From Vallitalea pronyensis (GTDB taxonomy: Bacteria > Bacillota > Clostridia > Lachnospirales > Vallitaleaceae): a DNA stretch of 64,000 nt. Positions 1-64,000 of the stretch are shown here, in pieces; the first letter of the stretch is position 1, and every line of letters begins with the position of its first letter. The DNA lies in NCBI RefSeq assembly GCF_018141445.1, contig NZ_CP058649.1, positions 5,909,001 through 5,973,000 on the forward strand, given 5' to 3'. The notes below the pieces were generated by a model that searched no databases, was not told the DNA's origin, and saw nothing but the letters and a program-made list of their open reading frames with translations. A program made the translations under genes and the position numbers.

Positions 1-346
1 ATTCATATAAATAATCATAACCAAAAGTATACTGATTCAACTCTTCTACAAAATTATTAATAGACCATCTTTCCTCTGAAGATAAGGGATATGAGAATCC
101 TATCATTTGGATCAGACGGTTATTATTGATTGTTTTCATTCTAAGGCGAGTCATCTCATCCAAAATATCATCGGTGCTTTTTTTAAAATGGGATAATAAG
201 ATATGATTTGTTTTATTGACTTTTTCTACAATTCTATCATTTGCATGGTAGCCCATAACGGCACTAAATATAATTGGTAACATAATGAGAATGCTCATTG
301 ATAGAATCATTCTGACATAAATAGATTTTATCCTTACTCTTTTCAT
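1..346 (-). CDS. Partial membrane-anchored sensor or AraC-type regulator (N-terminal part)
   Basis: The frame is open from an ATG at 346 down to the left window edge, so only about 115 N-terminal residues are present. They begin MKRVRIKSIYVRMILSMSIL, one transmembrane helix around residues 10-30, followed by a polar, probably extracytoplasmic helical stretch. A GAGG ribosome site lies 7 bases before the ATG. This organisation is typical of large clostridial and paenibacillar AraC regulators or YesM-type sensor kinases of sugar loci. The DNA-binding or kinase end lies outside the window, so the two cannot be told apart. Confidence 0.6.
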   Translation of the reverse strand, partial: MKRVRIKSIYVRMILSMSILIMLPIIFSAVMGYHANDRIVEKVNKTNHILLSHFKKSTDDILDEMTRLRMKTINNNRLIQMIGFSYPLSSEERWSINNFVEELNQYTFGYDYLYE

Positions 347-565
347 GTTTTTGACCTCATTAATCCGTATAGTTTAGAATTAGAAATGATAGTGGTATTT
401 CTTTCGCATAAACTACGCTTCATATTGTATGAAAGAAGCATCTATTTTCTTAGAACTCTGTCATCATTATATCACATATCATCACGTTAACTGAGCAAAA
501 CTGTCACTTTATCTTTATTTTATTAGAGCGCAATGCCTTTTCAATAGGTGTAATATGCTTATACC

Positions 566-595
566 TAAAAAAGTTGCCCTATTCAGGACAACTTT
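566..595 (-). terminator. Rho-independent terminator overlapping the end of the YdjM-like gene
   Basis: An 11-bp imperfect stem (570-580 with 585-595, loop of 4) is followed on the minus strand by a run of T. The stem spans the last codons and the TAG stop of the gene at 579-1094, so the coding end and the terminator share sequence. Confidence 0.65.
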
Positions 596-1094
596 CTGGG
601 TTCATATTCATATGCCTTCTCTTTTTTAATGTAAGTAGATACATGATTATCCCACCTCCCAGAATGCCATATTCAAGAAACTGAGCTAACCAATAATACT
701 TCCAAACGCCAAGCCCAAGACTTATACTGCTTCCTGGAAATAGGGGCATCTTTGTATCATTTGGGAAAAAGGCAAGTTTGGGTGCTGCAATGATATCCAT
801 TAAGGTATGACTTAGAATTAATCCAGCAATAATGGCTGTTGTTCGCTTATTTTTAGATATGAGCCATGTAAGTAATGCACCAACACCAGCTAAGATGAAG
901 CCTGATACAACACTATGTGAAAAGTCCGCATAACCTGCCATTGTATCTGTTGGCGACTTCTCTATACCAGCTACCCATAAACCCATAAAAACCAAGTCGA
1001 CTGCTTCAGCAGCTAAAACCAAATAACCGACTGGTACATCTTTTGCAATCTTTTTTGCGGCAAATCCAACGCCGATATGTGCTACGCCTGGCAT
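579..1094 (-). CDS. Small multi-pass membrane protein, YdjM/DUF457-like
   Basis: This 171-residue protein has about four hydrophobic segments. It carries scattered His/Asp motifs of the YdjM-type membrane-bound putative metal-dependent hydrolases: PGVAHIG at the N-terminus, EAVD, DFSHS near residue 57 and LSHTLMD near residue 94. The start is an ATG behind AAAGGAG. It sits 27 bp downstream of a TetR gene on the same strand and is probably cotranscribed with it. Family placement rests on motif spacing only; substrate and reaction are unknown. Confidence 0.55.
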   Translation of the reverse strand: MPGVAHIGVGFAAKKIAKDVPVGYLVLAAEAVDLVFMGLWVAGIEKSPTDTMAGYADFSHSVVSGFILAGVGALLTWLISKNKRTTAIIAGLILSHTLMDIIAAPKLAFFPNDTKMPLFPGSSISLGLGVWKYYWLAQFLEYGILGGGIIMYLLTLKKRRHMNMNPESCPE

Positions 1095-1121
1095 AAAAAA
1101 CTCCTTTCAAAGAATTAATTT

Positions 1122-1721
1122 TTAGTTCAAAAGTAAATCAATGGTATTGTCTAAATGTTCATAAACTTGTTCTTTGGTTAATGTATCATTACCACTGATA
1201 TATAGTGTCAACAGACCATATATAGCATAAATAATAGTCCATGAAATTTTCATAATGTCGTCTTCCGTATAGGTTTTCTGCTCTATAAGATAAGAAAAAG
1301 TCTGTGCAAATTGCATCTTCACCTGGGGATTTTTTAATATGTCGGATTCATCTTTTTTATGTTCTTTGTTCAGTGGATGGCAATAAAAAAAGTAATAGAC
1401 ATTGGGTTTATTGATGAAATAATCCATAAATTTTCTAAACAGCAGTTTCAGATCATTATCATTCTGAATAACTAACCTGGAATCTAAAAAGTAATGGTTA
1501 ATATCTTCTATCATTAAAGTACGCGTTAACCATAGCAATTCATCAAGATTTTCAAAATGATTATAAATCGTACCAAGGGAATAACCTGACTGTTCTGCTA
1601 CTTTCCTAACGGACACCTCAAACACACCCTGTCCTTCAATGATTTCTTTTGCTGTTGTTGCAAAAACCCTTTTTATTCGCTCTGATTTAAGCTGCTTTTT
1701 TTCTTCTTTGCTTAATGTCAT
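1122..1721 (-). CDS. TetR/AcrR family transcriptional regulator
   Basis: This 199-residue protein has an N-terminal TetR helix-turn-helix (roughly residues 18-64; VRKVAEQSGYSLGTIYNHF) and a divergent C-terminal ligand domain. The ATG is preceded by GAGGTAAGG. A perfect 15-bp palindrome (TATAACACTGTTATA, 1771-1785) lies about 50 bp upstream and is a plausible autoregulatory operator. The downstream membrane protein gene (579-1094) is the likely cotranscribed target. Confidence 0.88.
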   Translation of the reverse strand: MTLSKEEKKQLKSERIKRVFATTAKEIIEGQGVFEVSVRKVAEQSGYSLGTIYNHFENLDELLWLTRTLMIEDINHYFLDSRLVIQNDNDLKLLFRKFMDYFINKPNVYYFFYCHPLNKEHKKDESDILKNPQVKMQFAQTFSYLIEQKTYTEDDIMKISWTIIYAIYGLLTLYISGNDTLTKEQVYEHLDNTIDLLLN

Positions 1722-1770
1722 GGCCTTACCTCATTACAATGGTTTATTTTTATTACATTGTTTTATATTT

Positions 1771-1785
1771 TATAACACTGTTATA
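1771..1785. promoter_or_regulatory. Putative TetR operator palindrome
   Basis: TATAACACTGTTATA is a perfect 7-1-7 palindrome about 50 bp upstream of the TetR start at 1721. Its size and position suit a TetR dimer acting on its own promoter. Assignment to this regulator is inferred from position. Confidence 0.45.
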
Positions 1786-1858
1786 TTTTAATTTATATTT
1801 GGTAATTTGTCAACATGAAAGTTCATCCATATAAACCCCAAACACTTCATCAATCTTA

Positions 1859-2989
1859 TTAAATAATTTTATTAAGCATAGGCATCTTCTTAAGGATAAA
1901 TGCTACTAAAAAGCAGGTAGGGAGACATATTAAACTTGTTAATACAAATTTTAATAATGGCTCTATGTATATCCCCCTCAAACTAAAAGTAATGAATACG
2001 ATTATGGGTGCATGAAAAACATACACTGCGAAAGCGTTATCTGATAAAACGCTTAGTAACCTATTTTGGAGATTGAATTTCTCTTTAAACAATGCAATCA
2101 ACCCAATTGACATGCTAACCCCTGTAAATGATTCCCAAATAGCATAAGCAAGACTTTGCCAATGAAGCCCTCCCTTGAAAACATCAAGTTCTCCACGCAA
2201 AGCACCTCCAAGAACAAGAACCCCAATCCAAAAGACAACGCCAATGGTCATAGCTGCTTTTAGCCATTTGATTCCCTTTAAGTACTGAATTTTCTCAAAC
2301 CAATTGTATCGATACGCCTTTATACCTATAAGAAAAAGGACAATATATTGTGCAAAATAACATAATTGCATATTAAGTATACTTGTATCAATGGGCTGAA
2401 TAAGTCTGATTAGAAAAGCACCTATTGATATAATAACTATTAGACTCACAATTTGTTTTGTATGAGGTATTTTTTTCTCTGCTTTTATACCGCTATTTCT
2501 TCTCAAATTATCCATTATAATCCTAGTAAAGGCATATATCATCGAAAATATTAAGAGTGCCAAAGCAAACCAAAGTGGTCCCGAGCCACCAACAAAATCC
2601 AACGTCAGCACATAATTAACATAATCATTCATCTTGAATTTTTCTGTAATAATACTAATGGTTAAAGGATGAATAATTAGCATGTACAGTAATGTTGGTA
2701 GACCCAACCTAAATAACCTTCCTTTAATAAAATTCACAAACCCTTTTTTATTATAGGCATATGGTACAAAGTAACCAGCTAGAAGAAATAAAAAACCCAT
2801 AAAATAACTTTGCGTAAAACTTCCAAAAAAAAGGAAAATCAATTGTGATACGTTGTTCAAATCTCTTGCCTCATAATAGTACCATCCTCCAATACCACTA
2901 TAGGTTACTGCAAGATGTACCATAACAACTAACATAATCATAGCCAATCTTAAATTATCCACATAAAGATATCTATTTCTTTTTGTCAT
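1859..2989 (-). CDS. Acyltransferase-3 family integral membrane protein
   Basis: A 376-residue protein with about ten hydrophobic helices. It opens with RNRYLYVDNLRLAMIMLVV and has MVHLAVTYS shortly after, the conserved N-terminal Asp-Arg and His pattern of acyltransferase family 3 (OafA/OpgC type). It ends near residue 325 with an AVYVFHAPIIV segment typical of the family. These enzymes move acyl groups onto sugars or lipids at the membrane. RBS CAGGAGGG precedes the ATG. It is monocistronic by spacing. The acceptor is unknown. Confidence 0.85.
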   Translation of the reverse strand: MTKRNRYLYVDNLRLAMIMLVVMVHLAVTYSGIGGWYYYEARDLNNVSQLIFLFFGSFTQSYFMGFLFLLAGYFVPYAYNKKGFVNFIKGRLFRLGLPTLLYMLIIHPLTISIITEKFKMNDYVNYVLTLDFVGGSGPLWFALALLIFSMIYAFTRIIMDNLRRNSGIKAEKKIPHTKQIVSLIVIISIGAFLIRLIQPIDTSILNMQLCYFAQYIVLFLIGIKAYRYNWFEKIQYLKGIKWLKAAMTIGVVFWIGVLVLGGALRGELDVFKGGLHWQSLAYAIWESFTGVSMSIGLIALFKEKFNLQNRLLSVLSDNAFAVYVFHAPIIVFITFSLRGIYIEPLLKFVLTSLICLPTCFLVAFILKKMPMLNKII

Positions 2990-3150
2990 ATTTGTTTCCC
3001 TCCTGTATTCATTTTATTAAGTGTGATTAATCATACAACAGAGATTATAATAAAAGTTATGGAAAAAACACAATAGTAATACGCTCCTATTCTTATAAAA
3101 TGCTCATTTTATCACATATAGGAAACCCGTACTATAGCCTATAAACATCG

Positions 3151-3222
3151 CAGAGGACGGCTATGTAAGATTTAATATGTTTGCTTTCTACAACTTCATT
3201 AATCTTACATAACCGTCCTCTG
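3151..3222. repeat. 22-bp inverted repeat (long hairpin)
   Basis: The left arm at 3151-3172 and right arm at 3201-3222 are complementary over 22 bp with one G-T type mismatch, separated by 28 bases. No run of T follows on either strand. It lies between the end of the LuxR-type gene and the start of the acyltransferase gene, both on the minus strand. The rest of this 264-bp gap shows no gene. It may act as a weak terminator or RNA-stability element. Confidence 0.6.
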
Positions 3223-3253
3223 TAATGGGTGAATCACTGTTATTTCTTTATTT

Positions 3254-4216
3254 TTATAACGATTTATTTTGAGATAATAAACGCATAAGCTCATATCTAT
3301 TTTTTATACCCATTTTTCTATAGATACTATAGATATGATTCTTAACTGTATTTGGTGAAATAAACAATATTTCTCCGATCTTCTGGTTAGTTAAGCCTTC
3401 ATTAATCAGACTAATTATTTCTGATTCTCTTTCTGTAATAGGGTATTGACTTAAAATATGTGTGATGGCCTGTTCCTGCTCATTATTATGATCATTGTCT
3501 CGTCCATAATCATCCCCTACTAGTTCTTTTTTAATGAATAATTGTCTAAGTGCACTCATACCAACAAGATTAATAAGAAAAAAAGCAATCGGTGATAGAG
3601 GTATGGCATATCTAAAGTTAACAAAAAAATCCATTATATTCATAAAAATAGATACCGGTATAATAATGGCTGCTACGCTATACATCCTGTTTATTTGAGT
3701 TTTAAATCGTATATCAATTTTGTCCTTATTGCTAAACAAGACAATAGCATTGTAGGATACCCCTAAGGCTATAAATATATTGGATATAAAAAAACCAATG
3801 TGAATGGCAATATCGCCTTCAATTATATTTTGTGTATATAACGTATATACCAATAGAACACTAATTAATAGGATGGTAACAGAAAATGTAAAATAGGTAA
3901 TTTTTTTATATTTTACAAAGGTTAAGTGAATAAGTTCATATGTAAATTTTGTTAAGTAATAAACAAAGCCTAAGCCTATAACTAATAAGCCAATCATGAT
4001 AATCGTTATTAATAACTCTGGATATATGGTTAAATTAATAGCAAAGTAATAATTAAAATTATCAACCACAGCAAAAGCTAATAAAAAAGAATCTACATAG
4101 AGCAAATACTTTAAAATAGGTTTCTTATCCTTTAAATGCAAAAAAATGCCTAATGAAATGACCCCTATGCCAGGGACAAAAGACATGATATATAGCAATA
4201 ATATAACGTGTTTCAT
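3254..4216 (-). CDS. Membrane-bound LuxR-type transcriptional regulator
   Basis: I place the start at the ATG at 4216 (MKHVILLLYIM), which has GGAG 8 bases upstream; an in-frame GTG at 4300 has no comparable site. The 320-residue product has about seven transmembrane helices in its first 220 residues. A charged linker follows, then a C-terminal LuxR/GerE helix-turn-helix (ITERESEIISLINEGLTNQK, then ISPNTVKNHIYSIYRKMGI). This is a seven-helix sensor fused directly to a LuxR output. The ligand is unknown and no neighbouring gene is an obvious target. Confidence 0.82.
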   Translation of the reverse strand: MKHVILLLYIMSFVPGIGVISLGIFLHLKDKKPILKYLLYVDSFLLAFAVVDNFNYYFAINLTIYPELLITIIMIGLLVIGLGFVYYLTKFTYELIHLTFVKYKKITYFTFSVTILLISVLLVYTLYTQNIIEGDIAIHIGFFISNIFIALGVSYNAIVLFSNKDKIDIRFKTQINRMYSVAAIIIPVSIFMNIMDFFVNFRYAIPLSPIAFFLINLVGMSALRQLFIKKELVGDDYGRDNDHNNEQEQAITHILSQYPITERESEIISLINEGLTNQKIGEILFISPNTVKNHIYSIYRKMGIKNRYELMRLLSQNKSL

Positions 4217-4334
4217 ACCATCTACTCCGAATTCTACTGGATAATTTGTTCCACATTCTTTAAAGAAGTATATCATAATGCTTTCTTGTAAGCAATACAC
4301 AAGTTCCCAGACGGGACACCAAACACAACTATCA

Positions 4335-5162
4335 TTACCCCTTATCCTCTTGATTGACTGTTGGTTGATACATCTGCTTTAAATAGTCTCTTGGTGATAG
4401 CCCTGTTACATTTTTGAACACACGGCTAAAATAATAGGGATTGGGATAGCCCAAGATATCACTAACTTCTGAAATATTTAGGGTTTCAAACGTTAATAGA
4501 TCAATGGCACTTCTGATTTTCAGTTCTTGGTAGGCTTCCAAAATGGTTTTTCCCGTTTCACTTTTGAACTTTCTGCCTATGTAGCTATAATTCATGCCTA
4601 ATTGATTGGCAATAAGCTCTGTGGAAAACTGATTTCTAATTTCTCTCTTTAGGATAAGCATGACTTTATCTGAGATACTTTCTGATGATGATTCTTCCTG
4701 CATTCTTTGGCTACTTAATAGCCATTTGAAGAAAAGCTCATAAAGCATGCCATTCAATTGTTCCTTATAAAAAGCATCATGGTTTAAATAAATTTGCTCC
4801 ATGGTTTCCATATGTGAAAAAATGGCATGAGGGCAATCGAAAGCAACTATTTTAGGCATTTTTATCACTTGCCCTTCTAATGGCATAGCAATGGGTAAAA
4901 AGGAAACCCAATACCACTTTGCTGGAGGTTTTATGGTTCTTTTCCCCCACTGCTTACAACCGGCTTTAAAGAAAAATATATGATTCTTTGGCACTTCATA
5001 ATCCATACCATCCTCACATATTAAAAGCTTACCTTCAACTATAACCAACATGGTATTAATATTTAAATGCCTTACCCGATGTATCCATGGTTCTTCCACA
5101 TTAAATTTACCCACCGTTAATACTTGGGGTAAATGATGCCTCTCAATCATGATTTCATTCAT
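4335..5162 (-). CDS. AraC family transcriptional regulator
   Basis: A 275-residue protein with an N-terminal cupin-like ligand-binding half and two C-terminal helix-turn-helices (about residues 165-270; MNYSYIGRKFKSETGK and the family signature ILGYPNPYYFSRVFKNVTG). It is divergently transcribed from the FAD-dependent oxidoreductase gene. The shared intergenic region carries three direct repeats that could be its binding sites. It is a paralogue of the AraC protein at 32181-33017, sharing the YSYIG and LGYPNPYYFSRVFK stretches. Confidence 0.9.
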   Translation of the reverse strand: MNEIMIERHHLPQVLTVGKFNVEEPWIHRVRHLNINTMLVIVEGKLLICEDGMDYEVPKNHIFFFKAGCKQWGKRTIKPPAKWYWVSFLPIAMPLEGQVIKMPKIVAFDCPHAIFSHMETMEQIYLNHDAFYKEQLNGMLYELFFKWLLSSQRMQEESSSESISDKVMLILKREIRNQFSTELIANQLGMNYSYIGRKFKSETGKTILEAYQELKIRSAIDLLTFETLNISEVSDILGYPNPYYFSRVFKNVTGLSPRDYLKQMYQPTVNQEDKG

Positions 5163-5224
5163 ACGATCAACCTTTCACATAATCCTTGTTTGTGAACTCT
5201 CTATACCGATTTCCATAAAGTCGT

Positions 5225-5299
5225 TATAAGATATGTTTTATTCATTATAAGATATTTCAATTGTATTATAGGGGTTTTATAATTGTTAGTATAAGATAT
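5225..5299. promoter_or_regulatory. Three direct repeats, putative AraC binding sites
   Basis: TATAAGATAT occurs at 5225-5234, 5246-5255 and 5290-5299. The starts are 21 bp and then 44 bp apart, about two and four helical turns, so all lie on one face of the helix. They sit between the divergent AraC and FAD-oxidoreductase genes. Same-orientation, helically phased half-sites are what AraC-type activators bind. Confidence 0.5.
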
Positions 5300-5345
5300 G
5301 TTAATCATAGCATATAAAAAAATAAAAGAAAAGGAGTGTGCTGCT

Positions 5346-7586
5346 ATGCGCATTAAGTTAAAGACCATTACAAGTGATTTAACCATTGCAGGGGCTGGAA
5401 TGCCAGGTATTTGTGCTGCTATTCAAGCTGCAAGAAGTGGGCTAAAAGTTGCCCTCATTAATAACAGAGGGTTTCTAGGAGGTAATGCAAGTCCAGAAAT
5501 ACGTATTGATATTTGTGGTGCAGACGGTGCTTGTGAATTCAATTTTTATGCGAGAGAAACAGGTATTATTGAAGAAATCCGACTTGAAAACCTGTATAGG
5601 AACCCGCAAGGTAACCCTTACCTATGGCATACAGTGCTTCTTGATTTTGTTCTAAAAGAAGAAAATATTTCATTGTTCCTAAATACCAATATTGATGAAG
5701 TACATACAACATCTGATCACCTCATCACAAGTATTGAGGGTTCCCAAAGTGGTTCTGAAAAGAGGTTCAAATTCGAGAGCCCACTTTTCATGGATAACAC
5801 CGGTGACGGTACAGTTGGTTATCTTGCAGGTGCTGAGTTTAGAATGGGCCGAGAAGGTAAGGATGAATTTAACGAGCGTATAGCTCCTGATGAACCTGAC
5901 GACAAAACACTTCTGAGTACGTTATCCTTCTACTCCGTAGATACAACAAGGCCAGCTCCTTTTACCCGACCAAATTTTGCCCAGGATGTTCCCATTGAAG
6001 ATGCATTAAACTACCGTCAAATTCCAGATAGAAACCCTCATTCTACACGTTTTGAACACTATCGTATGCAATGGTTCTATGAGACTGGGCATGAGCATCA
6101 TCCAGTTAATGGCGCTGAAGCCATCATGCATCAACATCGTCAACTTGTATGGGGCATTTGGGATCATATTAAAAATAGTGGTCAATATGATGCATCCCGT
6201 CATGACATAACCTATATGAGTCCCATTCCAGGTAAACGTGAATCCAGAAGATTCGTTGGTGATTATATATTGAATGAAAATGATATTGTTCAGCAACATG
6301 CATTTGATGATACCATTGGCTATGGGGGATGGTCCATTGATTTGCATGCCATGGAAGGCTTCTTTTCAACGGATATAATGACCAACCATTACGTATTAGA
6401 AGGTGTCTATGCCATCCCTTACCGTTCATGTTTTTCTGTTAACGTGCCGAATTTACTTCTTGCTGGTCGCTGCATGTCCACCACCCATGTTGCTTTTGGT
6501 TCTACCAGAGTTATGGCTACCCTAGGCGTTCTAGGCCAGTCTTTAGGTATTGCCGCAAGCCTTATGCATACATATCATATGACACCAAGGGCACTTTCTG
6601 AAGAACGCCTCCATGAACTCAAACAAGAACTCTTACACAACGACCTATGTTTCTTTGATAATAAAAATCAAGACACATCTGACTTAGCAAAACAAGCAAC
6701 TATTCAGGTTTCATCTACTCAAGCAACAGAAAACATGGCCATGACACATAGTAAGTCTCTAGATGAACCTATTGGCCTTATCCTTCCAGTAGCTTCTCAC
6801 CTTGAATGCCTTAATCTGTATGTAAAGGCTCATGAGGATACGGCATTAGTTTATGAGATATGGACACCTAATAAAAAAGAAAACTATTCCCCTAAAGCAT
6901 GTATAAAACAAAGTAGCATGCACCTAACCGCTGATGATACCTTTAGATGGATTTCCCTTCCTGCTGATTGCGCCACCTCAGCTGGTAAAGTCATGATTAA
7001 ACTCATACCAAATCCCAAACTAAGCCTTGGTTTTAATCACGAGAAAATGAATGGTATCATCACGCTAATCCAAAAACCACTACCTGAACACACCACATTC
7101 ACCAGCATCGAAACACACCACATAAGGCGTTCATTATGGGTAAAATCTCAAGATACACTTTGCTTTCAATACGATGATCCTACCAATATCTACGGTCCAA
7201 AATCACTCATTAACGGTTACAGTCGAAACTACCGCCTTCCTAATCTATGGTTATCACGTCCTAGTAAGGAGGCATGGATAAACATGACATTTGATGAACC
7301 AAAAGTCATACGCCAGATGACCTTAACTTTTGATTCAGACCTTAACTTCTTCTATGACAACCTAGAAATCCATTATGATTTTAATGCAATCCCAGAACTT
7401 GTTAAGGATTACCAAGTTATCGCATCTTATGAAGGCTCTGATCAAGTCATTGCAACTGTAGAAGGAAATTATCAACGGGTCAATCATCTAACATTTGATG
7501 GTGTGACAGCAGATACCATTAATATTAAAATGACTGCCACTAATGGCTCCACAAGATTTGGTGTGTATGAAGTAAACGTGTATTAA
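5346..7586 (+). CDS. FAD-dependent oxidoreductase (FAD_oxidored family) with C-terminal beta domain
   Basis: The start is the ATG at 5346, with AAGGAG upstream. The product is 746 residues. Near residue 16 it has the dinucleotide-binding GAGMPG, followed by FLGGNASPEIRIDICGAD, the hallmark of the FAD_oxidored family often found in polysaccharide loci. Near residue 370 the PYRSCFSVNVPNLLLAGRCM stretch is the second FAD-contact region. The last 250 or so residues look like a discoidin-like beta sandwich. No signal peptide is visible. The AraC gene at 4335-5162 is divergent and the probable regulator. The substrate is unknown, perhaps a carbohydrate or its sulfated form. Confidence 0.82.
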   Translation: MRIKLKTITSDLTIAGAGMPGICAAIQAARSGLKVALINNRGFLGGNASPEIRIDICGADGACEFNFYARETGIIEEIRLENLYRNPQGNPYLWHTVLLDFVLKEENISLFLNTNIDEVHTTSDHLITSIEGSQSGSEKRFKFESPLFMDNTGDGTVGYLAGAEFRMGREGKDEFNERIAPDEPDDKTLLSTLSFYSVDTTRPAPFTRPNFAQDVPIEDALNYRQIPDRNPHSTRFEHYRMQWFYETGHEHHPVNGAEAIMHQHRQLVWGIWDHIKNSGQYDASRHDITYMSPIPGKRESRRFVGDYILNENDIVQQHAFDDTIGYGGWSIDLHAMEGFFSTDIMTNHYVLEGVYAIPYRSCFSVNVPNLLLAGRCMSTTHVAFGSTRVMATLGVLGQSLGIAASLMHTYHMTPRALSEERLHELKQELLHNDLCFFDNKNQDTSDLAKQATIQVSSTQATENMAMTHSKSLDEPIGLILPVASHLECLNLYVKAHEDTALVYEIWTPNKKENYSPKACIKQSSMHLTADDTFRWISLPADCATSAGKVMIKLIPNPKLSLGFNHEKMNGIITLIQKPLPEHTTFTSIETHHIRRSLWVKSQDTLCFQYDDPTNIYGPKSLINGYSRNYRLPNLWLSRPSKEAWINMTFDEPKVIRQMTLTFDSDLNFFYDNLEIHYDFNAIPELVKDYQVIASYEGSDQVIATVEGNYQRVNHLTFDGVTADTINIKMTATNGSTRFGVYEVNVY

Positions 7587-7646
7587 CCTGTTCAGTAACG
7601 AAGACCATCATGTGCTATGTGTCTACCAACTATTGATAAATACTTA

Positions 7647-7682
7647 TTGACAAGGTATACTGCATAGCCTATAATAGTATAC
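7647..7682 (+). promoter_or_regulatory. Consensus sigma-A promoter with overlapping inverted repeat
   Basis: TTGACA (7647-7652), a 17-bp spacer and TATAAT (7670-7675) form a perfect promoter. GTATACT (7655-7661) and AGTATAC (7676-7682) form an inverted repeat flanking the -10 box, a likely operator for the TetR protein. Transcription should begin around 7681-7683, at or next to the ATG of the gene. Confidence 0.75.
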
Positions 7683-8270
7683 ATGGTATATAGCGAAAAT
7701 GTAACAATTAAAAAAAGAATATTGAAGACAGCCAAGGCATTTATTTTTGAGTATGGCATCAGAGGTTGGAATATGGATGAATTCGCAAAGGAGGTTGGCA
7801 TTACAAAGCGAACACTATACAAATACATGAACTCCAAAGAAAGCCTCATAGAAGCTGCTCTTGTTGACTACATCAAAGAAACCCAAAAAGAATTAGCTGA
7901 TCAGTTAAATCATACAGCTGATTTTAACTCTGGTATCCATATAATACTCCACATATTCCCAGAGTTAGTAACAAAAATGCAATCAAAGATAATAAAAGAT
8001 ATCTATAAACACTATCCTTCTATTGAAAAAACGATATTTCAAAAACGTGAAGAGTTTTCCTATGAAATCATCAAATTTATCCAGAAAGGAAAAACGTTGG
8101 GGATTGTAAGAACTGAAATCAAGGACATGGCCATCGTTGAAGCGGTACAAGCGTTCATCCTATACTACGCCAAAAACAATCCTGATACATTATCCATAAA
8201 ATTAAGAGAAAGCATTGATTTGTTATTAAACGGTATCATTCAAGGAGATAAAAATAATGTTAATGTATAA
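7683..8270 (+). CDS. TetR family regulator, possibly leaderless
   Basis: This 195-residue protein has an N-terminal helix-turn-helix (about residues 8-55; MDEFAKEVGITKRTLYKYM) and a C-terminal ligand domain. The HTH begins so early that the ATG at 7683 is the only sensible start. No Shine-Dalgarno site precedes it, and the promoter -10 box ends 7 bp upstream, so the mRNA may be leaderless. Its 3' end overlaps the next gene by 14 bp. It heads an operon with the YdhR-like and EFR1 genes and probably represses it. Confidence 0.88.
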   Translation: MVYSENVTIKKRILKTAKAFIFEYGIRGWNMDEFAKEVGITKRTLYKYMNSKESLIEAALVDYIKETQKELADQLNHTADFNSGIHIILHIFPELVTKMQSKIIKDIYKHYPSIEKTIFQKREEFSYEIIKFIQKGKTLGIVRTEIKDMAIVEAVQAFILYYAKNNPDTLSIKLRESIDLLLNGIIQGDKNNVNV

Positions 8271-8748
8271 CCCGATCTCTTCATTTATAAACTTCATGGT
8301 ATTGCAATTATCAAACCGCATAATGGATATAAACCAAAATATAGGGTCTACATTACGCATACACGGTAAGTACCCCCACTATGTATTCAAAGAAATCAGC
8401 ATATTAAAAAAAGACAAAACCCCTAAAGAAGGTCATGTTATCTTTGAAATCATCTTTCATTCAAGTAAAATGCCTGTAGATACCATTAAGAAAAGAACAA
8501 AGTATACCCTGCCTTTTTTTACAGGATTACCTGGTTTTTGTGCAAAAAAATTCCTCGTCAATGAGCAAGAAAAAACATTTAGTGGACGATATGAATGGGA
8601 AACAGCAGAATTAGCAACAAAATATGCAAGGTCTTATGCCGTCAGGTTTATGAGAAGACGATCAAAACCCTATGCCATACGCTACAAAATATACGATAAG
8701 GCAACTGGACAGATCATTGAGTCTAAAATAGCCAACAGTTGTCAGTAG
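8257..8748 (+). CDS. YdhR-like alpha/beta-barrel domain protein
   Basis: A 163-residue protein. Residues 60-155 resemble the putative monooxygenase YdhR type of dimeric alpha+beta barrel: a GLPGFCAKKFLVNEQEKTFSG strand pair, then an EWETAELATKYARSY helix. It lies between a TetR regulator (14-bp overlap) and an EFR1 ferredoxin gene 8 bp downstream, so all three are cotranscribed. The pairing suggests redox or detoxification work with the flavodoxin/ferredoxin as partner. The enzymatic role is not shown by the sequence. Confidence 0.55.
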   Translation: MLMYNPISSFINFMVLQLSNRIMDINQNIGSTLRIHGKYPHYVFKEISILKKDKTPKEGHVIFEIIFHSSKMPVDTIKKRTKYTLPFFTGLPGFCAKKFLVNEQEKTFSGRYEWETAELATKYARSYAVRFMRRRSKPYAIRYKIYDKATGQIIESKIANSCQ

Positions 8749-8756
8749 GAGTAACC

Positions 8757-9674
8757 ATGAAGATAACCGTTTTTTACTTTTCTGGAACAGGCAATACACA
8801 ACTTGTTGCACAAAAACTACAAAACGCTTTTCAGTTCATGAAACATCATGTCCAGCTTATATCCATAGAGGATACAGACAAGCTACGTCAACTCAACTTA
8901 TCGAAGGAACTCGTTGGCTTTGGGTATCCCATCTATAAATTCTCTTACCCAGAGATATTTAACCGTGTGCTACCGATTATTCATAAGCATGCAAAAAGCT
9001 GTAAATACTTTCAATTCACAACGTATGCACGTTTTACTGGGGATGCAACTTATGATTTTTCAAAAAAAATGGATTCCACTAGGTTTATATGTATAGGTGA
9101 AAGAAGTTTTAAAGCACCATCATCGGGTATTTCTGCAAGAAGGCATGAAACAGATTATGCATACAAATCTGTTATGTTTTTTGAAGATCATATAGACGAA
9201 AAAATTACAGCATTCGCTGAAAACATGATACAAGCATGCCGTCATAGTAATGAAATCCTGCCTCATAAGCCAAGCTTATTTCATGCATTACGACGTAAAA
9301 TCGTTGCGGATATTGAAATAACCAAATACCCTAAGCTTCAGATTGATAAAAATAGATGTATAGGTTGTGGATTATGTTCACGTAGTTGCCCCGACCAGAA
9401 TCTTCTTCAACAAAATGGGAACATGACCATTGTAGATAATACTGCTTGTTTACACTGTCTTCGCTGTATGCATCATTGCCCAAAAAATGCCATATCTTTT
9501 GGTGTTTTAACAAAGGACCATAACCAATATACTTTTGCACTACGTGACAGACTGTATGAAGCATCTGCTGTTGGTCATAATCCTTATTGGCATCAATTTA
9601 ATAAGATTACTAGAAAATGGAAGAGAAACACCATAAAGTACTGGTTAACCCATAAGGGAAAACCTGAAATCTAA
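8757..9674 (+). CDS. EFR1 family flavodoxin-ferredoxin fusion
   Basis: The start is the ATG at 8757 behind AGGAG; the frame is open 18 bp further upstream without a good site. The N-terminal flavodoxin-like domain has the FMN phosphate loop FSGTGNTQ at residues 9-16. The C-terminal domain (about residues 195-250) carries two ferredoxin motifs, CIGCGLCSRSCP and CLHCLRCMHHCP, for two 4Fe-4S clusters. This is the standard EFR1 arrangement for low-potential electron transfer in anaerobes. It is last in the TetR / YdhR-like / EFR1 operon. Confidence 0.9.
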   Translation: MKITVFYFSGTGNTQLVAQKLQNAFQFMKHHVQLISIEDTDKLRQLNLSKELVGFGYPIYKFSYPEIFNRVLPIIHKHAKSCKYFQFTTYARFTGDATYDFSKKMDSTRFICIGERSFKAPSSGISARRHETDYAYKSVMFFEDHIDEKITAFAENMIQACRHSNEILPHKPSLFHALRRKIVADIEITKYPKLQIDKNRCIGCGLCSRSCPDQNLLQQNGNMTIVDNTACLHCLRCMHHCPKNAISFGVLTKDHNQYTFALRDRLYEASAVGHNPYWHQFNKITRKWKRNTIKYWLTHKGKPEI

Positions 9675-9730
9675 GTAACCCTTTTAAACCAACATGAGAA
9701 GATGTCGTTTACAACTTTTTATTTTATGGC

Positions 9731-9833
9731 ATAAAAACCTATATCTACGGGCTGTCTCTTAAAAAGCAATTTTGTTGGCTACGTTATTGACGTTATTTTG
9801 CTTTTATGAGACCCCTCTTATATAGGTTTTTAT
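9731..9833. repeat. About 45-bp imperfect inverted repeat between convergent genes
   Basis: The outer arms ATAAAAACCTATAT (9731-9744) and ATATAGGTTTTTAT (9820-9833) are perfect. The inner parts (GGGCTGTCTC... against ...GAGACCCC, and AAAAAGCAA against TTGCTTTT) pair imperfectly, leaving a loop of about 10 bases near 9780. It lies between the convergent EFR1 and membrane-protein genes. It could be a bidirectional terminator or a small palindromic mobile element; GGGCTGTCTC-type ends resemble ends seen in some insertion sequences. Confidence 0.6.
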
Positions 9834-9879
9834 ACTGTTATATCTGCAAGAATCATATGTTATGGATAGAGCATGGGCA

Positions 9880-10863
9880 TTAATCTCTTTTGACTAACTT
9901 TTGTATGCCGCCTACACCATATAAAACCACAAATACGACGAGATATTCAATAATAGGTATCCATAACACTTGATGTACTTGATCAATTGTTTTGTGACCA
10001 GTAAAGCCGCCAAATACAACAATCACACCAATCAAGTATATGGCTTGTATGGTTCGCAATAACCATTTGGGTAACCCTAAACCATAGATTTGAGTAACCA
10101 CTGCCATGGTTGCAAATCCAAATAAAAACATGGGCCACATATTATTCTGCTGCCCAATGGCAACCATGGTACCATGAAAAAGAACCAATACTTCTAAGGT
10201 AAACATCCAATATTTGTTCATATGAACCGGGGTGTATATCATGGAAAGCTGGATAAACAACAAGAACATATAGAAAAATCCTACCAAATGGCCACTGGTT
10301 GCCACCGTTGGATGATACCAAAAAGTATAGACAATGGCCCAGGAAATGAAGTATCCATGATATTTTCTAATGAATGTAACAGGTTCTTTTAAACTTCCGA
10401 TAATAGGCAGACGCTTCACTTTTTTACCAAAGAAAATACCTCTTCTTTGACTATCCATAATAATGATCAGAATAAGCATCACAATAACAGACCCTTGTGA
10501 ACTAAAAACCGGTACGTCTTGTGCTAACCCATCGTACCATATATGACTTTGTAAGATATGTAACGCAATAAAAAATATGTTAACAATAATCAGTTGATTT
10601 CTGTGTTTCTTTCTTTTCTCTCTGTCGCCAAATTGGGCTGCATAGATCAATAACCATACCAGTAATTGATGGATAATATAGAATGCCCAGGCTGTTAATC
10701 GAGGCCAAAACTCTTTATTGGGAAGTTTCCAATAATACCAAGACGCACCTTGATCAGGTAACAATTCTATCGAATCAAAACGATAACCCAAAACACCAAT
10801 GACGGCTACAAAACCAATACTGATTAAAATACCAAACCAGAACATTTTCCATTCTTTTTTCAT
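9880..10863 (-). CDS. Polytopic membrane protein of unknown function
   Basis: I do not recognise this family. The start is placed at the ATG at 10863 (MKKEWKMFWFG) because GAGGC lies 6 bases before it. The 327-residue product has eight to ten hydrophobic helices and no soluble domain or obvious catalytic motif. It is the last gene of a three-gene unit with the DUF1475 protein (27 bp upstream) and the TfoX-like protein. Constant pairing with a DUF1475 protein would suggest a membrane complex, but that is inference. Confidence 0.65.
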   Translation of the reverse strand: MKKEWKMFWFGILISIGFVAVIGVLGYRFDSIELLPDQGASWYYWKLPNKEFWPRLTAWAFYIIHQLLVWLLIYAAQFGDREKRKKHRNQLIIVNIFFIALHILQSHIWYDGLAQDVPVFSSQGSVIVMLILIIIMDSQRRGIFFGKKVKRLPIIGSLKEPVTFIRKYHGYFISWAIVYTFWYHPTVATSGHLVGFFYMFLLFIQLSMIYTPVHMNKYWMFTLEVLVLFHGTMVAIGQQNNMWPMFLFGFATMAVVTQIYGLGLPKWLLRTIQAIYLIGVIVVFGGFTGHKTIDQVHQVLWIPIIEYLVVFVVLYGVGGIQKLVKRD

Positions 10864-10889
10864 GTTATGCCTCATTTCTTTACGGTTTA

Positions 10890-11222
10890 TTAAGCTCTTC
10901 TTCCTTTAAAAAACTTATTCCAATCCCCTTTACTTTCATATAAAGCGATTAAGACATAGATACAACCGGTAAAAAATCCTAGAACCATCATCAATATGGT
11001 CCATATAACCGATTTCAACAGATGTTTTTCACGGTATACAATCCATATGGAAAAGAGTGTAAAGCCAACATATAAATCAATCATGGACATCACACCCCAA
11101 GGGTTTGACAATAATGCTTTGCCGTCTTTCAAAAAATCACCATTCACAAAACCATTAATCAGACCCACCGTCATAGCACCTAAGCCAATCCATGTTAATA
11201 TTTTTGGTATTTTCATGTTCAT
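10890..11222 (-). CDS. DUF1475-like small membrane protein
   Basis: The start is the ATG at 11222 with a strong AAGGAGG 8 bases upstream. The 110-residue protein has three hydrophobic helices. It contains NPWGVMSMIDLYVGFTLFSI followed by WIVYREK and a third helix GFFTGCIYVLIALYE, which matches my recollection of DUF1475 (conserved PWG-Asp-Gly core). Function unknown. It is the middle gene of the 9880-11623 unit. Confidence 0.65.
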   Translation of the reverse strand: MNMKIPKILTWIGLGAMTVGLINGFVNGDFLKDGKALLSNPWGVMSMIDLYVGFTLFSIWIVYREKHLLKSVIWTILMMVLGFFTGCIYVLIALYESKGDWNKFFKGRRA

Positions 11223-11296
11223 GGATAACACCTCCTTATTAGAATCTTATTCTTTAGTAATGGTTCTTTATGCTTCTTTCTTATATGACTTAACCA

Positions 11297-11623
11297 CTAT
11301 TTAGGTTCAAGTCCTATCACATAGTCATAACTTTCATTTAGATAGTCCACTAACTTGTCTAAATCTGTTAACATAGCCTCTGGGATTACGATGTACCCCT
11401 TCATGACAGCCCCATAGGATTTAAAATAACTTGTTTCTAATTCTTTCATATACCGCATTTGGGTTTCTTTTGAAAACCGCATACCAATTTCCCCATCTTT
11501 ATTAAGCTGAGAAAACATATAGCCGTTAGCTGATGTATACGGCATTGTTTTACCTTTTCTTTCAAATCGTGGACATCTTTCTACCAGCTCATCGTATATC
11601 TTTAACACGTCGTCTCTTGTCAT
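11297..11623 (-). CDS. Small TfoX-N-like protein
   Basis: The start is the ATG at 11623 with GGAGGG 11 bases upstream; an earlier in-frame TTG overlaps that site and is unlikely. The 108-residue protein has the pattern GKTMPYTSANGYMFSQL, GEIGMRFS, YGAVMKGYIVIP and a C-terminal LEPK. I associate this with small stand-alone proteins of the TfoX N-terminal fold. It has no HTH and no Cys cluster. It is the first gene of a three-gene unit. Function unknown. Confidence 0.5.
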   Translation of the reverse strand: MTRDDVLKIYDELVERCPRFERKGKTMPYTSANGYMFSQLNKDGEIGMRFSKETQMRYMKELETSYFKSYGAVMKGYIVIPEAMLTDLDKLVDYLNESYDYVIGLEPK

Positions 11624-11885
11624 GATGTTATTGTCCCTCCACAAATTCTTTAAATTGATTAATCCACTTTTGTCCTTGTTTACGATACATACTCGAAAAA
11701 AATATGGCTAACTCTCCTCATTATATCACTGAATTGCCCTGTTGTCTAAGGTCTAACTCTCATAAACTGGCTGTTAACATTTCTTGTTAATCACTTGTTA
11801 AATGTCATTTCAATTAATAGGATAACATCATAATTCTTGGAATAGTAGTAGTAATATATGTTAAGAAAAAAGACGATTATCATGA

Positions 11886-12006
11886 CTAGTCATATCATCG
11901 TCTTATATCTTCAAAGGTATTAAAATCATCACCAATTTTAACGCTTAATCTGTTTAGAAGCTTGTTGTTCCACCAGTCAAGTTTGATTAACTTATGAACT
12001 GCTACT
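11886..12006 (-). pseudogene. Remnant of a marR gene, internally deleted
   Basis: Minus-strand sequence here matches the C-terminal third of the intact marR at 12943-13359. The stop region and TTAAAATCATCACCAA match, about 100 bp are missing, and then AGAAGCTTGTT and GATTAACTTATGAACTGCT match again. Similarity also extends into the 3' flank (about 11862-11885 against 12919-12942). No reading frame survives. The right end runs into the phosphotransferase gene and provides its last codons and stop. The remaining 220 bp of this gap (11624-11861) shows no other feature. Confidence 0.8.
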
Positions 12007-12789
12007 TGTAGCATACTGCCAAATGGACTTATAAGTATTGTACTCCTCTTCTAATCGTTCTACGCCACATTCAAAAAAAGCAATTGTTAGTACTCTAAAC
12101 GCTACTGCAAATTTTATGTATTCTTTGTAATCTTTGTATTTATTAAGTCGTTTCAATGTGCTCATTGCCAAACCGTCCCAAGCAATATTATCGCTAATTA
12201 TAATGGCATCTGCATAACCTAAGGGAGCAAATGTCGGAGAAAAATCAATTACAAGGGGTTCCTTGCCTTCACAAAACAAAACATTTCCCCCTAAATCGCT
12301 ATGTATAAGTTGATACTCAACCTCTAGCTTTTTTAATTGCTGTAACATAGGACAAATAATCTCATACACTTTATCATCCCAATGATGCGGCAACTTAGCA
12401 TCTCTCCATAAAACTTCTTGAGCCTTAGCCCAAGGGTTTTCAAACACAGGTACATGCTTGATATTCAATCCCTTTAAATCGCGATGCAATAATTCTGAAA
12501 CCTCTAAAATATCTTCAATACGTGATAAATCATGCTTACCAGGCTCATATCTTGATGCTCCATAATTATCTATAACAAATTGTCCTTGATTATTTTTAAT
12601 AGGTCTTGAAATTCTATAACCATGGTTATCTAAATGGTAGAATATATTGGATGAATAATTATAATAATGCTCATCCTCAATTGGCTTGATTACAATATCT
12701 CCATACTTAACGGATGTAGATTGCCCTCCTTCTAAAGGCACACCAACTTTATCTACCCTAAAACTCTTTAGTACTCTATTTGGTATCAT
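11992..12789 (-). CDS. Aminoglycoside-phosphotransferase-like kinase
   Basis: A 265-residue kinase-fold protein. The catalytic loop is HSDLGGN (H163, D165, N169) and the metal-binding IDFSP has D182, as in the APH/choline-kinase superfamily. Its final residues (about TSSSS) and stop are read from a marR remnant, so the native C-terminus may have been replaced. It sits between that remnant and an intact marR/MFS unit, suggesting a resistance module. The substrate (antibiotic, other small alcohol or amine) cannot be told. RBS AAGGAGGAATAAT precedes the ATG. Confidence 0.75.
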   Translation of the reverse strand: MIPNRVLKSFRVDKVGVPLEGGQSTSVKYGDIVIKPIEDEHYYNYSSNIFYHLDNHGYRISRPIKNNQGQFVIDNYGASRYEPGKHDLSRIEDILEVSELLHRDLKGLNIKHVPVFENPWAKAQEVLWRDAKLPHHWDDKVYEIICPMLQQLKKLEVEYQLIHSDLGGNVLFCEGKEPLVIDFSPTFAPLGYADAIIISDNIAWDGLAMSTLKRLNKYKDYKEYIKFAVAFRVLTIAFFECGVERLEEEYNTYKSIWQYATSSSS

Positions 12790-12942
12790 ATTATTCCTCC
12801 TTGCATGATGCAGCTAAAGAAATAATCATATAGCTCATATGAACATTCCCTCAAACTTAATTCCTTACTATTTGTGGTCCAATACAATTTAACCCCTTTT
12901 TAAATAAATTTAAATTTATGAAGAAAAAGACAACTATACGGA

Positions 12943-13359
12943 TTAGTCATATAATCGCCTTAACATACCTTCAAACGTATTAAAATCATCACCAAGTTTT
13001 TCTCGCATCAAATCAATACATTCATTATAAGCATTCATCTCTGCATTACCAATACTTTCACCTTTTGGTGTTAACTCAATATATTGAACTCTTTTATCTT
13101 TTTTAGAAGCTTGTTTTTCCACCAGTCCAAGCTTGATTAACTTATGAACTGCTGCTGTCAATGTTGGTTTTGTTAAGTCAAGGGCTTCAGCTAAGCTTGT
13201 TATGGTAGCGTTGCTGGTTTCTCGAATACAATATATAAGATTAAATTGGGTATAGGTTATTTCGGAAAGCGCTTCTTTGGTGATGGCTCTTTCCTTATGT
13301 TTTTTTATAATGCTGGACATTTTACTTGTTAATTCATCAAGTACTTGATTCAGTTCCAA
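12943..13359 (-). CDS. MarR family transcriptional regulator
   Basis: A 138-residue winged-helix protein. ATITSLAEALDLTKPTLTAA forms the recognition helix region (about residues 53-72) and KLGLVEKQASKKDKRVQYIE the wing. It lies 22 bp downstream of the MFS exporter gene, so it is cotranscribed and probably represses the pair through the palindrome at 14643-14664. A decayed copy of its 3' half lies 1 kb away beyond the phosphotransferase gene. Confidence 0.9.
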   Translation of the reverse strand: MELNQVLDELTSKMSSIIKKHKERAITKEALSEITYTQFNLIYCIRETSNATITSLAEALDLTKPTLTAAVHKLIKLGLVEKQASKKDKRVQYIELTPKGESIGNAEMNAYNECIDLMREKLGDDFNTFEGMLRRLYD

Positions 13360-13381
13360 TATTCAAATTCCTCCTTCTAGG

Positions 13382-14626
13382 CTAATCCAAAGCTTTTTCA
13401 GCTTTAAGAAACGGAATATGTACAACCAGTTTTAGCATCATACCAACAAAAAGTATCACTAACGCGGTGGTTAAGTAACCTTTCTCAAGTAAGTATCCAT
13501 ACACTAACATACCAACAAGTCGTGACACAGCAAATGTCATAATCATAATCGATATGAACCTACCTAACATAGTAGAAGATACTTCTGATTGGTAGAAACT
13601 TCTGAAAAACACGCCATAAAAACTAAAAGCAAAAAACACCATAAAACATACAATGGATAGATAGATGACAGGGAAATATTCCGTTGTGTCTAGTATATCA
13701 CGAAAACCATTAAATATCAGTAACATAAATAAAGCGACTGCGCCAATCATCCATATGATGCCTCTATTGATATTATCTGCAATCCCTTTTTTCTTTTGAT
13801 ATTGAATAGCAATGAACCCTGAGAAGATAGCTCCCCCTGATATACAACTTCTGACAATACCATAATGAACATCCGGTGCTTTAAACATAACAAATAACAG
13901 GAAAACAACACCGGCTTCAATAAAGGGAAATAAGAACAAATGGGTCAGATTTCCGTTAAGTAAGAGAGATCTTAATCGACGGTTTGATTTAATCATCATT
14001 ATACCTTCTTTAAATTCAAAGAAGATTTTCCCTGTTTTTTTTACGATAACGTCTTCAAAGTACAAATTGAACTCCGTAAAAGCAGAAATGATGAACGTCA
14101 TAGCATCAAAAAGTAATAGTATGGATAGCCCCCAACCTGTATAGATAAGACTTGCAACTAGAGGACTTAGGGTATTCGTAATACTTGTAATGGTGTTGGA
14201 TATTGCATTGCCTTTTGACAAGAAATCCTTATGTACGATTCTTGGATAAATTGTACTAAATGCTGGTCCAAAGAAACAATCACACACCGAAAAGAATATG
14301 AGCGTTATATAGATGGATTGTATACTCAGTTGTGCATGAAGACTAATATACCAAAGTACCATTAACCAGAGCCCTCGAATAAGGTCAAGAAGTATGACCA
14401 TTTTTTTCTTATTTAAGCGGTCCACAATAACCCCTGCATAAGGAGAAATCAATATCCTTGGTATAAATGAAATAGCTATTGTTATACTAAACTGCATGGT
14501 AGAGCCAGTTTTTTTCATAATGTACAGAGCAAAACCTGTCATAAGTATAATATCACCAAGAATAGATGTGTTATGACCGAGTAAATATAAAATAAAATTG
14601 CTGTGTTTTTTCTTAATAAGTGTCAT
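13382..14626 (-). CDS. MFS exporter
   Basis: A 414-residue, 12-helix major facilitator protein of the MFS_3 / enterobactin-exporter-like group. The loop 2-3 motif YAGVIVDRLNKKK is clear near residue 60. The start ATG follows AAAAGGAGG. It is the first gene of an exporter-MarR operon with a near-consensus promoter and operator upstream. Such pairs usually export a drug or metabolite that also releases MarR. The ligand is unknown. Confidence 0.88.
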   Translation of the reverse strand: MTLIKKKHSNFILYLLGHNTSILGDIILMTGFALYIMKKTGSTMQFSITIAISFIPRILISPYAGVIVDRLNKKKMVILLDLIRGLWLMVLWYISLHAQLSIQSIYITLIFFSVCDCFFGPAFSTIYPRIVHKDFLSKGNAISNTITSITNTLSPLVASLIYTGWGLSILLLFDAMTFIISAFTEFNLYFEDVIVKKTGKIFFEFKEGIMMIKSNRRLRSLLLNGNLTHLFLFPFIEAGVVFLLFVMFKAPDVHYGIVRSCISGGAIFSGFIAIQYQKKKGIADNINRGIIWMIGAVALFMLLIFNGFRDILDTTEYFPVIYLSIVCFMVFFAFSFYGVFFRSFYQSEVSSTMLGRFISIMIMTFAVSRLVGMLVYGYLLEKGYLTTALVILFVGMMLKLVVHIPFLKAEKALD

Positions 14627-14642
14627 AATTACCTCCTTTTAT

Positions 14643-14664
14643 TTAGTTAGTTTGTTCTAACTAA
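14643..14664. promoter_or_regulatory. MarR-type operator palindrome
   Basis: TTAGTTAG (14643-14650) and CTAACTAA (14657-14664) are perfect 8-bp inverted arms separated by 6 bp. They lie between the promoter -10 box and the MFS start, just downstream of the expected transcription start, ideal for repression by the MarR protein of the same operon. Confidence 0.7.
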
Positions 14665-14674
14665 CATATTGGAT

Positions 14675-14703
14675 ATTGTAAACGACACCTCCGTTTTTGT
14701 CAA
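14675..14703 (-). promoter_or_regulatory. Promoter of the MFS-marR operon
   Basis: On the minus strand TTGACA (14703-14698), a 17-bp spacer and TACAAT (14680-14675) form a near-consensus sigma-A promoter, immediately followed by the 22-bp palindrome. Confidence 0.72.
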
Positions 14704-14723
14704 GTGATAAAACCTGCAAACAT

Positions 14724-14760
14724 AAAACTAGCCAATACTCTGCATCAGATTATTGACTAG
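14724..14760 (-). terminator. Terminator of the metallophore operon
   Basis: On the minus strand a 10-bp stem (14760-14751 with 14737-14728, one G-T pair) with a 13-base loop is followed by TTTTATG. It lies 34 bp after the stop of the MATE gene, the last gene of the operon. Confidence 0.6.
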
Positions 14761-14793
14761 TGTATCAATGCTATTTTATTGTTAGAAATAATC

Positions 14794-16173
14794 TTATGCC
14801 TCTTGATTCCTCAACTTGGGTACATAACCTCGATAGAACAACAAAAATAATACCGAGGTAATCCCCCACGACACAGGATAACAACTTAGCACCATCATAA
14901 GGGTTGGTCGAAATGGTACAATGAAGAGTATCCATAGTACACGGCATAAGCAGGAACCAAAGAGTGTAATTATCATTGGCCTAAATGATTCTCCCATACC
15001 ACGAATAGCACCAGGCATTACTGCACCTAAGACATATAATACATATAGTGGTGCAAATAAGAACATGATTTGTGACAGAATCTGAATGACATCATTATCT
15101 GTAACCAAAAGACGACCTAATGGTACGTGCCAAAAATATAATCCTACACTTACTAGCCCCACTAATAAGACAGCGATTGAAGCACCTACAACGACACCCT
15201 TCTTAGCACGGTCATATTGTCCAGCACCATAATTTTGGGCTACAAAAGTTGAAATCGTCGTGCAAAAAGCGTCTGAAACATACCAGACTAAAAAGTCCAA
15301 CTTACCCGATACAGCCCATGCGGCAATACTATTAATCCCAAAGGTATTGATACTGGTTTGTATAATCATATTTGAGACAGGATACAGTGTTGATTGAATG
15401 CCTACTGGTAATCCTAGTCGCATAAACTCCTGTAAACAGATCCTATTGAATCGTATTTTACGTAAGTATATTTTACACGGCAAATCGGTACGCATAAGAG
15501 CAATTACGATTAAAACCCCACAGATAAATTGTGACAATACTGTTGCCAGTCCCGCACCAACAATCCCTAGACCGAATGATGCTACTAGTAATATATCTAA
15601 AGCAATGTTAATGATATTGGCTATTATTAAAAAGTAGAATGGTGTCTTTGAATTCCCTAATGCCCTAAAAATCCCTGCACCAATGTTGTAAGTCATGGAT
15701 GCTGCCAACCCACTAAAAAAGATAATCACATATGTAAGGGCTTGATCATAAATCTCTGCTGGTACTTTTAAAAGCTTAATAAAAAATGGTGCAATAATAA
15801 CCGCTATAATCGATAACAAAAGCCCGCCAACAAATGCAAACAACAACGCTGTATGACAAGCATTTGACACCTCTTTTAATTTTTTTGCACCAAAATACTG
15901 AGAAATGATAATCGTTGCTCCTGTTGAAAGACCTACAAAAAAATTAACGGGTAATTTCGTCAGGGTATAAACAGACTCTATAGCTGCTAAAGCCTCTTTC
16001 CCTGCGAAACGTCCTATAATAATGGCATCCACTGTTGCATATAGAGACTGTAACACAATACCAAACAAAATTGGCATGGCAAACAGTACTACTTTTTGCC
16101 AAACAACACCTTCTGTTAAATCATATTTTCTTTTATTTCCTTCTACGTTATGTTTTCTTTTACTTGCTTCCAC
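14794..16173 (-). CDS. MATE family exporter, probable metallophore exporter
   Basis: A 459-residue, 12-helix MATE protein of the clostridial multidrug type. Family landmarks include VDAIIIGRFAGKEALAAIES and the second-half repeat around GAVMPGAIRGMGES. The start is a GTG behind AGGTGATGAT. It follows the histidyl-tRNA-synthetase-like gene by 123 bp and a terminator follows it, making it the last gene of the ten-gene cnt-like operon. Staphylopine leaves the cell through an MFS protein (CntE); here no MFS lies in the operon, so this MATE protein is the natural candidate. That role is inferred from context. Confidence 0.87.
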   Translation of the reverse strand: MEASKRKHNVEGNKRKYDLTEGVVWQKVVLFAMPILFGIVLQSLYATVDAIIIGRFAGKEALAAIESVYTLTKLPVNFFVGLSTGATIIISQYFGAKKLKEVSNACHTALLFAFVGGLLLSIIAVIIAPFFIKLLKVPAEIYDQALTYVIIFFSGLAASMTYNIGAGIFRALGNSKTPFYFLIIANIINIALDILLVASFGLGIVGAGLATVLSQFICGVLIVIALMRTDLPCKIYLRKIRFNRICLQEFMRLGLPVGIQSTLYPVSNMIIQTSINTFGINSIAAWAVSGKLDFLVWYVSDAFCTTISTFVAQNYGAGQYDRAKKGVVVGASIAVLLVGLVSVGLYFWHVPLGRLLVTDNDVIQILSQIMFLFAPLYVLYVLGAVMPGAIRGMGESFRPMIITLFGSCLCRVLWILFIVPFRPTLMMVLSCYPVSWGITSVLFLLFYRGYVPKLRNQEA

Positions 16174-16296
16174 ATCATCACCTATGTTTTTTATTGTTAT
16201 TCAAAAGTTAACTTAATACGTGTCATCGCCTCATTTGCATGGTTCATAGCATTATAACCACGAGTATCTTTGGTTGCACCTCCTTAACGCTTACAT

Positions 16297-17304
16297 TTAA
16301 CTTGCTGATTCTATAGACTCTATGGAATAACCCTTGGTAATTAAATACTCTGCAATACGGGTTACGCCAATACCAGCCCCACTATGGGTACAATTGGGAT
16401 TCGATGGATCGATGAGTAGATTTCCACCGCCTGCAATGGCTTTATCGTAGCCTGGGACACGTGCATCATAGATAATCGTCGTGTATGCATCCCATGTCTT
16501 TGGCATATAAGGCACAAGAACAATGGACTCTTTTCCACAGATTTTACTAAAGGTATCGTATATAATTTTTAAATGGTCAATGGCATCCAATGCCGATGCA
16601 TCATCTACTGTCTTTCTCAAAATATCAAAGGTCAGCCGTCGTTCACCAGACAGCTTCATAAGATATCGGAGTTTCTTTGCAAAAGCTGGATTACCTCCTT
16701 GTTTCGTGAATTTTTTGTAAAATCTGTCCCCATCTTCATGACATCTATCGATTAGCATTGAAACGTCTAGCATGTTGTCAACACCATACTGCTGACACAA
16801 CCCTTTAAAAATCTGCTTATTCGTCACTCTAAAATAATAGTCTTCAAGTGGCAACCCCTGTAAACATCTATACAATGTTTTGATGGACTCAATGGACAAC
16901 GCTGTATCATCTTGCCCAAATACTTCATAGCCAATTTGCCAAAATGAAAAGGTCTTCCCTTCTTCTATATCTTTATGAGATTCATTTCTCATCATTTCTT
17001 GAGAATAGAATATCTTATTTTCTGTATTAAGTAAGTTGTTACGATGTAAATACTCATACACACGAAAAGTGTACTCCGGTGACAATATATAACTTTTATC
17101 CCTAAACAAGAAATCGATAAAAATTTCAGGAAAATTTGCACCCAGTATATGTAGATGATTTTCGTAAATGGAACGTTTTGAAATAATGCCACCATAAAAA
17201 TAGTCAAAATCAAGAGATAATAATTTTTTTTCTAATACTGTTCGAATAGATAAGAATGTATGGGCATTTTTCCCCATCCATTCTTTTGAACCGCTAATAA
17301 ACAT
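16297..17304 (-). CDS. Histidyl-tRNA-synthetase/HisZ-like class II synthetase paralogue
   Basis: A 335-residue stand-alone class II core. Motif 2 region: MMRNES (R106) then GKTFSFWQIGYEVFG at 116-130, matching the GRYREF-Q-G-E-G stretch of HisRS but lacking its second Arg. Late region AYTTIIYDARVPGYDKAIAGGG parallels the HisRS YYTGTVFE...AGGRYDGL histidine-binding segment in degenerate form. Motif 3 GAGIGVTRIAEYL keeps the ATP-binding Arg (R316). There is no anticodon-binding domain. It lies between the aminotransferase and MATE genes of a metallophore operon with no his genes nearby, so a biosynthetic role (amino acid activation or ligation, or histidine sensing) is more likely than translation. 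RBS AAAGGAG. Confidence 0.75.
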   Translation of the reverse strand: MFISGSKEWMGKNAHTFLSIRTVLEKKLLSLDFDYFYGGIISKRSIYENHLHILGANFPEIFIDFLFRDKSYILSPEYTFRVYEYLHRNNLLNTENKIFYSQEMMRNESHKDIEEGKTFSFWQIGYEVFGQDDTALSIESIKTLYRCLQGLPLEDYYFRVTNKQIFKGLCQQYGVDNMLDVSMLIDRCHEDGDRFYKKFTKQGGNPAFAKKLRYLMKLSGERRLTFDILRKTVDDASALDAIDHLKIIYDTFSKICGKESIVLVPYMPKTWDAYTTIIYDARVPGYDKAIAGGGNLLIDPSNPNCTHSGAGIGVTRIAEYLITKGYSIESIESAS

Positions 17305-17326
17305 ATTTTTTCTCCTTTTCTCGTAT

Positions 17327-18463
17327 TTACTTTGCCGACAAATGACACACCAATTGATCCAGTGATGCTAAAAATGTCTGATTGCATAAAGCAAGGTTGA
17401 TTCTAAATGCAAATCCAAAGGTTTCATCAAGACCATTGAGAAATGAAGGATAAAAAGCTTTGCCTGTACTGTTAATAACCTCTTCTATAAATGAATGGGA
17501 TTTAATCTGATCAAAGGTTAAATTGTTAAAATAAAGTGTCATAAGGGAACCTGTTTCAATCTCATCACTTTCTACATTAATCTTTGATTGTATAATTTTT
17601 ATTACTTCCTTATGAGCAGTGACCATAAATGCTTCATATGCCTGTAAGCAGTCATTATAATTTGGGCTTAGAAAATGCGTTATTGCACTTAGTGAAGACG
17701 CTGGTAAATTACCTGTTAATACATCTACCCAATGTTCGATAAACATATCAAAGCGCTGGGGATAAACAATAGCCGCAAACTTAAACGTGTTTAGACACAA
17801 CGATTTATGAGGGGAGTATATGGCAATAAAATTATCTCTGTTACTCACTCGCCGAAGGAGTTCATTGCCTGATACACAAAAACATTCATCGGATATAATC
17901 AATGTCCCCATATCCATTAATGTGTGCATCATCTCTTCGATTTCAGGACCGTGATAAACACTTGTAGAAAATATAGGTGACGTCAACCAGATAACATCGT
18001 ACTCCGATTCTACTAAGGTTTCAAATGGCAAGATATACTGACCATTTTCCCTTATTAGATTGACCTCATCATATGCTATCTCAAAAGCTTTTAAGGCCTG
18101 GGCAATAGAAAAATAGGCGGGATTGATAATGCATATCTTTTTATACTGATGTTGCTTAATCATGTTAACCAAAGTGATGATGGCCTGTGTACCGTTATCA
18201 ACAAAAGTAATCCCCATTTCATCACCTGTTCTTGGATCAAGCTTTGCCTTCACCCCATCAAGGATGTGCTTATCCATGGAATAGGTATAGACATACTCTA
18301 ACGTATTTATCTCAGGCATTTCTATTTTTGAGCGCATGGTCATTGCGTATTCAGGAGAAGAGAGCCAGCTTGACACATTGTAGGGTTGTTGTCCATAACT
18401 ATCACAATATCTATTCTGAATATCTCTCATCTCAAGCATTTGGGTAATTCGTTCTATAAACAT
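17327..18463 (-). CDS. Fold-type-I PLP aminotransferase of the metallophore operon
   Basis: A 378-residue class I/II aminotransferase-like protein. D192 in IISDECF should contact the PLP ring nitrogen. K220 in YSPHKSLCLNTFKFA is the expected Schiff-base lysine. The usual NPxNPTG loop is replaced by TSPIFSTS and N-terminal spacing is atypical, so the substrate differs from common amino acid aminotransferases. It starts 21 bp after the CntL stop and ends 23 bp before the synthetase-like gene. Beside a nicotianamine-synthase-like enzyme it could act like plant nicotianamine aminotransferase on the CntL product, or supply a precursor. The function is inferred. Confidence 0.78.
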   Translation of the reverse strand: MFIERITQMLEMRDIQNRYCDSYGQQPYNVSSWLSSPEYAMTMRSKIEMPEINTLEYVYTYSMDKHILDGVKAKLDPRTGDEMGITFVDNGTQAIITLVNMIKQHQYKKICIINPAYFSIAQALKAFEIAYDEVNLIRENGQYILPFETLVESEYDVIWLTSPIFSTSVYHGPEIEEMMHTLMDMGTLIISDECFCVSGNELLRRVSNRDNFIAIYSPHKSLCLNTFKFAAIVYPQRFDMFIEHWVDVLTGNLPASSLSAITHFLSPNYNDCLQAYEAFMVTAHKEVIKIIQSKINVESDEIETGSLMTLYFNNLTFDQIKSHSFIEEVINSTGKAFYPSFLNGLDETFGFAFRINLALCNQTFLASLDQLVCHLSAK

Positions 18464-18483
18464 ATCCTCTATCCTCCAAAGAC

Positions 18484-19281
18484 TTACTTTTTAAACATAA
18501 CCACATCAAATACATTATCATTGAAGTGAATGCTGTCAGCTTCACGCCATGGCCCTTTTTGGGCCTCTATTAAAGGATAATTAAATAAAGACTTAAAGCC
18601 ATTGCCATAACGTATCGATACCACAACATCATCATTGGTCAACGGATAAAGATCACGAAGAATCTCCAATTTTTCAGGAATAGTGGACGCAATAATAATG
18701 TGTGTGGCTTCTTTGACATAGGCCAAATCTTTATAACTCTGGGTGTTCACCTCTATATCTAAATCTTTCCCTAAAAGATGCAGCACTTTTTTTGCATAGT
18801 CTACAGCCTCATCATCAATGTCGATACCAACAACTTTAGCACCTGTGTTTTTAGCAATCGTAAGTGGTGTCATTGGAAAGGCGCCTACGCCTATTAACAG
18901 AATGCGTGCATGCTCATCAACGACAAATTTGCCAAACTCTTCTTCTATACACCCTTCAACATTTTTAAAATAATCTGCTGGTGCATCATTGGCATGTATC
19001 AGCGTTTCGGCTCTGTATTTTTCCATCTTCCATACACAATGAGCAGATTCTCTTCGTATAGCATGAATTCTTTTTTTAATTTCTGTTTTTTGGGGATCAA
19101 TGAATGTATCCCATGTCTGTCGATAATTGTCATCTAAAATAAACGTGGTGTATTCTTCTAGTGCCATTTCTAAGTCAGCCGCGGCGTTTACTCCACTATC
19201 GTGCTGTGAATTAATGTCTGAAAATCGATTGATAAATCCATCTAACGTGCCTAACAAACTACTTACTTTTGAATTAACCAC
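18484..19281 (-). CDS. cntL: Nicotianamine-synthase-like aminobutanoyltransferase
   Basis: A 265-residue protein, the length of bacterial CntL. After an N-terminal helical region comes a Rossmann SAM-binding core: ILLIGVGAFPMTPLTIAK, then GAKVVGIDIDDEAVDYAKKV, then VSIRYGNGFKSLFNY. Family members transfer an aminobutyrate unit from S-adenosylmethionine onto an amino group; in staphylopine synthesis the acceptor is D-histidine. The start is a GTG behind GAGGAGG. It lies 14 bp after the racemase-like gene in the same order as staphylococcal cntK-cntL. It is followed by an aminotransferase instead of cntM. Confidence 0.85.
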   Translation of the reverse strand: MVNSKVSSLLGTLDGFINRFSDINSQHDSGVNAAADLEMALEEYTTFILDDNYRQTWDTFIDPQKTEIKKRIHAIRRESAHCVWKMEKYRAETLIHANDAPADYFKNVEGCIEEEFGKFVVDEHARILLIGVGAFPMTPLTIAKNTGAKVVGIDIDDEAVDYAKKVLHLLGKDLDIEVNTQSYKDLAYVKEATHIIIASTIPEKLEILRDLYPLTNDDVVVSIRYGNGFKSLFNYPLIEAQKGPWREADSIHFNDNVFDVVMFKK

Positions 19282-19295
19282 TACTTATCCTCCTC

Positions 19296-20123
19296 TTACT
19301 CAATAAACGCAGTCCCTATAGCAGATATAAAAACATCTTCCTCTATGGTAACCTGTTTAATACATCCTTTATCATATATTGCCTCTGCTAAAATATAATC
19401 ACCTGATGGCTGAATGATACGAAGTGCTGTACTCTTTTCCTGTTTATTGGCCATATAGGCGGCTAAGGATGCTGAGGCAATACCACAACTATTTTCCCAA
19501 ATTTCTGTATCTGTTTCTTTTACATAAATGAGCGGTGTGATACTCAAATTATCCGTATTACACAGTGTTACGCCTTTTATTGTGTAATCATTCCCCATAC
19601 CATGATGCAGAATGTATTTGACTAATGCTTTCGGTTGAGGGTGTACATGATCGTCATAGACAATACGCTGACATGCATCTGCATAGTCAACACAGCCAAT
19701 TTCCATAAGTCGTCCCTTATAATCCACCACCTCATCTTGAATATGTAAAGGACAAGGCATTGTAATCTTGGTACGAAAGCCTTTCTTTAACCTTTTAGTG
19801 TAGCATTTTACTAAAGTGTCACTACCTGATACTTCAAGTGTACACTGTGTCTTCTCTCCTACTTGCAGTTCTTCATTGTAAGCCATATAAACGCTAAGAG
19901 AAGCTGCCGCATTTGCACAAAATTCACCACCCATCATTTGTAACCGATAGTCAGCTTCCCGATTATTAGCTTTTTCAATAAACCCCACTTGTTCTGCATA
20001 CACGGATTCTAGTGCCATCAATGTTTTTGACAGCTTAGGGTATTGATTTCGAGGATGTTCGTCTAATACTAAAACCGTTGCATTCTTATTGGGATTCATT
20101 TTTACAAACTTTATTTTCTCCAT
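19296..20123 (-). CDS. cntK: Histidine racemase-like CntK (DapF fold)
   Basis: A 275-residue member of the diaminopimelate-epimerase fold. The two catalytic cysteines are visible in GGEFCANA (C69) and ENSCGIA (C213), with spacing as in CntK. The location beside cntL, with no lysine genes near, supports amino acid racemisation (L- to D-histidine in the staphylopine system) over DapF activity. The start ATG overlaps the end of the ATPase gene by 13 bp. RBS GGGAG. Confidence 0.85.
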   Translation of the reverse strand: MEKIKFVKMNPNKNATVLVLDEHPRNQYPKLSKTLMALESVYAEQVGFIEKANNREADYRLQMMGGEFCANAAASLSVYMAYNEELQVGEKTQCTLEVSGSDTLVKCYTKRLKKGFRTKITMPCPLHIQDEVVDYKGRLMEIGCVDYADACQRIVYDDHVHPQPKALVKYILHHGMGNDYTIKGVTLCNTDNLSITPLIYVKETDTEIWENSCGIASASLAAYMANKQEKSTALRIIQPSGDYILAEAIYDKGCIKQVTIEEDVFISAIGTAFIE

Positions 20124-20926
20124 GGTCGGTTCTCCCTTGTCAAAATGGTCACCAAATCTTTAGACATAGCCATTAGGGTTCTGGTGTACGCTTCCTTTGG
20201 ATCCTTCACTAACGCCTGTGCCATACCGTGTTCAATACACTGTCCTTGATACATCACCATCACCCGCTCACAAAAATTGCAGGTTAGGGACAAATCATGA
20301 CTGACAAAAATGATTGTCACACCAAGTTCCCGATTTAACTCCTGAAGTAATTGGATAACTTCGGCTTGCACAAGAACATCTAGGGCACTTGTTATTTCAT
20401 CACAAAGGAGTATCTTGGGTTGTATTGAAAGAGCTCTTGCGATAGCAATTCTTTGACACTGACCACCACTTAAATGATGAGGGTATCTGTCTGCTAATCC
20501 TGGTAATATCTTAACCCGTTCTAATAGTTTGTCTATTTCTTGATTACACGCCTTCAAAGACATGGATGGGCGTAGCCGTCTCATATTCTCTAGAATCGAA
20601 GTCCTTAGCTTCCGACGGGGGTTAAATGAAGCAATAGGATTCTGAAAAACCATCTGTATATTTTGATAGATATATTCTGCCCCTTTGCTACGTAAATGGG
20701 TAATGTCTCTTCCCAGCAGCTGAACATGGCCATCTGTAGGTTGTTCTAATCCTGTTAACAACTTTAATAATGTACTTTTGCCGCTACCACTTTCTCCAAT
20801 AACACCTAGAATCTCACCTTCAAACAGTTGAAGTGTCGTTGGTTTTAATGCTGCTACTGTATGTTTGTTGCGTTTAAAAGTCTTGGAAATTCCCTGGACC
20901 TTCAGCAACGGTTCTGGGCTATTCAT
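20111..20926 (-). CDS. cntF: ABC ATP-binding subunit, CntF/OppF type
   Basis: The start is the ATG at 20926 with GGAGG 8 bases before it. The 271-residue ATPase has Walker A GESGSGKST (near residue 50), ABC signature LSGGQCQR and Walker B ILLCDEITSALD. It is the second ATPase of a two-ATPase peptide/nickel-type importer; its partner is encoded 20 bp upstream. Context (cntABCD upstream, cntKL downstream) points to metal-metallophore uptake. Confidence 0.87.
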   Translation of the reverse strand: MNSPEPLLKVQGISKTFKRNKHTVAALKPTTLQLFEGEILGVIGESGSGKSTLLKLLTGLEQPTDGHVQLLGRDITHLRSKGAEYIYQNIQMVFQNPIASFNPRRKLRTSILENMRRLRPSMSLKACNQEIDKLLERVKILPGLADRYPHHLSGGQCQRIAIARALSIQPKILLCDEITSALDVLVQAEVIQLLQELNRELGVTIIFVSHDLSLTCNFCERVMVMYQGQCIEHGMAQALVKDPKEAYTRTLMAMSKDLVTILTRENRPWRK

Positions 20927-20945
20927 TGCTTTTTCCTCCACTCAT

Positions 20946-21719
20946 TTAAGGAATTGCTTTTAATAATTGGTTTGTATACCAATGCTTTGGCGCCAGTAGA
21001 ACCTCTCTGATATCACCAAATTCAACAATTTGTCCTTTATGCATAATGGCAACCGTATCACATATCTGTGCAATCATTGATAAATTATGAGAGACCATGA
21101 TCATAGACAGTTCTGACATTTTTCTTAAGTGCCACAGTTCTTCTACTACTTGTGCTTGACTTGCTGCATCTAATGCACTCGTTGGCTCATCAGCCAATAT
21201 CAATGATGGCTGCAACATCATGGATACAACAATGGAAATACGCTGGTTCATCCCACCGCTCATTTCATAAGGGCAACTGGATAAAATACGCCTACCATCA
21301 TCAAGTCCTAATTGCTTAAACAAAGCTTGTATAGCACTTATAGACTTCTTTCCCTGCCACATATTGTGACTCTTCAAAGTTTCAGCAAATTGTTTTTTAT
21401 AAGGTCGTATTGGGTTAAAGTTTGTGTATGGATTCTGAAGAATCATGCCAATTTCTGTTCCTTTAATTTTCTGTCGTTCTGCTGGTGTCCATTCAGACAC
21501 CATCATCCCTTTATACTGAATTCGCCCTTTTTCCACGGTAACACCGTAACTTTCAGGGTCGACAATTGCTTTTAGTAACGTGCTTTTTCCGGAACCACTT
21601 TCACCTGCAATACCAAGGCTCTCGCCTTTGCTAAGGGATAAGGTAATATGTTTACCAACACAAGTACTACCATAATTTAATTGTAGATTCTGTATTTCTA
21701 ATATGTTTTCCTTTGACAT
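20946..21719 (-). CDS. cntD: ABC ATP-binding subunit, CntD/OppD type
   Basis: A 257-residue ATPase with Walker A GESGSGKST, a signature of the form MSGGMNQR and Walker B ILADEPTSALD. It ends without the long C-terminal extension of oligopeptide OppD, as is common in nickel/metallophore importers. It begins 2 bp after the permease gene and pairs with the ATPase at 20111-20926. Confidence 0.87.
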   Translation of the reverse strand: MSKENILEIQNLQLNYGSTCVGKHITLSLSKGESLGIAGESGSGKSTLLKAIVDPESYGVTVEKGRIQYKGMMVSEWTPAERQKIKGTEIGMILQNPYTNFNPIRPYKKQFAETLKSHNMWQGKKSISAIQALFKQLGLDDGRRILSSCPYEMSGGMNQRISIVVSMMLQPSLILADEPTSALDAASQAQVVEELWHLRKMSELSMIMVSHNLSMIAQICDTVAIMHKGQIVEFGDIREVLLAPKHWYTNQLLKAIP

Positions 21720-21720
21720 A

Positions 21721-22563
21721 CTAACCTTTAACCTCCAACAAGTCTCGGGCTGTATCGCCTAGATAATTAAATAATAAAGCAGTCAATACCACTGCTGTTC
21801 CCGGCGCCATAACCGTCCACGGTGCTAACTGAATATAGGCCCTAGATTCACTAATCATGCTTCCCCACTCTGCTTGGGGAACTTGCACGCCAAGACCTAA
21901 GAAAGACAAACCTGCAAACCCAATGAGCATGGTGCCCATTTGAATGGTGGCATTTACCAATAAAGGTCCAGCGATATTGGGTAGTATATGCCTTACCATA
22001 ATATAGAGCCCACCATGTCCTCCTAAACGGGCTGCATAGACATACTCTTCCTGCCTAGCTGAAAGTGTTTGACTCTTAGCCAATCGCGCATAAAGAATCC
22101 AACTGGTAAAGCCCAGAGCAATCATAGCGTTGGCCATACCCCCTCCTAAAATACCTGCTACTGCTATGGCTAAAACCATTTGAGGTATGGACAATAAGAT
22201 GTCAATTAAGCGCATAATGATACTATCAAGCACCCCACCATAATAGCCACACAAAAGACCTATAAAAGTACCCACGATAAAAGTGATGCTTACGAGTATC
22301 AATGTGGCACCAATACTGGTTCTCGCCCCCATCAACACACGACTAAAGACACAACGTCCATAATTATCTGTTCCCATGATATAGTGTTGATTTGGCTTAG
22401 AACGAATAGCCGTGGCATCGTTTTTGAAAGGATCATTGGGTACAATGAGCGGCGCTAATAAGCTGACAACAAGGAAAATTGCAGCAATGCACAACAACAA
22501 TACAAAACGATTTTTTACACGTGTTCTTTTTGTATATACTCTTTTCTCATAAATTCCTTGCAT
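21721..22563 (-). CDS. cntC: ABC permease, CntC/OppC type
   Basis: A 280-residue membrane protein with one N-terminal helix and about five more. It has the periplasmic signature HYIMGTDNYGRCVFSRVLMG near residue 60 and the EAA loop AARLGGHGGLYIMVRHILPN near residue 180 that docks the ATPase. It follows the CntB-type permease by 13 bp. It belongs to the peptide/nickel importer family (DppC/NikC). Confidence 0.88.
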   Translation of the reverse strand: MQGIYEKRVYTKRTRVKNRFVLLLCIAAIFLVVSLLAPLIVPNDPFKNDATAIRSKPNQHYIMGTDNYGRCVFSRVLMGARTSIGATLILVSITFIVGTFIGLLCGYYGGVLDSIIMRLIDILLSIPQMVLAIAVAGILGGGMANAMIALGFTSWILYARLAKSQTLSARQEEYVYAARLGGHGGLYIMVRHILPNIAGPLLVNATIQMGTMLIGFAGLSFLGLGVQVPQAEWGSMISESRAYIQLAPWTVMAPGTAVVLTALLFNYLGDTARDLLEVKG

Positions 22564-22576
22564 ATTATCCTCACTT

Positions 22577-23503
22577 TTATGGCTTAATTCTTGGATCCAA
22601 ATACCTATAACTTATATCAATCACTAAATTCGTGATCACATACATGGCAGCGGTAAGTATGACAAAACCTTGTACCACTGGATAGTCACGATTGACAATT
22701 GCCTCCATCACTAACTTGCCAATCCCTGGCCACATAAAAATATTCTCGATGACCACACTACCACCAAGTAACGTACCAATGGATAAACCAACAACCGTTA
22801 TGATGCCTGGCAGTGCATTTCTCAAGGCGTTAAAGAAGAGAATATAACCCTCTTTTACACCTCGAACTCTTGTGCTTGCAATATAATCTTTATTCAATTG
22901 TTCCAACATTTCTGTACGTACTTGTCGCAGTAGACGGCTGCACATAGGAATCGAAAGGGATAATGTAGGCAATAGCAGTCCTTGTATATTATTCTGTGCG
23001 ATAATAGGAAACCATTTATAACGAATGCATAAGAAATACATGAGTAAAATACAAATTAAAAAGTTAGGCACACTATTACCCATAAAACTAATCATCCGAA
23101 TGATATTATCTGTGACACGACCTTGACGTATAGCCGTGTATACACCTAATGGAAAAGCTATTAGAATAGATAATCCCATGCTTAAGCTGGATAAAAGCAG
23201 GGTGTATCCAAATGCTTCCCACAGCTTATTCGACACGTTTATACCATCTTTATAGCTGGTACCCATATCTCCCTGCAACAACTTGAACAACCAAGTACCA
23301 TACTGTATCCCAAAAGGTTTATCTAAACCCATTTCATGTCTCATGTCATGTAATATGTCTTCTGAAACGATAACACCATTGAATCTTAAGCGTTGTTGAG
23401 CAGGATCGCCAGGTGCCATATAAAGCAATGCAAATGTAAGAATGGATACCCCAAATAAAATAGGAATTAACTGTAACAACCTTTTTATCACATACTGAGC
23501 CAT
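22577..23503 (-). CDS. cntB: ABC permease, CntB/OppB type
   Basis: A 308-residue, six-helix permease opening MAQYVIKRLLQLIPILFGVS, the standard DppB/NikB start. Its EAA loop is STRVRGVKEGYILFFNALRN (about residues 205-224). It begins 3 bp after the binding-protein gene with only a weak ribosome site, suggesting translational coupling. It forms the channel with CntC. Confidence 0.88.
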   Translation of the reverse strand: MAQYVIKRLLQLIPILFGVSILTFALLYMAPGDPAQQRLRFNGVIVSEDILHDMRHEMGLDKPFGIQYGTWLFKLLQGDMGTSYKDGINVSNKLWEAFGYTLLLSSLSMGLSILIAFPLGVYTAIRQGRVTDNIIRMISFMGNSVPNFLICILLMYFLCIRYKWFPIIAQNNIQGLLLPTLSLSIPMCSRLLRQVRTEMLEQLNKDYIASTRVRGVKEGYILFFNALRNALPGIITVVGLSIGTLLGGSVVIENIFMWPGIGKLVMEAIVNRDYPVVQGFVILTAAMYVITNLVIDISYRYLDPRIKP

Positions 23504-23506
23504 ATG

Positions 23507-25096
23507 TTATTCTTTATCCGTCTTAGCATCAATGCCATAGAAATCAAATGGACTTGTTTCTGCAAAACCAGAAACACCTGAGCTCAGTACTGTTGACTTA
23601 TTGAAAATTGCAACATAACCAAATGCGTTGTCATCTATGGTGATTTGAATAATTTGGTTCGCTAATTCTGCTCGCTTTGCTGTATCCATTTCACTGGTCA
23701 ATTTTGTAATTAATGCTTCACAATCTGCATTATCAAAACCAGCAACATCATAATAGGCACCATCTTTTAACGTATTCGTAATGAAATATGCCGGATCACC
23801 AGATAGGTCTGCATTCATACTGTATAACGCAATATCAAAATCTCTTGTTGCAATATAAGTGCTATCCGGTTTTTCTTCACTGGTTAAAACAGATTGTATA
23901 CCAATATGCTTTAATTGCTCCTGCATAATTGTTGCCAATACATCTAGAGAACGACCAGGGTAATAAGCGATGTTAACTTCGAGTACCTTGCCATCTTTCT
24001 CAAAATAACCTCCGCTGTTTCGTACATATCCATCTTCTTCAAGTAAAGTAATGGCAGCTTCTGTATCTACAGACGGCTTATGCACCTTACCATATGCACT
24101 TGAAGCACTAAATGGACCTGCTGTTGCACTCACTGTACCACCTAAGTAAGATACAATATCTTCTGCATTCACCGTTAAGTTAATGGCTGCACGTACTTTG
24201 TCATTCAATCTTTCTTGATTTAAAAAATACATTTGAAGGCGTGTTGCTGGAACGGTTACCAGATTATAAGCTGCTGGGTCTGCACTAAAAATCTCCATGG
24301 CTGCTGCATTAACACCGTTATAGCAATCAATTTCGCCATTTTGCATTGCCATTAATAATGTGTCTGGATCTGGTATACGATAAAATACAGCTTTATGTAA
24401 GACAACATCACCATCCCAATAGTTTTCATTTCTTAGGAGTGTGGTTTTTTCTTGGGATTCAAAAGACTCTACAACAAAGGGACCTGTTGCAATAATCCCA
24501 TTATCAAAATCTGTTATTTTGTCTAAATGAAGCATACCCATTTCACAACTTGACAACGTATTCAGCATGGTAGGAAAAGGAATTTCACTTGCAATCGTAA
24601 AAGTCTTATCATCTACCACTTCATATGTAAAGTCAGCTAAATAAGCAAATCTTGGGTTTTCAGCAGCAACACGCATAATATTGCGAACCACCATATCTGC
24701 CACCAATGGATCACCATTAGAAAATTGAACATTATCTTTAAGTAGAATTGTCCAAACAAGGCCATCTGCACTACCACTTTCAGCTAATAATGGCTCAAGA
24801 GAAAAATCATCTCCTACTTTAAAAAGTGTTTCTGTAATACCATAAGTACTTGTATGCCATCCACTATAGCCCTTGTGTGTATCTAAGGAACTGGGTGAAT
24901 ACTGTACGCCTATATTCAAAATCTTCTTTTCCTGTTCTTTTGAATCCTCGTTTTTTGCCCCTTTCTCAACGGTAGTAGAAGCTCCTGTACCTTCTGCGTG
25001 TGCTACAGTATTTTCTTCCTGTTCAGCTGATGAGCAACCAACTAACATTAAAAAAACTGATACACAAATAACTTGCATTAAACCAATTCTTTTCAT
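23507..25096 (-). CDS. cntA: Metallophore-binding lipoprotein, CntA-like SBP family 5
   Basis: The start is set at the ATG at 25096 with GAGGAGG 5 bases upstream. The 529-residue product begins with a lipoprotein signal (lipobox LMLVGC, C21) and a Ser/Glu/Lys-rich linker. The SBP_bac_5 fold of peptide/nickel-binding proteins follows. It is the first gene of the operon behind the Fur-box promoter. In staphylococci the equivalent CntA binds the metal-staphylopine complex; here the ligand is probably a related but different metallophore. Confidence 0.85.
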   Translation of the reverse strand: MKRIGLMQVICVSVFLMLVGCSSAEQEENTVAHAEGTGASTTVEKGAKNEDSKEQEKKILNIGVQYSPSSLDTHKGYSGWHTSTYGITETLFKVGDDFSLEPLLAESGSADGLVWTILLKDNVQFSNGDPLVADMVVRNIMRVAAENPRFAYLADFTYEVVDDKTFTIASEIPFPTMLNTLSSCEMGMLHLDKITDFDNGIIATGPFVVESFESQEKTTLLRNENYWDGDVVLHKAVFYRIPDPDTLLMAMQNGEIDCYNGVNAAAMEIFSADPAAYNLVTVPATRLQMYFLNQERLNDKVRAAINLTVNAEDIVSYLGGTVSATAGPFSASSAYGKVHKPSVDTEAAITLLEEDGYVRNSGGYFEKDGKVLEVNIAYYPGRSLDVLATIMQEQLKHIGIQSVLTSEEKPDSTYIATRDFDIALYSMNADLSGDPAYFITNTLKDGAYYDVAGFDNADCEALITKLTSEMDTAKRAELANQIIQITIDDNAFGYVAIFNKSTVLSSGVSGFAETSPFDFYGIDAKTDKE

Positions 25097-25183
25097 GAAA
25101 TCCTCCTCATTTAGCATTAAGTTCTTTTGAATGAATAAAATCATCACTATAGATTAAACGAGTCTAAGTTTAAGACGGTTTTA

Positions 25184-25212
25184 ATATTAACATTTAATGG
25201 AATACTTGTCAA
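25184..25212 (-). promoter_or_regulatory. Promoter of the cnt-like operon
   Basis: On the minus strand TTGACA (25212-25207), a 17-bp spacer and TAATAT (25189-25184) form a strong sigma-A promoter about 90 bp upstream of the cntA ATG, immediately next to the Fur box. Confidence 0.72.
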
Positions 25213-25213
25213 T

Positions 25214-25232
25214 GATAATGATTATTATTATC
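25214..25232. promoter_or_regulatory. Fur box upstream of cntA
   Basis: GATAATGATTATTATTATC matches the classic 19-bp Fur consensus (GATAATGATAATCATTATC) at 17 of 19 positions. It ends one base from the -35 box, so a bound Fur dimer should block RNA polymerase. This predicts induction under iron starvation, as for other nicotianamine-like metallophore operons. A Zur or other Fur-family protein could also read such a site. Confidence 0.75.
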
Positions 25233-25382
25233 ACTACAAGAATGAGCAAATGTGCATTATTGCTTATTCTTTGAACAATAAAAATTTAATAAAAATTGGA
25301 TGAAGTTTTATGTAAATATAGGGCAGGAGAAAAAGTTGAGTCACTTTTCCAACCTCAATAATCATTTACAATGTGAATACGC

Positions 25383-26234
25383 CTATATTGACTTGTTTCC
25401 AAATACTTGCATTGCTCTGCTGACATCTTCCTCCATTTTCTTCGTTGCGGCTAGGGCAAGGTCTGGGAAAAATTGTACATCCTCCTTCGCAAGCAATGTT
25501 TTTATGGCTTCAACACCTGCACGTGCCATATAGGAATAATAATTAATTTTACGTATACCAAGTGAAATGGCTGTCTTATAATCTGCTGGGCTAACCCCTG
25601 ACCCACCATGCATCACCAAAGGAATGTGGACTAACTCTTTTATTTTCTTAATTCGCTCAAAATCCAACTTAGGCGTTGTGGTGTAAAAGCCATGAGCTGT
25701 TCCAAATGATGCTGCTAGAGCATCGATACCAGTTTCCTTAACAAACCTTGCAGCATCATGGGGATCTGTATACATATCTTCTATGGGTCGTTCTGTGGGT
25801 GTACTTCCTGATTCTCTTCCACCTAATATACCCATCTCGGCTTCAATACTGGCACCGTATTTTCTCGCTAAAGCAACAGCCTTTTTCGTATGTACTACAT
25901 TCTCTTTATAGGATAATAATGACCCATCATACATAATGGACGTGAAGCCAATTTCTAGTGCTTTTTCAATATACGTAAGGGTATCACCATGATCTAAATG
26001 GACACATACAGGTACTTTGGCTTGTTTTGCAATATGAAGCATAATGGGACCGATGATGTGTATGGGCATGACACTTTCGTGTACTTCAGCATGGGTTAAC
26101 ATAACAGGCTGTTTGTTTTTTTCTGCCGCTGCAATAACAGCCATGATAATCTCTAGATTAGGACTATTAAATGCCCCTACAGCACTATGACGTTCCTCTG
26201 CTATATCCAGTATTTCTTTCATGGTCACTAACAT
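25383..26234 (-). CDS. Class II fructose/tagatose-bisphosphate-type aldolase
   Basis: A 283-residue class II aldolase (GatY/KbaY/FbaA family). Zinc ligands and active-site segments are visible: VCVHLDHGDT near residue 80, the GTAHGFY His near 178 and VMHGGSGV near 208. It is the third gene of a kinase-isomerase-aldolase operon and should cleave the phosphorylated ketose made by the two upstream genes into dihydroxyacetone phosphate plus an aldehyde. RBS GGAGG before the ATG. The exact sugar is not shown. Confidence 0.87.
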   Translation of the reverse strand: MLVTMKEILDIAEERHSAVGAFNSPNLEIIMAVIAAAEKNKQPVMLTHAEVHESVMPIHIIGPIMLHIAKQAKVPVCVHLDHGDTLTYIEKALEIGFTSIMYDGSLLSYKENVVHTKKAVALARKYGASIEAEMGILGGRESGSTPTERPIEDMYTDPHDAARFVKETGIDALAASFGTAHGFYTTTPKLDFERIKKIKELVHIPLVMHGGSGVSPADYKTAISLGIRKINYYSYMARAGVEAIKTLLAKEDVQFFPDLALAATKKMEEDVSRAMQVFGNKSI

Positions 26235-26294
26235 TTTATTTCCTCCATTCCTGTCACTTTATTTGATAGATTGTTTTTAGCCGCCAAACACCTT

Positions 26295-27695
26295 CTAGGA
26301 ATCAATGTCTATGACGTCATATTTAAGATAATGTTTAAATGCTTCTTCAAGTATATGTTTCATTTTACCTACACCAACTGTTGTATGATGTTTAAATCCA
26401 TTTCTTGCTAATTTTCTGAGCTTACTTTCCAATGCTTCAATATGTGCTACGCCACCGCATCCGAAGAAACCGTCTTCAATGACATCTTCTGTGAATTCAC
26501 CTTCGCTTACATACATATACAGCTTACCGTCCTCTGTCTTACAATTGGAATACGTCATTGGAAAGGAGCGAATGCGACCCTCATTTGTTCCCCACCCTGT
26601 ATCTGGAGCAGTCTTGGCAATCATTTTGTGATCCGTTATACACCCCTTAGTGGTCATTAATGATGTTGGAACAGGTCCACAATGGAAAAGTACAACCTTG
26701 TCAACCTCATCACCATAATTATTGTTCCAATCCAGACAAGCTGTGGCTTGCTCTGAGGCTAAATACATGGCTCTCATGGTGATGGCAGAACATAAGTCCA
26801 TCTCGCAGGAAGCCGCAATACCTCGATCATTCAGTTCCCCAAGGATAACACATGGGCTTACGTGCAAGATCTGCTGCATTTCGATCCAGCATCGTAGTGT
26901 GATGGCATCCAATTGATAGGTTTCAATATAGTCATCGATTACAACTGCCACTTTTGCCAGATTATCCATTTGGTGAGCAGGTACACGTGAAAAGTCGGAA
27001 TACTGTTGAAGGACTTCTTTCTTGTGTACGACTTTATCAAGATTGCTGTTCATATGCTGAACTTTATGAATCAGGTCTGACAAATCAAAGGATTCAATGG
27101 TGATACCATATCGTTGAACGGTTACTTCATCATATCTGACCGTTTTAAAGGCTGTTGTCCTTGCACCAATACAACCAACATTGAAATGACGCATACCTTT
27201 TACAACCCGGCAGATTGCCGCGAAATCTTTTAAGGTCTGGTTAAACGCATCGGATGAGGGATGTACCACATGTGACCCCAGTAAGGTATAGGGTACTTGA
27301 TATTGTTCAAACACATCTGTTACACTAAATTTTCCACAATAAGCATCTCGACGGGTTGAAAAGCCCATTTTGCCAATTTCATCTGGATAGGCTTGCATTA
27401 AGATAGGTACACCTGTCTGTTCAAGGGCTGTAATGGCACCATTTTCATCAATAAATATAGGCATAGACAGGATGACCCCGTCAAATTCTCCTTTGTGTTC
27501 TTCCAACCATTTGGCATAGATTCTGCCTTCATCCCTTGTTTCTACGGCACCATATTGGGTTGCACTTTCATCTATCATCAAATAGTTGCAACCTGCTTTT
27601 GATACCGCTTCAGCCACTTCCCGTCTTGCATCAAGAATTAGTTCTTCAGGCATAAAGCCCCTGTTTCCAAAAAATAATGCGAATGTCGTCTTCAT
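26295..27695 (-). CDS. L-fucose/L-arabinose isomerase family protein
   Basis: A 466-residue protein of the FucI/AraA-type isomerase superfamily, in the shorter class than the 590-residue E. coli FucI. Probable metal ligands lie in CEMD, LDWNNNYGDE and LFHCGPVP near the C-terminal third. RBS AAGGAGG. It lies between the sugar kinase and aldolase genes and should isomerise the aldose to the ketose. L-fucose, D-arabinose or another deoxyhexose or pentose are all possible. Confidence 0.82.
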   Translation of the reverse strand: MKTTFALFFGNRGFMPEELILDARREVAEAVSKAGCNYLMIDESATQYGAVETRDEGRIYAKWLEEHKGEFDGVILSMPIFIDENGAITALEQTGVPILMQAYPDEIGKMGFSTRRDAYCGKFSVTDVFEQYQVPYTLLGSHVVHPSSDAFNQTLKDFAAICRVVKGMRHFNVGCIGARTTAFKTVRYDEVTVQRYGITIESFDLSDLIHKVQHMNSNLDKVVHKKEVLQQYSDFSRVPAHQMDNLAKVAVVIDDYIETYQLDAITLRCWIEMQQILHVSPCVILGELNDRGIAASCEMDLCSAITMRAMYLASEQATACLDWNNNYGDEVDKVVLFHCGPVPTSLMTTKGCITDHKMIAKTAPDTGWGTNEGRIRSFPMTYSNCKTEDGKLYMYVSEGEFTEDVIEDGFFGCGGVAHIEALESKLRKLARNGFKHHTTVGVGKMKHILEEAFKHYLKYDVIDIDS

Positions 27696-27733
27696 TGTTG
27701 TCCTCCTTAACTGTTGACATGTATTATTTACTT

Positions 27734-29221
27734 CTATATGTTTTTGATTGCTGGGTATATCTTTTTGTACTTTTCATATAAATCATCATATAGAGCACTC
27801 ATTCCTTCATTGGGGTAATATGTTTTATGCAATGTGACAAAGATTGATTCCGCTTCTTCTATGGAGTTAAACATCCCACATGCAATCCCAGCCAACATGA
27901 CACAGCCTAAGGTGCCTGATTGAGCTGCACCTAACGATGTGACTGGTTTTTTTAAGATATCTGCTTTCATCTGAAGCCAGATTTCTGACGTTGCGCCACC
28001 ACCTGTAGCTCTAATACAATCAACGTGTACTCCCGCCTGGGATAGCCGTTCCAAATTCAGCCGCATTTCATATGTCACACCTTCCATTAGACCTTTGTAA
28101 AGATCCTCTTTTGTTGTATCCAGGGTTAACCCTAGGATAGTACCTTTTGCTTCCATATCCATATAAGGCGTACCTGCACCTGCAAAATAAGGTAAAATCA
28201 AGAGACCTGTTGGTTTGGTATTATCCACTTGTGCATTAAAGTAATCATAGTCACTTTGATCCTCTTTTTTGTTTGCTTTGGCTTCTAGGGCACCTATTTT
28301 TTCTCTGTACCACTTCAACAATGCGCCACCTGTAAACGAAAACGCATACGTGACATGTAAATCATGAAGGAAAGGCATTCTTGCAAAGTTCCCTCTGTGT
28401 AATAACCTTTCATCCACATCACGGTTATGATAAATACTGGTCATGCATTCAACCGTACCTGTACCATCAACAACCATGCCTTCTTTGTAGACACCTGTTC
28501 CAATAGCCGCGGCAATTTGGTCATGACACCCTGACACGATAAGCGTTTTTTCATTAATGCCTAACGCCTTTGCCAATGGTGTCTTAATGGGTCCAGCAGT
28601 TGTACCAATAGGAACAACCTTAGGTAACATTGACTTGTCAATACCTGCAAACGATAAGATAGCCTCATCCCACATCAAAGTATGTACATTAAAGGCCATC
28701 GTTCTTGCTGCCAGAGAATGATCAATCTGAAAAATGCCGCTTAACTTATAGACAATGTAATCTTCAAAAAGACAGATTCTCTTACATTTTTCAAAGACCT
28801 TGGGTTGATTGTTTTTAAGCCACATGAGTTTAACGATGGTGTACATGATATCTGGACATAAACCTGTAATTTTGTTCAGATACTCTGTTCCAAAATGATG
28901 GATAAGATGTTGGCATTCTTCTCTTCCATTTGGATCGGAAAACAACAGTGAATCCCATACGGGCTCATGATTTATGTCCAATAGAACTGCCGCTTCACCA
29001 AAAGATGTTACACCAATTCCTTTTAAATCGGTTACATGCTTAACAGCATCACCTATCACCTCCTGAACCTTTTCCCATACAACAGATGGGCTTATTTTAT
29101 GCATTTCAGGGGATATGTCTGACTTATACGCTTCATATGATTCACTTATTAACTGACCTTTATCATTGTAAATGGTACATTTACAACCTGTTGTTCCAAT
29201 GTCGATACCAGCAACTGTCAT
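27734..29221 (-). CDS. FGGY family carbohydrate kinase
   Basis: A 495-residue FGGY kinase (xylulokinase/fuculokinase type) with the phosphate-binding GIDIGTTGCKCTIYN at the start and a second ATP-binding region VDGTGTVEC near residue 250. It is the first gene of the catabolic operon and divergent from the PocR-AraC gene, whose product probably activates it. It should phosphorylate the ketose produced by the isomerase encoded next. Confidence 0.87.
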   Translation of the reverse strand: MTVAGIDIGTTGCKCTIYNDKGQLISESYEAYKSDISPEMHKISPSVVWEKVQEVIGDAVKHVTDLKGIGVTSFGEAAVLLDINHEPVWDSLLFSDPNGREECQHLIHHFGTEYLNKITGLCPDIMYTIVKLMWLKNNQPKVFEKCKRICLFEDYIVYKLSGIFQIDHSLAARTMAFNVHTLMWDEAILSFAGIDKSMLPKVVPIGTTAGPIKTPLAKALGINEKTLIVSGCHDQIAAAIGTGVYKEGMVVDGTGTVECMTSIYHNRDVDERLLHRGNFARMPFLHDLHVTYAFSFTGGALLKWYREKIGALEAKANKKEDQSDYDYFNAQVDNTKPTGLLILPYFAGAGTPYMDMEAKGTILGLTLDTTKEDLYKGLMEGVTYEMRLNLERLSQAGVHVDCIRATGGGATSEIWLQMKADILKKPVTSLGAAQSGTLGCVMLAGIACGMFNSIEEAESIFVTLHKTYYPNEGMSALYDDLYEKYKKIYPAIKNI

Positions 29222-29347
29222 CCTATCTATCCTCGCTCTCTTTTTCTCAATAGTGCATCTCTATACTATTGACAATACAACAAATCCCTGTATACTTATA
29301 GATAAGTTTGTTCTAATAATAGTAATTTTGTCCGGAGTGGTGATGGT

Positions 29348-30193
29348 ATGAATCTATTATTCAATATTAACGATCTCAAAAACCTGTTGGTGGATTATTA
29401 CAACCTCACAAAAATGCGTATTGCCATCTTTGATGATGGTTTTCACGAAATTGCTTCTTATCCTGATCGTTTATCCACTTATTGTCGTATCATTCGTAAC
29501 GACGTTGCCATGCATAAGAAATGTACGCTATGTGACTACAACGCATTCATTCAATGCAAACAACAGAAGTCTCTCCATATTTATGCCTGTCACGCTGGTT
29601 TAACAGAGGCTATCGTACCCATCTTTGCAGACCAAACCATTATTGGATATATCATGTTAGGTCAAGTATTGACCACTAAGGATAGACATGCATTATGGCA
29701 TGAAATCTCAGAGTCCATGAAGGCGCATGATGTGGATCTCACGGCTTTAAAAATTGCCTTTGACAACAAAAGAAATGTGCATCAAAATGTGATTAATTCT
29801 TCCGCTCATATGATGAAAATCTGTGCCAGCTATCTCTACTCCAGCCATAAATTGGTACTAAAAAAAGACTCTCTCCCACAAAAAATCGATGTTTTTATTG
29901 GAGAAAATCTTAGGAACGACTTGTCTGTGCCCCTTATCTGCAATCAGTTTCAAATCGGTAAAACAAAGCTTTATGACATTGCTAATCAAAGTTATGGTAT
30001 GGGTATTGCTAAACATATTACACAGATTCGTTTGCAAAGAGCCAAAGAATACCTTATGGATACGGATCTTCCAATATACGAAATTGCAGACTTGGTGGGG
30101 ATCTATGACTATAATTATTTTACAAAGGTATTCAAAAAAGAAACAGGCGTTACCCCCAAAGATTTTAGAAAGGGCAACACACTTCCTGTTTGA
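29348..30193 (+). CDS. PocR-domain AraC family regulator
   Basis: A 281-residue protein. Residues 1-150 form a PocR ligand-binding domain with its conserved cysteines (CRIIRND, KKCTLCD, IYACHAGLTE) and the IIGYIMLGQVL strand. Residues 180-278 form the AraC helix-turn-helix pair ending YNYFTKVFKKETGVTPKDFR. It is divergent from the kinase/isomerase/aldolase operon. PocR was named from the propanediol-utilisation activator; sugars such as fucose and rhamnose yield propanediol, which fits this location. Confidence 0.87.
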   Translation: MNLLFNINDLKNLLVDYYNLTKMRIAIFDDGFHEIASYPDRLSTYCRIIRNDVAMHKKCTLCDYNAFIQCKQQKSLHIYACHAGLTEAIVPIFADQTIIGYIMLGQVLTTKDRHALWHEISESMKAHDVDLTALKIAFDNKRNVHQNVINSSAHMMKICASYLYSSHKLVLKKDSLPQKIDVFIGENLRNDLSVPLICNQFQIGKTKLYDIANQSYGMGIAKHITQIRLQRAKEYLMDTDLPIYEIADLVGIYDYNYFTKVFKKETGVTPKDFRKGNTLPV

Positions 30194-30224
30194 ATGAGCA
30201 TACGCCTAGAGTAATCAACTAATT

Positions 30225-32018
30225 TTATTGCTTTCTTATATACACATAGTAGGCCCCTATGTAGGTTAAGTCTTCATTAATAAATCGCGTTCGCATGTTA
30301 TAATCACCTTTCTCAAGATGCATGATAAATACAACGCTTTTATCTTCCAATGAAACATCACGTTCCTGACGCTGTCCACAGACATCAACAAGTGCTTTAA
30401 CCACCTTATAAGCTCTGCCTTCTGGCTTATCCTCTTTCCTATCCGTTCCACTTTCTCCCTTACATGATGCACAGATTGATAATTGAGATTCTCTCGGCCA
30501 ACGTCGGAGTTCAATGGCATATTCTCCAGAATCCACAACACGTATGGCCCAAAAACCTGTACCATCAATACCTTCTCGTGTATGGCGTTGTGAAAAGCAC
30601 ATGGCGACGCAATCGTGCCACCCGTGACATGTTAACTTTGTCTCTTCTTCTTTCCTAATGTACATGGGGCTGTATATCATAGCATCATCCACCCTTGCAT
30701 CATACCAATCTTCATAATACAAGGTGAGTTCGTTAGCTAATATTACGTTATCTTTATAAATATCATACCTTTCAGAAGGGTCTTTTTCAATATCATAGAT
30801 TTCCGGTTCTATGGTTGCAGGTGAACCAAAATTTCCTGTAGCAAAAGGATTACTTTCAAGGGTTAATGGTCTAACAAGTCTTGTTGTATCGCGTAATACC
30901 GTATAGTCTTTATACTTTTGAGGCATATCCCGCTGCATATTATGAATAACTAACGTACGTCCTTGATTAAGATGGGTTTCACCTCTGGATAATGCCCCAT
31001 ACATACTGATACCATCTAACTGGTCATATGCATCCAGCTTAGGTAAGTGACATAAGTCAATATACGTGGTTAATAAGTCAAAATGCGTTGTTAAGCCATA
31101 GACTTGTCGCGATTTTCCAAGAACATTGCCCGGCGTAGTTATAAAACACGCATTTCTATGAGCCCCTTCATAAGTTGAACCTTTTTTCCCACGCATGTTT
31201 GCGTTATAACCATCTAAGAGATGCCCTTCTTGATCAATACTGCATCCTGTGGCTGTGCCATTATCGCCAAAGAATGTGATAATGGTGTTATCATAGACTT
31301 TTCGTTCTTTTAGATATGCCACCAATCGACCTATATTCTCATCAATGGATTCAATCATTCCAAAGAATTTTGCTCTTTTTTCAGGTACACCAGCCTGTAT
31401 ATACTTATCATAATATGCTGGATCAACATTAAATGGCCCGTGAGGAGCATTGGTTGGTATATAGCAAAAAAATGGTTGATCTGCATGAATAGCATCATCC
31501 ATAAAAGTCATGGCAGAGCTAAACCAATTGTCGGTACAGTAACCTTGAAATTTTGTGGGTACACCATTGACTAAATAAGTATCATCATAATAATCGTTGT
31601 TCCAATAATCCGGTATTTCACCAATAACACCACCGCCAAATGAGTGAGCCACATCAAAACCACGTTGGTGTGGGTGATAGGGATAGGTATCCCCTAAATG
31701 CCATTTACCAAACATACCCGTCCTATAGCCACCTGCTTTAAAGTAATCTGCCATGGTATACAGGTCAGGTTTCATATAAAAACGACCGTTGAGTGTTGAA
31801 TAAACGCCCGCTCCAAAAGAATATCTTCCTGACATTAATGCAGCTCTGGTTGGTGCACATAGAGGATCGGTATGAAAACTTTCCAAGGAAATGGATGTGT
31901 CATGGAGCTTATCCAGATTAGGGGTCTTCAACCATGGATTGCCATGAGCGCCAATATCCCCATACCCTTGATCGTCTGTAACAATTAATATGACATGCTT
32001 CTTTTTAACATCATTCAT
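30225..32018 (-). CDS. Arylsulfatase-type sulfatase
   Basis: The start is the ATG at 32018 with AGAGGAG 6 bases upstream. The 597-residue cytoplasmic-looking enzyme has no signal peptide. The N-terminal metal site TDDQGYGD is followed by the formylglycine motif CAPTR-ALMSGR, where C54 would be oxidised by an anaerobic sulfatase-maturating enzyme. Further family marks are GKWHLGD and FFGDNGTATG. A C-terminal beta domain follows. The divergent AraC gene at 32181 is the likely regulator. The substrate is probably a sulfated sugar linked to the adjacent catabolic operon. Confidence 0.88.
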   Translation of the reverse strand: MNDVKKKHVILIVTDDQGYGDIGAHGNPWLKTPNLDKLHDTSISLESFHTDPLCAPTRAALMSGRYSFGAGVYSTLNGRFYMKPDLYTMADYFKAGGYRTGMFGKWHLGDTYPYHPHQRGFDVAHSFGGGVIGEIPDYWNNDYYDDTYLVNGVPTKFQGYCTDNWFSSAMTFMDDAIHADQPFFCYIPTNAPHGPFNVDPAYYDKYIQAGVPEKRAKFFGMIESIDENIGRLVAYLKERKVYDNTIITFFGDNGTATGCSIDQEGHLLDGYNANMRGKKGSTYEGAHRNACFITTPGNVLGKSRQVYGLTTHFDLLTTYIDLCHLPKLDAYDQLDGISMYGALSRGETHLNQGRTLVIHNMQRDMPQKYKDYTVLRDTTRLVRPLTLESNPFATGNFGSPATIEPEIYDIEKDPSERYDIYKDNVILANELTLYYEDWYDARVDDAMIYSPMYIRKEEETKLTCHGWHDCVAMCFSQRHTREGIDGTGFWAIRVVDSGEYAIELRRWPRESQLSICASCKGESGTDRKEDKPEGRAYKVVKALVDVCGQRQERDVSLEDKSVVFIMHLEKGDYNMRTRFINEDLTYIGAYYVYIRKQ

Positions 32019-32180
32019 TCTTATCTCCTCTATATCCATTCTTAATGACTAGCTTATTAGTGATGATTATACACCTTATCATCTTTTCATAACATGTCAT
32101 TCACCTAAATTCATATCTTTTTTCGTCTTTATCATGTATACTGATAACATTACGATTCATCCATCATTCAAGAAGGAGCC

Positions 32181-33017
32181 ATGACCATTATGTCGTCAGC
32201 TATTAAGTTTTATGCTAATCAACTCCCTAACGTGTCAGCAGTAGGGAAAATAACGTTAAAAAAACCAAGAATTCATGTGAACCAGATTGCACATATCAAC
32301 TATCTGATTTTTGTTCTTAAGGGTACATTTTATGTGAGTGAAGAAGACCGACACTATGCTGCAAAAGAAGGACAAGTTTTCTTTAGGCAATCAGGTAAAC
32401 ATCATTATAGTCAAACCTATATGCCTATAGGCACAACATGGTTCTGGGTGTCTTTCTCCTATGATACCTTAGGTAAAACCGTTCAAGAATCCTGCCCAGA
32501 CATCCCATGTTATGCATTGCCTCAACTAACAACCATGAGCAATCAGCAACATCTATTTCAGAAACTAGAGTCCATGTATCATCTGTATCATGCCTCTAAC
32601 CCCTATAAAATACCCCATTTAGCTGCTGAACTTACGAGCATTTTCTACACTATTCTTGCTAACCCACCCCATCATCATTCGGGTAGTGAGATGCTTGTTA
32701 AGAAAGTCAATGAACTTCTGATGCTCCAACTTCACAGCACATTTGATGCACATAAAATAGCTGCTAAAATAAACATGGATTATAGCTATATCGGGAAGTG
32801 CTATAAAGCCCAAACCGGCACAACCATTAATCATCATTTTAACAGCTTAAAGATTCAAAAAGCTATTGCATATATGGAAGACGGGTCCATGAACATCTCA
32901 CAGATGAGTGAGGTTCTCGGCTATCCCAATCCCTATTATTTCAGTCGAGTGTTCAAAAAGTTCACCAGCTTATCCCCTAGTGCATTCATGAAACAAATGC
33001 CCTTACAACAAGACTGA
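32181..33017 (+). CDS. AraC family transcriptional regulator
   Basis: A 278-residue protein with an N-terminal cupin-like sensor half and C-terminal double helix-turn-helix (MDYSYIGKCYKAQTGT, then LGYPNPYYFSRVFKKFTSLS). The first ATG is only 2 bases after GGAG, while the in-frame ATG at 32190 is 11 bases after it, so the start is uncertain by three codons. It is paralogous to the AraC protein at 4335-5162 and divergent from the sulfatase gene, which it probably controls. Confidence 0.88.
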   Translation: MTIMSSAIKFYANQLPNVSAVGKITLKKPRIHVNQIAHINYLIFVLKGTFYVSEEDRHYAAKEGQVFFRQSGKHHYSQTYMPIGTTWFWVSFSYDTLGKTVQESCPDIPCYALPQLTTMSNQQHLFQKLESMYHLYHASNPYKIPHLAAELTSIFYTILANPPHHHSGSEMLVKKVNELLMLQLHSTFDAHKIAAKINMDYSYIGKCYKAQTGTTINHHFNSLKIQKAIAYMEDGSMNISQMSEVLGYPNPYYFSRVFKKFTSLSPSAFMKQMPLQQD

Positions 33018-33354
33018 TGACACTTATCATGATTACTCTAGAATGATACTGAAATCCCTATACATGGTTTTGCCATGTTCTAAAGTCCTTCATGTTTATA
33101 TTCCTTTACGGATTATGATAAAACCTTATGTCTAGTACTATGCATATAAAATCCATAATTTTTACCAAATGTGTGTCTATAGCTACAGTTTTTTTTAATA
33201 GAATATATTATAATCTACAAGAATGTATTTTGATATTTGCTGATTCGCTTAGATGACAAAGCAACAGTGTTAATAATAAGCATACTACATGCATATTGCA
33301 AGCATGATATCATATGTCTTGATGTTAGTTAAATACATATCCATGAAAAAAAGA

Positions 33355-33505
33355 AAATAAGGTGCTCAACAAGAGATAATAGGGAAAACGGTGAAAGTCC
33401 GTTACAGCCCCCGCTACTGTAAGCAGTTATGAAATCATATAAACCACTGGTATCTACTGGGAAGGTTTGAGAGTAAGTTAAGCTGCAAGTCAGGAGACCT
33501 GCCTT
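33355..33505 (+). ncRNA. Cobalamin riboswitch
   Basis: The conserved B12-element segments occur in order: GGTGCTCAACAAGAGATAAT, GGGAAAACGGTGAAAGTCCG, ACAGCCCCCGCTACTGTAA, CCACTGG, GGGAAGGTTTGAGAGTAAG and GTCAGGAGACCTGCC. It lies 5' of a peptide/nickel-type ABC importer operon. A Rho-independent terminator at 33611-33637 is the expected expression platform. Adenosylcobalamin or another corrinoid should lower expression. No clear promoter was recognised in 33018-33354. Confidence 0.93.
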
Positions 33506-33610
33506 TTTTCAGAATGAAGACTTCGGTGGGAAGTTTTGTTGTTCAAATTTAAATGATATGATGAAAAGATTCTATTTGCATTGTATATATGATTAAATTT
33601 GTCAATGCTT

Positions 33611-33637
33611 AACCACCTTTAACAGGGTGGTTTTTTT
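33611..33637 (+). terminator. Terminator downstream of the cobalamin riboswitch
   Basis: AACCACC (33611-33617) pairs with GGTGGTT (33626-33632) and is followed by seven T in total. It lies about 105 nt after the aptamer and 35 nt before the permease start, so it is the probable attenuator of the riboswitch. Confidence 0.8.
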
Positions 33638-33671
33638 ATGATTGGTTAGCACATTTGAAGGAGTTTTTGAA

Positions 33672-34637
33672 GTGAAAAAACAGTTTAAAACTTTCAAGGA
33701 TTATTGTATAGCCTTTGTATGTCTTGTTTTATTAAACTTTATGCTACCAAGATTACTGCCAGGTGACCCTGTAACAGCTCTGGCTGGAGAACAAGTAGTC
33801 TATGACATGACACCGGAAATGCATCAGCAATTACTTGAAGAATTTCAATTAGACAAGCCCATTACCATACAACTCGTTCGTTATCTCAAGTCAATTGTTC
33901 AATTTGATTTTGGTTATTCTTACTTCTATAAGAAAAAAGTAATAGACCTCTTACGTTTACATTTACCTTGGACACTGGCTTTAATCGTTACTAGCATGCT
34001 GATATCTATAGGCATAGGTTATGTCACTGGCATAGAAAGCAGCTATCATCATGGCAAGCCCATGGATAAGATTCTGTTAAGTGCCATGATGTTTATAAGT
34101 GGATTTCCACAATTTTTTTTAGGTATGCTTTTATTATTGTTTTTTAGTATCTATCTTGGCTGGCTGCCTATGGGAGGATGTGAAACACCTTGTTCAACCT
34201 TTACAGGTCTGACTCGAGTAAAAGATATAATGGTACATATGGTTCTCCCTGTTATAACCCTTGTTATTTCCGAAGTATCAAACATGTATTTATTAACAAG
34301 AAGTACCGCCATATCCATAAGTAAAAGAACATTTATGGGTACCGCTGTGGCAAAAGGATTAAAGGATAGACTGATTAAACATCGTTATTTAGGCAAGAAC
34401 TGCTTTATAACACTATTAACCCTGTCTGCAATCATGATGGGAAGAATGTTTGTGGGGGTACTGCTAATTGAAGTTGTTTTTGCCTATCCTGGACTTGGAA
34501 GTCTCATTTTTGAGGCTGTAAAAGCCAGAGATTATCCCGTTTTACAAGGTGTTTTTCTCATAGTAGCATTTATGGTGCTTCTGATGAATGGACTAGCAGA
34601 ATCCATTCAATTTACATATAGTCGTAAACAATTTTAA
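33672..34637 (+). CDS. ABC permease (OppB/NikB type), B12-regulated
   Basis: The start is taken as the GTG at 33672, 8 bases after GAAGGAG; the frame extends to 33642 without a ribosome site. The 321-residue, six-helix DppB/NikB-type permease has RLLPGDPVTALAG near the N-terminus and the ATPase-contact loop TAVAKGLKDRLIKHRYLGKN near residue 230. It is the first gene behind the cobalamin riboswitch, which makes cobalt, nickel or a corrinoid-related ligand likely. Confidence 0.88.
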   Translation: MKKQFKTFKDYCIAFVCLVLLNFMLPRLLPGDPVTALAGEQVVYDMTPEMHQQLLEEFQLDKPITIQLVRYLKSIVQFDFGYSYFYKKKVIDLLRLHLPWTLALIVTSMLISIGIGYVTGIESSYHHGKPMDKILLSAMMFISGFPQFFLGMLLLLFFSIYLGWLPMGGCETPCSTFTGLTRVKDIMVHMVLPVITLVISEVSNMYLLTRSTAISISKRTFMGTAVAKGLKDRLIKHRYLGKNCFITLLTLSAIMMGRMFVGVLLIEVVFAYPGLGSLIFEAVKARDYPVLQGVFLIVAFMVLLMNGLAESIQFTYSRKQF

Positions 34638-34719
34638 CCCACGGATAAGCATGAATTGTGTTATGAAATTATGACCCTTTCCTTTTGTTTATCCCGTATG
34701 AGAGGATAGGAAGTTCCGT

Positions 34720-35571
34720 ATGGATATGACAAAAAAGATAGCTATCAAGATAATTTTGAAAGATAAGTGTATGTTAATGGGGACTTGTCTATTGGTATTA
34801 TTTTCACTGGTGGTGATGATTGTACCTTTTATGAACTTACCCTCACCCTCTTGTTCTACAAAAGAAGTGTTTCTTAAACCTTCATTGATTCATCTCCTAG
34901 GAACAAACGATATGGGACAAGATATTTTTTCCAGACTTCTGTTTGGATTACGGACTTCTATGTTCATTAGCTTGTCTGTTGGGGTAATTGCAACATCTAT
35001 TTCAGGCTTTTTAGGTATTTTATCAGCCCTAACAGGTGGACTTTTGGATCGGTTCATTTTAAGGATCTGTGATATATTTTTAGCACTTCCAGAATTTATC
35101 ATCTGCTTACTAGTTGCCTCTTATATACGTCCTAACCTCATCACCTTGATTGTCATCATCAGTATGTTAAATTGGCAGGGTCCACTAAAAGTTTTGCGTT
35201 CTCAAGCACTCATCTGTAGTAAAGATTTGCCCGTAACAACAGCTAGAACCTTTGGTGCTAACAACATGTATCTCTTAAGAAAACACATTATTCCTAACAT
35301 CTCCCCCCTTCTATTATCTATTTTTATTCGCAATGTTAGGATGGCTGTTTTTATGGAAGCCAGCTTTTCTTATTTGGGATTAGTAGCACCTGAAGTCGTT
35401 AGCTTTGGAAAAATAATGAGCAATGCCATGTCCTTTACTTATTTAGAGGTTTGGAAATGGTGGTTGTTACCTGTAGGCATAACGCTTTCTTTATTTTTAC
35501 TTGCATTATCCTATATGGGTTATTCGGTAGAAAATCGTAAAAGCATTGACTTGGAGGAAGATATATCGTGA
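34720..35571 (+). CDS. ABC permease (OppC/NikC type), B12-regulated
   Basis: A 283-residue permease with the OppC-type segment LLGTNDMGQDIFSRLLFGLR near residue 60 and the EAA loop ARTFGANNMYLLRKHIIPN near residue 180. It partners the permease encoded 83 bp upstream. RBS AGGAAG precedes the ATG. Its last 4 bp overlap the ATPase gene, indicating coupled translation. Confidence 0.88.
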   Translation: MDMTKKIAIKIILKDKCMLMGTCLLVLFSLVVMIVPFMNLPSPSCSTKEVFLKPSLIHLLGTNDMGQDIFSRLLFGLRTSMFISLSVGVIATSISGFLGILSALTGGLLDRFILRICDIFLALPEFIICLLVASYIRPNLITLIVIISMLNWQGPLKVLRSQALICSKDLPVTTARTFGANNMYLLRKHIIPNISPLLLSIFIRNVRMAVFMEASFSYLGLVAPEVVSFGKIMSNAMSFTYLEVWKWWLLPVGITLSLFLLALSYMGYSVENRKSIDLEEDIS

Positions 35572-37217
35572 TACACATAAAAGACGTCAATATTGCCTAT
35601 GGGGATGACAACATCATACAGGGCATTAATTTAAGATTTAAAAAAAACAGCATTACAGCTATCATCGGTGAATCAGGTACTGGAAAGACAAGTCTTGGGC
35701 TTGGGTTAATGGGATTAAGCAAAGGACAAATAAGTGGCAACATCATTGTCAATGGTCAAAATATTTTAGAGTATTCCAAAGAAAAGATGAAAGAGTATCG
35801 CTGGAATACAACAAGCATCGTTTTTCAAAATACAGGTGATCTTCTAAACCCAACAGTCAACATACTGGAACAAGTTAAAGAATCTATGATTAGCCATGGT
35901 TATTGTTCTATCAAAGAGGCCATTCAACGTTCAATAGCGTTGCTCTTACAGGTAGGTATAAGTGAAAGCTATCATCTTACTTATCCAGCCCAATTAAGTG
36001 GTGGCCAGATTCAAAAAGTGCTATTGGCAATGGCCCTTGCTAATGACCCAGAAGTCCTCATATTAGATGAACCTACTTCTGCCCTAGACCCCTTAACAAA
36101 GCAAGACATGATTCAGCTTATCAAAAAAGTAGCAGCTGATAAAACCGTAATTTTAATCACCCATGATTTTTCTGTTTCTCGAAGTTTAGCAGAAGACGTT
36201 GTGGTTTTATATGGGGGTCATGTTGTGGAACAAGGTGCAGCCAGCAAAATTCTAACTATACCAAAACATCCTTATACAAGAGGTCTATTACGAGCATATC
36301 CCAATATGTCCACCACAAAAGATTTACAAGGTATACGGGGGCATATACAACCATCACAAAATGGATGTCCCTTTGCTAACAGATGCACTCAAAAACAAAC
36401 CCTTTGTTCTAAGGAAATACCTAAATTGAGAGACATTCAAGGGCGTATGATTGCCTGTCATCGAGGTGGTATTATGTCTCTACTTAGAGGTGAAAACATC
36501 ACAAAAAAATATCAAAAGACTACCGTATTAAAAGCGCTTAATTTTAACGTATACGAAGGTGAATCATTAGCCGTTGTTGGTGAAAGCGGCAGTGGAAAAA
36601 CAACTCTTGCCAAGTGCATCATGGGTTTGGAAGAAATGAATAGCGGCAAGTTATTTTATTGCGGAAAAGAGGTTCGCCACCATAAGGCTTTTTATAAACA
36701 GGTTCAAATCATTTATCAAAACCCCCTGGCATCCATTAATCGACACTTTGATACGTTGCGAGCTGTAAAGGAACCTTTAGACATCTTTCATATGGGAACT
36801 AAGGAGCAAAAGAGAGAAAAAGTGCTGGATGCTTTAGAAGAAGTGCATTTACCTACAGATGAACGTTTTCTTAGACGTGTTCCTTATGAGCTAAGTGGAG
36901 GCGAAAGTCAAAGAGTTGCCATAGCAAGAGCTTTGATTCTACAGCCAAAATTATTAATTGCTGATGAAGCGACTTCAGCCTTAGATGTCAGTGTACAAGC
37001 AAAAATTATGAAATTATTTATGGAACTTCAAGAGAAGCGAGGTCTTACATTACTTTTTATCACCCATAATATTGCTTTAGCACGAAAAATAAGTGATAAG
37101 ATGCTCGTATTAAAAGATGGGGAAATCATAGAAAGTGGTCATTCTGCTATCATTACGCATACGCCCAACCATCCTTATACAAAAAATCTTATCCAAGCAG
37201 CTCCCCAAATATTTTAA
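35568..37217 (+). CDS. Fused double ABC ATPase (OppD-OppF type)
   Basis: A 549-residue protein with two complete ATPase domains in one chain. Domain 1 has Walker A GESGTGKT, signature LSGGQIQK and Walker B ILDEPTSALDP, then the Cys-containing oligopeptide-transporter tail NGCPFANRCTQKQTLC. Domain 2 has GESGSGKTT, LSGGESQR and IADEATSALDV. The start is a GTG overlapping the permease stop. Separate ATPases are the rule in Opp/Nik systems, so one chain provides both sites here. It is part of the B12-riboswitch operon. Confidence 0.9.
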   Translation: MIHIKDVNIAYGDDNIIQGINLRFKKNSITAIIGESGTGKTSLGLGLMGLSKGQISGNIIVNGQNILEYSKEKMKEYRWNTTSIVFQNTGDLLNPTVNILEQVKESMISHGYCSIKEAIQRSIALLLQVGISESYHLTYPAQLSGGQIQKVLLAMALANDPEVLILDEPTSALDPLTKQDMIQLIKKVAADKTVILITHDFSVSRSLAEDVVVLYGGHVVEQGAASKILTIPKHPYTRGLLRAYPNMSTTKDLQGIRGHIQPSQNGCPFANRCTQKQTLCSKEIPKLRDIQGRMIACHRGGIMSLLRGENITKKYQKTTVLKALNFNVYEGESLAVVGESGSGKTTLAKCIMGLEEMNSGKLFYCGKEVRHHKAFYKQVQIIYQNPLASINRHFDTLRAVKEPLDIFHMGTKEQKREKVLDALEEVHLPTDERFLRRVPYELSGGESQRVAIARALILQPKLLIADEATSALDVSVQAKIMKLFMELQEKRGLTLLFITHNIALARKISDKMLVLKDGEIIESGHSAIITHTPNHPYTKNLIQAAPQIF

Positions 37218-37297
37218 GATTATCTTTTTAGGAAGATTTTCATATTCATTTTTCACCCTATTTTTAGTAGGTGTGATATAACAAGGAGGATTATAAA

Positions 37298-38881
37298 ATG
37301 CATAAAAAAGTATTACATTTAACTTTATTATTTGCATTATTGGTCATGATGCTGATAACAGAAGGATGTGGTAAAAAAGTTGGTAAAGGGACTGTCCAGA
37401 GCATGGAAAATAACCTGATAGAAACATATGTTATCCCCGATGGAACGGGTGATTGGGGATACCCTACACCTTATGGATTAATCCCTAGAGGACCTGGATT
37501 TATGCGTATGAACTACATCTTTGATACCCTTATATGGAAGAATGAAGAAGGTGACTTTATTCCTGCTTTAGCTAAGAAATGGGCATATAATGAAAAAGAA
37601 AATACCTATACGTTTGACTTACAGGATAGTGCTACGTGGCATGATGGTACACCCATCACAGCAAATGACATTGTTTTTACTGTTGAATATATGAAAGAGC
37701 ATCCTATTCCTTGGATGAATATTAAACCCATTGATAGGGTTGTCTCTAACTCTGAACATCAAGTTACCTTTAAGCTAAAAGAAAAATGGGCACCCTTCTA
37801 TGGTAATATTGCAGGGAGTATGCCTATATTACCTGAACATATTTACAAGAATATCGATGATCCACGTCATGACTTGTCTGAATTAGCTACAATTGGTAGC
37901 GGTCCTTTCAAGTTAGTAGCTTATAATGGTGAAAAAGGTGAATATGTCTATGAGGCATTTAAAGATTATTATCAAGGCTGCCCCATTGTAGAAAAGCTTC
38001 AATATTTTCATATGAATCCTCAAATGCAGCCACAAGCTTTACTGCAAGGTAAAGTTGATGCGATTTTTACAAATGGTGATGCTGAGCAGTTATTTAAGGA
38101 TAAAGATATTACAATTATTCGTGATATAGCTACCTTTAAAAAACTGGCTTTTAATCATGATAAAGCCCCCTTTAATCAAAAAGAATTCCGGCATGCCATC
38201 GCCTATTTCATTAACCGAGATAATATTATTGATATTGCTCACAGAGGTCATGCCTTTAAAGGCAATGCAGGTATATTCCCCAGTAAAAGCAGCTATTTTG
38301 AGGAAGGTGTACAGCAATACACTTTTGATCTTGAAAAAGGAGCACAAATACTTAAACAATTGGGCTACATAAAAGAAGGAGACTATTATAAAAAAGATGG
38401 AAAGATACTGGGATTGAAAGTTCTAGGTCACGAACGCGTTAGACGCGATGTGGATATCATTGTAGAACAATTACGGCATGCAGGTATCAAAGCAGAAGCT
38501 GTTTATCAAGATATTCAAATAGCGGACCAAATGCTTATAAGCCGAGATTTTGATATATCCGTTGTTGAAAGTGCAGCTATTGGTGACCCTATTTTCTTAA
38601 ATAGAGATATTCTTGGTAAATCTGCTACAAGTGATCAATATGATCAGTCAGTAGAACTGAATAATCTTTTAAAACAACAACTTTCAGCTGTTAATACAGA
38701 AGAAAGACATGGGCTTTTAAAAGCATTACAAAAAGTGTATGCCGAAGAATTACCCTCTTACCAACTTTATTTTTCTAAATTTGTTTATGCTCATAATGGC
38801 AAAGTGGATTTATATTTTACAGAAGACGGTTTATCTATCGGTATTCCTTTAGCACCGAATAAAATGAGTTTTATCAAATAA
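37298..38881 (+). CDS. SBP family 5 lipoprotein of the B12-regulated importer
   Basis: A 527-residue peptide/nickel-type solute-binding protein with a lipoprotein signal (lipobox ITEGC, C24). The SBP_bac_5 core shows FIPALAKKWAYNEKE and WHDGTPITANDIVFT. RBS AAGGAGG. It is the last gene of the operon, 80 bp after the ATPase, and is followed by a terminator. The B12 riboswitch suggests it captures a cobalt or nickel chelate or corrinoid precursor rather than peptides. Confidence 0.87.
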   Translation: MHKKVLHLTLLFALLVMMLITEGCGKKVGKGTVQSMENNLIETYVIPDGTGDWGYPTPYGLIPRGPGFMRMNYIFDTLIWKNEEGDFIPALAKKWAYNEKENTYTFDLQDSATWHDGTPITANDIVFTVEYMKEHPIPWMNIKPIDRVVSNSEHQVTFKLKEKWAPFYGNIAGSMPILPEHIYKNIDDPRHDLSELATIGSGPFKLVAYNGEKGEYVYEAFKDYYQGCPIVEKLQYFHMNPQMQPQALLQGKVDAIFTNGDAEQLFKDKDITIIRDIATFKKLAFNHDKAPFNQKEFRHAIAYFINRDNIIDIAHRGHAFKGNAGIFPSKSSYFEEGVQQYTFDLEKGAQILKQLGYIKEGDYYKKDGKILGLKVLGHERVRRDVDIIVEQLRHAGIKAEAVYQDIQIADQMLISRDFDISVVESAAIGDPIFLNRDILGKSATSDQYDQSVELNNLLKQQLSAVNTEERHGLLKALQKVYAEELPSYQLYFSKFVYAHNGKVDLYFTEDGLSIGIPLAPNKMSFIK

Positions 38882-38940
38882 CAATAGCTCAATCCTAAGG
38901 ATTCTAAATATCCATTTGGTTCAATTTAACCCTTATGGAG

Positions 38941-38974
38941 TAAGCCACGTTTTGTATGGCGTGGCTTATTTTTT
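38941..38974. terminator. Terminator between convergent SBP and padR genes
   Basis: TAAGCCACG (38941-38949) pairs with CGTGGCTTA (38960-38968), followed by six T on the plus strand. It ends the B12-regulated operon; the T run touches the padR stop codon. Confidence 0.85.
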
Positions 38975-39512
38975 AACATATTTCTTCTATTGTCTCGTTA
39001 CACCAGCGTATTGTTGCTTCATGTGACAAGATGCCGCTCCTTAATGTGGCTTTAATATATTTCGCACGTTCACTGGATATGTCTTCAATACCCTTTTCCA
39101 GATCCATCTCCATGACACGATATTTCTCTAACTTGTCCTGATGCACTTTTTTATACTTCTCTATCATTTGGAGAACTTTTTCTTTAGGTTGATGACTGGA
39201 AAAAAAAAGCTTGAGCATGAATTCAGATCGTACGGGTTGTAGCTTTGTTTCTTCTAAAAACCAATGGTCTAACGCTTGCTCTCCTCTTGATGTTATTTTA
39301 TATTGTATTTTTTTCTCATTCTTTCCTTTAGACATTATTTCAATGGTCCCATCTGCTAACATTTTTTTTAATGTGGGATAGATGTGACCAAAATTTTCAT
39401 TCCAAAAGCCTGATAGAACATTATCACAATATTTTTTAATGTCATAACCACTGCTTGGTAATATGTTTAGAATGCCTAATATTGCATATATTGATTTATT
39501 TTTTACGGACAT
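38973..39512 (-). CDS. PadR family transcriptional regulator
   Basis: A 179-residue PadR protein with the N-terminal winged helix (residues 8-85; AILGILNILPSSGYDIKKYC, then GHIYPTLKKMLADG) and a C-terminal coiled dimerisation region (PadR_C/Vir type). Its start lies inside the end of the glycosyltransferase gene (10-bp overlap), so both are one operon. The perfect palindrome over that operon's promoter is its probable operator. Confidence 0.9.
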   Translation of the reverse strand: MSVKNKSIYAILGILNILPSSGYDIKKYCDNVLSGFWNENFGHIYPTLKKMLADGTIEIMSKGKNEKKIQYKITSRGEQALDHWFLEETKLQPVRSEFMLKLFFSSHQPKEKVLQMIEKYKKVHQDKLEKYRVMEMDLEKGIEDISSERAKYIKATLRSGILSHEATIRWCNETIEEIC

Positions 39513-40699
39513 GTACTTGCCTTCTTTCTTTCAGCATATGCTTCAATCTTTTCTGCTATTATATCATGATTATGACCATTTTGCATTTCCTGAGATATAC
39601 GCATAACATTTTGATTAATGACTTTATCGGTAAGAAGTGTCTTCAATGTGTCTCTCAACTGATCAGAAGATACTTCTTTCATATTGCCTGTTATACCTAA
39701 TTGCATGGATGTGATACGCTTCGCTACCATATGTTGATCATTTACTAAAGGTAGAGCCAGCATAGGAACGCCATAATATAATGCTTCATTGACGCTATTA
39801 AATCCTGCATGGGTTATAAATGCTTTTGAATGCTTTAATATGTTAAGTTGTGGCAAGAAGTCTTTTACACAGAAATTAAGTGGCATATCACCTAATTGTG
39901 AAGCATCACACTTCTTTCCTATGGACATGAACACATAATAATCTGTATCACGTAATGCAGAAATACATGTTTTATAGAACGCCAAATACTTGGTATTGAG
40001 ACTTCCAAGAGAAATATAGATGGGTGTTCTGTTACCAACTACTGAAAAATCGATGTGTTCTCCATCTTGTAACCGATTCATAGATGGTCCTGCAAACAAA
40101 TACTCTGGTGCATTCACTTTAGGATCACCATTGAAATTATGTGTTGTATATACAATATTTAAATCCCCTTTGCTTATAAAAACTTGCTCTAAAGTTGGTT
40201 CGTTCATACCATGTGTTTGACATATTCTATATAATATTTGGTAACAATGATCTAATTGAGGATGTGAGTCTGCTACAAGCATGTGGTGTGGCATAGGGGA
40301 TTTACTCATGGCAAAAGATGAGTGAGAACATACGATGGGAATTTCCGTGATTTGCTCTAGAAAACAAGCCCCTCCAAAAATAGAGTCACAAATAATTAAC
40401 CCATATGATTTTTTCTCTAAAAGACTTAATATTTCTGGGAGCAAGATTTCGTCATATAGAAGTACATATTCCATCAACATAAAAAAAGGATGCCGATCTG
40501 TTGGTTTGTATGATTTGAAAAACATATCCAACTTACTACTGAACCCAATATGGTTTCCTCCAGCTTTTGTTACTTGCTCTGAAAATGTATCTGAACAAAA
40601 ATAGTGAATATGATTCCCTCGTTCAGCAAGTTTTTTAACCAACTCTAGTGTTGGGTTAATATGTCCGTGTAAATTTGCATTGATAAATAATATATTCAT
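39503..40699 (-). CDS. Macrolide-type (MGT) glycosyltransferase
   Basis: A 398-residue GT1-family enzyme opening MNILFINANLHGHINPTLEL, with the nucleotide-sugar segment YISLGSLNTKYL near residue 230. The C-terminal donor-binding signature is THAGFNSVNEALYYGVPMLA, then PLVNDQHMVAKR. Relatives glycosylate and inactivate macrolides or glycosylate small lipophilic molecules. It is cotranscribed with padR under a strong promoter covered by an operator, so it is probably induced by a toxic aglycone. Confidence 0.85.
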   Translation of the reverse strand: MNILFINANLHGHINPTLELVKKLAERGNHIHYFCSDTFSEQVTKAGGNHIGFSSKLDMFFKSYKPTDRHPFFMLMEYVLLYDEILLPEILSLLEKKSYGLIICDSIFGGACFLEQITEIPIVCSHSSFAMSKSPMPHHMLVADSHPQLDHCYQILYRICQTHGMNEPTLEQVFISKGDLNIVYTTHNFNGDPKVNAPEYLFAGPSMNRLQDGEHIDFSVVGNRTPIYISLGSLNTKYLAFYKTCISALRDTDYYVFMSIGKKCDASQLGDMPLNFCVKDFLPQLNILKHSKAFITHAGFNSVNEALYYGVPMLALPLVNDQHMVAKRITSMQLGITGNMKEVSSDQLRDTLKTLLTDKVINQNVMRISQEMQNGHNHDIIAEKIEAYAERKKASTCP

Positions 40700-40713
40700 T
40701 TCTCTCCTCCTTC

Positions 40714-40754
40714 TATATCACTCTGATACATTTATAATATATCAGAGTGATATA
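40714..40754. promoter_or_regulatory. PadR-type operator, perfect 15-bp inverted repeat
   Basis: TATATCACTCTGATA (40714-40728) and TATCAGAGTGATATA (40740-40754) are perfect inverted arms separated by 11 bp. The right arm fills most of the -35/-10 spacer and the left arm lies just downstream of the -10 box, so binding should block transcription completely. Confidence 0.8.
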
Positions 40755-40762
40755 AAAGTCAA
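40734..40762 (-). promoter_or_regulatory. Promoter of the glycosyltransferase-padR operon
   Basis: On the minus strand TTGACT (40762-40757), a 17-bp spacer and TATTAT (40739-40734) form a sigma-A promoter about 35 bp upstream of the gene start, overlapped by the 15-bp inverted repeat. Confidence 0.72.
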
Positions 40763-40787
40763 ATATCTTTATGCAAACTTATACAAT

Positions 40788-40805
40788 CAAAAGAGGCTAC
40801 GCCTC
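40788..40805 (-). terminator. Short terminator after the DUF4132-type gene
   Basis: GAGGC-TAC-GCCTC (40793-40805) is a compact 5-bp hairpin followed on the minus strand by TTTT. It begins 10 bp after the stop of the 1637-residue gene. Confidence 0.5.
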
Positions 40806-40815
40806 ATTCCACAGC

Positions 40816-43800
40816 CTATCTCAAGTGCATTAAAACACTTGGATCTTTAATCTTATCATCACTTGCCAGCATTAAAACTTTGGAAATAATCTCTGCTGTC
40901 TTAGGGTCTTCGTCTACAAATGGTAAGAAAATATGACCTCTCTGTTGAGCATGAACTGGAAAGACAGGTAGCATGCCTTTGCCTTGCATGTGTATCGTGC
41001 CGCTGCCAAGGTGAACAGAATAATGCCCATAAGTACCAACAATATTTATATGATTTTTATCAAAGCTATAATCATTTACATGAAATAGTGCTAAATTATG
41101 CTCAAGTATTCTCTTTCGCATCTCCATGGTGGTATGGTTAAGAAGTACATCAACGCCTCCTACATAAGCAACACTTACGACAAGGTCAATATCTCGCATG
41201 GTCTCTGAAAACAAGACTGGCGATAGGCTGCTCATAGCCACGGTTTTATCCGTTTTATTATCCATAAACATGACTTTTTCCAGACTAGGGCTTTCTACTT
41301 CTGAAGGCATGAACCAATCTGCATAACAATACATATCCACTCTTACATTGCTCTTATGATTCACTTTTTCAAAGCCATCATAGTCGTTAATCATCCAACC
41401 TCTTGATTTCATAATACCAAGCATCTTTTTCCCTTCTATCTGATAGCCAGCAAACCGATTCGTAAATCCATCGTTTTTTAATTCATCATCCGTCATAACA
41501 TATAGTTCCCTAAACACTTGTTTAAATGGCTGTTTTATGGCATTCTCCAACATGTAATGTTGCCACTGCACCCAATTGCCGTTTTCTTTAAGATGAATAG
41601 GGTGGGTGATAGTAAGTGTATCCTGGTCATCCAGCTCTATATCTTTTTTAAGTGTTTTAAGGACCCCATCTATGGTGTAAAACCCAATATGATCTCTGCA
41701 CGTCAATAAAAGCTCCTGCAAAATGCTTCCAATAATGGGGTGCTGGTACAAAGCTTTTAACTCGCTACTGGTAAATACATCTTCATTAATCATGGCTTCT
41801 TCTAATGTATTTCTAGCACGTGCATATTGGTCTTTTAAATCTTTTTTTACCTCACGAAGCATTTTAATATATGCATCCTTTTTGTAGGATGCAGGTATAC
41901 TCTTAAGCTTTTTATGTTGCTTGCTCACGACAATTTCTGGTTTCTGAGGATTCTCAATGGAAATGTAAACATCTATTTCACCTACTTGCTTGGGCTCAAA
42001 CACCTCTCTCACTTCATCGATTAATGCTGTTTCCATATGCCATATGAATCGATTAACGTCATTAAAACCATCGTTCCTTGCAAGGTTATTGATAGCAATG
42101 GCTACTTTAAGTTTTTCTGATTGTCTTTTTTGAGCACCAAACTGTTTACTTTCTTTTAGGAATAACTGTAGTCGCTTATAACGCTTAAGGCAAGCATGAT
42201 GTTTATTCCCTCTAAGTGGTAATAGACCGTAAGCAAGAATCATGTCTTGATGACGCTTATCGTTTATTCTGCTTTCTATGTCTTTTAATTTAAGTTTTCC
42301 CAATACGGCATCAGCAAAATACTGGGCTCTTTTATGTTTTGCACCATCGGTAATATATTTTGCACTTTCATAAAGCAGATTAAATTTCTCTTTACCCAAC
42401 ACTTTATAACTTTCTTTAAACCAGTTAAGGTCCATTTGTCCATTTTGAAGGTCAGTAAAATCAATGTCTGTGTATCTTCTTACAATCTTCTTTTCTTCAT
42501 CACTCAATATATCATTCATATGGGCTTTAAAATAATATGCTGCCTTTTTAAGCCCAGGCATATTCAGGTAGCTTTCTGTAAAATCTACAAATCTTAGGTT
42601 ATACATGGTACATTCCAGAAGTTTTTCGTTACTGATTCCATAGGCTTTAACCAGCCCATTAAATACTTCCTGATTATCGGTTTCCAGTGGTATAACTTTA
42701 CTGATGATGGAAGAAAACTGAACCTTCTTACCGCCATTTTCATAGTAGTAACCTCGATGAAGTTTACCTTTACCTAACTTAAAAATAGTTTTTAAAAAGA
42801 TATGACTGCCTTTAAATACATTCAGTGCACTCAACACATGGCTATATTCTGTATCAAGTTCTGTTCTATCAAGTTCTTTTTCTAGCATAATGGGTACGAC
42901 CGTATCATATATTTCATCAATGATAGGGTTTGATTTTCTATTTTTAATTTTATGGTCAATAAACGTGAATATGTCTTTTGATAGGGATGACTTAGCATAA
43001 CCATTGTTTTTAAGAACTTCCGTGTTTAAAGCACATTGATACAAGTAGTCCTTTTTGAGATATCCCTTATCTATAAAGTGGAGCAATAAGTCATAATGCA
43101 TATGTAGACGTCCAACATTATTCACTTTCATATAAACGTGAAAAGCATATTGATCATTTTTGAATGCAAATCCTCTATCTCTACCCTGCTCTTTATAAAA
43201 GGCGAATTCTTGTAAATAAGTAGTTCTTAAAAACATATTATCTTGATTTGTAAATAAAGAATCCGTCTCTTGGTTGCCTTCTTTGGCATTCTCATCTTTA
43301 TAAACAAATGCACAATAATGAATAAATATGTCCCGATATTCATAACAAATATCTTCTTTTAATACATCCTTTTTGTAGTCTAAAAGTACATCCAAAACAA
43401 AATCTAGATTTCTCCAATGAGCACAGGTATCTTCTTCTTGTGTCACTATTTGTTTTATGTTGGGATAATAGTGTTTGTCTATATAAGCGTGTATTTTATC
43501 CAATTTCTTTTTATTATACATGCTTTGATAATAATAATAATCAGCGAAGGAAGCAAAATATTGAAAAAGCAATAATTCTTCATTTGAATATTTATTTAAA
43601 AGTTGTAAGACCTCATCTCTAAACATAATATTTTCATGTTTTTTAAGATGCGTATCCCATTGGTAATCCATTTTTAGTAACCCTCTGTTGGAGTAGCCCT
43701 GAGCATAGCCATATTTGATCACTTTTTTACTGCCATCACCATCGATAAGTGTCATTTCTTCGCCTATATGCTTTTCATGAATGTCTTTTACATCATGATA

Positions 43801-45729
43801 GATCTCTGCTAATCTTTTTTTATTGGCGCTATTAATTTTTAATTTTTCAATACGTTTTTCGTCATAGGTTAATTCTTCTAATACAACCTCATAAGCTTTG
43901 TCATAAAAATCATGTGCTGTTGTTCCCTTAGCTTTTTCAATGATTTCTTCACCTATCAATTTGTCTACATCTGCACTAAGATTTTCTACAAAGTCTTTTA
44001 CCTTAAGTATTTTGGTCACTTCTTCGTAATCATCATGATGTTTAATGCGATCATAATTATCCATCAATATACTGATGGCCCCGCTTTGTTTTTCTTGATT
44101 TTTATCCTTTAACAAGGTTTTGGAACAGGCTATAATAATATCTTCATTTGCCTGGGTAAACAACGATGTTATATGCTTTCTTGCATCACTTCTTTTGGTT
44201 TTTAAGAAGGAGGCAATTAATTGGTATTCATCAGGCGTTAATTGTAGGTTTAACTTTGTTATGGTCTCAAATGCGGAATCGCGTATATTTGCACTATTTG
44301 AGCCTAATAACTTAATGAGGGTTTCTCTCATCATGGGATGCTTAATAGAAGTATAAACAAGATTGACCCGATATGGATATTTTTCAAAATGTCTATATAC
44401 CCTTTCATACCCATAATCTGTCTCATCACATAGACTTGTTAGGATACCCATGGCGTGGTGGCTTTTATTGATTCGGCGTTCTTTTTCATATGCAAACATC
44501 CTATATTTTGGGGGTATTTTTTTTGTGCTATCTAAATAATCACAATAAGCGTCAATGTATTCTTTTTTATGTGTATCACTAGCAAAAGTGACATCTATGT
44601 TAAGGTAAAACACTAACGCTTTTATGTTTTCATTAGCCGTTTCTGTTAATGCATGTACGATTAGATCTGATGGAACTTGCAGCTTGCAGTTTTCGATGAA
44701 GAATAGATAGACGGCTTTCTCATAGTCTTTTGCTTCCTTAAAATGCTTTAAAATATAGCACATAGCATCTTCAAATTTAAAGCAAGCCGTTGCATATAGA
44801 CCTATATATATGTCTAAGGCAGATTTTGATTGTAGATATTTATCCGTCTCTTTGTTAACGATACATGCATACACACCTTTTGCTACAACATCCAAGTTCC
44901 TCTTTTCTTCTATTTGATAGTCAAGTCCTGTAAAGCACATAAAAGCCCTCTTAACTGAAGAAAAACGTGTAAGATTCTCTTCATAGATATACTTGATAAA
45001 CCTTGCGTAGGTATTCACATGTCCCAGATCAATGGATTCAACAATGGATGACCTTAGCCCTTCTGACTGTCTGGCAGACTTGAGTAAATCCATCACCATG
45101 TCGTGAGCTTTTGTATTGTTGGACATTAACATACCCGATATCATGGTACGGGAAAAGTTTTTTAGATTTTCATTTTCATAGATCATACGTGATATAATTT
45201 CCAGTGCTTCATCCCCTTCAGGCATAGAAAAAAGTGTGCCATAGTACCGATAACCCATATAATCATAATCTTGTTTAAAATACATTTTCCCTTTTAAATG
45301 CTGACAAATATCAAGTCCAGCTTCTTGATAGGTAAAAAAATCTTTTAACACTTTATATAGTTTAAAAATATCCGTATAGCAGTCTTCTTTTCTGTAAGCT
45401 CTAAAATAATAGTTCTCAGCACTCCCTATTTCTTTTAATAAGTCTAAATAGGTGTCAAACATTTTTCGATGCAATCCATGAAGCTTGTTATAATAAAACA
45501 ACATGACATCCACATGAAGGAGTTCTTCTTTTGTTTTTGGATGGAGGTCTTTCAGGTGACGCATTCTATTAAGCACAGACATCTCTTGTTGGTGAATGGC
45601 TCTATATGCATAAAGATCTACCTGTTCGATAGCGCATAGAGACACATACATATTCTGATCCCTATTCTTTACTTCTTCATAGCTTTTATCTTCTAGTTCC
45701 CGTTGAAATTCTCTCATGGTTTTTTCCAT
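40816..45729 (-). CDS. Giant DUF4132 (MolR/YehI-type) protein, 1637 residues
   Basis: No signal peptide or membrane helix is visible, so it is cytosolic. Residues around 470-610 look like HEAT-type helical repeats (LIKLLGSNSANIRDSAFETI and following). The C-terminal 250 residues match the DUF4132/MolR end: KQPFKQVFRELYVMTDDEL, NRFAGYQIEGKKMLGIMKSRGW, VAYVGG, VHLGSG and FLPFVDEDPKTAEIISKVLM. RBS AAGGAG before the ATG. A 134-residue companion is encoded 51 bp upstream. DUF4132 proteins are poorly understood; in E. coli the yehI relative lies with MoxR-type ATPase and VWA genes, which are missing here. Confidence 0.8.
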   Translation of the reverse strand: MEKTMREFQRELEDKSYEEVKNRDQNMYVSLCAIEQVDLYAYRAIHQQEMSVLNRMRHLKDLHPKTKEELLHVDVMLFYYNKLHGLHRKMFDTYLDLLKEIGSAENYYFRAYRKEDCYTDIFKLYKVLKDFFTYQEAGLDICQHLKGKMYFKQDYDYMGYRYYGTLFSMPEGDEALEIISRMIYENENLKNFSRTMISGMLMSNNTKAHDMVMDLLKSARQSEGLRSSIVESIDLGHVNTYARFIKYIYEENLTRFSSVKRAFMCFTGLDYQIEEKRNLDVVAKGVYACIVNKETDKYLQSKSALDIYIGLYATACFKFEDAMCYILKHFKEAKDYEKAVYLFFIENCKLQVPSDLIVHALTETANENIKALVFYLNIDVTFASDTHKKEYIDAYCDYLDSTKKIPPKYRMFAYEKERRINKSHHAMGILTSLCDETDYGYERVYRHFEKYPYRVNLVYTSIKHPMMRETLIKLLGSNSANIRDSAFETITKLNLQLTPDEYQLIASFLKTKRSDARKHITSLFTQANEDIIIACSKTLLKDKNQEKQSGAISILMDNYDRIKHHDDYEEVTKILKVKDFVENLSADVDKLIGEEIIEKAKGTTAHDFYDKAYEVVLEELTYDEKRIEKLKINSANKKRLAEIYHDVKDIHEKHIGEEMTLIDGDGSKKVIKYGYAQGYSNRGLLKMDYQWDTHLKKHENIMFRDEVLQLLNKYSNEELLLFQYFASFADYYYYQSMYNKKKLDKIHAYIDKHYYPNIKQIVTQEEDTCAHWRNLDFVLDVLLDYKKDVLKEDICYEYRDIFIHYCAFVYKDENAKEGNQETDSLFTNQDNMFLRTTYLQEFAFYKEQGRDRGFAFKNDQYAFHVYMKVNNVGRLHMHYDLLLHFIDKGYLKKDYLYQCALNTEVLKNNGYAKSSLSKDIFTFIDHKIKNRKSNPIIDEIYDTVVPIMLEKELDRTELDTEYSHVLSALNVFKGSHIFLKTIFKLGKGKLHRGYYYENGGKKVQFSSIISKVIPLETDNQEVFNGLVKAYGISNEKLLECTMYNLRFVDFTESYLNMPGLKKAAYYFKAHMNDILSDEEKKIVRRYTDIDFTDLQNGQMDLNWFKESYKVLGKEKFNLLYESAKYITDGAKHKRAQYFADAVLGKLKLKDIESRINDKRHQDMILAYGLLPLRGNKHHACLKRYKRLQLFLKESKQFGAQKRQSEKLKVAIAINNLARNDGFNDVNRFIWHMETALIDEVREVFEPKQVGEIDVYISIENPQKPEIVVSKQHKKLKSIPASYKKDAYIKMLREVKKDLKDQYARARNTLEEAMINEDVFTSSELKALYQHPIIGSILQELLLTCRDHIGFYTIDGVLKTLKKDIELDDQDTLTITHPIHLKENGNWVQWQHYMLENAIKQPFKQVFRELYVMTDDELKNDGFTNRFAGYQIEGKKMLGIMKSRGWMINDYDGFEKVNHKSNVRVDMYCYADWFMPSEVESPSLEKVMFMDNKTDKTVAMSSLSPVLFSETMRDIDLVVSVAYVGGVDVLLNHTTMEMRKRILEHNLALFHVNDYSFDKNHINIVGTYGHYSVHLGSGTIHMQGKGMLPVFPVHAQQRGHIFLPFVDEDPKTAEIISKVLMLASDDKIKDPSVLMHLR

Positions 45730-45780
45730 TTTTATCTCCTTTTTAGATGGGATTCATTATGATTTATTAAGCCTCTAATA

Positions 45781-46185
45781 TTAAAAATACCTTCCTGCAA
45801 GCATTGTAAAACGTATAAATGTGATGCTATCGTTTTCTTTTAAATGGATTGCACTTGATAGGTCTACAATTTCTTGGTTACCTATGAAAACCGCATATAA
45901 TCCATCTTGAAAAGCTAAGGAAGCAACTTTTTTGGCATGTTTTCTATCAATTTTATTATTCGCTCTGTATTGAAAACCAAAGCTCACCTTTCCATTTATA
46001 AGCATGCGGTCAATATCTTCTTGTGACAACACTTGCAATTCTTTATGCTCATATTTATCTATCTCGATATCTACTAAATTATGGATAAGGTCTTGAAGGA
46101 TGTTAATCTTATTATTAATTGTGTATGGAACAGGCTGTATGCCCCTTGTTTTATTGGATGATTTTAACATGATGTTTACTTTCAT
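45781..46185 (-). CDS. Small partner of the DUF4132 protein, unknown family
   Basis: The start is the ATG at 46185 behind AAGGGG; the frame extends 66 bp upstream without a good site. The 134-residue protein has alternating strand and helix pattern. It ends with an LKENDSITFIRFTMLAGRYF tail, strikingly conserved-looking, with Gly-Arg-aromatic at the very C-terminus. I do not recognise the family firmly; the opening beta-hairpin (KVNIMLKSSN...VPYTIN) and length would allow a beta-grasp fold. It is 51 bp upstream of and cotranscribed with the 1637-residue protein. Confidence 0.6.
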   Translation of the reverse strand: MKVNIMLKSSNKTRGIQPVPYTINNKINILQDLIHNLVDIEIDKYEHKELQVLSQEDIDRMLINGKVSFGFQYRANNKIDRKHAKKVASLAFQDGLYAVFIGNQEIVDLSSAIHLKENDSITFIRFTMLAGRYF

Positions 46186-46396
46186 TTTATCCCCTTTGTT
46201 TTTAGTGTCTTTTTTAAAGACTATTGTCCATTTATTAATGGCTATGACCATGATTATGTCTAAATATTTTGATTAATCCTTTTAAATTTTAACTTAGACA
46301 TGTAATAAGTATGACTTGCCCACTTTATCCTACTACTTACCATTATAATATATTATTGTAAAATGTAAAATTACCACTTCAAAAAGAGGATAAGAC

Positions 46397-46425
46397 AAAA
46401 AAAATTCCACGATAACAGTGGAATT
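46397..46425 (-). terminator. Terminator of the phosphotransferase gene
   Basis: AATTCCAC (46403-46410) pairs with GTGGAATT (46418-46425), loop of 7, followed on the minus strand by eight T. It begins 3 bp after the stop codon. Confidence 0.85.
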
Positions 46426-46427
46426 CT

Positions 46428-47294
46428 TCATTTGATAGACGTATACTTTTTAAGTCGTTCTCTAATTTCAGCACTAAGTTTTCGTTTCTCAACAAAGGGT
46501 AGAATACCCAAAGACCTTCTGCGAACCGCAACAGGCAGCATCCAATTATCTATCATTTTGAGTGTGATATTAGACAACTTCGTATACTCGTCTATTAAGG
46601 TTTCAATGATTATTTCTCGTATAGGGTCTTTTAATGGCAATTCACCGTATTTTATCATTAGAATAAATTCTGCTAAGTCAGCTGCTGGATTACCCATTGA
46701 AGCGTGCATCCAATCGATTAATATAGCTTCATTATTTCTAATCATGATATTATTCAGATTAAGATCACCGTGGCATAATTGTTGTTTTTTGGGAATACTG
46801 TTCAACATATTAACAACTGATTCTAACTCTGAAGCAGTTAGATGTTTTGCATGTTTGATAGCATTTGTTATAGTGTCTCTTTGGGATGGCATATTCTCAA
46901 CAGATACATTATGTGTTTTATATAACATCCTAGCTGTCATTTGGGCAATCTCTTTATGACTAAATTGCATGACATCATTTTTGCCAAGGGTATTATTTAT
47001 CCACTGTCTTTGAAAATATTGCATCAATGTGGTGCCATATATGCGTTCAGATACAATCCCAGGACGACCATCAATATATATCAATTCAAAGGGTTGTGGT
47101 ATGGGCACCCCATTATTCCAAGCAACTTGGCTATTTAAATACTCTAATTGCATGTCATGATGGCTATTTATATTCTTTGCCAGCTTAATAATTTTATGAC
47201 GATCCTCCCACTCAAAAATCTCAGCACAAAGACCTTCATTTATTTTTATACCTTTTTCTATATTTCTCTTTCTTTTTACATGATAACTATTCAC
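46428..47294 (-). CDS. Phosphotransferase enzyme family (APH-like) protein
   Basis: A 288-residue kinase-fold protein. Catalytic loop CHGDLNLNN has H175 and D177, and the metal-binding ILIDWMHASMGNPAADLAEF has D194 and the family's following Asp. The N-lobe shows IIKLAK (ATP-contact Lys) and SERIYGTTL. It is distinct from the phosphotransferase at 11992-12789. It starts with GTG and has its own terminator. The substrate (antibiotic, choline or other alcohol) is not indicated by neighbours. Confidence 0.78.
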   Translation of the reverse strand: MNSYHVKRKRNIEKGIKINEGLCAEIFEWEDRHKIIKLAKNINSHHDMQLEYLNSQVAWNNGVPIPQPFELIYIDGRPGIVSERIYGTTLMQYFQRQWINNTLGKNDVMQFSHKEIAQMTARMLYKTHNVSVENMPSQRDTITNAIKHAKHLTASELESVVNMLNSIPKKQQLCHGDLNLNNIMIRNNEAILIDWMHASMGNPAADLAEFILMIKYGELPLKDPIREIIIETLIDEYTKLSNITLKMIDNWMLPVAVRRRSLGILPFVEKRKLSAEIRERLKKYTSIK

Positions 47295-47330
47295 TTTGCA
47301 TCTCTATCCATTCAGTTTAATTCTATTCTA

Positions 47331-48884
47331 TTAACTCTCTTGAGCTAACGCAGCTATTTTAATATCACTAACTGTAATGATAGTAGTACTTGCTTCGGCA
47401 CCAATAGGTGTAGCGGTGACAAAATAATCACAACATCCTGGGCAAGTTTCACAGTCGCAAGATATAAATTGGAATGCACCTGTACCCTTTTCAATGACGT
47501 CAAAAACTTCAACTACCCATACCCCTATTGGTACAGGACCTCTATTGTCACAGGTTTTGAATAACTCAATTTGTAGCTGTAATAACGCCTCTAATTCATT
47601 TGATTGTAGTTCAAAACCTATATTACTTGAGAATTCAATGTATACGGCAGGTTTGCATAAACAGGTTGTATCAATGGAAACTTGCCCTATTTGCGTTCTT
47701 TCCGTAGAAGATTGATTGAACGTTACATTCCCAACACCACTACCACATTCCAGTATTGCCTTACTAGGTTTCGGATGTTTTGGTATGCAGTCAATAGCGT
47801 CCTGTTTTTGACTGTACGCTTTATCTTCCTCAGCATAATCCCATGAATCTTGAGCAAAAACATGTAATCGAGCATTATCCACAACCACATCAAACACAAC
47901 AGCTTCTGTAGTTATTTCATTCGCTGTAAGCATGACAAAATAATCGCAGCAGCTAGATGGTGACTTATGTTCACAAAATATGAAATTAAAGACTTTCTCT
48001 ATAAATTCTCCTCCAAGTTCAAATGCGCCACCCACTCTTTCAAATCTCCAGACTCCTAGTGACACCGGTTCTCCTTTATCACATACCCGAAACAGTTCAA
48101 ATTGCAAACGTAAATCAAAAGTAGAAATCAGAGCAATATTACATGCAAACTCAAGAAATACCTTAGGCTTTGTTAAACAAGTGGTATCCACTGAAGCATG
48201 AGCTATTCCAGTTGGTAGTGGTTGAGCAATTGGTACTCGATAAGATGCACTTCCATTTCCACTTCCACATACGGATAATATTTCTCTAGGCTTAGGATGC
48301 TTTTCTTTTTTTAGATAATCCTTCGTATTAACCTGATGTTGTTTTTCTAACGTATCATGCATGGATTGGGATAATGCCGCCATCCTTCCATTGCTTACGG
48401 TTACCGTAGCATTGGTAATGTCAAGAGGTGTAACCACCACAAAATATTCACAACATCTATGGCAGCTTGTACTTTCACAAAACATAAAACTAAATGACTC
48501 TTCTTGGGTATCAAAGCCAATGGAAAGTGCGTTGATTTGTTCATACAACCATGTACCCAGTGCTACAGGTTCTTCTTGATCACAAGCTCTAAATAATTCA
48601 TATTTTAATCGAACGGTTCCCGTTTCTATTTCTTCTGCTAGGTTATCCATACATACAAGACTCGTAAATTTTATGACGACTTCCGGTTTACATAAACATG
48701 TTGTATCAACGGTTATGTGGGCTAACTGAAAAGGTGACTCATTAATTGAAGTAAAAGTGGTGCTGCCAGTTCCTTCACCACATTCTAATAGTATCTTTTT
48801 GGGTTTCGTATGCTGTGGCATACATGATATACAGTCTTTATCAGATCCATGCATTTTCTCCCTTTTACAATCACGATTAATCAC
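47331..48884 (-). CDS. Triple DUF4489-repeat Cys-rich protein
   Basis: A 517-residue protein made of three tandem copies (about residues 25-172, 195-345 and 370-515). Each copy has the order ILLECGEGTGS; VDTTCLCKP; LFRACDxxxPVxLGxW; FxFCExxxCxxCCxYFV; and a closing NxRxxALxQ strand. The start GTG has GGAGG 7 bases upstream. There is no signal peptide. DUF4489 proteins of spore-forming clostridia usually carry one or two copies. The many paired cysteines suggest a cross-linked, possibly spore-surface, structure, which is inference. Confidence 0.82.
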   Translation of the reverse strand: MINRDCKREKMHGSDKDCISCMPQHTKPKKILLECGEGTGSTTFTSINESPFQLAHITVDTTCLCKPEVVIKFTSLVCMDNLAEEIETGTVRLKYELFRACDQEEPVALGTWLYEQINALSIGFDTQEESFSFMFCESTSCHRCCEYFVVVTPLDITNATVTVSNGRMAALSQSMHDTLEKQHQVNTKDYLKKEKHPKPREILSVCGSGNGSASYRVPIAQPLPTGIAHASVDTTCLTKPKVFLEFACNIALISTFDLRLQFELFRVCDKGEPVSLGVWRFERVGGAFELGGEFIEKVFNFIFCEHKSPSSCCDYFVMLTANEITTEAVVFDVVVDNARLHVFAQDSWDYAEEDKAYSQKQDAIDCIPKHPKPSKAILECGSGVGNVTFNQSSTERTQIGQVSIDTTCLCKPAVYIEFSSNIGFELQSNELEALLQLQIELFKTCDNRGPVPIGVWVVEVFDVIEKGTGAFQFISCDCETCPGCCDYFVTATPIGAEASTTIITVSDIKIAALAQES

Positions 48885-49101
48885 ATATATTCCTCCATAT
48901 CCATTATATTTTATTAATCATATGATTAAAGTGTACTTTAAATAGAAACTTCGTATTAAGCACACTTCGTCCTCTTATATCATATGTGATTTTTGGAAAA
49001 TCAGTGATGGATATGGTTGATATCTTTCATACATTTATTCCAAACCTAAAAACATATGAAAATCCCCCTATTTCATATGCTTAATTGGCTTCCTTGAGAT
49101 T

Positions 49102-49132
49102 AAAAAAAGAGGGAGAATAATCCTCCCTCTTT
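49102..49132 (-). terminator. Terminator of the NmrA-like gene
   Basis: AAAGAGGGA (49106-49114) pairs with TCCCTCTTT (49124-49132), followed by a T run on the minus strand. It lies 17 bp after the stop. The rest of the 48885-49148 gap shows no other feature. Confidence 0.85.
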
Positions 49133-49148
49133 AATGAATACATTGCTT

Positions 49149-50123
49149 CTATTTTATGTCGTCCCATTTCCCAACTTTTTGCTGGTAAACATATTTATTT
49201 TCTTCAATAAGGTCCCTAACAGACCGACGTTCTTCACCTGTAACGGTTTCAATATCATCTGATATCACGTTAAACATTCCATCTCTAATGCACTGTTCGC
49301 TGGTAACAATATCTGTTGCACACCAAGGAAAGGGTGATTTTGAGAAATCATCTGTTGATTCTTTTGGTATACCTAATGCTGCTGCATAGGCATACATACC
49401 TTCCGTATCTACGGGAACATATTTGAATTCAACATTTGAAATTTCATTGATTAATTCAATGATTTGTTTTATGGATACTTGTTCTTTACCACAAGCAGTA
49501 TAAGCAATATTATCTTCACCTTTACCAAGAAGCAGTGCTGCCGCAAGCTTAGCACTATCATCCTTAGGGACACATGTTGCTTTGCCATCTTGTGCTAAAG
49601 TATGCCATTCGTAATTACTGTGCATAGCAAGTACAGGTAATGCCGCTACAATGTTTTCTAAGTAAAAGTTGTTTCTCATAAAGTTATAGTTAACATCGGT
49701 GTCTTTCAGTTTGTCTTTAATATAACTCTCTGTATACGTATGATCTGGTGTCACATACACATGTTGGTATCTTGGGTCGCTTGCTCCTAGATAGGACGTA
49801 TACGTGATATGTTTAACACCTGCTTCTACAGCTGCATCAACTGCATTTCTATGCTGTTGCCTACGTATATCTCCAATGGTTATGGTGGATATAATAATCA
49901 ATCTATCGATATCGCTAAAGCTTTTGACCATTTCTTCTTTATGGTCGTAATTTGCGCTTCTTATGTCAACGCCTAATTTGTTCCAATACGCTCTTTTATC
50001 CTCACTAAGTCTTTCTGGAAAAGGACAAGCTACTACTAATGCCTCAGGTGCTACTTTTTCAGACATGATTTTAGCAATTCTTCCTCCAAGTTGTCCATCA
50101 CATCCAGTTACTAAGTATTTCAT
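49149..50123 (-). CDS. NmrA-like NAD(P)-binding protein (QorB-type)
   Basis: The start is the ATG at 50123 with GGAGG 6 bases before it. The 324-residue atypical short-chain dehydrogenase has the nucleotide-binding VTGCDGQLGGRIAK at residues 5-18 and HITYTSYLGAS near 105. NmrA/QorB-like members bind NAD(P)H and act as quinone reductases or redox sensors. It is divergent from a TetR gene, with a perfect 14-bp palindrome between them. It is followed by a strong terminator, so it is monocistronic. Confidence 0.85.
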   Translation of the reverse strand: MKYLVTGCDGQLGGRIAKIMSEKVAPEALVVACPFPERLSEDKRAYWNKLGVDIRSANYDHKEEMVKSFSDIDRLIIISTITIGDIRRQQHRNAVDAAVEAGVKHITYTSYLGASDPRYQHVYVTPDHTYTESYIKDKLKDTDVNYNFMRNNFYLENIVAALPVLAMHSNYEWHTLAQDGKATCVPKDDSAKLAAALLLGKGEDNIAYTACGKEQVSIKQIIELINEISNVEFKYVPVDTEGMYAYAAALGIPKESTDDFSKSPFPWCATDIVTSEQCIRDGMFNVISDDIETVTGEERRSVRDLIEENKYVYQQKVGKWDDIK

Positions 50124-50206
50124 AACATTCCTCCTTAACATATTGTGAAATCCATCTCAACATAAAACTTGACCCATTATAACACATCATTCAAATTGAG
50201 ACATTA

Positions 50207-50220
50207 GTCACTTAAGTGAC
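50207..50220. promoter_or_regulatory. Putative operator palindrome GTCACTTAAGTGAC
   Basis: A perfect 14-bp palindrome 84 bp upstream of the NmrA-like gene and 146 bp upstream of the divergent TetR gene. Its position suggests a TetR-family operator controlling the reductase. Confidence 0.4.
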
Positions 50221-50365
50221 ACTTGACACCCTTTTGTAAAAACTATATCAGGAATCGTTTCATCTGTCAAGGCAATTTTGTTATACAACACTTTTACAAC
50301 TTGAAGATTGTCATATGTATGTATATATGCTATCATGTAGAAAAAATATTTGTGCGTGAGGAGTA

Positions 50366-50944
50366 ATGGTTTTTATGAAACAGGATAGACGATCAAAACG
50401 AACAAGGTTATGGTTATATGAAGGTTTAATGGAACTGATGAAATCAAAGGATTATGGCGATATTAGCATTACTGAACTCACTGAAAAATCCGATATTGCG
50501 AGGCAGTCTTTTTATCGAATCTATGACAGTAAAGATGATATCCTTCTCTCTAAAATGAATGACATTCATCGGGAAATATTTGATGAATCTGAACTGGATT
50601 TAGAACAAGAAAAGGATCCATTTTTAGATATAGTTATCCACAAACTTGTTAAGGCTTTTGAGGAGAATGAAGTATTTTTTACGGCTTTGCTTAACGCTGG
50701 GCTTCAACATAAAGCGCTTACTCAATTCTCAGAGTACATTGGGCGATTTTATGCGAAAGAAAAGAACTATCAAGAACTTGATGAGCGTAATCAGTATCGG
50801 ATACATTTCATTGTAGGAGGTATCTATATGGTATTATTCAAATGGAATGAGTGCAACATGGATACCCCTACTGAAACGATTATAACTATCATGCAAAAAT
50901 CTGCAAAGCATATTAATTTAATTATCGAGGAACATTCGATCTAA
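50366..50944 (+). CDS. TetR/AcrR family transcriptional regulator
   Basis: A 192-residue regulator with an N-terminal HTH (about residues 30-55; ISITELTEKSDIARQSFYRI) and a TetR_C-type ligand domain like those of the YcdC/PsrA groups. AGGAG lies 2 bases before the ATG at 50366 and 11 bases before the in-frame ATG at 50375, so the start is uncertain by three codons. It is divergent from the NmrA-like reductase gene, its probable target. Confidence 0.87.
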   Translation: MVFMKQDRRSKRTRLWLYEGLMELMKSKDYGDISITELTEKSDIARQSFYRIYDSKDDILLSKMNDIHREIFDESELDLEQEKDPFLDIVIHKLVKAFEENEVFFTALLNAGLQHKALTQFSEYIGRFYAKEKNYQELDERNQYRIHFIVGGIYMVLFKWNECNMDTPTETIITIMQKSAKHINLIIEEHSI

Positions 50945-51066
50945 ATAATCAATTACTTGCAACCACAATTCACCACCAACCTTAAGGATGATGCTTCTGA
51001 GATAATAAAGACAAACAAACGTGGTTAAACAGATTTAGGCATCTTAAATCTCTTTTAATAACAATA

Positions 51067-51096
51067 AATTCCGCCCTAATATCTTAAAGCGGAATT
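51067..51096. terminator. Candidate hairpin between TetR and sulfatase genes
   Basis: AATTCCGC (51067-51074) pairs with GCGGAATT (51089-51096), followed by AATTGTTTTG on the plus strand. The T run is weak. It lies in a 296-bp gap between convergent genes that shows nothing else. Confidence 0.45.
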
Positions 51097-51240
51097 AATT
51101 GTTTTGACTATATTTTCTTAATACGTCCATATAGGTTACGATTCATCTTGCATGCAAGTGAAGGAATACAACAACTCGTTTTTCTCTTATCATCTTATGT
51201 ACATGCCCTCGTAGTCGCTTTAATTATGGTTCTTCGTTGA

Positions 51241-52623
51241 CTATCTGAAGACCTCTGCAACACCACAGAGGATACCCTCTTGATAAGGCAGTATCTGCAC
51301 TTCACCTTCACCAATCTGTTGCATTTTATCTATCAGCTTCTTCTTCAGCTCTGTCCTAATTGCAGTGTATGACTTGTCATCGATAAGATTTTTCAGCTCA
51401 TATGGGTCATTCTTTAGATCATATAGATGAGACTCCACATAGTTGTTACTGCACATATCAAGGTTACCATCTGCATCCGGTGAAGCCACTGAATATTTCC
51501 ATTCTTTGGTTCTGATACAACGTCCTACATGGTTTTCACTAATCTGAGTAAAAATACTGTCAGGCCAGTCTTCTGTATCTCCTTTTAATATAAGGTTCAG
51601 GTCATGACCCTCCATACCATCCTGATTAATCCCTGCTGAGCTTAATATGGTCTTTGGTATGTCTATGAGACTTACCAGCTCCTGACACACCTTTCCACCA
51701 GTGAATCCTGGGCCATATATAATCATTGGTATCCTAATGCTGGCATCGTGGCATGAACGTTTGTATTCTCTGTTCCGTGTTTTGAAATGAGACCCGTGGT
51801 CACTGAAATAGAGAATGATCGTCTCTTCTTCAATCCCTTGTTTCTCTATCTCATCCCTTATACGACCCAAATTGTAATCCAAACTGTTACAGCATCCAAG
51901 ATAATCTGGATAGTTTTCCCGCCAGTTACCTTCAGTACCAACCAGATCACCAGGTGTTTCAAAATCTTTGAACTTGTCTTTTGAACCGTTTGGACCCTCA
52001 TAGGTATTCCGGTCATTTTGATGGTGTGGTTCTATATAGGAAACCATCATGAAGAAAGGTTTATTCTTATTTCTGACCCTCAGATATTCTAAAGCAAAAT
52101 CTGTTGTTCCGTCCGCTCTGTATCCTTTGATTTCTCTTTGGTTCATATCCATATCGAACATATGACCACCATAACCATGAGAAGTGAATTCAAGCACATC
52201 TGACGCAACCCAATAATCCTTATAACCGCCTCGGTATTTTTCTGGAATTGGCTTAGTACAATAATTGAACAATTCACCAATATCCTCCCTTGAATTCCCA
52301 TCTGTAGTTGCTAAATGCCACTTTCCTATATATGCAGTTTCATACCCTGCTTTATTGAATCGCTTGGCAAGCAGATCCTCACGATCTTTTAATGCAATGC
52401 CATTCCTGTATGAACCATGTTGTGTTGCGTATTGACCTGTTTGGATACAGGCTCTTGCAGGACCACAAACAGGCTGTGGTGTAAAAGCGTATTCAAAACG
52501 TACGCCCTCCATTCCCATCTTGTCCAAATTGGGTGTCACATCAAGCTTTTGCCCATAGAGGCCTACTGTATCCCATCGTTGCTGATCAGAAAAAAATAAA
52601 ATGATATTCGGTTGTTTACTCAT
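51241..52623 (-). CDS. Sulfatase (formylglycine-dependent)
   Basis: A 460-residue sulfatase. It has metal-binding FSDQQRWDT at residues 11-19, the modification motif CGPARACIQTG with C53 as formylglycine precursor, GKWHLATTDG, and a late YFSDHGSHF. No signal peptide is visible, so it acts in the cytoplasm on imported sugars. It lies 105 bp downstream of the propeller glycosidase gene in the LplABC locus and is the last gene there. The C-G-P-A-R form is accepted by anaerobic radical-SAM maturases; no such maturase gene is in the window. Confidence 0.87.
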   Translation of the reverse strand: MSKQPNIILFFSDQQRWDTVGLYGQKLDVTPNLDKMGMEGVRFEYAFTPQPVCGPARACIQTGQYATQHGSYRNGIALKDREDLLAKRFNKAGYETAYIGKWHLATTDGNSREDIGELFNYCTKPIPEKYRGGYKDYWVASDVLEFTSHGYGGHMFDMDMNQREIKGYRADGTTDFALEYLRVRNKNKPFFMMVSYIEPHHQNDRNTYEGPNGSKDKFKDFETPGDLVGTEGNWRENYPDYLGCCNSLDYNLGRIRDEIEKQGIEEETIILYFSDHGSHFKTRNREYKRSCHDASIRIPMIIYGPGFTGGKVCQELVSLIDIPKTILSSAGINQDGMEGHDLNLILKGDTEDWPDSIFTQISENHVGRCIRTKEWKYSVASPDADGNLDMCSNNYVESHLYDLKNDPYELKNLIDDKSYTAIRTELKKKLIDKMQQIGEGEVQILPYQEGILCGVAEVFR

Positions 52624-52728
52624 ATTTTTTCACCTTTTTTACCTTTATTGTTATGTGATCATTTCGGAAGTACCTATAACTGTATGCCACCTTGCCTCAC
52701 TAATGCTCTTATATAGATTATTTTTCCT

Positions 52729-53694
52729 CTATGAAATTTTTAAATGAAGTTCAAATTCACCATTTCGGTCGCAAATCAATTGACCATCTTCCACCTGTAG
52801 CCTAGCTACCTGTATGACACATCGATTCTCATCAATAGGTACAATGGTATGGCGATTAAGTTTTTTGGAGTAATCTTTGTATGGTTGTGTAAAATAGAAA
52901 ATATATGCTTCATCCTTGTGAATCAAGATATCCGGATGGCGTCCAACTGAATTATCCAAATCCCTTGAACTGCTATCATGAAGAATATTTTTCTGTCTTT
53001 GGAAGTGCTCAAGATCATCACTCCTGTAGACAGCCAACCCCTGCCGAATGCCTACAGGATCTGTCACCATCCAATAGTATCCTTTAAACGCAAAAACATT
53101 GGGACCTTCTGCTTTAACATCGTCTAGCACAACCTTTTCATCTGACCAACTATACAGGTCTGTACTGTCTCTTGAACAAATGATACAGCCTTTGAGAGAG
53201 TTTCTGTACCACATGCGGTAACCACCGTCCTTTAGCGGGTGTATACATACATCGATGAGCTGGCTGTTTTCACCGCCGATAAATCCGATATAGTCCCAAT
53301 CCCATAAATTGGTGCTGACCATATGAACGATACCGCTTCTTTCCGATTCGCCCCACCATGATGGTACGCCCTGAACATAAGTGACATACATATGATAGGT
53401 GGCTTTTTTAGCATCATAAATAATTTCGGGAGCCCAATAGGTGTTATGCCCCTTTTCAACGTTCAGGTTTAATGTCCCTCTATAATTCCATATTTCTCCG
53501 TCAGTGCTGGATGCAATACCAAGAGCTGACCCATGTGAGGCAGATACACCTGGAACTGCACGTGCTGCTCTTCGCTGCGTATAGACCATCCACCATGATT
53601 GTTCCTGAACATTATATATGATTGTTGGATCTGCTGCACCATCCGATAGAGGGTCTCGATATAGTGGTGTTCTCACCATTTTTTTCTCTTTCAT
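52729..53694 (-). CDS. Five-bladed beta-propeller glycosidase (GH43/GH117-like)
   Basis: A 321-residue propeller protein without signal peptide. The N-terminal SDGAADPTIIYN offers a catalytic-base Asp. YWAPEIIYD near residue 90 and KAEGPNVFAFKGYYWMV near residue 195 fit the remaining acidic residues and blade starts, and a late GRHPDILIHKD adds another blade. It lies 7 bp after the permease gene and upstream of a sulfatase, so it should hydrolyse the imported, probably sulfated, oligosaccharide. Family assignment between GH43 and GH117 types needs a profile search. Confidence 0.65.
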   Translation of the reverse strand: MKEKKMVRTPLYRDPLSDGAADPTIIYNVQEQSWWMVYTQRRAARAVPGVSASHGSALGIASSTDGEIWNYRGTLNLNVEKGHNTYWAPEIIYDAKKATYHMYVTYVQGVPSWWGESERSGIVHMVSTNLWDWDYIGFIGGENSQLIDVCIHPLKDGGYRMWYRNSLKGCIICSRDSTDLYSWSDEKVVLDDVKAEGPNVFAFKGYYWMVTDPVGIRQGLAVYRSDDLEHFQRQKNILHDSSSRDLDNSVGRHPDILIHKDEAYIFYFTQPYKDYSKKLNRHTIVPIDENRCVIQVARLQVEDGQLICDRNGEFELHLKIS

Positions 53695-53701
53695 TGTTAT
53701 A

Positions 53702-54571
53702 TTATCCTTTCACTGATCCCAACATAATGCCTTTTGTAAAATACTTCTGTAAAAACGGATACACAATAAGAATCGGCACCGTAGCAATGACAATGGTTGC
53801 TGCATTAATGACATCCGCATTGACCGTTTGCATGACTTCCACATTTGCCATATCAGACGCTCCGATGACAATATCCCGTACCAGCAGCGGCAGGATATAT
53901 TTACTCTTTTCATGTATATATAAAAGTCCGTTCATATAGTTATTCCACAGATTAACAGCTGTCCATATGGCTATTGTTGCAATGACAGGCTTTGATAGTG
54001 GCAACACAATCTTAAAATATATCTGTGCATAATTAGCGCCATCAAGAAACGCTGATTCTTCCAGTGAAATAGGTAGATTCTTAAAAAAGCTTCTAATAAT
54101 GATGATATTATACGGCGCAAAAGTGATAGGTAATATCAAAGCCCATAAGGAGTTGATTAGCCCCACTTGTTTGACGACAACATAGGTAGGAATCATCCCG
54201 CCATTGAATATAAACGTAAACAACACAAGAAATGTTATGATTTTTGTACCCTTTATTTCACTTTTTGAGAGCATATAAGCTAAACCACAATTTACGAATA
54301 GTGCTATCACTACCCCTACAACTGTAATGAGCAGACTGTTTCTAAATGCCACCCAGATGTAGCGACTTGACATAATAACTTCATAACCTGACAGATCAAA
54401 ACCTCTTGGAACAAAGAAAAAGCCTCCGCTTTTGGCTTTGAAATTATCACTAATTGACAACATTAATTGATGCCACAGCGGATATACCATAACTAAGCCA
54501 ATAACCATAAAAAACAAATAATTGACCTTATCAAAAATTTTTATCTTTTTCCTTAATCCTTTTACTTTCAT
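53702..54571 (-). CDS. Carbohydrate ABC permease (LplC/YtcP type)
   Basis: The start is the ATG at 54571, 9 bases after AAGG; an ATG three codons earlier is too close to that site. The 289-residue, six-helix CUT1 permease has the EAA loop EESAFLDGANYAQIYFKIVL near residue 190. It ends FTKGIMLGSVKG, the hallmark C-terminus of the LplC group. It pairs with the permease encoded 39 bp upstream. No ATPase gene is present, as usual for this group, which shares a housekeeping MsmX-type ATPase. Confidence 0.88.
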   Translation of the reverse strand: MKVKGLRKKIKIFDKVNYLFFMVIGLVMVYPLWHQLMLSISDNFKAKSGGFFFVPRGFDLSGYEVIMSSRYIWVAFRNSLLITVVGVVIALFVNCGLAYMLSKSEIKGTKIITFLVLFTFIFNGGMIPTYVVVKQVGLINSLWALILPITFAPYNIIIIRSFFKNLPISLEESAFLDGANYAQIYFKIVLPLSKPVIATIAIWTAVNLWNNYMNGLLYIHEKSKYILPLLVRDIVIGASDMANVEVMQTVNADVINAATIVIATVPILIVYPFLQKYFTKGIMLGSVKG

Positions 54572-54610
54572 GATACCCATCCTTCCATCACTTTTGCTGT
54601 ACCCACCGAC

Positions 54611-55516
54611 TTAGAACAAACCTGCATCTTTATCAACCCGCTTAGCCAGAAAATTAGAACTGATAATCAGTGTCAAACCAACAAAAGACTTAAACAGACC
54701 AGATGCTGTTGCCAGTGCAAATCTCCCCTGAGACATTGCCGTTCTGAATACATATGTTCCAAGTATGTCTCCTACATCATAGACTGCAGGATTGTACAGC
54801 ATGAATACCTGGTCAAAACCTGCATCAAGAATGTGACCAATTTTAAGAATCAGAAGAATGACAGCTGTTTTCATGATAGATGGTATCAGAATGTAACGGA
54901 TCCTCTGAAAACGATTGGCACCGTCAATCATGGCTGCCTCATAGAGATTAGGATCAATACCTGAGATTGCAGCAAGATATACGATAGTACCCCAGCCGGA
55001 TGTTTTCCATATATCCGACACAACAAGTAGTGGTCTGAACATATTAGAGTTCAGAAATACGGATTCCTTGAGCCCAAAATACCCTACAATACCTGTCTGT
55101 GGTGACATCAGTGTAAACAAGATACCTGCAAGTACTGTCCATGCCAAAAAGTGCGGAAGATACAGCACGGTCTGAAATCCTCTCTTCATTTTGTTGCTTT
55201 TCATTTCATTGAGCAGTATTGCCAAAATAATTGGTGCTGGAAAACTAAATATCAATTTAGCAAAACTGATAATCAGTGTATTCATCACCACGCCAGAAAA
55301 TTCATCACCTGCGAACAGTATTCTAAACCATTTAAAGCCTACCCAAGTAACGTCAGGCAGACGCATACCAGCTGTAAAATTGGTGAATGCCAGTGACAAC
55401 CCTGCCATGGGCAGGTATCTAAACACAATCATAAGAACAATCCCTGGTAACGCCAGCAAGTAGATGGGTCCATATCGCTTAAAATGCTTCTGGGATCCCT
55501 TTATGGTTTGAAACAT
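54611..55516 (-). CDS. Carbohydrate ABC permease (LplB/YteP type)
   Basis: A 301-residue six-helix permease of the LplB group. It has the N-terminal LPGIVLMIVFRYLPMAGLSL stretch and the EAA loop YEAAMIDGANRFQRIRYILI near residue 190. It ends with the LAKRVDKDAGLF tail typical of LplB proteins. It follows the binding-protein gene by 136 bp containing a hairpin. RBS AAAGGATG. Confidence 0.88.
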   Translation of the reverse strand: MFQTIKGSQKHFKRYGPIYLLALPGIVLMIVFRYLPMAGLSLAFTNFTAGMRLPDVTWVGFKWFRILFAGDEFSGVVMNTLIISFAKLIFSFPAPIILAILLNEMKSNKMKRGFQTVLYLPHFLAWTVLAGILFTLMSPQTGIVGYFGLKESVFLNSNMFRPLLVVSDIWKTSGWGTIVYLAAISGIDPNLYEAAMIDGANRFQRIRYILIPSIMKTAVILLILKIGHILDAGFDQVFMLYNPAVYDVGDILGTYVFRTAMSQGRFALATASGLFKSFVGLTLIISSNFLAKRVDKDAGLF

Positions 55517-55603
55517 ATTAACTACATCCTTTCAATGCTCATTCACGTTCTTCCTCTGTTAAGCTAATGCTAAATGAATGGAATCCCATTCCTGCATAAG
55601 TAA

Positions 55604-55643
55604 AGAGGCTATTTCATTAAAGCCAAATACGTTAATAGCCTCT
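55604..55643. promoter_or_regulatory. Intercistronic hairpin between lplA- and lplB-type genes
   Basis: AGAGGCTATT (55604-55613) and AATAGCCTCT (55634-55643) are perfect 10-bp arms 10 bp after the binding-protein stop. There is no strong T run. Such hairpins protect the upstream message or partly terminate, giving more binding protein than permease. Confidence 0.5.
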
Positions 55644-55652
55644 ATTTCTTCA

Positions 55653-57254
55653 TTATTTATTCACAGCTTCGTTGACCTGGTCTGTCAACTCCTGACCGCC
55701 TTGCTTGTAGAACTTCTCAACATATGTGTCCCATTCATCAAGCTCCGATGCACCTGTCACAATCTTTGTGAAGTACTCCATCCAAAGCTTGTCATAAAGG
55801 TCAGGATAATCTACCATTGCTGGAACTGAGCCATAGAATTCTGAGAGCAACCAGTTATTTGTGTCATTACTGACACCAAAATCTACCTTCCTTTGATCAC
55901 TGTCAGGGATCCATCTTCTGTCCACAACGTCAATCCAGCGAATTGGATTACTGAATCCCAGTTGATACATGGATTGGTCCATAGGATGTACCGTAAATGT
56001 ATCAGTCGATGCGTCATAATCATAATACTCACCTTCAAGACCATATTGTGTCAGTCTTAATCCTTTAGGGGAGTCTGTTGACATCAAGTTAAGAATTTCT
56101 GCAAATCTCTCAGGATCCTTTTTCTCGAAAGCATGCTTTGATAAAACTCTTGCCTGAGTCTTAACAGGCGCTACAGGGAATCCAAACTTACCTTCCGGTC
56201 CTGAAACAGGTTTGATGAATGCACATGTTTTACCTTCCTGACCACTTTCCTCCCATGCTGTTCTGGCATCGTTAGCCCACCAGATTGACTGCTCCCACAC
56301 ACCGAATTTTTCACCGATATACTTGTCTTTTGCCTGTTTTGCTTCGATAACAAATTTGTCGGGGTCAATGATACCTTCACTATACCATTGTCTCAATACA
56401 GCAATCGCCTCTTTTGCTTGAGGCATAACCGTTGCGTGTACCAGTTTACCGTCTACTTCCACCCAAGAGTTGATCCCTTTTAGATATAGACCATAAGCTC
56501 CAAAAACAGATGAGAACATATTCTTTCTATCACCACCGATACCATAGGTATCATCTGCCCCATTTTTATCTGGATCATTGTAAGTGAACGCATACAAAAC
56601 ATCGTGAAGCTCCTCAAGTGTCGTAGGTTCTTCCATGCCTACATTCTCAAGCCAGTCTTTACGAACAATAACCCCTTCTGTTCCTTCTGCATTGAGTGGA
56701 CCCGGCAGCGCAGGTCGAATAAATCCATAGTGCTGTCCGTCAATCATAAAATTATCATAGCTGAGTTTGGAGCCAACAGATTCCAGCATTTTTTTATATT
56801 CTGGCATCTGATCAACCATTTCGTCTATGGGAACAACCATATCATTTTCAACATACATCCGCAGATCCGACACATCAATATCAAAGAAGTCTGGAATATC
56901 CCCACCGGCAATCATTGCATTGAGTTTGGTTTTATAATCCGAATTAGGTGTAATAATGACTTCATAATCCGTATTGGTTATCCCAAGTTCACTTTCCCAT
57001 GCATCAAAAAGCCATTGTTTTGCGATACCTCCATCTGGTGGATAATCGGCAATCCCCTGTCTTATCATTACCGTATACTTTACATCTTTCATGCCATCTG
57101 ATTCTTCTGACTTATCTTTCTCGGTACTACTCCCCCCAGTATTGGCTGCATCTTCAGTCTTACATGCGGCCAACAAAGTGACTGTCATTGTAAGAACAAG
57201 CACCAAAGCAAAAAGCTTAATTGATAACTGCAAAACCTTCCTCCATTTTCTCAT
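55653..57254 (-). CDS. Carbohydrate-binding lipoprotein (LplA/YtcQ type)
   Basis: The start is the ATG at 57254 with GGAGG 7 bases upstream. The 533-residue SBP family 1 protein has a lipoprotein signal (lipobox LLAAC, C31) and a low-complexity linker. A large two-lobed domain includes GGDIPDFFDIDVSDLRMYVE and the GVIVRKDWLENVGMEEPTTL segment characteristic of LplA/YtcQ. It is the first gene of the transport unit downstream of the AraC gene. The ligand is probably an oligosaccharide processed by the adjacent glycosidase and sulfatase. Confidence 0.88.
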   Translation of the reverse strand: MRKWRKVLQLSIKLFALVLVLTMTVTLLAACKTEDAANTGGSSTEKDKSEESDGMKDVKYTVMIRQGIADYPPDGGIAKQWLFDAWESELGITNTDYEVIITPNSDYKTKLNAMIAGGDIPDFFDIDVSDLRMYVENDMVVPIDEMVDQMPEYKKMLESVGSKLSYDNFMIDGQHYGFIRPALPGPLNAEGTEGVIVRKDWLENVGMEEPTTLEELHDVLYAFTYNDPDKNGADDTYGIGGDRKNMFSSVFGAYGLYLKGINSWVEVDGKLVHATVMPQAKEAIAVLRQWYSEGIIDPDKFVIEAKQAKDKYIGEKFGVWEQSIWWANDARTAWEESGQEGKTCAFIKPVSGPEGKFGFPVAPVKTQARVLSKHAFEKKDPERFAEILNLMSTDSPKGLRLTQYGLEGEYYDYDASTDTFTVHPMDQSMYQLGFSNPIRWIDVVDRRWIPDSDQRKVDFGVSNDTNNWLLSEFYGSVPAMVDYPDLYDKLWMEYFTKIVTGASELDEWDTYVEKFYKQGGQELTDQVNEAVNK

Positions 57255-57399
57255 TTGCAAACCTCCGTCTAAGTCATTCAATTTTGTTGCTGCACACTCA
57301 ACTTATCATAAGCTTATTCACTCTGTATACTGTCTATTTCTGATAAACATAGCCATTTATTGCATGTTTACAGTTTTTTGATAGGTGTCACTTTATTAT

Positions 57400-59631
57400 T
57401 TACACGCCTTTATTCTTTATCAAGTTCTTTCTGTACTGGCCTGGTGTACAGTTGTCCATTTTTTTGAAAAATCTTATGAAACTCCGGCTGTCCAGATAGC
57501 CCACTTGTTCAGCAATCTCTTTGATGCTGTCATTAGAGCCTGCAAGTAACTCTTTTGCTTTGTTGATTCTTACCATGGTGATATACTGCAGTGGCGTCAT
57601 ATTCATATCACTCTTGAATACCCTACTAAAATAAGAGGTGTTGATGCCTATATAATCCGCTATCTGAGTCAGATCAATGTTTTGCTCATAATTCTTATTG
57701 ATATATTCAACTGCATTATAAACATAAGCATTATGGTCATTACGAAGCGTACTTTCCATGCACTTTGTGGTCATGGCTACAACAGCATTGGAGATCTTGT
57801 CACACTTTTCTGTAAAACCAATCTCATTATCAAAAATGATATCCATGACACTTAAACAGTGTTCTTCCAATAAGTTATTGTTTTCCATAAGCGTCGTGAT
57901 AATACTGTTGAGCATCATCAATATATAATTTGTCTTCCTTTTTCCAAGGCATATCCTCTGATCCAGATTGAATATTTCTTTAAGAAGGTTCTGAGCACTG
58001 AATATATCACCACGTTGGATATTCTGAACCAGATTCGTTTTATAGTATTCAATATAGGTATCATCTTCATCCAGTTCCTTTCTAAGGAATCGGATACTGT
58101 CATTCTTGATGTCTGTTCCTGATAACAATCTTCTAATCTGCATAAAAACGCTGTTAAGCTCTCTGACCTCATCCATGGGATATGACACAATGGTCCTGAT
58201 ATAGATATGATTCTGTTCCATTATGACCTTGCCTATCTCCTTGACAATGTTGCTAATCTTCTCTTCTAATTCAATATCGCGAATACCCGATTGCCCATTG
58301 ATCAGAAAGACAATCTGCTTCATTTCAATGATAACGCCTCCTACCACTTCCAACTGACTAAACAGGTGTTTTTCAATGCTGCTTTTTACAATTACAGCTA
58401 TCTCTGATGCTTCAATGGGTGCATCACTTGGAATATTCTCTGCAATTCTAAAGTTGATAAGGATATAGTCTTTGCTTTTATCTTCATGGATTACATCAAC
58501 AGATTTAAGATAATCGGCAATCTTATCTTTATGATTAACACGTCCCCATAATAGCTCCCTAAGCAACTGTTCCTTGACTATATTTCTGTTCTCCACAAGC
58601 TTATGTATATAGTCCTTATTCTCGCTTTGGAGCCTTCTGAAAGAAGCTTCTATCTTATCAAAGATACTGCCTTTCAGGGAAAATTCATCATTCACAACAG
58701 TTTCTGCCTTATACAACTTTTCACTAATTTTTACAATGGGTTTGACCTGTTGTTTTGCTAGAACATAAGCCATACCGATTGACACCACCATTAGAATCAA
58801 GATGATAGAAAGTGCAAAATAGATACTGTTTCTTAAAATACTTTTGAGACTCTCATTGCCATATGTGCGCAGAATTGTTATTTTATACGGTTCAGCCGTC
58901 TTATAGGCAATAATATACTGTTTTTCATCACGAATGCCTATCTCTTCGCCTGAAGTCACATAACTCTGGTCTATATCTGCCGTAACCATGGTTTCATTTC
59001 CAGCAAATAACACCTGTCCGTTTTCATACAGCAACATCAAGTTCTCACTGTCCTCTGATTCAAGCATCCTATTTGGATCGAACTCAAAAATCACAATGAT
59101 ATCATCATCATAGTTCATCCTCGGCAAAACTGTTGCTAAATAGATCTTGGGCTCTCGGTTATAAAAATGCCACCTATAACCTTTTTCAACAAAATCAACA
59201 ATAAGTTCCTTCTCCATGACATCATCCAACTGCTCAATTCTGGAATCAGATGTAATCAGCTTCCCAGAATTAGCCACATAGACACCGGCTCTGTCAATGA
59301 TTTCATTATTCCTTTTGAATAAAATCAGATTATCCATTAACCATGAATAAGAATAAAGAACGTTTTCATAGCTGCTGCTCTCTATTTCCTGTAACTCTTT
59401 GGATGCATTAAGCAGCAAAAGGTAACTATTAATCTTGCCTACCGTATCCGAGATTCTCTTTGCATCAGCCTCCACACTTTTCGTATAGATTTCAAGCTGC
59501 TCTTCATTAATTGTTGGTATTGTTGAACGGATGTAAATTGTACAAAAAATCACCACAGGAATGATAACTGCAATAAAATAAGACATGAATGTTTTTAGAA
59601 AATACTTCAGCAATAAGTCGTTTTTTTTCAT
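57400..59631 (-). CDS. Large membrane AraC regulator of the polysaccharide locus
   Basis: The start is the ATG at 59631 (GAGG upstream); a GTG four codons earlier lacks a site. The 743-residue protein has a transmembrane helix near residues 14-34, an extracellular sensor of about 240 residues, a second helix near 275-300, then a cytoplasmic region. It ends with a double AraC HTH (last 100 residues; IADYIGINTSYFSRVFKSDM, then VGYLDSRSFIRFFKKMDNCT). This single-chain sensor-regulator usually activates the neighbouring lplABC-type genes when sugar is outside. Confidence 0.9.
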   Translation of the reverse strand: MKKNDLLLKYFLKTFMSYFIAVIIPVVIFCTIYIRSTIPTINEEQLEIYTKSVEADAKRISDTVGKINSYLLLLNASKELQEIESSSYENVLYSYSWLMDNLILFKRNNEIIDRAGVYVANSGKLITSDSRIEQLDDVMEKELIVDFVEKGYRWHFYNREPKIYLATVLPRMNYDDDIIVIFEFDPNRMLESEDSENLMLLYENGQVLFAGNETMVTADIDQSYVTSGEEIGIRDEKQYIIAYKTAEPYKITILRTYGNESLKSILRNSIYFALSIILILMVVSIGMAYVLAKQQVKPIVKISEKLYKAETVVNDEFSLKGSIFDKIEASFRRLQSENKDYIHKLVENRNIVKEQLLRELLWGRVNHKDKIADYLKSVDVIHEDKSKDYILINFRIAENIPSDAPIEASEIAVIVKSSIEKHLFSQLEVVGGVIIEMKQIVFLINGQSGIRDIELEEKISNIVKEIGKVIMEQNHIYIRTIVSYPMDEVRELNSVFMQIRRLLSGTDIKNDSIRFLRKELDEDDTYIEYYKTNLVQNIQRGDIFSAQNLLKEIFNLDQRICLGKRKTNYILMMLNSIITTLMENNNLLEEHCLSVMDIIFDNEIGFTEKCDKISNAVVAMTTKCMESTLRNDHNAYVYNAVEYINKNYEQNIDLTQIADYIGINTSYFSRVFKSDMNMTPLQYITMVRINKAKELLAGSNDSIKEIAEQVGYLDSRSFIRFFKKMDNCTPGQYRKNLIKNKGV

Positions 59632-59846
59632 AAAATTCCTCACTTAGTACTAGAGCTTTTAATTGACTACTCATCATTTACATCATTTAATCCAGTTAAA
59701 TGATTAACTTGGCTTTAAAAAATCTCATTTAAGAAGTATACGAACTTTTCCTAAATTATGAGCATTGTCCATATGCTTTAAGATTAATCTTCTACATATA
59801 CAATATATCAAGAATTTAGAGCTATGTACACTCTCTTTTCATGATA

Positions 59847-59874
59847 ATCATAGCCAATTATTTCAAAATGTCAA
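59847..59874 (-). promoter_or_regulatory. Candidate promoter of the large AraC gene
   Basis: On the minus strand TTGACA (59874-59869), a 16-bp spacer and TATGAT (59852-59847) form a good sigma-A promoter about 215 bp upstream of the start, implying a long leader. The gap 59632-60310 otherwise holds only the long hairpin and a terminator. Confidence 0.5.
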
Positions 59875-60045
59875 CTCTTTGCTATGAAGTCAATTTTTAG
59901 TACGTTTCATTTATCCACGATTATAATGTAAACACGTTAATTATGCTATCCATAAAACGTTAACGTATTAACTTTGTAATACATATCCTAAAATTTATAG
60001 GCTAAAGTCGGGGTTTTTACTGGCTTAAGAGTGGTAAAAAAAGAA

Positions 60046-60151
60046 AAACCATATATAGTGATAATAAATGACCTTTACGGCTTGTTGCTATCCCTTAGAA
60101 CAGATAAGAGCAACAAACGTAACGTTCATTTATTATCACTATATATGGTTT
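60046..60151. repeat. 44-bp inverted repeat forming a very long hairpin
   Basis: The left arm at 60046-60089 and right arm at 60109-60151 pair. The outer 26 bp are perfect (AAACCATATATAGTGATAAT and on), the inner 17-18 bp pair with a few mismatches and end in TTGTTGCT / AGCAACAA, with a 19-base loop. On the minus strand the hairpin is followed by TTTTTCTTTTTTT, like a giant terminator. It lies between a transporter's own terminator and the AraC promoter. The short open frame across it is only a product of the repeat. Confidence 0.75.
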
Positions 60152-60254
60152 ACTATATGACCGTTGTCGGTTTTAGACTTTGTCGACAGCCTGAGAATAA
60201 TGTTGTTACTCTCATAAAATTATTGGATACTTTATAATTCATTTATCCATTAGA

Positions 60255-60293
60255 TAAAAAATGCCCCCAAAATATTCATGTTATATTTTGAGG
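60255..60293 (-). terminator. Terminator of the TrpXYZ-type ABC operon
   Basis: CCCCAAAATAT pairs with ATATTTTGAGG across a 7-base loop (60265-60293), followed on the minus strand by a run of T at 60261-60255. It lies 18 bp after the ATPase stop. Confidence 0.8.
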
Positions 60294-60310
60294 ACATACC
60301 TTTCTAGCTA

Positions 60311-61105
60311 TTAACTTAACATCATGCGGTCATTTGCTAATTCTTGACCACTTACTTCTGCAAACTTTTGAAGAAGATCGTCTACGGTTAATTGCATCTT
60401 TTCTTCTCCGCTTATATCAAAAATAATTCTTCCTTTATTCATCATAATAAGTCGATTACCATGGGCAATAGCTTGTTTCATATTATGGGTAATCATCAAT
60501 GTTGTAATCGTGTCCTTCTTTACAATTTTCTCAGTCGTTTCAAGAACTTTTGCCGCTGTTTTCGGATCTAGCGCTGCTGTATGCTCATCCAATAAAAGAA
60601 GCTTGGGTTTTTTCAACGATGCCATTAATAACGTTAATGCCTGTCTTTGCCCACCTGATAGCAGACCTACTTTTGAAGTCATACGCTCTTCTAGTCCTAA
60701 ATCTAGAGATTTAAGAAGTTCCTTATATTTGGCTTTCTCTTTCGTTGTTATACCTGATCGAAGCCCCCTAAATTTACCTCTACGATTTGCAAGGGCTAAG
60801 TTCTCATCAATCTCCATGCCGGCAGCAGTCCCCATCATTGGATCTTGAAAAACACGTCCAAGGTACTTGGCTCTTTTATGTTCCTGCATCATGGTAATAT
60901 CTACATTATCAATGAGAATCTTACCTGAATCAATGGGCCACACACCTGCTAAGGCATTGAGAAGCGTTGATTTACCTGCGCCGTTGCCACCGATGACCGT
61001 GACAAAATCGCCTTCATTTAATGTAATGGAGACACCATCAAGAGCTCTTTTCTCATTAATAGTCCCTGGATTAAATGTTTTAAATATATCCTGAACAACT
61101 AACAT
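60311..61105 (-). CDS. ABC ATP-binding protein (TrpZ/livG-like)
   Basis: A 264-residue ATPase with Walker A GGNGAGKST near residue 40, signature LSGGQRQA and Walker B LLLDEHTAALDP. It begins 1 bp after the permease stop. The ATPase, single BPD_transp_2 permease and ABC_sub_bind lipoprotein form the set known as TrpXYZ-like importers in Firmicutes. The substrate is unproven; no T-box or other leader was seen upstream. Confidence 0.88.
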   Translation of the reverse strand: MLVVQDIFKTFNPGTINEKRALDGVSITLNEGDFVTVIGGNGAGKSTLLNALAGVWPIDSGKILIDNVDITMMQEHKRAKYLGRVFQDPMMGTAAGMEIDENLALANRRGKFRGLRSGITTKEKAKYKELLKSLDLGLEERMTSKVGLLSGGQRQALTLLMASLKKPKLLLLDEHTAALDPKTAAKVLETTEKIVKKDTITTLMITHNMKQAIAHGNRLIMMNKGRIIFDISGEEKMQLTVDDLLQKFAEVSGQELANDRMMLS

Positions 61106-61106
61106 A

Positions 61107-62036
61107 TCATTTAACCCCTTTCAATTTCTTAAGCATCGGACTATAAATCATTCTCTTTTTCCAATGAGGTACGGCCAAGAACACAGCTACAACCACAGCC
61201 GTTAACAATTTCAAGTAGTTTGTATTAATCCCTAATTGAATAACAAACTGTAACACAATGTAGTAAATAATACCTCCTGCTACGACAGACACTAGCCGTA
61301 GAGCAAAATTATGGAATATCCTGCCTAGTACGACTTCGCCTATAATAACAGCTGCAAGACCAATAACAATGGCTCCACGTCCCATATTAACATCTGCAAA
61401 TCCTTGGTATTGGGCTAACAAAGCACTGGAGAAAGCAACCAATCCATTGGATAACATTAATCCCAACACAATGGTAAGATTCGTATTAATGCCCTGAGCA
61501 CGACTCATATTTTGATTATTTCCTGTTGCTCTCATGGAGCTGCCAATCTCCGTTCCAAAGAACCAGTATAAGATTGCAATGATAATAATACTACAAAGAA
61601 CCAAACGATAAATTGTGTTCTCAAAAAATGCAACGTTACGTATTTTTAACAAGGATACCAACAAATCATAATTCAGCCCACTAATACCTTGATTGGCTTT
61701 TCCCATAATAGCAAGGTTAACTGAATACAACCCTAATTGTGTTAATATACCTGATAAAATCGCTGGAATCCCCATAAATGTATGTAATATACCCGTTACC
61801 ATCCCCGCTATCATACCAACTCCAGTGGCTACCAACATACTCATGAAAATGCTGTGGCCACCTATCATCATCATGATAAAAACGGCTCCTCCAGTACACA
61901 TGGTGCCATCTACAGTCAGATCGGCAACATCGAGCACTTTATAAGTAATAAATACACCAATGGCCATGATTCCCCATATCAGACCTAGAGCAATTGCTCC
62001 AGGCATTGCATTCATTAACGACACAAAAATATCCAC
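61107..62036 (-). CDS. ABC permease (BPD_transp_2, TrpY-like)
   Basis: A 309-residue permease with eight to nine helices of the branched-chain/ribose type. It opens with PGAIALGLIWGIMAIGVFIT and has DLTVDGTMCTGGAVFI near residue 40 and the cytoplasmic loop IGSSMRATGNNQNMSRAQGI near residue 165. The start is a GTG behind GGAGG. It forms the channel of the 60311-63020 importer. Confidence 0.88.
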   Translation of the reverse strand: MDIFVSLMNAMPGAIALGLIWGIMAIGVFITYKVLDVADLTVDGTMCTGGAVFIMMMIGGHSIFMSMLVATGVGMIAGMVTGILHTFMGIPAILSGILTQLGLYSVNLAIMGKANQGISGLNYDLLVSLLKIRNVAFFENTIYRLVLCSIIIIAILYWFFGTEIGSSMRATGNNQNMSRAQGINTNLTIVLGLMLSNGLVAFSSALLAQYQGFADVNMGRGAIVIGLAAVIIGEVVLGRIFHNFALRLVSVVAGGIIYYIVLQFVIQLGINTNYLKLLTAVVVAVFLAVPHWKKRMIYSPMLKKLKGVK

Positions 62037-62057
62037 AATAACAACCTCCGATGTATT

Positions 62058-63020
62058 TTACTGTTCAAGTGCTTCATAGCCTTCTGGAATTGTAAGGCCT
62101 AGTTCTTTACATATTGCAGCATTATATAATTTTGTAATTTTTGGTGAGTATTTTATTTCCATTTTAGAAATATCTGCATCATTAGCCAGTATCTCATAAG
62201 CCATTAGACCTGTTTCGTAACCAATGTCATAATAACTAATGGATAAAGTCGCAACACCGCATCCAGCACAAATTCCAGCTTCACCTGCAATAATCGGAAC
62301 CCCTGCAGGACGACAAATATTATCAATAATACTTGCGTTGCTTGCCGCAGTGTTATCTGTTGGTATGTAGATAACATCCGATTCTTCTGCAGCTTTTGTT
62401 GCCACAGCAGCAACGTCATTGGAATCCACAAATGTATATTCCTTAACAGTACGTCCAAGTGATTCCAATTCCTCTTTTACCATTTTCACTTGAAAAGCAG
62501 AGTTGGCTTCTGCTGAGCAATATAGAATACCAATATTCTCGGCTTTTGGGAACCACTTCATGATCATGATTGCCTGCTCATCTAAAGGCGCAAGATCTGA
62601 GGTTCCAGATATATTTCTTCCTGTTAGTCCATCCTTCATCTCCATTTCTAATGCTGTACCATAGTCCGTAATGGATGTTCCGAGAATGGGAATATCTAAC
62701 GTACCTGATGCTGCGGCTTGTAAAGCCGGTGTTGCATTGGCCATAATAAGATCAACATTATTGGATACAAAAGAGTTCACAATTGTGGAACATGTGGCAC
62801 TATCTCCTTGTCCGTTTTGTATGTCAAATTCAACCTGCTCACCTAATTTTTCTGTTAAGGCAGCTTGAAAACCTTCTGTTGCTGCATCAAGAGCATCATG
62901 TTGCACAAGTTGAACAACGCCAATTTTGTATACCGAATCAGACTTCTCCCCACATGCAACCAAAGAAATCATCATCATGATAGTCATGATTAATGCACTT
63001 ACTTTTTTAATACCTTTCAT
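62058..63020 (-). CDS. ABC substrate-binding lipoprotein (ABC_sub_bind, TrpX-like)
   Basis: A 320-residue lipoprotein (lipobox LVACG, C23). Its ABC_sub_bind fold shows YKIGVVQLVQHDALDAATEG, DLIMANATPALQAAA and ESDVIYIPTDNTAASNA. The family includes tryptophan/tyrosine-linked binding proteins, but the ligand here is unknown. RBS AGGAGG. It is the first gene of its operon, behind a near-perfect promoter. Confidence 0.88.
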   Translation of the reverse strand: MKGIKKVSALIMTIMMMISLVACGEKSDSVYKIGVVQLVQHDALDAATEGFQAALTEKLGEQVEFDIQNGQGDSATCSTIVNSFVSNNVDLIMANATPALQAAASGTLDIPILGTSITDYGTALEMEMKDGLTGRNISGTSDLAPLDEQAIMIMKWFPKAENIGILYCSAEANSAFQVKMVKEELESLGRTVKEYTFVDSNDVAAVATKAAEESDVIYIPTDNTAASNASIIDNICRPAGVPIIAGEAGICAGCGVATLSISYYDIGYETGLMAYEILANDADISKMEIKYSPKITKLYNAAICKELGLTIPEGYEALEQ

Positions 63021-63071
63021 TTCTAATCCTCCTATGTACTCGTCCTTTAATTGATATATAAGTAATTAAAC

Positions 63072-63100
63072 ATTATAGCCTATAAGCTTTATTCTGTCAA
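63072..63100 (-). promoter_or_regulatory. Promoter of the TrpXYZ-type operon
   Basis: On the minus strand TTGACA (63100-63095), a 17-bp spacer and TATAAT (63077-63072) form a perfect consensus sigma-A promoter, 52 bp before the binding-protein ATG. Confidence 0.8.
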
Positions 63101-63184
63101 CGTATAAAAGCATTGATACATAACAGTGTTAAAGCACTGACAACCTATTCAACAACCTATTTATCATGCCCCTATTAATGAAGA

Positions 63185-63216
63185 AAGAGAGCGAAATAAA
63201 TTTATTTCACTCTCTT
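63185..63216 (-). terminator. Hairpin, probable terminator of the DUF5131 gene
   Basis: A 16-bp arm (63185-63200) pairs with 63201-63216 with one mismatch and almost no loop; CTTTCTTC follows on the minus strand. It lies 80 bp after the DUF5131 stop and upstream of the next operon's promoter. The T run is imperfect. Confidence 0.5.
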
Positions 63217-63295
63217 ACATGCATAGACACTATTTCATTTAACGTATGATATCCATCATTTCACATTTCTCTCCATGGCAATTTTTAAGAAATGA

Positions 63296-63997
63296 CTAGG
63301 TATTTATATTGGCTTTTCTTGCTTGACTACACAAATCTTTAACAGCTAACTTATATCTTTTCCCATCTTTAATAAAATGCGAACCACACTGCCTAAATTC
63401 GAAATGTACATTTTTTCGGATACACTGTTCTCTAATATCAAGCACCCAATCATAGTCAAGGGGTCGTGCATGTCTATCGGACTCACCACCTACTACAACT
63501 AATTCCACATTGCTCAGATACTTTTCTACATCTACTCTTTCAATTAAAGGTTGGCAAATAATATTTTTATGTTTAATGGGCAAAGTAGAGAACAGGGATA
63601 GTCGATCATCTGCCCTATCTTGATTTTCGATTGTACAACCTACGGTCACATTCTCATATCCATGTTCCCAATCCTCTGGCATACATGCCATAAACCGTTC
63701 AATTCTTTTGGTTAAAAAAGTAAAGTGTAAATCAGAACGCTCTTTTATGATTTTCCAACATTCTGGACGCCAAGGATCAGCCTCTTCAATGAGAAAGTCC
63801 GTGGAAAAACATAGAAACACCGTCTGCCCGGATTTCATTTTATATTCTCCTGATTTATTTTTTACAATTGGCATATTAAATTTGCTTGACCGTTTAATCC
63901 GGTTGGTATCTACATTTCTTTTACGATCGCCTTTGTGAATATAACAGTATTTACAACCTTCACTATATTTATGGCAACCTCGCCACGGATTCCACAT
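63296..63997 (-). CDS. DUF5131 (phage Gp37/Gp68-like) protein, possibly cut by the window edge
   Basis: A 233-residue protein opening MWNPWRGC with cysteines C8, C15 and C18, as in the DUF5131/Gp37-Gp68 family, whose N-terminal Cys cluster resembles radical-SAM-type iron-sulfur sites. Later family segments are FLCFSTDFLIEEADPWR, FTFLTKRIERF, VGCTIENQ and VVGGES. The ATG lies 3 bp from the right window edge, so an earlier start cannot be excluded. Function unproven. Family members occur in phages and on chromosomes; no other phage gene is seen here. Confidence 0.75.
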   Translation of the reverse strand: MWNPWRGCHKYSEGCKYCYIHKGDRKRNVDTNRIKRSSKFNMPIVKNKSGEYKMKSGQTVFLCFSTDFLIEEADPWRPECWKIIKERSDLHFTFLTKRIERFMACMPEDWEHGYENVTVGCTIENQDRADDRLSLFSTLPIKHKNIICQPLIERVDVEKYLSNVELVVVGGESDRHARPLDYDWVLDIREQCIRKNVHFEFRQCGSHFIKDGKRYKLAVKDLCSQARKANINT

Positions 63998-64000
63998 CGC

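Follow-up and report, generated by a model that had tools for sequence, protein, structure and literature searches.

In staphylopine synthesis, CntK produces D-histidine, CntL adds an aminobutyrate moiety and CntM condenses the resulting product with pyruvate (PMC5719457). CntM was taken as the anchor of the survey mapping bacterial nicotianamine-like metallophores and, according to its authors, CntM-free ones would be missed (PMC7438024). Amide or acyl transfer outside translation is performed by paralogues derived from synthetases of other families, such as MshC, SbzA, PoxA and AsnA, the only bacterial HisRS paralogue listed in the same review being the non-catalytic HisZ (PMC9437257). In a literature search, no paper was found that describes a synthetase-like gene as part of a metallophore cluster. 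Here we describe, in a 64-kb stretch of DNA (hereafter the window), a HisRS-like gene located in an operon with CntK- and CntL-type genes.

A CntK-CntL operon without CntM

The HisRS-like gene is the last of nine minus-strand genes separated by gaps of -13 to 22 bp, in the order solute-binding lipoprotein, two permeases, two ATPases, CntK, CntL, PLP enzyme and HisRS-like gene. The NikA/CntA-like lipoprotein (23507-25096; PF00496, E 2.4e-61; NF045468, E 1.1e-72) has an ORF that, as listed, extends to 25147, the likely start being an ATG near 25096 after GAGGAGG. It is followed by an ABC permease of the nickel type, B subunit (22577-23503; NF045470, E 8.4e-112, over the cut-off), a permease of the nickel/oligopeptide type, C subunit (21721-22563; NF045474, E 2.3e-86), an ABC transporter ATPase whose best NCBIfam match is the staphylopine uptake protein CntD (20946-21719; NF047578, E 5.2e-67, below the cut-off) and an OppF/NikE-like ATPase recognized by an NCBIfam profile (20111-20941). 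The CntK-type histidine racemase (19296-20123; NF033599, E 1.1e-48, 166 bits for a cut-off of 300) keeps, as C69, C213 and E210, the three residues Cys72, Cys211 and Glu208 of S. aureus CntK, whose active site consists of the catalytic pair Cys72/Cys211 and Glu208 (PMC11602996). The CntL-type nicotianamine-synthase-like aminobutyrate transferase (18484-19281; NF033601, E 7.6e-75, 251 bits for a cut-off of 350) is matched by the S. aureus CntL structure 7c7m with an E-value of 1.9e-53. Both of these proteins, typical of a Cnt opine-type zincophore operon, are found here, though each below its equivalog cut-off. The metallophore setting and the racemase-like neighbour, read earlier from the sequence only, are borne out: genes of the CntK and CntL types stand in one gene string with an ABC importer of the Nik/Cnt type.

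The eighth gene (17327-18463) encodes a diverged fold-type I PLP enzyme of 378 aa, aminotransferase-like, with NCBIfam matches far below the cut-offs (PatB-like, E 2.9e-07; GntC, E 6.6e-06) and a single-sequence structure model that is unusable (pLDDT 35). The hallmark residues D192, K220 and R354 are kept. They are also common, as are DE, SPHK and FRxNL, to this enzyme and a 27% identical relative (E 7.5e-58) from another genome of the class, which passes the Aminotran_1_2 cut-off. The gene of this relative (L117, on the 3964-bp contig C34 of genome G826) has in its vicinity an nspC gene (407 bits), resembling that of carboxynorspermidine decarboxylase, which suggests that the PLP family is also found with carboxyalkyl-amine metabolism.

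A Fur-box-like operator (25213-25233, minus strand) precedes the operon, matching the E. coli consensus at 18 of 19 positions and containing two overlapping 7-1-7 sites; it is directly adjoined by a promoter-like site, TTGACA / TAATAT (25212-25184). It is the sole Fur-box-like site in 64 kb, where 0.13 would be expected, and a sequence scan for a Zur box gave none above chance. Because of this strong match, and since no Zur-type site stands out, iron control is our first guess for the operon, general metal control being possible.

Downstream of the HisRS-like gene, at a distance of 123 bp, lies a MATE-family exporter gene (14794-16173, minus strand; TIGR00797, E 1.9e-59, over the cut-off), possibly the metallophore exporter, an association by position only. 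Between these two genes, a 28-codon open stretch on the minus strand (about 16204-16290), following the HisRS-like stop, reads GATKDTRGYNAMNHANEAMTRIKLTFE and is possibly the remnant of another gene. Beyond the MATE gene, a MarR-type regulator and a Mef-like MFS exporter (12943-14626, minus strand) have their own good promoter-like site (14703-14675). No carrier protein gene was found among the operon ORFs, no tRNA gene within the 64-kb window and no Rfam element such as a T-box between 9000 and 32000.

No CntM is found in the operon, and PF10100 has no match over the cut-off in the whole genome. CntM lies beside CntL in most of 59 CntL-type loci of other species, and in nearly all of the close ones examined. 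The CntM-free CntL-type neighbourhoods (L060, L063, L065, L066, L068, L070, L071 and L073) belong mainly to distant NAS-like genes and contain neither a HisRS-like nor a comparable PLP neighbour. L060, L063, L066, L068, L070 and L071, in Bacilli, have no adjacent CntM and varied neighbours. One CntL match of the same class (L076) is of the other zincophore type, with a FecCD importer and CntM. A regular co-occurrence of the HisRS-like gene with cntL and the aminotransferase gene, proposed for checking in the sequence-only reading, was examined from the other side: the 59 loci have no HisRS-like or PLP neighbour of the window's kind, and the genome of the PLP-enzyme relative has no third HisRS-like paralogue. 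The window operon is in this respect a concrete case of CntK and CntL without CntM.

The HisRS-like protein and its paralogues

The HisRS-like gene (16297-17304, minus strand) starts with ATG after a Shine-Dalgarno sequence rated good (AAAAGGAG), is separated by 22 bp from the upstream PLP gene and has a codon usage resembling that of its neighbours. The ORF encodes a class II synthetase core of 335 aa, as had been read from the letters, and its sole Pfam match, tRNA-synt_His (PF13393, E 1.3e-16), is above chance. Motif 3, GAGIGVTR, is located at residues 309-316 and the chain stops just past it, so that the anticodon-binding domain is absent, both points in agreement with the sequence-only reading; for comparison, HisS and HisZ of the same genome have 415-425 aa. 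The protein is about 20% identical overall to HisRS. It obtains 68 bits with the HisZ model TIGR00443, its best NCBIfam score, and 64 bits with the HisS model TIGR00442, far under the cut-offs of 271.65 and 287 bits, respectively, and its sequence matches in the PDB are L. lactis HisZ and HisRS. A Pfam search gave no match to the profiles of the AsnA and EpmA/PoxA families.

A protein search for homologues of the HisRS-like protein gave none in up to about 810 genomes, drawn as three overlapping sets (22 of the family, 392 of the order and 398 of the phylum), and none among plasmids, phages and viral contigs. A scan of 85,000 genomes with exact 8-residue peptide words, an insensitive method, gave none either. 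The HisRS-like gene with the PLP enzyme is known here from one locus.

The genome contains one hisG (contig C1, 3.295 Mb), directly after a full-score HisZ (342 bits) and before hisD. The sequence-only reading had left room for a HisZ serving a hisG without its own regulator, an alternative that does not apply to this genome, as a full-score HisZ directly precedes hisG. The identity of the HisRS-like protein as a missing HisZ was rejected, this hisZ-hisG-hisD operon being present elsewhere in the same genome. In each of 22 related genomes, one or two genes are picked up by the HisZ model, namely HisZ and HisS, and among these relatives and the window genome, only the latter has two more, the HisRS-like gene and a HisS-type gene at C1:624219. 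This second HisS-type gene (C1:624219-625202, L002/L009; 415 aa), in a group where the related genomes have one HisS each, is nearer to the HisRS type of L086 than to the main HisS. Since two other HisS-type genes are present, the HisRS-like protein is not needed for tRNA charging, and a role as back-up HisRS for translation, which would also have to do without an anticodon domain, was rejected.

For residue tallies and phylogeny we used an alignment of 36 rows comprising HisS and HisZ of the same genome, HisZ and HisS of relatives and HisRS from viral contigs; the latter are ordinary HisRS that served as alignment rows only, and row L105, which behaves as HisZ, was counted as such. In the tree, the HisZ rows form a clade supported at 100/100 and the HisRS-like protein falls outside it. 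Its branch is very long (7.16), which means fast or relaxed evolution, and at such a length its placement as sister of HisZ or of one HisS group is rejected in neither case (p-AU 0.48 each).

A structure model of modest confidence (pLDDT 63, pTM 0.66), for which the protein was aligned to five HisRS sequences, has as best match T. thermophilus HisRS with histidine (1adj; Z 17.3, 217 residues, 3.3 A). The model supports a HisRS core fold, evidence that is not independent as the alignment rows were themselves HisRS. AsnA and EpmA are not among the fold matches listed, which does not count against either.

Conservation of the ATP and histidine sites

In nearly all class II structures, two arginines grip the phosphate of the adenosine nucleotide, and in HisRS the motif-2 Glu contacts adenine (PMC5919687). 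The HisRS-like protein keeps this arginine pair as R106 (motif 2; E. coli R113) and R316 (motif 3), and the Glu as E108 (E. coli E115). The motif-3 Arg is present in 15/15 HisRS rows and the motif-2 Glu in 14/15, with one Asp, whereas R316 and E108 have no counterpart in 20/20 HisZ rows. The motif-2 Arg reported missing from the letters alone is therefore only partly so: the catalytic R106 and E108 are present, and the changes concern the loop, where R121 is replaced by K117, R123 by F119 and three residues are added.

The histidine site, described as degraded in the same reading, is altered at some positions and intact at others. E83, T85, Q127, E131 and Y264 of E. coli are kept as E77, T79, Q123, E127 and Y274. 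In contrast, Y263, a Tyr in all 35 other rows, is replaced by A273 and the GGRYD loop is lost through a 3-residue deletion (GGG---NLL). The HisRS-specific catalytic arginine, R259 in E. coli, is here a lysine, K269. This substitution is the weakest point in the case for a ligase, since activation could be slowed by it or abolished; together with Lys and Phe in place of two motif-2 loop arginines, it may lead to weak or absent activation. The loss of Y263 and of the GGRYD loop would give space for a substrate bulkier than histidine itself, for instance the product of CntL.

Possible role in metallophore synthesis and comparison with known systems

We propose, with a probability of roughly 45%, that the HisRS-like protein acts independently of tRNA as an adenylate-forming ligase and, jointly with the PLP enzyme, takes over from CntM the completion of a histidine-based metallophore. 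This is the most economical reading because the ATP residues and the imidazole contacts are kept in an operon that handles histidine. The operon would make and re-import a histidine-derived metallophore under iron, or possibly general metal, control: CntK would form D-histidine, CntL would attach an aminobutyrate unit taken from SAM, and the PLP enzyme and the HisRS-like protein, in an order that is conjectural, would complete the pathway in place of the opine dehydrogenase CntM. We infer that ATP is bound through R106, E108 and R316, and that E77, Q123, E127 and Y274 hold an imidazole-bearing substrate, either histidine or, given the changes at Y263 and in the GGRYD loop, more likely the bulkier CntL product. 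The substrate carboxylate would be converted to an AMP ester and passed to an amine, presumably giving an amide. The activation of histidine or of the CntL product, put forward in the sequence-only reading, fits the conserved ATP-site, imidazole-contact and CntK residues as well as the missing CntM; amide formation, the other part of that proposal, is conjectural.

In the main rival to the ligase, the protein would resemble HisZ in being a regulatory subunit without catalysis, binding histidine and tuning CntK, CntL or the PLP enzyme to the histidine supply. HisZ is a known bacterial HisRS paralogue without adenylation activity (PMC9437257). The HisRS-like protein shares with it the loss of R259 and the Lys at R121, gives its top NCBIfam score with the HisZ model and is not rejected as its sister in the tree, but the conserved motif-2 Glu and motif-3 Arg, a 100/100 clade of HisZ rows that leaves it out and the true HisZ-HisG pair elsewhere in the genome make such a histidine sensor unlikely. 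The residues in favor of a ligase would equally suit an enzyme that forms the adenylate and hands the amino acid not to a metallophore amine but to a thiol or carrier, to a protein lysine as EpmA does, or to a tRNA, each of these transfers being performed by class II paralogues (PMC9437257). We consider such acceptors improbable in an operon devoid of a carrier protein gene, for a protein without anticodon-binding domain and in a window without tRNA gene.

Two further explanations appear to us very improbable. The protein could be a paralogue in decay, or one recruited only recently, that has no working role and travels with the operon, as its single occurrence, its very long branch and several changes at normally invariant sites would allow; against this stand 335 open codons, a ribosome-binding site, tight spacing, a codon usage in the normal range and ligand residues that persist at an overall identity of only about 20%. 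In the other, the operon would yield the CntL product as such, or a variant for which the PLP enzyme alone is responsible, while the HisRS-like protein would serve for self-protection or modify the re-imported chelator. In known pathways CntK and CntL alone do give an identifiable intermediate (PMC5719457), but the HisRS-like gene comes immediately after the genes for biosynthesis, at 22 bp, and nothing positive points to protection.

Returning to the adenylate-forming ligase, we suggest only tentatively, and as something rather doubtful, that it would be the first HisRS-derived tRNA-independent amide ligase, finishing with an uncharacterised PLP enzyme a non-opine histidine metallophore and defining a CntM-free nicotianamine-like branch. 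If true, this branch would be invisible to CntM-anchored surveys, and HisRS, provided that the HisRS-like protein does form amides, would be added to the synthetases known to be recruited for small-molecule assembly.

Compared with HisRS itself, the protein has the same catalytic core, with the equivalents of the motif 2 and 3 arginines and of E83, T85, Q127, E131 and Y264, and differs in that it has no anticodon-binding domain, a Lys in place of R259, an Ala in place of Y263, no GGRYD and a longer motif-2 loop. It resembles HisZ as a stand-alone bacterial HisRS paralogue that has lost R259 and scores best with the HisZ profile, whereas its gene is not beside hisG, the motif-2 Glu and the motif-3 Arg are kept and the genome already has a HisZ. 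The likeness to AsnA, EpmA/PoxA, MshC and SbzA is one of principle, a synthetase core reused outside translation for amide or acyl transfer; these proteins derive from other synthetases and none in the review is HisRS-derived (PMC9437257). With the staphylopine, pseudopaline and bacillopaline (Cnt) operons, the locus has in common CntK, CntL, a Nik/Cnt-type importer and, by sequence match, a metal-type operator; it differs from them in the nearest exporter gene, which is MATE instead of MFS, and in the PLP enzyme and HisRS-like genes, which stand in the place of CntM.
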